Shown: positions 1 to 14,323 of the stretch, in pieces | Layout: each line of letters opens with the position of its first letter | Position numbering within the stretch: the first letter of the stretch is position 1 | DNA from: Synergistaceae bacterium | GTDB taxonomy: Bacteria; Synergistota; Synergistia; Synergistales; Aminobacteriaceae | Reading direction: 5' to 3' | NCBI GenBank assembly: GCA_017427625.1 | Contig: JAFRSL010000012.1 | Span: 1-14,323, forward strand | Length of the DNA: 14,323 bases | Translations under genes and position numbers: made by a program | Notes under the pieces: model-generated | What the model was told of the DNA's origin: nothing | Seen by the model: only the letters and a program-made list of their open reading frames with translations | Database searches by the model: none

Positions 1-358
1 CGTCAACGTTCACAGCATCGCCGGCGTGTAACCTTCTCGCAGGTTTCACGAGTGCCTCCCATTCGAGAAAGTCAGCCGTAATGTTCCGAAGCAGTAGAAG
101 CTCGCACTTTCCGCCCGTCTCACGCTTCCCCCATAATCTCGCGGGTATCACTCTCGTGTCATTCAGCACAAGCAGATCATTCGGCCTGAGATATTCCGTG
201 ATGTCTCTGAAATGTCGTGCCTCCGTCGTATCGTCCTTAACGTTCCAAACCAGGAGGCGTGAAGAATCGCGGGGGCTTGCCGGAAACTGCGCGATATTCT
301 CAGGCGGAAGCTCGTAATCATAGGACGCTAAATCATAGAGAGCCTCGTGCGTAATCAC
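1..358 (-). CDS. queA: S-adenosylmethionine:tRNA ribosyltransferase-isomerase (QueA), N-terminal part, cut by the window edge
   Basis: QueA transfers and isomerises the ribosyl group of S-adenosylmethionine onto the 7-deazaguanine base in tRNA, giving epoxyqueuosine in the queuosine pathway (cytoplasmic). About 119 N-terminal residues are visible. They carry the family hallmarks in order: YELPPENIAQFP, then PRDSSRLLV, then an FRDITEYL segment, LVLNDTRVIPARLWG and TGGKCELLLLR. The start is a GTG at 358-356 whose last two bases begin the TGA stop of the upstream SpoIID-like gene (GTGA overlap), so the two are translationally coupled. It is the last visible gene of the nadE-yebC-ruvC-spoIID-like operon. 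The rest of the gene lies left of the window. Recognition is from motifs, and I see no frameshift in the visible part. Confidence 0.95.
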   Translation of the reverse strand, partial: MITHEALYDLASYDYELPPENIAQFPASPRDSSRLLVWNVKDDTTEARHFRDITEYLRPNDLLVLNDTRVIPARLWGKRETGGKCELLLLRNITADFLEWEALVKPARRLHAGDAVNVD

Positions 359-1728
359 TTTATCTTCCTTACCGACGTTCCGGGATAGTAATGTGCGAGA
401 ATCTTCTCGGCGGTGTAGCCCTGTTCGGCCATAGCCATTGCACCCCATTGGCACATTCCAACACCATGCCCCCAGCCGCGCCCGTAGAATATGAAGTCGT
501 TTCCCGATTTCTCGATGGAATAGCCGTACTTGCTTCGTGGCTTCTTTGCGGGTGCTGATGACTTGTTGCCGCCGCGTCCGAGTCCTGTCTGGTAATACTT
601 CTTGCGTTTGTCAGGATTCGATAGCATGTCGATCAGCTCGGTTGACGTGAAGACTCCCTCTGATGTCATCTTGGCGAGTCCCTGTTCCTCTTCAAATGTA
701 AGCTCGTTCCCCGAACCTTGAGGCTTCCTCTGTGTTACGAGTCCGCTCGGTGTTGTCGTGTTGTTGACCCTGAATGCTCCGCCCGACGGTGTGAACATCG
801 TACTCTTCAAAGTTCGAGGGTCTACCGCAAGACGGAACTGGCTGGCTTTCATTGACCTGCTTCCGTTTGAGCCGATGAAGGTCATCGTGATTGCCCTTCC
901 TCCGTCGTCAACCTCCGAAACCTGAACTTCCGTTATCGTCCCAATATCTGAGCCTGTAACCTTTTTGACGGCGCTCTGAATTTTAGCGGCTGAAATTTTT
1001 GCGTTCCAAACTGAGACGGGTGATTTGTAGTTCACGACCTCAGGAACTCCCGTGAGGTATGGGATATTCTGCCCCCAAACGTCCGAAATATCCGCCGTGT
1101 GTCCTCCGCTGTCCGAATGGAAGTATGTGAACGCAAGCTCCTTCCCGTAAGTGAGAACTTCACCCGCTGTGCTTGAGACCGCCTGATTAGTTTTCGCAGT
1201 CTCGACACCCGCGCCCTTGTAGACTTGGTCAGCGTCAGTGTCAACAACGTCATAGCCCTTGTCCGCCCTGTTCATGCTCTGCTTCAGGACGTAAGTTCGA
1301 GCGCATATCGCCTGAGTCCTCAGTGCCTGAGTGTGCCAGTTTGCCCCGACTTCTGCCGGCAATACCCCGCACAAATACTGCTCAACGTCAAGAACATTAA
1401 GAAGTCCGCCCTTCTGCGTAATCAGGAACGCCCCGCGATACGTCCTCCCCTTGAACTGCAAGAGGCCAGACCCCGAAATCCTCACAGGCATTAGGAACGT
1501 GTTGCCCATAATGCTCACGTATCCGCCCGATGCTGAAATCTGCGCGCTGTCTCCGAGATTGGCGAGCCTTCCTTCAGCGTCTGTCATAGTCAGCATTCCC
1601 TGAGTTATCCCGATTGAGTAGCTTCCTGAGTTCGACAGCCTCACGTAGACATCACGAGCCTCAGCCTCAAACGTCCACGAAAGAACCGCGATTATAATGG
1701 CAAAAATTCTAGTCCGAATGTGATTCAT
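355..1728 (-). CDS. SpoIID/LytB-domain exported protein (peptidoglycan-acting)
   Basis: A 457-residue exported protein. Residues 1-24 form a Sec signal peptide (basic start, hydrophobic IIIAVL core, likely cut after AEA). The SpoIID domain begins near residue 108 with the motif VLPAEV; E126 aligns with the glutamate held to be catalytic in SpoIID lytic transglycosylases. TYFHSDSGGHT lies at 201-211. A low-complexity insert at about 310-410 separates this from the C-terminal GRGWGHGVGMCQWGA signature and the closing YYPGTSV element. SpoIID cleaves peptidoglycan glycan strands lacking stem peptides, while LytB-type relatives stimulate amidases. Nothing here suggests sporulation, so a vegetative cell-wall role is likelier. 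The ATG is preceded by AAAGGGG, which overlaps the ruvC stop, and the 3' end overlaps queA. SpoIID-like genes beside queA are also known in Clostridia. Confidence 0.92.
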   Translation of the reverse strand: MNHIRTRIFAIIIAVLSWTFEAEARDVYVRLSNSGSYSIGITQGMLTMTDAEGRLANLGDSAQISASGGYVSIMGNTFLMPVRISGSGLLQFKGRTYRGAFLITQKGGLLNVLDVEQYLCGVLPAEVGANWHTQALRTQAICARTYVLKQSMNRADKGYDVVDTDADQVYKGAGVETAKTNQAVSSTAGEVLTYGKELAFTYFHSDSGGHTADISDVWGQNIPYLTGVPEVVNYKSPVSVWNAKISAAKIQSAVKKVTGSDIGTITEVQVSEVDDGGRAITMTFIGSNGSRSMKASQFRLAVDPRTLKSTMFTPSGGAFRVNNTTTPSGLVTQRKPQGSGNELTFEEEQGLAKMTSEGVFTSTELIDMLSNPDKRKKYYQTGLGRGGNKSSAPAKKPRSKYGYSIEKSGNDFIFYGRGWGHGVGMCQWGAMAMAEQGYTAEKILAHYYPGTSVRKIK

Positions 1729-1734
1729 CCCCTT

Positions 1735-2202
1735 TCAAAGTGAAAGACCCGCAACAGCCGCCGCGAGTGCATCAGCAGTGTCATCGGGTCTTGGTATTTC
1801 ATCGAGTGTGAGAATATCCCGTATCCTTGTCTGTACTGTATGCTTGTCGGCCTTAGTGCTTCCGCAGACAGCCCGCTTTATGACCGTAGGAGTGAGTTCG
1901 GTTACGGGAAGATTATTCTGCGCGATGAGGAGCATTATTACCCCTCGTGCCTGATAGACATATTCGGCGGTCTTTACGTTTTTGCCGAAGAATAGACGCT
2001 CAATCGACACGAAATCAGGACGTATCACTCCTATTTTCCCATTCACGTCAGAATAAATCTTCATGATTCGTTCCGAGAAACTCATTGACGGGCTTGTCTC
2101 AATACAGCCGTAACAGACCGGCAGAAGCCCCGCATCAGACTGCGCTACAGCACCATAGCCCACACGAGCGAGGCCGGGATCTATTCCCAGACAAACACGC
2201 AA
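1735..2202 (-). CDS. ruvC: Crossover junction endodeoxyribonuclease RuvC
   Basis: RuvC resolves Holliday junctions by paired nicks, working with the RuvAB branch-migration motor in the cytoplasm. The 155-residue product has normal family length. The four acidic catalytic positions are visible: D8 in GIDPG, E68 in SIERLFF, and D141 and D144 in the C-terminal DDTADALAAA motif. The loop FFGKNVKTAEYVYQARG is also typical. Translation starts at TTG (2202-2200), directly after the TAG stop of yebC. No upstream in-frame ATG fits without entering yebC, so coupling with yebC is likely. The yebC-ruvC pairing is common in bacteria. ruvA and ruvB, often next in line, are not present between this gene and queA. 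Confidence 0.95.
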   Translation of the reverse strand: MRVCLGIDPGLARVGYGAVAQSDAGLLPVCYGCIETSPSMSFSERIMKIYSDVNGKIGVIRPDFVSIERLFFGKNVKTAEYVYQARGVIMLLIAQNNLPVTELTPTVIKRAVCGSTKADKHTVQTRIRDILTLDEIPRPDDTADALAAAVAGLSL

Positions 2203-2958
2203 CTATTCGTCCTCAATCTGTGATGCCACCTCGTCAGGAATGTCAAAGTTCGAGTAAACATTCTGCACATCATCGTGTTCTTCGAGAGCATCAACAAGGC
2301 GCAAGACTTTCCTTGCCGAATCGGGGTCTGAGACTTCAACGGGAGTCTTCGCAATCATTGAGACTTCCGCGTTTTCGACGACATATTTCGCGTCTTCAAG
2401 TGCCTTCTGCAATGTGTCAAGGTCTGACGGCTCGCAGTAGAGCGTGAAGCCCTCATCGTTTGCCTCCATGTCCGACATTCCAGAGTCGAGTCCGAGAGTC
2501 ATGAGTTCGTCCTCGTCGATGTTCTTTCCTTTGACCTCAATGACACCTTTGCGGTCGAACATCCACGCTACCGAGCCTTCACTGCCCATCTGCCCGCCGT
2601 TTCTTGCGAGGAGAGCGCGGATTTCGGGGGTAGTACGGTTTCTGTTGTCGGTCATGACGTTTACGAGGACTGCAATTCCTGAAGGCCCGATGACTTCGTA
2701 GGTCAGCTCGTCATATGAGATGTCGCCGAGTTCGCCTGTCCCGCGTTTTATGGCGCGTGTAATGTTGTCGTTGGGAACGCTGACGGCTTTTGCGCGCTCA
2801 ATGGCTGTCTTGAGACGCATATTCATGGCCGGGTCTCCGCCGCCGTCTTTTGCCGCGATGATGATTGCGCGGACTAACTTCTGGAAGAGGTTGCCCCTCT
2901 TTGCGTCCTGTGCTGCTTTGCGATGCTTAATGTTTGCCCATTTTGAATGTCCTGACAT
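2203..2958 (-). CDS. yebC: YebC/PmpR (TACO1) family protein
   Basis: A 251-residue member of the YebC family, recognised by its near-invariant N-terminus (MSGHSKWANIKHRKAAQDAK) and by the acidic C-terminal domains (VYSNFDIPDE near the end). Family members have been described as transcriptional regulators (PmpR). The mitochondrial relative TACO1 and more recent bacterial work point to a ribosome-linked role in translating difficult sequences, so the molecular role here should be left open. The ATG is preceded by a good Shine-Dalgarno site, AGGAGTGATAAC. The gene follows nadE by 20 bases and abuts ruvC. Length and motifs look intact. Confidence 0.95.
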   Translation of the reverse strand: MSGHSKWANIKHRKAAQDAKRGNLFQKLVRAIIIAAKDGGGDPAMNMRLKTAIERAKAVSVPNDNITRAIKRGTGELGDISYDELTYEVIGPSGIAVLVNVMTDNRNRTTPEIRALLARNGGQMGSEGSVAWMFDRKGVIEVKGKNIDEDELMTLGLDSGMSDMEANDEGFTLYCEPSDLDTLQKALEDAKYVVENAEVSMIAKTPVEVSDPDSARKVLRLVDALEEHDDVQNVYSNFDIPDEVASQIEDE

Positions 2959-2978
2959 GTTATCACTCCTGAATAGTA

Positions 2979-3692
2979 TTATGGTCTGAAGATTGGAATC
3001 GGCTTGCGTTTGTGTTCACTTCTGCGGCGCATGACGTCAATTCGTTCTTTCGCCGAAAGGTCATCAATTTTCCCTGACGCTAAATATTCGTCGAGAACGT
3101 CATACGTGAAACCCATATCGCCCTCATCTGTCTGTCCGTCAACGAGCCCTGCGCTTGGAGCTTTCGTGATGATCCGTTCGGGAACACCGAGAATTTTCGC
3201 CATCGCACGAATATCACGCTTCAGGAAGCTGGCCAGCGGCATCAAGTCCGAACCAGAGTCGCCGTATTTCGTGAAGTATCCTGTCTCGTACTCCGAACGG
3301 TTGCTAGTCCCGCAAACTAAGAGCCTGTTGCTCTGACCGAGTGCATAGAGTGTAACCATTCTGAGACGTGCTTTCATGTTTGAGCTTACGAGGGGACTCA
3401 CTTCAACGCCCAACGACGCACACATTGAGTCATAGGCAGCCGAAAGGTCAACGCGGGTGTATTTAACGTCAAGAGTCTCGGCAAGAAGTTTAGCGTCCGC
3501 CTCATCGTTAGGGTTGCTGTGGCATGGCATGATTACTCCGAGTACGCCGTCATGGCCCAATGCTTCACGACCCAGAGCCGCAAGGACTGAAGAGTCAATT
3601 CCGCCGGAGAGACCGAGAATTATTCCTGATGCTCCGGCTTTCTTGACCTCATCGGACAGCCATTGTTCACACTTAATTACAATGTCGCGCAA
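2979..3692 (-). CDS. nadE: NH3-dependent NAD+ synthetase (short form)
   Basis: This enzyme converts deamido-NAD (nicotinic acid adenine dinucleotide) to NAD+ using ATP and ammonia, the last step of NAD biosynthesis. The 237-residue protein has the ATP-pyrophosphatase P-loop SGGIDSS at 29-35, then NMKARLRM (105-112), GTSNRSE (128-134), KYGDSGSDLMPL (142-153) and PSAGLVDGQTDEGDMG (179-194), all family signatures. There is no N-terminal nitrilase/glutaminase domain, so free ammonia is the likely nitrogen source. The start is TTG at 3692-3690, with AGAGAGGA about nine bases upstream; I see no suitable ATG. It is the first gene of the minus-strand operon leading to queA and has a likely promoter at 3737-3765. 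Confidence 0.94.
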   Translation of the reverse strand: MRDIVIKCEQWLSDEVKKAGASGIILGLSGGIDSSVLAALGREALGHDGVLGVIMPCHSNPNDEADAKLLAETLDVKYTRVDLSAAYDSMCASLGVEVSPLVSSNMKARLRMVTLYALGQSNRLLVCGTSNRSEYETGYFTKYGDSGSDLMPLASFLKRDIRAMAKILGVPERIITKAPSAGLVDGQTDEGDMGFTYDVLDEYLASGKIDDLSAKERIDVMRRRSEHKRKPIPIFRP

Positions 3693-3736
3693 GTCTTTGT
3701 ATCCTCTCTAAAAAGTTATGAATAAAATATTCTGAT

Positions 3737-3765
3737 ATTATACACTCAAGGCAGACGGACAAAAA
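3737..3765 (-). promoter_or_regulatory. Likely promoter of the nadE operon
   Basis: On the minus strand a perfect -10 hexamer TATAAT lies at 3742-3737, about 45 bases before the nadE TTG. The -35 side is weak: TTTTTG at 17-bp spacing (3765-3760), or TTGTCC at 14 bp. The -35 region shares bases with the T-run of the upstream gene's terminator, so termination and initiation are packed together. Confidence 0.5.
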
Positions 3766-3794
3766 ATTCTCCTCCGTAAAACTTAACGGGGGAG
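3761..3794 (-). terminator. Intrinsic terminator of the zinc-ribbon/tail-anchored unit
   Basis: Read on the minus strand, CTCCCCCGT (3794-3786) pairs with ACGGAGGAG (3777-3769) across an 8-base loop. The stem has nine pairs, one of them G-U. It is followed by a run of six T (3766-3761). It sits 20 bases after the stop of the 344-residue gene. Confidence 0.85.
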
Positions 3795-3814
3795 ATTTTC
3801 ATATTCTGGAAATT

Positions 3815-4849
3815 CTACAGGAAGAAGTACCGTATCACGAAGAGCAGTGCAACCAGCGCAACCCCCAGCAGTCCGAAGAAGAACAAATCCCCCAAGAACG
3901 ATGCACCCTGCTTGGGCTGAGCCTGACCCTCCTGCTCTTTGACGCGAATCTTGATGTCTTTGGTGATTGCTACGTAGCCGCGTATCTCATCGCTTATCTT
4001 AACGTAGAGAAATTTCTTCCCCTGCGTCTCCCTTATCTCGTCAACAGGGAAAAGTGGCTCAATGTTATTCTCCTCAAGATACTTGGTAACCAGTGCGCTA
4101 GTACCTTCACCCTCAATCTGAACGCCGATAATATCTCCCGGCGCAATCTCAGATGAGGCTTTACCCCTAACAGGATCAACCATAGGATTGCACTTTATGA
4201 TCGTCCCCTCGAAGTTACCCTCCTTCTTTGCTTCCTCACGCTCACGTTCTTCACGCTCGGCCTTCTCCTTCTCTTCCTTCTCTCTCTGTATTCTTGCCTG
4301 CTCTTCAGGAGACGGAGGGAGAGGCTTGATGATTTTCGCGCGTTCAAGTTCATGTCGCGCTACAGGTTCGGCTTCGGTTGACGCTGTGAAAACACACTGT
4401 GCTGTCGCCTCAAAGGTACGGCGGTACATGCTTTCAAGCTGTCGGATTTTCACCTTCGTGTAGTTCTCGAAGAGCTTCTTCTTTTCCTCGACCGTAAGAA
4501 TTTCCTTGAGGTCAGCCTGCAGCTTCTCGCCCCAATCCTTGTCGAGAGGCCCCATTGACGGAAGGCTCTTGACGAAATTCCGCCAGTCCTTTCCGACCTC
4601 AGGAATCTGTCCGTTAGCGTAAGGTTTTGCGAGCCAGAATATCTGGAACACCGTACGTCCTGTCTTGCCCTCAAAGATAACGCAGAATCCTCCGCCCATG
4701 TCCCCGCGCGATGGGGTGAATGTCGACTTTATCGCGAGAAATTCCGGGTCATCATGCTTCTTGATGGGTTCAGCAGGTGGAGTCTCGTTGTTCTTTGGAG
4801 CCTCTGTGAGTTTCTTTACGTCGTTTACGCTTAAAAGTTCGTCCGGCAT
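3815..4849 (-). CDS. Unknown coiled-coil protein with a C-terminal membrane anchor
   Basis: I do not recognise this family. From the ATG at 4849-4847 it is 344 residues. That start is chosen because AAGGTGAG, a good ribosome-binding site overlapping the stop of the zinc-ribbon gene, sits eight bases before it. A TTG at 4888 gives 13 more residues but lacks a convincing site and would overlap the upstream gene. Visible parts: a polar N-terminus rich in P and K (about 15-35), a mixed globular region (about 35-165) with aromatic FQIFWLAKPY, a strongly charged E/K/R coiled coil (about 181-211), a second small domain (about 215-305) and one hydrophobic segment at about 321-342 ending the protein. 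This predicts a cytosolic body tethered by its tail, with no signal peptide. It is co-transcribed with the zinc-ribbon gene and followed by a terminator. Confidence 0.8.
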   Translation of the reverse strand: MPDELLSVNDVKKLTEAPKNNETPPAEPIKKHDDPEFLAIKSTFTPSRGDMGGGFCVIFEGKTGRTVFQIFWLAKPYANGQIPEVGKDWRNFVKSLPSMGPLDKDWGEKLQADLKEILTVEEKKKLFENYTKVKIRQLESMYRRTFEATAQCVFTASTEAEPVARHELERAKIIKPLPPSPEEQARIQREKEEKEKAEREEREREEAKKEGNFEGTIIKCNPMVDPVRGKASSEIAPGDIIGVQIEGEGTSALVTKYLEENNIEPLFPVDEIRETQGKKFLYVKISDEIRGYVAITKDIKIRVKEQEGQAQPKQGASFLGDLFFFGLLGVALVALLFVIRYFFL

Positions 4850-4857
4850 GATCTCAC

Positions 4858-5016
4858 TCACCTTGCCGAATAGCTCTTGGAGCTCCAAGATTTACCGCGC
4901 GGAATCTCTCCCGATACAAGCTCAAGACAGCGGCTTCTGCATTCCGGGCACTTTCTGTCCGATTTCGAGTCGCTCTCAAATTCCTTCTTGCACTCAAGGC
5001 ATCTGAATTTGGCCAT
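4858..5016 (-). CDS. Small zinc-ribbon protein (52 residues)
   Basis: A 52-residue cytosolic protein with a rubredoxin-like/FmdB-like zinc ribbon: C6-x2-C9 and C23-x2-C26, with an extra C30, within 30 N-terminal residues, followed by a basic Ser-rich tail. The ATG at 5016 is chosen because a consensus promoter (5069-5097) lies inside the longer possible reading frame that starts at 5097, so that longer frame would not be fully transcribed. A GGAGGA site lies about 12 bases upstream, a somewhat long spacing. Its stop lies eight bases before the ATG of the tail-anchored protein gene, whose ribosome-binding site it contains. Function is unknown; the arrangement suggests the two products act together. 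Confidence 0.75.
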   Translation of the reverse strand: MAKFRCLECKKEFESDSKSDRKCPECRSRCLELVSGEIPRGKSWSSKSYSAR

Positions 5017-5068
5017 AATGTTAATGAGTCCTCCGTGAAAGTCTAAAATCTGACTGTGATTGCCAAGA

Positions 5069-5097
5069 ATTATAGACCGTAAAATATTTCTGTGCAA
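5069..5097 (-). promoter_or_regulatory. Sigma70-type promoter of the zinc-ribbon gene
   Basis: On the minus strand, TTGCAC (5097-5092) and a perfect TATAAT (5074-5069) are separated by exactly 17 bases. Transcription would begin about 45 bases before the ATG at 5016. This is among the clearest promoters in the window and is divergent from the promoter of the CAP-protein gene. Confidence 0.8.
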
Positions 5098-5158
5098 TCG
5101 CGTTTAGCCCAGAGCAAAATCCGAAAGATTTACGCAATTTTTTTCGGGCAATATTCAT

Positions 5159-5202
5159 TATAATAGTGGCAAAATTCAAAGAGACAAAATTTTTGATGGA
5201 GG
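5159..5202 (+). promoter_or_regulatory. -10 box and ribosome-binding site of the CAP-protein gene
   Basis: A perfect TATAAT lies at 5159-5164. The bases at the expected -35 position are only T-rich, so an activator or an alternative element may be needed. GGAGG at 5198-5202 lies nine bases before the ATG at 5212. Confidence 0.55.
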
Positions 5203-5211
5203 CTGTTCCTT

Positions 5212-7236
5212 ATGAGACTGAAAAATTTTCCGGCATTTCTCCTCGTTATCCTCATTGCCTCAACGCCCGTTCACGCTTCGGGTATTTACGACACCGATCC
5301 ATCGTTCTCACCTTACAATGCGGGGACTGTCAGAAGTGATATTCTTTACGACGCTCTTGAAGAACTGAACTACATTCGCCGCCTCATAGGTGTACCCTCA
5401 AATGTAACGCTCGACTCCGAAATGACCCGAAAGGCACAGCATGGTGCAGTCCTTCTCGATGCCATCAACACGCTCACTCATACTCCCGGCAAACCTTCGG
5501 ACATGGCCGAGTCATTCTACGAGCTTGGATATGATGCCACGACTCACGGAAACATAGCGTGGTCTTCGGGCGGAATTACCATCAACTACAGCAACAAGAT
5601 GTACATGAACGACTCCGACAGCTCCAACATTTCGGCGGTCGGTCATCGTAGGTGGCTCATGAACCCCAGAATGAAGCGCACAGGCTTCGGTATAAGTGAG
5701 CGCAGGGGCTTTGCTGTAACCTACGTTATTGACGAGGACGAAATGAGCTCATCATGGCCGATCCCGGACGAATATATTACGTGGCCCGTGAACAAGCACC
5801 CTCACCCTTTGACGTACTTCGACGCAGGGACAGCATGGTCGGTTACGCTGAACGATGAAATTTTCGAGACTGCGAGCACAGCTTCAACAAGCGTGAGACT
5901 CACACGAACTTCGGACGGAAGGACTTGGAATTTCGGCGGAGGTAGCAGCGACGGATACTTCACGATCAATGCGCAGGGTTATGCCATAGACCAGTGCATA
6001 ATATTCCGGCCTGATAATGTTTCAGGATACTCGAACGGCGAGACTTGGAACGTCTACATCTCCGGCCTGAAACGCAAAGACGGGACTTCAGGCAGCGTCT
6101 CATACAGCGTAACATTCACGGGCGAGTCAACGGGCTACGAGGAGGACATACCAGGAGGCGGTACAGAGAGTAATGACGGGGACTCAAGCGGAGGATGCGC
6201 GGCAGTGCCTGGGATTTTGTGGGCGGTAATGTGCCTTGTGTTCCTGCGGAAGAAGCCGGGACGTTCCGCGCTTGTGGTACTGCTGGCGTTGTCGGCCTCA
6301 TGTTATGCCGGGACGTATGACCCTTACATCGTGAAGCCGTCATTCTCACCTTACAGGGCAGGGACGGTGAAGCATGAGATTCTTGCTGAGGCACTCGCTG
6401 AGGTCAACTATGTGCGCTGGCTCGCCGGAGTCCCCAACAACGTAACTCTCAATGATGAATATACACGTCTTGCACAGCACGGAGCTGTTCTGCTTGACGC
6501 TAACGATGAACTCACCCACACGCCGGAGAAGCCCTACGACATGCCGCAGGATTTCTACGAGGCCGGGTATTACGCGACATCTCACGGCAACATAGCCTAC
6601 TGGAAACAACGCAGAGGACTCAAGTCATGGGGAGCTATGACTCTCAGCAAGTCAACGCAGATGTACATGGAGGACACTGACGGCCACAATGTAGGTGCGA
6701 TCGGACATAGAAGGTGGCTTCTGAATCCACGCCTCAAGCAGACAGGCTTCGGGATAAGCACGAGACTCGGCTATGCGGTAACGTATGTTGTTGAGGAGTC
6801 CCCAATCAAGAATAAGGATAAGCTCACAAAGGCGGAATACGCGCAATATCTCGACTGGCTGAAGTGGCCGATAGCTGACGAGTTCATCTCATGGCCGTCC
6901 TCGAAGAACCATCACCCATTGAGCTGGTTCGAGGCAAAGACAGCTTGGTCGGTAACTCTAAACCGAAACGTCTTCAAACCTTGCAACCCCGACAACGTGA
7001 GCGTGAGCATGACCCGCCTCAATGATGGGAAGGTCTGGAATTTCGGGAAGGCCGGCGATGACGGATACTTCGTTGTTGCTCCGGACAATGTGGCTTATGA
7101 CGAGTGCCTTATATTCTGCCCCGATGACATAAAGAGTTACGGTAACGGAGAATATTGGCGCGTCGAAGTTCGCGGACTCACAAGGAAGGACGGAAGCGAA
7201 GGAAGTTTTACATATAATGTGATTTTTACGCTATAA
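5212..7236 (+). CDS. Secreted protein with two CAP (SCP/PR-1-like) domains, an apparent fusion of two precursors
   Basis: A 674-residue exported protein made of two similar halves. Residues 1-23 form a Sec signal peptide. Half one (about 24-304) and half two (about 370-674) each start with an SFSPY-AGTV segment, then a CAP domain with LTHTP (H90, H436) and GHRRWLMNPRMKRTGFGIS or its near copy (H145, H499), then a beta-rich tail domain ending in a GLKRKDG/GLTRKDG element. Between them lie S325-SGGC329, a hydrophobic stretch (about 333-345), RKKPGR (346-351), and a second hydrophobic stretch (353-363) ending SCYAG. This looks like a C-terminal sorting signal of the Synergistota type joined in frame to a second signal peptide. 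An internal ATG at 6229 (M340) could in principle start the second half alone. CAP proteins are extracellular and diverse; no substrate can be named. The gene precedes the mgl operon by 66 bases with no terminator seen. Confidence 0.85.
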   Translation: MRLKNFPAFLLVILIASTPVHASGIYDTDPSFSPYNAGTVRSDILYDALEELNYIRRLIGVPSNVTLDSEMTRKAQHGAVLLDAINTLTHTPGKPSDMAESFYELGYDATTHGNIAWSSGGITINYSNKMYMNDSDSSNISAVGHRRWLMNPRMKRTGFGISERRGFAVTYVIDEDEMSSSWPIPDEYITWPVNKHPHPLTYFDAGTAWSVTLNDEIFETASTASTSVRLTRTSDGRTWNFGGGSSDGYFTINAQGYAIDQCIIFRPDNVSGYSNGETWNVYISGLKRKDGTSGSVSYSVTFTGESTGYEEDIPGGGTESNDGDSSGGCAAVPGILWAVMCLVFLRKKPGRSALVVLLALSASCYAGTYDPYIVKPSFSPYRAGTVKHEILAEALAEVNYVRWLAGVPNNVTLNDEYTRLAQHGAVLLDANDELTHTPEKPYDMPQDFYEAGYYATSHGNIAYWKQRRGLKSWGAMTLSKSTQMYMEDTDGHNVGAIGHRRWLLNPRLKQTGFGISTRLGYAVTYVVEESPIKNKDKLTKAEYAQYLDWLKWPIADEFISWPSSKNHHPLSWFEAKTAWSVTLNRNVFKPCNPDNVSVSMTRLNDGKVWNFGKAGDDGYFVVAPDNVAYDECLIFCPDDIKSYGNGEYWRVEVRGLTRKDGSEGSFTYNVIFTL

Positions 7237-7237
7237 T
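7207..7237 (+). promoter_or_regulatory. Possible promoter of the mgl operon
   Basis: TTTACA (7207-7212) and TATAAT (7232-7237, across the stop codon of the CAP gene) are separated by 19 bases, longer than ideal. They lie about 65 bases before the mglB start. The rest of the 66-base gap holds no hairpin I can support. Confidence 0.35.
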
Positions 7238-7302
7238 TTAGAAATCCCATGCTTAAATTCTCAGGCATTGGAGAAATATATTTTTCAGGAGGTTATTTTC
7301 CT

Positions 7303-8319
7303 ATGAAGAAGCATGTTGTAATTTTCGCAGCAGCTATTCTCGCAGTATCGGCAGTCGCAGCATTTGCCGCAACAGACGCACTCGTCGGAGCTTGCATCTA
7401 CAAGTTCGATGACACGTTCATGACCGGTGTCCGTAACGCAATGCGCGCAGAGATGGACAAGCAGGGCGGAGAGCTTGAGATCGTCGACAGCCAGAACCGT
7501 CAGCCAACCCAGAACGATCAGGTTGATGCCTACATCTCCAAAGGCGCGAATGCCCTCATCGTCAACCCCGTTGACCGCACAGCAGCAGAGCCTCTCATGC
7601 AGAAGGCAAAGGCTGAAGGTCTCCCCATCGTCTTCGTGAACCGTGAGCCTTACGCCGAAGTCATGAACGCCTACGACAAGATTTGGTACGTTGGCGCAAA
7701 GGCAGAGGAGTCCGGCACGCAGTCAGGACAGATCATCGCTGACTACTTCAAGGCGAACCCCAAAGCTGACCGCAACGGCGACGGAAAGATCCAGTACATC
7801 ATGATCCGCGGCGAGCAGGGACATCAGGACGCAACGCTCCGCACAGAGTACTCAACGAAGGCCATGAAGGACGCAGGATTTGAGATCGTCGAACTCGGCA
7901 ACGACACAGCGAACTGGGACAAGGTTCAGGCAACTGACAAGATGAAGGGCTTCATCTCAGCAGTCGGAATCGACAACATCGAGGCAGTCCTCGCCAACAA
8001 TGACGACATGGCTCTCGGCGCAATCGAGGCTCTCAAAGCTGAAGGCTACAACATGGGCGACCCAGCGAAGTACATCCCCGTCGTAGGCGTTGACGCAACA
8101 GCACCGGCACTCGAGGCAATGAGCAAGGGTGAGATGCTTGGAACAGTCCTCAATGACGCTGACAACCAGGGCTTCGCAGCAGTGAGAGTCGCAGTTGTCG
8201 CAGCCGATGACAAGCCCGTAACAGAGGAGTCAATCGGCTACAAGATCACTGACGGCAAATACGTCTGGATACCCTACAGACCCGTTACCGTCGAGAACTA
8301 CAAAGAGTTCATGAAATAG
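7303..8319 (+). CDS. mglB: Galactose/glucose-binding protein MglB, first copy (periplasmic)
   Basis: This is the periplasmic binding protein of an Mgl-type hexose ABC importer, 338 residues. The ATG at 7303 is preferred over one 54 bases upstream because AGGAGG (7287-7292) lies ten bases before it and a clean Sec signal peptide follows (cut after AFA22). All sugar contacts known for E. coli MglB have counterparts: D37, F39, N113, H174, D176, R180, W205, N233, D264 and N284. The calcium loop is also present (DRNGDGKIQ at 156-164, with E227). D-galactose or D-glucose is therefore the expected ligand. Cleavage by signal peptidase I predicts a soluble periplasmic protein. The many C-ending codons (AAC, GAC, ATC) suggest high expression. 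It is followed by a stem-loop and a second, roughly 60% identical copy (estimated by eye). Confidence 0.93.
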   Translation: MKKHVVIFAAAILAVSAVAAFAATDALVGACIYKFDDTFMTGVRNAMRAEMDKQGGELEIVDSQNRQPTQNDQVDAYISKGANALIVNPVDRTAAEPLMQKAKAEGLPIVFVNREPYAEVMNAYDKIWYVGAKAEESGTQSGQIIADYFKANPKADRNGDGKIQYIMIRGEQGHQDATLRTEYSTKAMKDAGFEIVELGNDTANWDKVQATDKMKGFISAVGIDNIEAVLANNDDMALGAIEALKAEGYNMGDPAKYIPVVGVDATAPALEAMSKGEMLGTVLNDADNQGFAAVRVAVVAADDKPVTEESIGYKITDGKYVWIPYRPVTVENYKEFMK

Positions 8320-8338
8320 CAGGATCAATCCACTCATG

Positions 8339-8376
8339 CCCCCGTTGAAATTCCGGCGGGGGTTTCCCTTATTGTT
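8339..8376 (+). terminator. Stem-loop between the two mglB copies (partial terminator or 3' end stabiliser)
   Basis: CCCCCG (8339-8344) pairs with CGGGGG (8357-8362) across a 12-base loop, followed by TTTCCCTTATTGTT. The stem is short but all G-C, and the T-run is broken, so termination is probably partial. Such a structure after a binding-protein gene usually leaves more transcript for it than for the membrane parts. Confidence 0.55.
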
Positions 8377-8392
8377 ATGGAGGTGAATTTTT

Positions 8393-9376
8393 TTGCGTAA
8401 AGTTTTTATTACAGCGTTGATACTCGTGCTTGCCATAGCTTCGTGTTCATTTGCAGACGGAGTGAAGATAGGTGCGGGCATTTACAGGTTCAACGATGCT
8501 TTCATGCTGAGGTTCAGGAACGCAATGAGCGCGGAGAGTGAGAAGGCCGGAGCTGAGATTGATATTGCTGACGGAAGAGATGACCAGCCAACTCAGGATG
8601 CTCAGATTGACGAGTTCATAGCAGGCGGCGTTAACGTCCTCATCGTGAATCTTGTTGACCGCATGGCCGCTCAGGGAACAATCGACAAGGCAAAATCTGC
8701 CGACATTCCCGTTGTTTTCATTAACCGTGAACCCCCGCTTGAAGTCCTCAACACCTACGTCAAAGCCTATTATGTCGGGGCAAAAGCTGAGGAGTCCGGA
8801 ATATTCTCAGGCCAGCTCATAGTCGATTACTTCAAGTCCCACCCGGAAGCAGACAAGAATCATGACGGAAAACTCCAGTTCGTACTTCTCAAGGGTCAGA
8901 ACGGGCATCAGGATATGATTCTGCGCTCAAAATATTCCGTTGAGACTATCAGGGACGCGGGCATTGAGCCTGTCGAACTTGCAAGCGCGATCGCAAACTG
9001 GGACAAGCTCGAAGCCATGAAGATAATGAACGCGTTTATCATGTCAATCGGCCCTGAGAACATTGAGGCAGTAATCGCGAACAATGACGAGATGGCTCTG
9101 GGTGCTGTCGAGGCTCTGAAGGCTCAGGACTACAACAAGGGCGATCCATCAATGTACATTCCTGTCGTTGGTGTTGACGCGAATGCTTCGGCACTTGAGG
9201 CGATGGACAAAGGCGAAATGCTTGGGACTGTCCTCAATGATGCTGACGGTCAGGGAAGCGCGGCTGTGAAACTCGCGGTTTCGCTTGCACAGGGCAAGGA
9301 TGTTAGCGGTGAGGTTACAGACGGGAAATATATCTGGGTGCCTTACCAGAAAGTTACGAGAGGTGAGAAACAGTGA
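8393..9376 (+). CDS. mglB: Galactose/glucose-binding protein MglB, second copy (possible lipoprotein)
   Basis: A 327-residue paralogue of the preceding gene. The start is TTG at 8393, fixed by GGAGGTGA six bases upstream (8379-8386); the nearby ATG at 8377 is out of frame. The ligand residues are kept: D35, F37, N111, H172, D174, R178, W203, N231, D262 and N282. So is the calcium loop DKNHDGKLQ (154-162, with E225). Galactose/glucose-type binding is expected, though second-shell changes (for example N34 for D) could shift preference. The signal peptide contains I15-A-S-C18, which fits a lipobox, but SFA21 could instead be cut by signal peptidase I, so anchoring is unsettled. The last bases overlap the mglA start (GTGA), giving tight coupling to the ATPase. 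Confidence 0.92.
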   Translation: MRKVFITALILVLAIASCSFADGVKIGAGIYRFNDAFMLRFRNAMSAESEKAGAEIDIADGRDDQPTQDAQIDEFIAGGVNVLIVNLVDRMAAQGTIDKAKSADIPVVFINREPPLEVLNTYVKAYYVGAKAEESGIFSGQLIVDYFKSHPEADKNHDGKLQFVLLKGQNGHQDMILRSKYSVETIRDAGIEPVELASAIANWDKLEAMKIMNAFIMSIGPENIEAVIANNDEMALGAVEALKAQDYNKGDPSMYIPVVGVDANASALEAMDKGEMLGTVLNDADGQGSAAVKLAVSLAQGKDVSGEVTDGKYIWVPYQKVTRGEKQ

Positions 9377-10908
9377 GCGAATATTTGCTTGAGATGAAGA
9401 ACATCACAAAGACATTCCCCGGCGTTAAGGCTCTCGACAACGTGAACCTCAACGTCCGAAAAGGTACAGTTCACGCTCTAATGGGCGAGAACGGTGCAGG
9501 GAAGTCAACCCTCATGAAATGCCTCTTTGGGATATACGAGCCTGACGGTGGAGAAATTTTCCTTGAGGGCAAGAAAGCATCAATACATTCAGCGCGCCAG
9601 GCAATGGATCAGGGAATCGCAATGGTTCATCAGGAGTTGCACCCGATAAGATTCCGCTCGGTCATGGAGAATGTCTACTTGGGGAGATTTCCGGGACACA
9701 TGGGAGTCGTTGACCACAAAGTAATGTACGAGAAGACTAAGGCACTCTTTGACGACTTGGAGCTTGACGTTGACCCGTTGGCGTTGGCGGGTGAACAGTC
9801 GGCGGCAATACTTCAGATGATGGAGATTGCTAGGGCTGTTGACATGAAGGCGAAAATCATAATCCTCGACGAGCCTACAAGCTCACTCTCTGACCGTGAA
9901 GTCGACCACCTTTTCAAGATAATCAACCGTCTTAGGGCGCAGGGTGTTGCGTTCGTCTACATTTCGCACAAGATGAAGGAAATCCTCGAAATTTCCGACG
10001 AGATTACTGTCATGCGTGACGGTACATATGTCGGGACATGGCCGGTAACAGACGAGAAGGGCGAGAAGCTAACGATCGACTTCATCATAAAGCAGATGGT
10101 TGGCCGCGAGATGACAAACCAGTTCCCGCCGAGAGAAGGCAAACCGTCAGACGATGTTGTGCTTAAGGTTGAGAACGTATGCTCCCCGTTGAAGAAGTCA
10201 TTCCAGAACGTCAGCTTTGAGCTTCACAAGCAGGAGATACTCGGAATTGGAGGACTCGTCGGCGCACAGAGGACGGAATTTGTCGAGGCACTCTTCGGAC
10301 TTCGTGGCATTGCTTCGGGTGAAATTCTCCTTAACGGCGCAAGGTACACCAACAAATCGCCGGGCTTCGCAAAATCACGCGGTCTCGCGCTTCTCACAGA
10401 AGAACGAAGGGCGACAGGAATCTTCGGGATACTTCCAATTCTTGAGAACACAGTCATCGCTAACCAGAGGAGTTACGCGCACTTTGGAGTCCTCAACGAC
10501 GGCAGAAGAAAGACCGATGCCGACGCGGAATGCAAGAAACTCAACGTTAAGACACCATCATTGAACACGCTGATACAGAATCTTTCGGGCGGAAACCAGC
10601 AGAAGGTTCTTATTGCAAGGTGGCTTCTTACGAACTCGGACATTCTCATTCTCGACGAGCCTACAAGGGGAATCGATGTCGGCGCAAAGTACGAGATTTA
10701 CAACATAATGCTCGAACAGATAGCGCAAGGGAAGTCGATAATCATGATCTCGTCGGAAATGCCGGAACTTATGGGAATGTCGGACAGAATCATGGTAATG
10801 TGCGAAGGAAGGGTAACGGGTTTCCTCAACAAAGGAGAATACTCGCAGGAAAAGATTATGGCGTTCGCAACACAGTTTGCGGGGCGCAAAGACAGCACAG
10901 CGGCATAA
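9373..10908 (+). CDS. mglA: Galactose/methyl galactoside import ATP-binding protein MglA
   Basis: A 511-residue double ATPase that powers the Mgl importer at the inner face of the membrane. It starts with GTG at 9373, overlapping the mglB stop, behind GAGGTGAG. Domain 1 has a Walker A (GENGAGKST, 38-46), Q87, Walker B (IILDEP, 163-168) and H199, but the signature is degenerate (QSAAI at 142-146 where LSxxQ is usual). Domain 2 has a canonical signature (LSGGN, 404-408) and Walker B (D428, E429). Its Walker A is degenerate (GLVGAQRT, 294-301), and S460 replaces the H-loop histidine. One composite site (Walker A1 with signature 2) is therefore intact and the other is not. The degenerate second Walker A is shared with E. 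coli MglA, and the whole chain aligns to MglA without gaps of note. Confidence 0.95.
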   Translation: MSEYLLEMKNITKTFPGVKALDNVNLNVRKGTVHALMGENGAGKSTLMKCLFGIYEPDGGEIFLEGKKASIHSARQAMDQGIAMVHQELHPIRFRSVMENVYLGRFPGHMGVVDHKVMYEKTKALFDDLELDVDPLALAGEQSAAILQMMEIARAVDMKAKIIILDEPTSSLSDREVDHLFKIINRLRAQGVAFVYISHKMKEILEISDEITVMRDGTYVGTWPVTDEKGEKLTIDFIIKQMVGREMTNQFPPREGKPSDDVVLKVENVCSPLKKSFQNVSFELHKQEILGIGGLVGAQRTEFVEALFGLRGIASGEILLNGARYTNKSPGFAKSRGLALLTEERRATGIFGILPILENTVIANQRSYAHFGVLNDGRRKTDADAECKKLNVKTPSLNTLIQNLSGGNQQKVLIARWLLTNSDILILDEPTRGIDVGAKYEIYNIMLEQIAQGKSIIMISSEMPELMGMSDRIMVMCEGRVTGFLNKGEYSQEKIMAFATQFAGRKDSTAA

Positions 10909-10929
10909 CAAGGAGGAGAAATATAAATC

Positions 10930-12153
10930 ATGGCGGAAACAAAATCACGTTCAAAGCGTCTGATGACAACGGGGGGAATAATCTTCCTCGTTCTCGGAAT
11001 AATACTCTACTTCGCAAAAGAGCCTATGGGTCTCAACCGAAAAATCTATGACCTTCCCATCTTCCTCATCATCATAGGACTCTGCTCTGCCATCAAGGGC
11101 TACATGGCGAAAGACAAGACAGAGGAAGAGGCCGCGCTTGCCGGAAAGACCTTCACGGAGTTTCTCACGAACAACGCGATATTGCTGGCAATGCTTGTGC
11201 TTGTCGTGGTGATTTGCATACTTCAGCCGAGATTCATGCAGATACGAGTTGCGCTCGACATTCTCACACAGTCGTCAACAAAGCTGATTATGGCGCTGGG
11301 AATATGCTTCGCGCTTCTCATCGCCGGTACTGACCTTTCAGCCGGACGAATGGTTGGACTTGCGGCGGTAATATCGGCCTCGATGATGCAGACTGCGACG
11401 TATGCCAACAGATTCTTCCCTGATCTTCCGCAGGTTGCAGTGTGGATTCCCATTGTTGCGGCGGTACTTGCGTGCATGGTCTGCGGTGCGCTTAACGGCT
11501 TTCTTGTGGCGAAGTACGAGATGCACCCATTCATTGCGACGCTTGCGACTCAGGTCATGATTTACGGAGCCTGCTCGCTTTACTTCGACATGCCTCCCAA
11601 CAACTCACAGCCAATCGGAGGAATCAGGCCGGACTTCGCGCAGATCGGACAGCTTAGGCTCTTCAACGGACTCTGGAAAGGCTTTCCGGGAATAAGCATC
11701 TTAATTCCCATCTCAATCGTAATCTGCATAGCGATCTGGTTCATACTGAACAAGACAGTCTTCGGCAAAAACGTCTACGCAATCGGCGGAAACAGAGAAG
11801 CAGCAGTTGTCGCGGGAATTAACGTTTTCCGCAACATCATGTTCATCTTCATTCTTGCCTCGTTCCTTTACGGCATCGCTGGAGTTCTTGAGGCAGCAAG
11901 GACGGCAGGAGCTACGAATAACTACGGCAATGGCTACGAGACAGACGCGATTGCGGCGTGTGTTGTCGGCGGCGTCTCAATGAGCGGCGGTATCGGAAAA
12001 GTCGGCGGAATCGTGATGGGTGTTTTGATATTCACGGTCATTCAGTACGGCTTGCAGTTCATCAACGTCTCGCCTATGTGGCAGCAGGTCATCAAGGGCG
12101 TAATCATCGCGGTTGCGGTTGCGATTGACCTCACGAAGTACCGAAGGAAGTAA
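10930..12153 (+). CDS. mglC: Galactose/methyl galactoside ABC transporter permease MglC, with an N-terminal extension
   Basis: The 407-residue integral membrane partner of MglA/MglB. From about residue 79 it follows E. coli MglC closely, with ILTQSS (111-116), GTDLSAGR (133-140), the FGKNVYAIGGNREAAVVAG cytoplasmic-loop motif, ATNNYG, DAIAACVVGGVSMSGG and the closing IKGVIIAVAVAID segment. It is about 70 residues longer than E. coli MglC. The added N-terminus has two more predicted membrane helices (about 14-30 and 41-58) and an acidic linker (KTEEEA). AAGGAGGAG lies 11 bases before the ATG. It is the last gene of the operon and is followed within 17 bases by an intrinsic terminator. Its last 19 codons resemble a remnant at 14042-14094, beyond the peptide cassette. 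Confidence 0.95.
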   Translation: MAETKSRSKRLMTTGGIIFLVLGIILYFAKEPMGLNRKIYDLPIFLIIIGLCSAIKGYMAKDKTEEEAALAGKTFTEFLTNNAILLAMLVLVVVICILQPRFMQIRVALDILTQSSTKLIMALGICFALLIAGTDLSAGRMVGLAAVISASMMQTATYANRFFPDLPQVAVWIPIVAAVLACMVCGALNGFLVAKYEMHPFIATLATQVMIYGACSLYFDMPPNNSQPIGGIRPDFAQIGQLRLFNGLWKGFPGISILIPISIVICIAIWFILNKTVFGKNVYAIGGNREAAVVAGINVFRNIMFIFILASFLYGIAGVLEAARTAGATNNYGNGYETDAIAACVVGGVSMSGGIGKVGGIVMGVLIFTVIQYGLQFINVSPMWQQVIKGVIIAVAVAIDLTKYRRK

Positions 12154-12169
12154 GACTAACGGAAATATG

Positions 12170-12202
12170 CCCTCTGTCGAAAATGGCAGGGGGTATTTTT
12201 GT
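12170..12202 (+). terminator. Intrinsic terminator of the mgl operon
   Basis: CCCTCTGTC (12170-12178) pairs with GGCAGGGGG (12185-12193) across a GAAAAT loop, giving nine pairs of which two are G-U. TATTTTTGT follows. It begins 16 bases after the mglC stop, and the next promoter starts only a few bases beyond the T-run. Confidence 0.85.
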
Positions 12203-12207
12203 ACCTC

Positions 12208-12238
12208 TTGACAAGACCCCCCCCCAATAGTGTAAAAT
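12208..12238 (+). promoter_or_regulatory. Promoter of the peptide cassette with a C9 tract in the spacer
   Basis: A perfect -35 TTGACA (12208-12213) and a -10 TAAAAT (12233-12238, five of six) are 19 bases apart. Nine consecutive C (12217-12225) lie in the spacer. The ideal spacing is 17, so loss of two C would tune the promoter up and gain would turn it down. Position and arrangement match promoters switched by slipped-strand repair of homopolymers in other bacteria; that this one switches is inference. Confidence 0.7.
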
Positions 12239-12246
12239 CTATTCAG

Positions 12247-12262
12247 ATTCAAAAAATTGAAT
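12247..12262 (+). promoter_or_regulatory. Inverted repeat just downstream of the cassette promoter, a possible operator
   Basis: ATTCAA (12247-12252) and TTGAAT (12257-12262) are perfect inverted copies around AAAA. The element covers roughly +2 to +17 of the expected transcript and lies 20 bases before the helix-turn-helix gene. That is a natural place for autoregulation. AT-rich sequence can produce such repeats by chance. Confidence 0.35.
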
Positions 12263-12282
12263 TTAAGAGGGAGTAGAGCAAT

Positions 12283-12537
12283 ATGGTCGATCCTATATTG
12301 GATAAACGCAGAGAGTTAGCGAGGAAAGTTGTGGACATGTATAAGACTCGGGAATATCGGCAGGAAGATATTTCTGAAGAGATGGGACTTCCCATATCTG
12401 TCGTTCGTAAGGTGTTACAGAATTACAACTACGAACGCACTAAATTGAAAACCAAAGATAATTTGTGTGGTGAGCAAAAATTGTTTTTGGGTGTGTGGTT
12501 TGACAAGATGGATTATTTGGACAAATATATCCAATGA
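12283..12537 (+). CDS. Small helix-turn-helix protein, putative regulator of the peptide locus
   Basis: An 84-residue, likely cytosolic protein. AAGAGGGAG (12265-12273) lies nine bases before the ATG. The N-terminal 25 residues are charged and helical. A helix-turn-helix of the sigma-region-4/Xre-like kind follows at about 26-46 (RQEDISEEMGLPISVVRKVL), where the pattern of Q/E, A/S, G and spaced hydrophobic residues fits DNA binding. The C-terminal 35 residues (a K-rich stretch, then WFDKMDYLDKY) match no family I know. It is the first gene after the C-tract promoter and precedes the peptide gene by 35 bases, so the likeliest role is control of this locus. A role in recognising the peptide cannot be excluded, because short helical proteins also serve as leader-binding partners in such loci. 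Confidence 0.75.
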   Translation: MVDPILDKRRELARKVVDMYKTREYRQEDISEEMGLPISVVRKVLQNYNYERTKLKTKDNLCGEQKLFLGVWFDKMDYLDKYIQ

Positions 12538-12572
12538 TCTCTGTCTTAAGCTGATGTGAGGAGGTGATATTT

Positions 12573-12740
12573 ATGAGCCTTATGCTAGCAGAGGATGAAA
12601 AAATCATAACTTTGGAAAACATTCAGTGTTCCATTGATTTGACAGATATGATGACTTCTGGTGTGTATATGTGCGATTGCACAGGATGCGCTAACGGCTG
12701 CTTTGAGTTTTGCAATGACGGTGCCGGACCTACGGATTAA
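12573..12740 (+). CDS. Six-cysteine precursor peptide (55 residues), putative radical SAM-modified RiPP
   Basis: A small gene with the best ribosome-binding site in the window: AGGAGGTGA (12559-12567), five bases before the ATG. The 55-residue peptide has an acidic, helical-looking leader (about 1-30: LMLAEDEK, then IITLENIQ, then a DLTDMMTSG end) and a Cys-rich C-terminal part. The cysteines are C19, C34, C36, C39, C43 and C47, spaced x14, x1, x2, x3 and x3, and the chain ends GAGPTD. There is no Sec signal peptide. Next to a SPASM-type radical SAM enzyme, this is the layout of thioether RiPPs (sactipeptides and ranthipeptides). Six cysteines in a short peptide recall SCIFF-type peptides, and CxxxCxxxC recalls the CXXX-repeat group, but the spacing is not one I can assign. 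TSG30 or nearby is a reasonable guess for the leader/core border. Confidence 0.8.
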   Translation: MSLMLAEDEKIITLENIQCSIDLTDMMTSGVYMCDCTGCANGCFEFCNDGAGPTD

Positions 12741-12768
12741 TGAGGCTGTTGTCTGCGTATTTGTTGAA

Positions 12769-12799
12769 AAAGCCTCTATTTTCCGAGTAGGGGCTTTGT
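12769..12799 (+). terminator. Attenuator-like hairpin between precursor peptide and maturase genes
   Basis: AAAGCCTCTA-type arms: AAAGCCTC with TA (12769-12778) pairs with TAGGGGCTTT's first ten bases (12788-12797) across a 9-base loop, with one G-U pair. A short T-rich tail follows. GAGGCT at 12742-12747 can pair instead with AGCCTC (12771-12776), so two folds exclude each other. Partial termination here would give more precursor than enzyme. Confidence 0.5.
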
Positions 12800-12832
12800 A
12801 TAAAAAAGAAATGAGAAGAGTGATTTATTCTA

Positions 12833-14002
12833 ATGTCTGACGTATTAAAAGACGGATTTTCAACTAGTTACAGCCCAACACTGTGTGTTACACACCGATG
12901 TAATTTGTCTTGTATATATTGCTATCAAAAAATGAAAGATTCCAGTTCTATGACGTTTGACATAGCGAAGAAATGTATCGATGATATTTTTGCTAATATT
13001 CCTGAAGGAACAAAAATCATAGAAATATCTTTTATTGGAGGAGAACCCCTTTTAGAAACGGCTCTGATAAAGGCAGTTTTTGAATACACTTTGGATAAAT
13101 ATTCAGACGAGCGTTTACATTTTTTTGCCACTACGAACGGCGTTGCTCTGTCTGAAGAAGACAAGCGTTGGTTTTCTGAGCACAAAAACAAATTTATTTT
13201 AGGTTTGAGTCTTGATGGTACAAAAGAAACGCATGATTTCAACAGGTCAAATTCTTTCAATAAAATAGACATTGATTATTTTGCGAAGACATGGCCTGAA
13301 CAAGGACCTAAAATGACCATTTCTAAAAAAACGCTTCACAGCTTGGCTAAAGACATCATGTTCATTCACAGTTTGGGCTTTACGACGATAAACGGTGTAA
13401 ATTTTGCTGAAGGCGATTTTGATTGGGGTGATAAAGACGAGTTGTTAATCTTATCGCAGCAACTGCGTTTGTTACTGGAATATTACACTGAACATTTTGA
13501 AAGAAAATTAGATCAGATGTTTGGTAAGCATATTGAGTTTTGCGCGAGTAATGATAAAAGAAAAGCCAGATCATGCGGAATTGGTAAAAACTCAACTTTT
13601 TATGATGTAGATGGTAAAAAATACCCATGTAGTTTTATTACGCCAATGACATTTTCAGCGCAGGAAATAGAAAACATAAAGAAAACAGATTTCGAAAATG
13701 TTGATGAATTTATAGACATACAATGCTTTAATGAGTGTTATTTATTTCCTGTATGCGGAACGTGCTCGGGAGCTAATTATCTTGTTAATCATTCCTTTTC
13801 ACAGCGGATAAAATCCCGTTGCTCAATGATGAAACTAATCGCGCTCTATGTTGCAGAACTACACACTAGAAGAATTATTGAGCATAGAGATTTATATACT
13901 GATGATAATCAGCTTTATTATTTAATAGATGCCATTAAAGGTATCAAGAAGCATTTTTATTCTGAATTTTGTGATATATTACTTCATTCACAGAAAGCCT
14001 AG
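12833..14002 (+). CDS. Radical SAM/SPASM-domain peptide maturase
   Basis: A 389-residue cytosolic enzyme expected to install cross-links in the adjacent six-cysteine peptide. The radical SAM cluster motif is C23-x3-C27-x2-C30 (CNLSCIYC), followed by GGEP at 69-72 and a TTNG strand at 100-103. A SPASM domain follows: C248, C266 (after G261-x4), C298-x3-C302-x5-C308-x2-C311 and C330. These seven cysteines can bind two auxiliary 4Fe-4S clusters, with the inner spacings slightly shifted from the anaerobic sulfatase-maturase pattern. Only 22 residues precede the first cysteine, so there is no N-terminal RRE (leader-binding) domain. The helical tail (about 331-389) is unassigned. The ribosome-binding site is modest (AAGAGTGAT, 8 bases). 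Base composition is AT-rich like the peptide gene and unlike mglC. Confidence 0.9.
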   Translation: MSDVLKDGFSTSYSPTLCVTHRCNLSCIYCYQKMKDSSSMTFDIAKKCIDDIFANIPEGTKIIEISFIGGEPLLETALIKAVFEYTLDKYSDERLHFFATTNGVALSEEDKRWFSEHKNKFILGLSLDGTKETHDFNRSNSFNKIDIDYFAKTWPEQGPKMTISKKTLHSLAKDIMFIHSLGFTTINGVNFAEGDFDWGDKDELLILSQQLRLLLEYYTEHFERKLDQMFGKHIEFCASNDKRKARSCGIGKNSTFYDVDGKKYPCSFITPMTFSAQEIENIKKTDFENVDEFIDIQCFNECYLFPVCGTCSGANYLVNHSFSQRIKSRCSMMKLIALYVAELHTRRIIEHRDLYTDDNQLYYLIDAIKGIKKHFYSEFCDILLHSQKA

Positions 14003-14006
14003 TAGC

Positions 14007-14015
14007 AAGTAAGAC
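14007..14015 (+). repeat. Short direct repeat of the sequence around the mglC stop
   Basis: AAGTAAGAC here repeats 12148-12156, which spans the mglC stop codon. The two copies bracket the terminator, promoter and three cassette genes. Nine bases could match by chance, but the position on both sides of the AT-rich block makes an insertion footprint possible. Confidence 0.3.
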
Positions 14016-14041
14016 GATTATATTTATGAGCATAAATTCTA

Positions 14042-14094
14042 GGGGCGTAATCATAGCGGTTGCGATTGACCGCAGGAAGTACCGCAAGAAGTAA
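14042..14094 (+). pseudogene. Remnant of an mglC 3' end
   Basis: Translated in the frame ending with TAA at 14092-14094, this reads GVIIAVAIDRRKYRKK. The intact mglC at 12096-12153 ends GVIIAVAVAIDLTKYRRK. The DNA matches over GGGCGTAATCAT, GCGGTTGCGATTGACC and the AAGTACCG region, with a six-base deletion and a few substitutions. No start or upstream mglC sequence accompanies it: the match stops sharply at about 14041, against AT-rich cassette DNA. It is followed by a strong terminator, like a normal operon end. Either an earlier mglC end was displaced by insertion of the cassette, or a second copy of the transporter operon was mostly lost. Confidence 0.75.
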
Positions 14095-14117
14095 TCAGCA
14101 GAGTGTGAGAAATGAAG

Positions 14118-14149
14118 TCCCCCGGTTGTGAGAGGCCGGGGGATTTTTT
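14118..14149 (+). terminator. Strong intrinsic terminator
   Basis: TCCCCCGG (14118-14125) pairs with CCGGGGGA (14136-14143) across a 10-base loop, followed by six T (14144-14149). It ends transcription from the cassette and was probably the terminator of the mglC copy now seen as a remnant. Confidence 0.9.
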
Positions 14150-14213
14150 GTGCGCTAACGTCTGTTTTTCCTGATGGCGAGGATAAGTGATGCCAGTACA
14201 TATTCCGGCGGCG

Positions 14214-14286
14214 AAGGCCACTGTGCACGGAAAGTTAAGGCCAGCGTATCGGAGTTTTAAGGCCACCATCACGCAATAGAAGGCCA
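14214..14286 (+). repeat. Four AAGGCCA repeats at 21-23 base spacing, possible insertion-sequence end
   Basis: AAGGCCA begins at 14214, 14237, 14259 and 14280. Two units share a longer form, CGGA followed by a T-rich stretch and TTAAGGCCA. The period is about two helical turns. Multiple short terminal repeats of this kind are typical of IS21-family ends, whose transposase genes would then lie to the right of the window. I see no convincing gene in 14150-14323: frames on both strands are short or run through the terminator. The family assignment is inference. Confidence 0.45.
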
Positions 14287-14305
14287 TCTCATATAATGGA
14301 CAAGG

Positions 14306-14321
14306 CACACCAGCAGGTGTG
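14306..14321. repeat. Perfect inverted repeat at the right edge
   Basis: CACACC (14306-14311) and GGTGTG (14316-14321) are inverted copies around AGCA. A TATAAT at 14292-14297 lies just upstream on the plus strand, so this could be an operator or leader hairpin of a gene beyond the window. Confidence 0.3.
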
Positions 14322-14323
14322 AC

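Follow-up and report, generated by a model that had tools for sequence, protein, structure and literature searches.

The window, the 14,323 nt of DNA analysed here (contig JAFRSL010000012.1, assembly GCA_017427625.1, Synergistaceae bacterium, forward strand), carries a gene for a 55-residue cysteine-rich peptide adjoining the gene of a SPASM-type radical SAM enzyme, and the assignment of the two as a RiPP precursor and its maturase is well supported. The gene pair recurs in other genomes, the core of the peptide is conserved, the enzyme belongs to a larger family, and the operon is preceded by a promoter with a poly-C tract between its -35 and -10 elements. On balance, the pair seems to constitute an acquired RiPP cassette, in which an enzyme without an RRE would introduce thioether links into the core, the product would act as a signal or carrier, and expression is probably stochastic; leader binding, thioether chemistry, function and phase switching are the predicted parts of this picture. 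The features of the region are as follows.

10930..12153, + strand: sugar ABC-transporter permease gene, presumably mglC-like (ORF reading); the cassette is located past its end
12167..12196, + strand: intrinsic terminator of the permease gene, a 13-pair stem followed by a T run
12208..12213, + strand: -35 element TTGACA (sequence)
12217..12225, + strand: poly-C tract C9 within the -35/-10 spacer, candidate phase-variation tract
12233..12238, + strand: -10 element TAAAAT, after a 19-nt spacer
12283..12537, + strand: gene of an HTH-like protein, 84 aa, the first past the promoter (ORF)
12558..12567, + strand: ribosome-binding site of the precursor gene, GAGGAGGTGA, ahead of the ATG (sequence)
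12573..12740, + strand: precursor gene, 55 aa (ORF)
12573..12662, + strand: precursor leader, residues 1-30 (alignment of 17 peptides)
12663..12740, + strand: precursor core, residues 31-55 and stop, VYMCDCTGCANGCFEFCNDGAGPTD, with five conserved cysteines
12769..12797, + strand: RNA hairpin between the precursor and enzyme genes, 13-pair stem without a T run
12833..14002, + strand: gene of the radical SAM/SPASM-type peptide maturase, 389 aa (ORF)
14043..14094, + strand: second, diverged copy of the permease 3' end, six bases shorter (repeats D1/D2, 90-92%)

Recurrence and conservation of the precursor-enzyme pair

The three ORFs (HTH protein, peptide and enzyme) described in an earlier reading made from the sequence alone were found where it had placed them, as was the ribosome-binding site of the precursor gene. 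That sequence-only reading had named co-occurrence in other genomes as its check, and the pair does recur, with conserved spacing of the last five cysteines. A protein search returned 483 relatives of the enzyme, the best 120 of which were taken further, and a scan of genome contigs yielded 151 confirmed stretches at no fewer than 80 loci. The two nearest loci belong to an Oscillospiraceae MAG (L006, enzyme identity 67%) and to a member of the Lachnospiraceae (L007, 64%), and both contain a 55-aa precursor ORF with the same core just upstream of the enzyme. A profile search using four peptides found 20 database peptides, including those of L006 and L007 (P0123 and P0122, respectively).

For most database enzymes, the linkage of the pair comes from decoding the proteins in a second reading frame. 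Some of these enzymes bear an odd N-terminal extension, which fits the precursor core in another frame in 12 of 13 testable cases (62-68% identity), namely the L006 enzyme itself (P0007) and 11 further ones; P0024 was the one that failed, and none of eight more distant enzymes fitted. The decoded runs span 22 positions in four enzymes, 15 in five, 12 in two and 9 in one, with 0/100 shuffles matching in each case; from the 120 listed enzymes, 7 without the anchor motif and 92 without a long extension were left out. By this decoding, precursor and enzyme would be encoded on the same DNA.

The window precursor has cysteines at positions 19, 34, 36, 39, 43 and 47, as had been claimed. The six do not form a conserved set, as Cys19 occurs in just two of 17 peptides and was ruled out as a core residue; the x14 spacing between Cys19 and Cys34, previously used to argue for novelty, is likewise not conserved, and it is the last five cysteines that persist. 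The core Y-x-CDCTGC-[SA]-N-x-CFE-x-C-x-DG-x-G is common to all 22 aligned peptide rows (L006 being identical to P0123, and P0137 being P0136 with a longer start), with invariant columns that include C34, D35, C36, T37, G38, C39, N41, C43, F44, E45, C47, D49, G50 and G52, although this invariance is partly selected for because the peptides were found by similarity to the window core. Mean pairwise identity amounts to 84% in the core (31-55) versus 42% in the leader (1-30) among 17 full-length peptides, a set which omits P0125, P0137, P0138 and P0139 owing to their other lengths and L006 owing to its identity with P0123.

Within the leader, L14 and Q18 are invariant in the 17 peptides. A motif picked after inspecting the sequences, [MIV]xxLxx[ILVMF][QKR], represented in the window by I11, L14 and I17-Q18, occurs in 17/17 short-core peptides (shuffled mean 0.5) and in the precursors of 20/29 other family loci (shuffled mean 0.7). 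It replaced a first motif, which covered 19 of the 29 other loci and missed all but 2 of the 17 short-core peptides.

In pairwise comparisons among the window, L006 and L007, the core DNA differences lie at third codon positions in 19/30, 15/24 and 12/19 cases, and the codon differences are mostly synonymous (12 v 7, 11 v 5 and 8 v 5). This third-position bias, along with the 20 database peptides, indicates that the peptide is more than a chance ORF. The NCBIfam search gave no match for the window peptide or P0124 and one weak, unrelated match for P0126.

The intergenic hairpin of the window has a z-score of -3.8, or -2.6 within a longer stretch, and a terminator-like hairpin (z -4.0) is situated at the matching place in L007; perhaps these hairpins hold the enzyme level below that of the precursor. 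The Rfam search found no match across 11900-14323. The two genes overlap in L006, to judge from the lack of any start codon in the enzyme frame from the precursor stop to the conserved enzyme start.

The maturase and its nearest known systems

The CxxxCxxC motif (C23, C27, C30) and the seven later cysteines claimed for the enzyme (248, 266, 298, 302, 308, 311, 330) are present and invariant in 33 aligned enzymes, as is C237. The Pfam Radical_SAM model scores 45 bits against a cut-off of 29.5, while the SPASM model gives 12.6 bits, below its cut-off of 21.5. The best PDB folds for the AlphaFold model (pLDDT 88.3) are CteB, anSMEcpe and ChlB, with a TM of 0.55-0.67 by model length. The CxxxCxxC motif, the invariant C248-C330 cysteines and the SPASM-type fold place the protein among SPASM radical SAM peptide maturases in the broad sense. 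The absence of an RRE domain, proposed earlier, was borne out, since the model has no N-terminal domain ahead of the barrel and no RRE-type match stands among those listed for Pfam and NCBIfam. As judged from sequence and model, the enzyme is a SPASM-type peptide maturase without an RRE, of a subfamily unnamed in NCBIfam.

The suggestion of a new subtype held in part. No NCBIfam equivalog cut-off was reached by the window enzyme, by seven of its relatives or by the enzymes of L008, L010, L038, L042, L044 and L052. Against this, the enzyme makes up one clade of a larger CXXX-associated family, and it therefore represents a short-core form, not an isolated class. Relatives at 46-54% identity, from Lachnospiraceae, Treponema, a Gastranaerophilales MAG and Synergistaceae, mostly adjoin CXXX-repeat precursors, and these precursors score weakly against TIGR04117/TIGR04114, a single one of six reaching the TIGR04114 cut-off. 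In the phylogenetic tree, a branch with support of 100/98 sets apart a group made up of the 15 labelled short-core enzymes and nine unlabelled rows; the short-core label of P0002 and P0023 was deduced from a longest contig equal in length to that of P0128 and P0136, and the label CXXX_core was given to all 35 other loci, including L012, L019, L030, L031, L034 and L041, which have no clear repeats, and L044 and L052, the precursors of which were not inspected.

The best NCBIfam match by bits is the PapB/freyrasin ranthipeptide maturase family NF047865 (136.7, cut-off 340), on which seven relatives of the window enzyme score 129-150. As in the PapB system, a SPASM radical SAM enzyme lies beside a Cys-rich precursor. 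Unlike the natural PapB substrate, the window core contains no Cys-X3-Asp repeats, being a short, non-repeat CxCxxCxxxCxxxC with two CxxxC steps and one CxC, and Asp or Glu four residues past a core cysteine (positions 38, 40, 43, 47 and 51) was seen in 0/17 peptides. According to the accessible part of PMC9413430, PapB has Cys-X3-Asp as its natural motif and tolerates Cys-Xn-Asp with n of 0-6 in vitro, so PapB-like chemistry is possible for the window core despite the missing motif; a review, in its accessible part, terms PapB strict (PMC8172795).

The second-best match is the CXXX-repeat maturase TIGR04115 (119.7 bits, cut-off 350), a threshold passed by the Anaerococcus enzyme of L053 with 490.4 as a positive control. 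Unlike the targets of TIGR04115 systems (TIGR04114/TIGR04117), the window precursor has no CXXX repeats. The SCIFF maturases CteB and Tte1186 (TIGR03974; SCIFF and ranthipeptides as defined in the accessible part of PMC8172795) are matched at 84.3 bits against a cut-off of 425. CteB (5why/5wgg) is the closest solved fold, and both systems have a short Cys-rich precursor, whereas the window enzyme lacks the N-terminal RRE of SCIFF maturases and its SPASM cysteine spacing is C-x3-C-x5-C-x2-C versus C-x2-C-x5-C-x3-C in CteB.

In a literature search that covered few subscription papers, so that its absences are weak, no paper was found mentioning TIGR04115, none combining Synergistaceae, radical SAM and RiPP, and none combining phase variation, RiPP and radical SAM; none of the titles among the matches listed on ranthipeptides, PapB and phase variation concerned Synergistetes. 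The string CDCTGC appeared in one paper only, devoted, by its title, to Salmonella SNP primers.

Predicted maturation and function of the product

The conservation of the leader suggests that the RRE-less SPASM-type enzyme would bind the precursor through the leader motif. As its family implies, the enzyme would then use SAM and auxiliary FeS clusters to form thioethers from some of the core cysteines (34, 36, 39, 43, 47), the nearby invariant D35, T37, N41, E45 and D49 being candidate partners. The leader would be cut off by an unlinked protease, none having been seen near the pair, and the product would be a compact, nearly invariant cross-linked peptide serving as a signal or as an intracellular carrier or cofactor-like peptide.

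Such a conserved core behind a variable leader is unusual for bacteriocins and favours a signalling or carrier role. Peptides under arms-race selection are expected to vary, while here Synergistota and Firmicutes have almost the same core and the leader is what varies. A sactibiotic or ranthipeptide-type bacteriocin exported by a general transporter is accordingly an unlikely product, even if the cassette is sporadically distributed and Cys-rich peptides with SPASM enzymes do include bacteriocins (thuricin CD and ruminococcin C, as far as the accessible parts of the sources go). The earlier remark that no exporter, protease or immunity gene accompanies the pair agrees with our reading of the window ORFs by eye, and none was recognised among nine scanned ORFs near L006 and L007 (four of them without a family match), which also speaks against a bacteriocin. 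It is still less probable that the five-cysteine core merely binds metal and receives few or no thioethers from the enzyme. The CxC and CxxC spacings resemble metal ligands and none of the five cysteines varies in the peptide alignment, as expected of ligands, yet modification better explains the invariant non-cysteine residues D35, T37, N41, F44, E45, D49, G50 and G52 and the adjacent SPASM-type enzyme. Nor is the HTH protein likely to regulate the cassette or to serve it as a stand-alone recognition element. Its gene does lie in the same operon, its stop codon 35 nt ahead of the precursor start, but it is missing beside the pair in L006, L007 and four other cassettes of the window's genus, went unmatched (E<=0.001) when the genomes of L006, L007 and four genus-mates were searched (a search set without a positive), and showed no PqqD/RRE match among those listed. 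The sequence-only reading had counted it into the unit and among its arguments for novelty; both uses fall, because the gene is not conserved with the peptide-enzyme pair, and its membership in a conserved unit is ruled out by that absence. The Pfam match of the protein is weak (Sigma70_r4, E 0.0046, below the cut-off), and the search of 184 other Synergistota genomes at E<=1e-4 found no match, its own genome being recovered.

Returning to a signal or carrier, the near-constancy of a RiPP core across phyla, with a drifting leader, suggests that the peptide has a fixed partner. The cassette offers a small, tractable system to ask what conserved cross-linked peptides do besides killing.

The poly-C promoter, genus-wide tracts and proposed acquisition

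The operon promoter consists of TTGACA (12208) and TAAAAT (12233), and its 19-nt spacer holds the C9 tract; a scan of the region with a spacing limit of 16-18 missed it because of that limit. A rare C/G tract in the -35/-10 spacer, the mark of homopolymer phase-variable promoters, is thus seen here as C9 in a spacer of 19. Of the four other genus cassettes of the enzyme family, two and possibly a third follow C/G-tract promoters: the 19-nt spacers of L002 and L004 contain G11 and G12, respectively, the tract of L005 is interrupted (G4-N-G), and L003 lacks one. Outside the genus, 34 loci were examined over as much as 1500 nt ahead of the enzyme, and none has a C/G run of at least 7.

The pattern extends over the genus. 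The form TTGAC..G9+..TANNNT gave 27 rows in 16/43 genomes, against 0 for its reversed control; with C in place of G there were 57 rows, overlapping ones included, in 20/43 genomes, against 1 for the reversed control. The C version, the one form searched outside the genus, was found in 0/38 other family genomes of 19 genera. Among 52 distinct promoters, taken from 57 fetched loci that are a subset of the pattern rows and with the -10 chosen by script, tracts run from 9 to 15, spacers from 13 to 22 nt occur, and 33 spacers measure 19 or 20 nt. An ORF of at least 45 aa starts no more than 260 nt past the promoter in 51/52 cases (raw count). Ten downstream genes were scanned, comprising two for glycosyltransferases, one for a GTPase, one for a metallo-beta-lactamase-fold protein and six without a Pfam match.

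The C9 tract may thus be a random on/off switch of cassette expression, where slippage would shift the -35/-10 spacing, now 19 nt, and gate expression stochastically in the genus. The clustering of spacers at 19-20 nt despite the varying tracts could instead mean fixed geometry, and as the argument draws on one consensus sequence per genome, tract length is possibly an assembly artefact. That the tract belongs to an ordinary constitutive genus promoter, or is such an artefact, appears rather improbable, notwithstanding that 7 of the 9 C9+ tracts of the window genome lie outside the promoter pattern (two match it) and that L003, one of five genus cassettes, has no tract. Spacers outside 19-20 nt occur too, and extended C/G runs are otherwise infrequent; across 131 kb of genus loci there were two 7-nt runs, no 8- or 9-nt run and single runs of 10, 11 and 12 nt, the last three all in promoter-like spacers. 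Promoters built in this way are known to switch Opc and the class 1 protein, presumably PorA, in Neisseria. They likewise show variable -35/-10 spacing or poly-cytidine, as given in the accessible part of PMC5084427. Unlike in Neisseria, the switching here is a prediction, and the tracts stand, in Synergistaceae, ahead of RiPP cassettes and many secreted-looking, membrane-like or unknown proteins.

A fuller version of the switching hypothesis, which we hold tentatively and at somewhat less than even chances, is that of a phase-variable RiPP, a near-invariant cross-linked five-cysteine peptide of Synergistota and Firmicutes that would be switched by poly-C within a genus-wide set of switch promoters, the set preceding secreted-looking, membrane-like, glycosyltransferase and unknown genes. 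If switching is real, spacer-type phase variation would be extended to a Synergistaceae genus, and cell-to-cell heterogeneity in the genus would be testable from existing reads.

Horizontal acquisition of the cassette is proposed from its composition and surroundings. The stretch bounded by the two copies of the permease 3' end has a GC of 0.32-0.40, down from ~0.50, and the copy at 14043..14094 probably marks the right-hand boundary of the acquired segment; a look at this duplication as an insertion site revealed neither an integrase nor an exact junction. The permease gene has matches at E<=1e-100 in 39/43 genomes of the genus, and the sequence following it varies across the genus; in genome G034 (locus L173), the permease is 97% identical, and its 3' end and terminator hairpin are similar to those of the window. 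The short-core precursor was tallied in 2/185, 2/397 and 1/51 genomes, one already known genome included in each, and among the 185 Synergistota genomes the window genome is alone once a weak match is set aside. The weak matches in G059 and G389 were dropped, since neither site holds an intact precursor-like ORF or a CxxxCxxC ORF. A search for viral or plasmid carriage of the precursor gave 19 pattern-matched stretches, none confirmed, and a second one no match; the viral search returned at least 80 loci, distant, at no more than 32% identity. The upstream neighbours of L007 are an IS21-type pair.

The enzyme was found at E<=1e-30 in 5/81 family genomes, all in the window's genus, where the other four cassettes have CXXX-like precursors. 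One TAG was counted in the L004 enzyme in this search, though a 385-aa frame is also read there, and L005 has a stop within the enzyme frame. The N inside the G tract of L005 is just suggestive of length variation.

Promoters with C or G tracts

A pattern scan of the 43 genomes of the genus revealed, across the genus, a set of promoters of sigma-70-like type whose -35/-10 spacer holds a run of 9-15 C or G; in the window, it is exemplified by the cassette promoter:
12208-12238, + strand, cassette promoter, C tract in the -35/-10 spacer

The same kind of scan found no C-type tract promoters in 38 genomes of sister genera. The genus-wide set is a candidate phase-variable regulon.

Behind a poly-G promoter at each of four loci of the genus (L220, L225, L231 and L235) lies a long, secreted-looking ORF of 484-491 aa, as read inside the fetched stretch. 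EPRL or EPHL starts after the signal-like segment in the ORFs of L220, L231 and L235, and the opening of the L225 ORF is similar. A scan of three of these four ORFs gave no Pfam match.

Probable edge of an acquired segment

The sugar ABC permease gene has its 3′ end present in two copies:
12096-12153, first copy
14043-14094, second copy after the cassette, six bases fewer

After each copy there is a hairpin-like stretch of its own. The gene downstream of the permease site differs across the genus, and the repeat is a probable edge of an acquired segment at this variable site.

Related cassettes and a further ORF

The cassettes L004 and L005, belonging to the same enzyme family, open with a 96-aa ORF, alike in both and located upstream of the CXXX-like precursors, whereas the window cassette has the HTH gene in this place. 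At the loci L031 and L034, zinc-ribbon-like ORFs with CDCAVGECDCDGSIWN at the end lie immediately upstream of a family enzyme, and perhaps represent another precursor type.

Elsewhere in the window lies an ORF, each half of which is reminiscent of a CAP/SCP-like secreted domain:
5212-7236, single ORF, 674 aa, two similar halves
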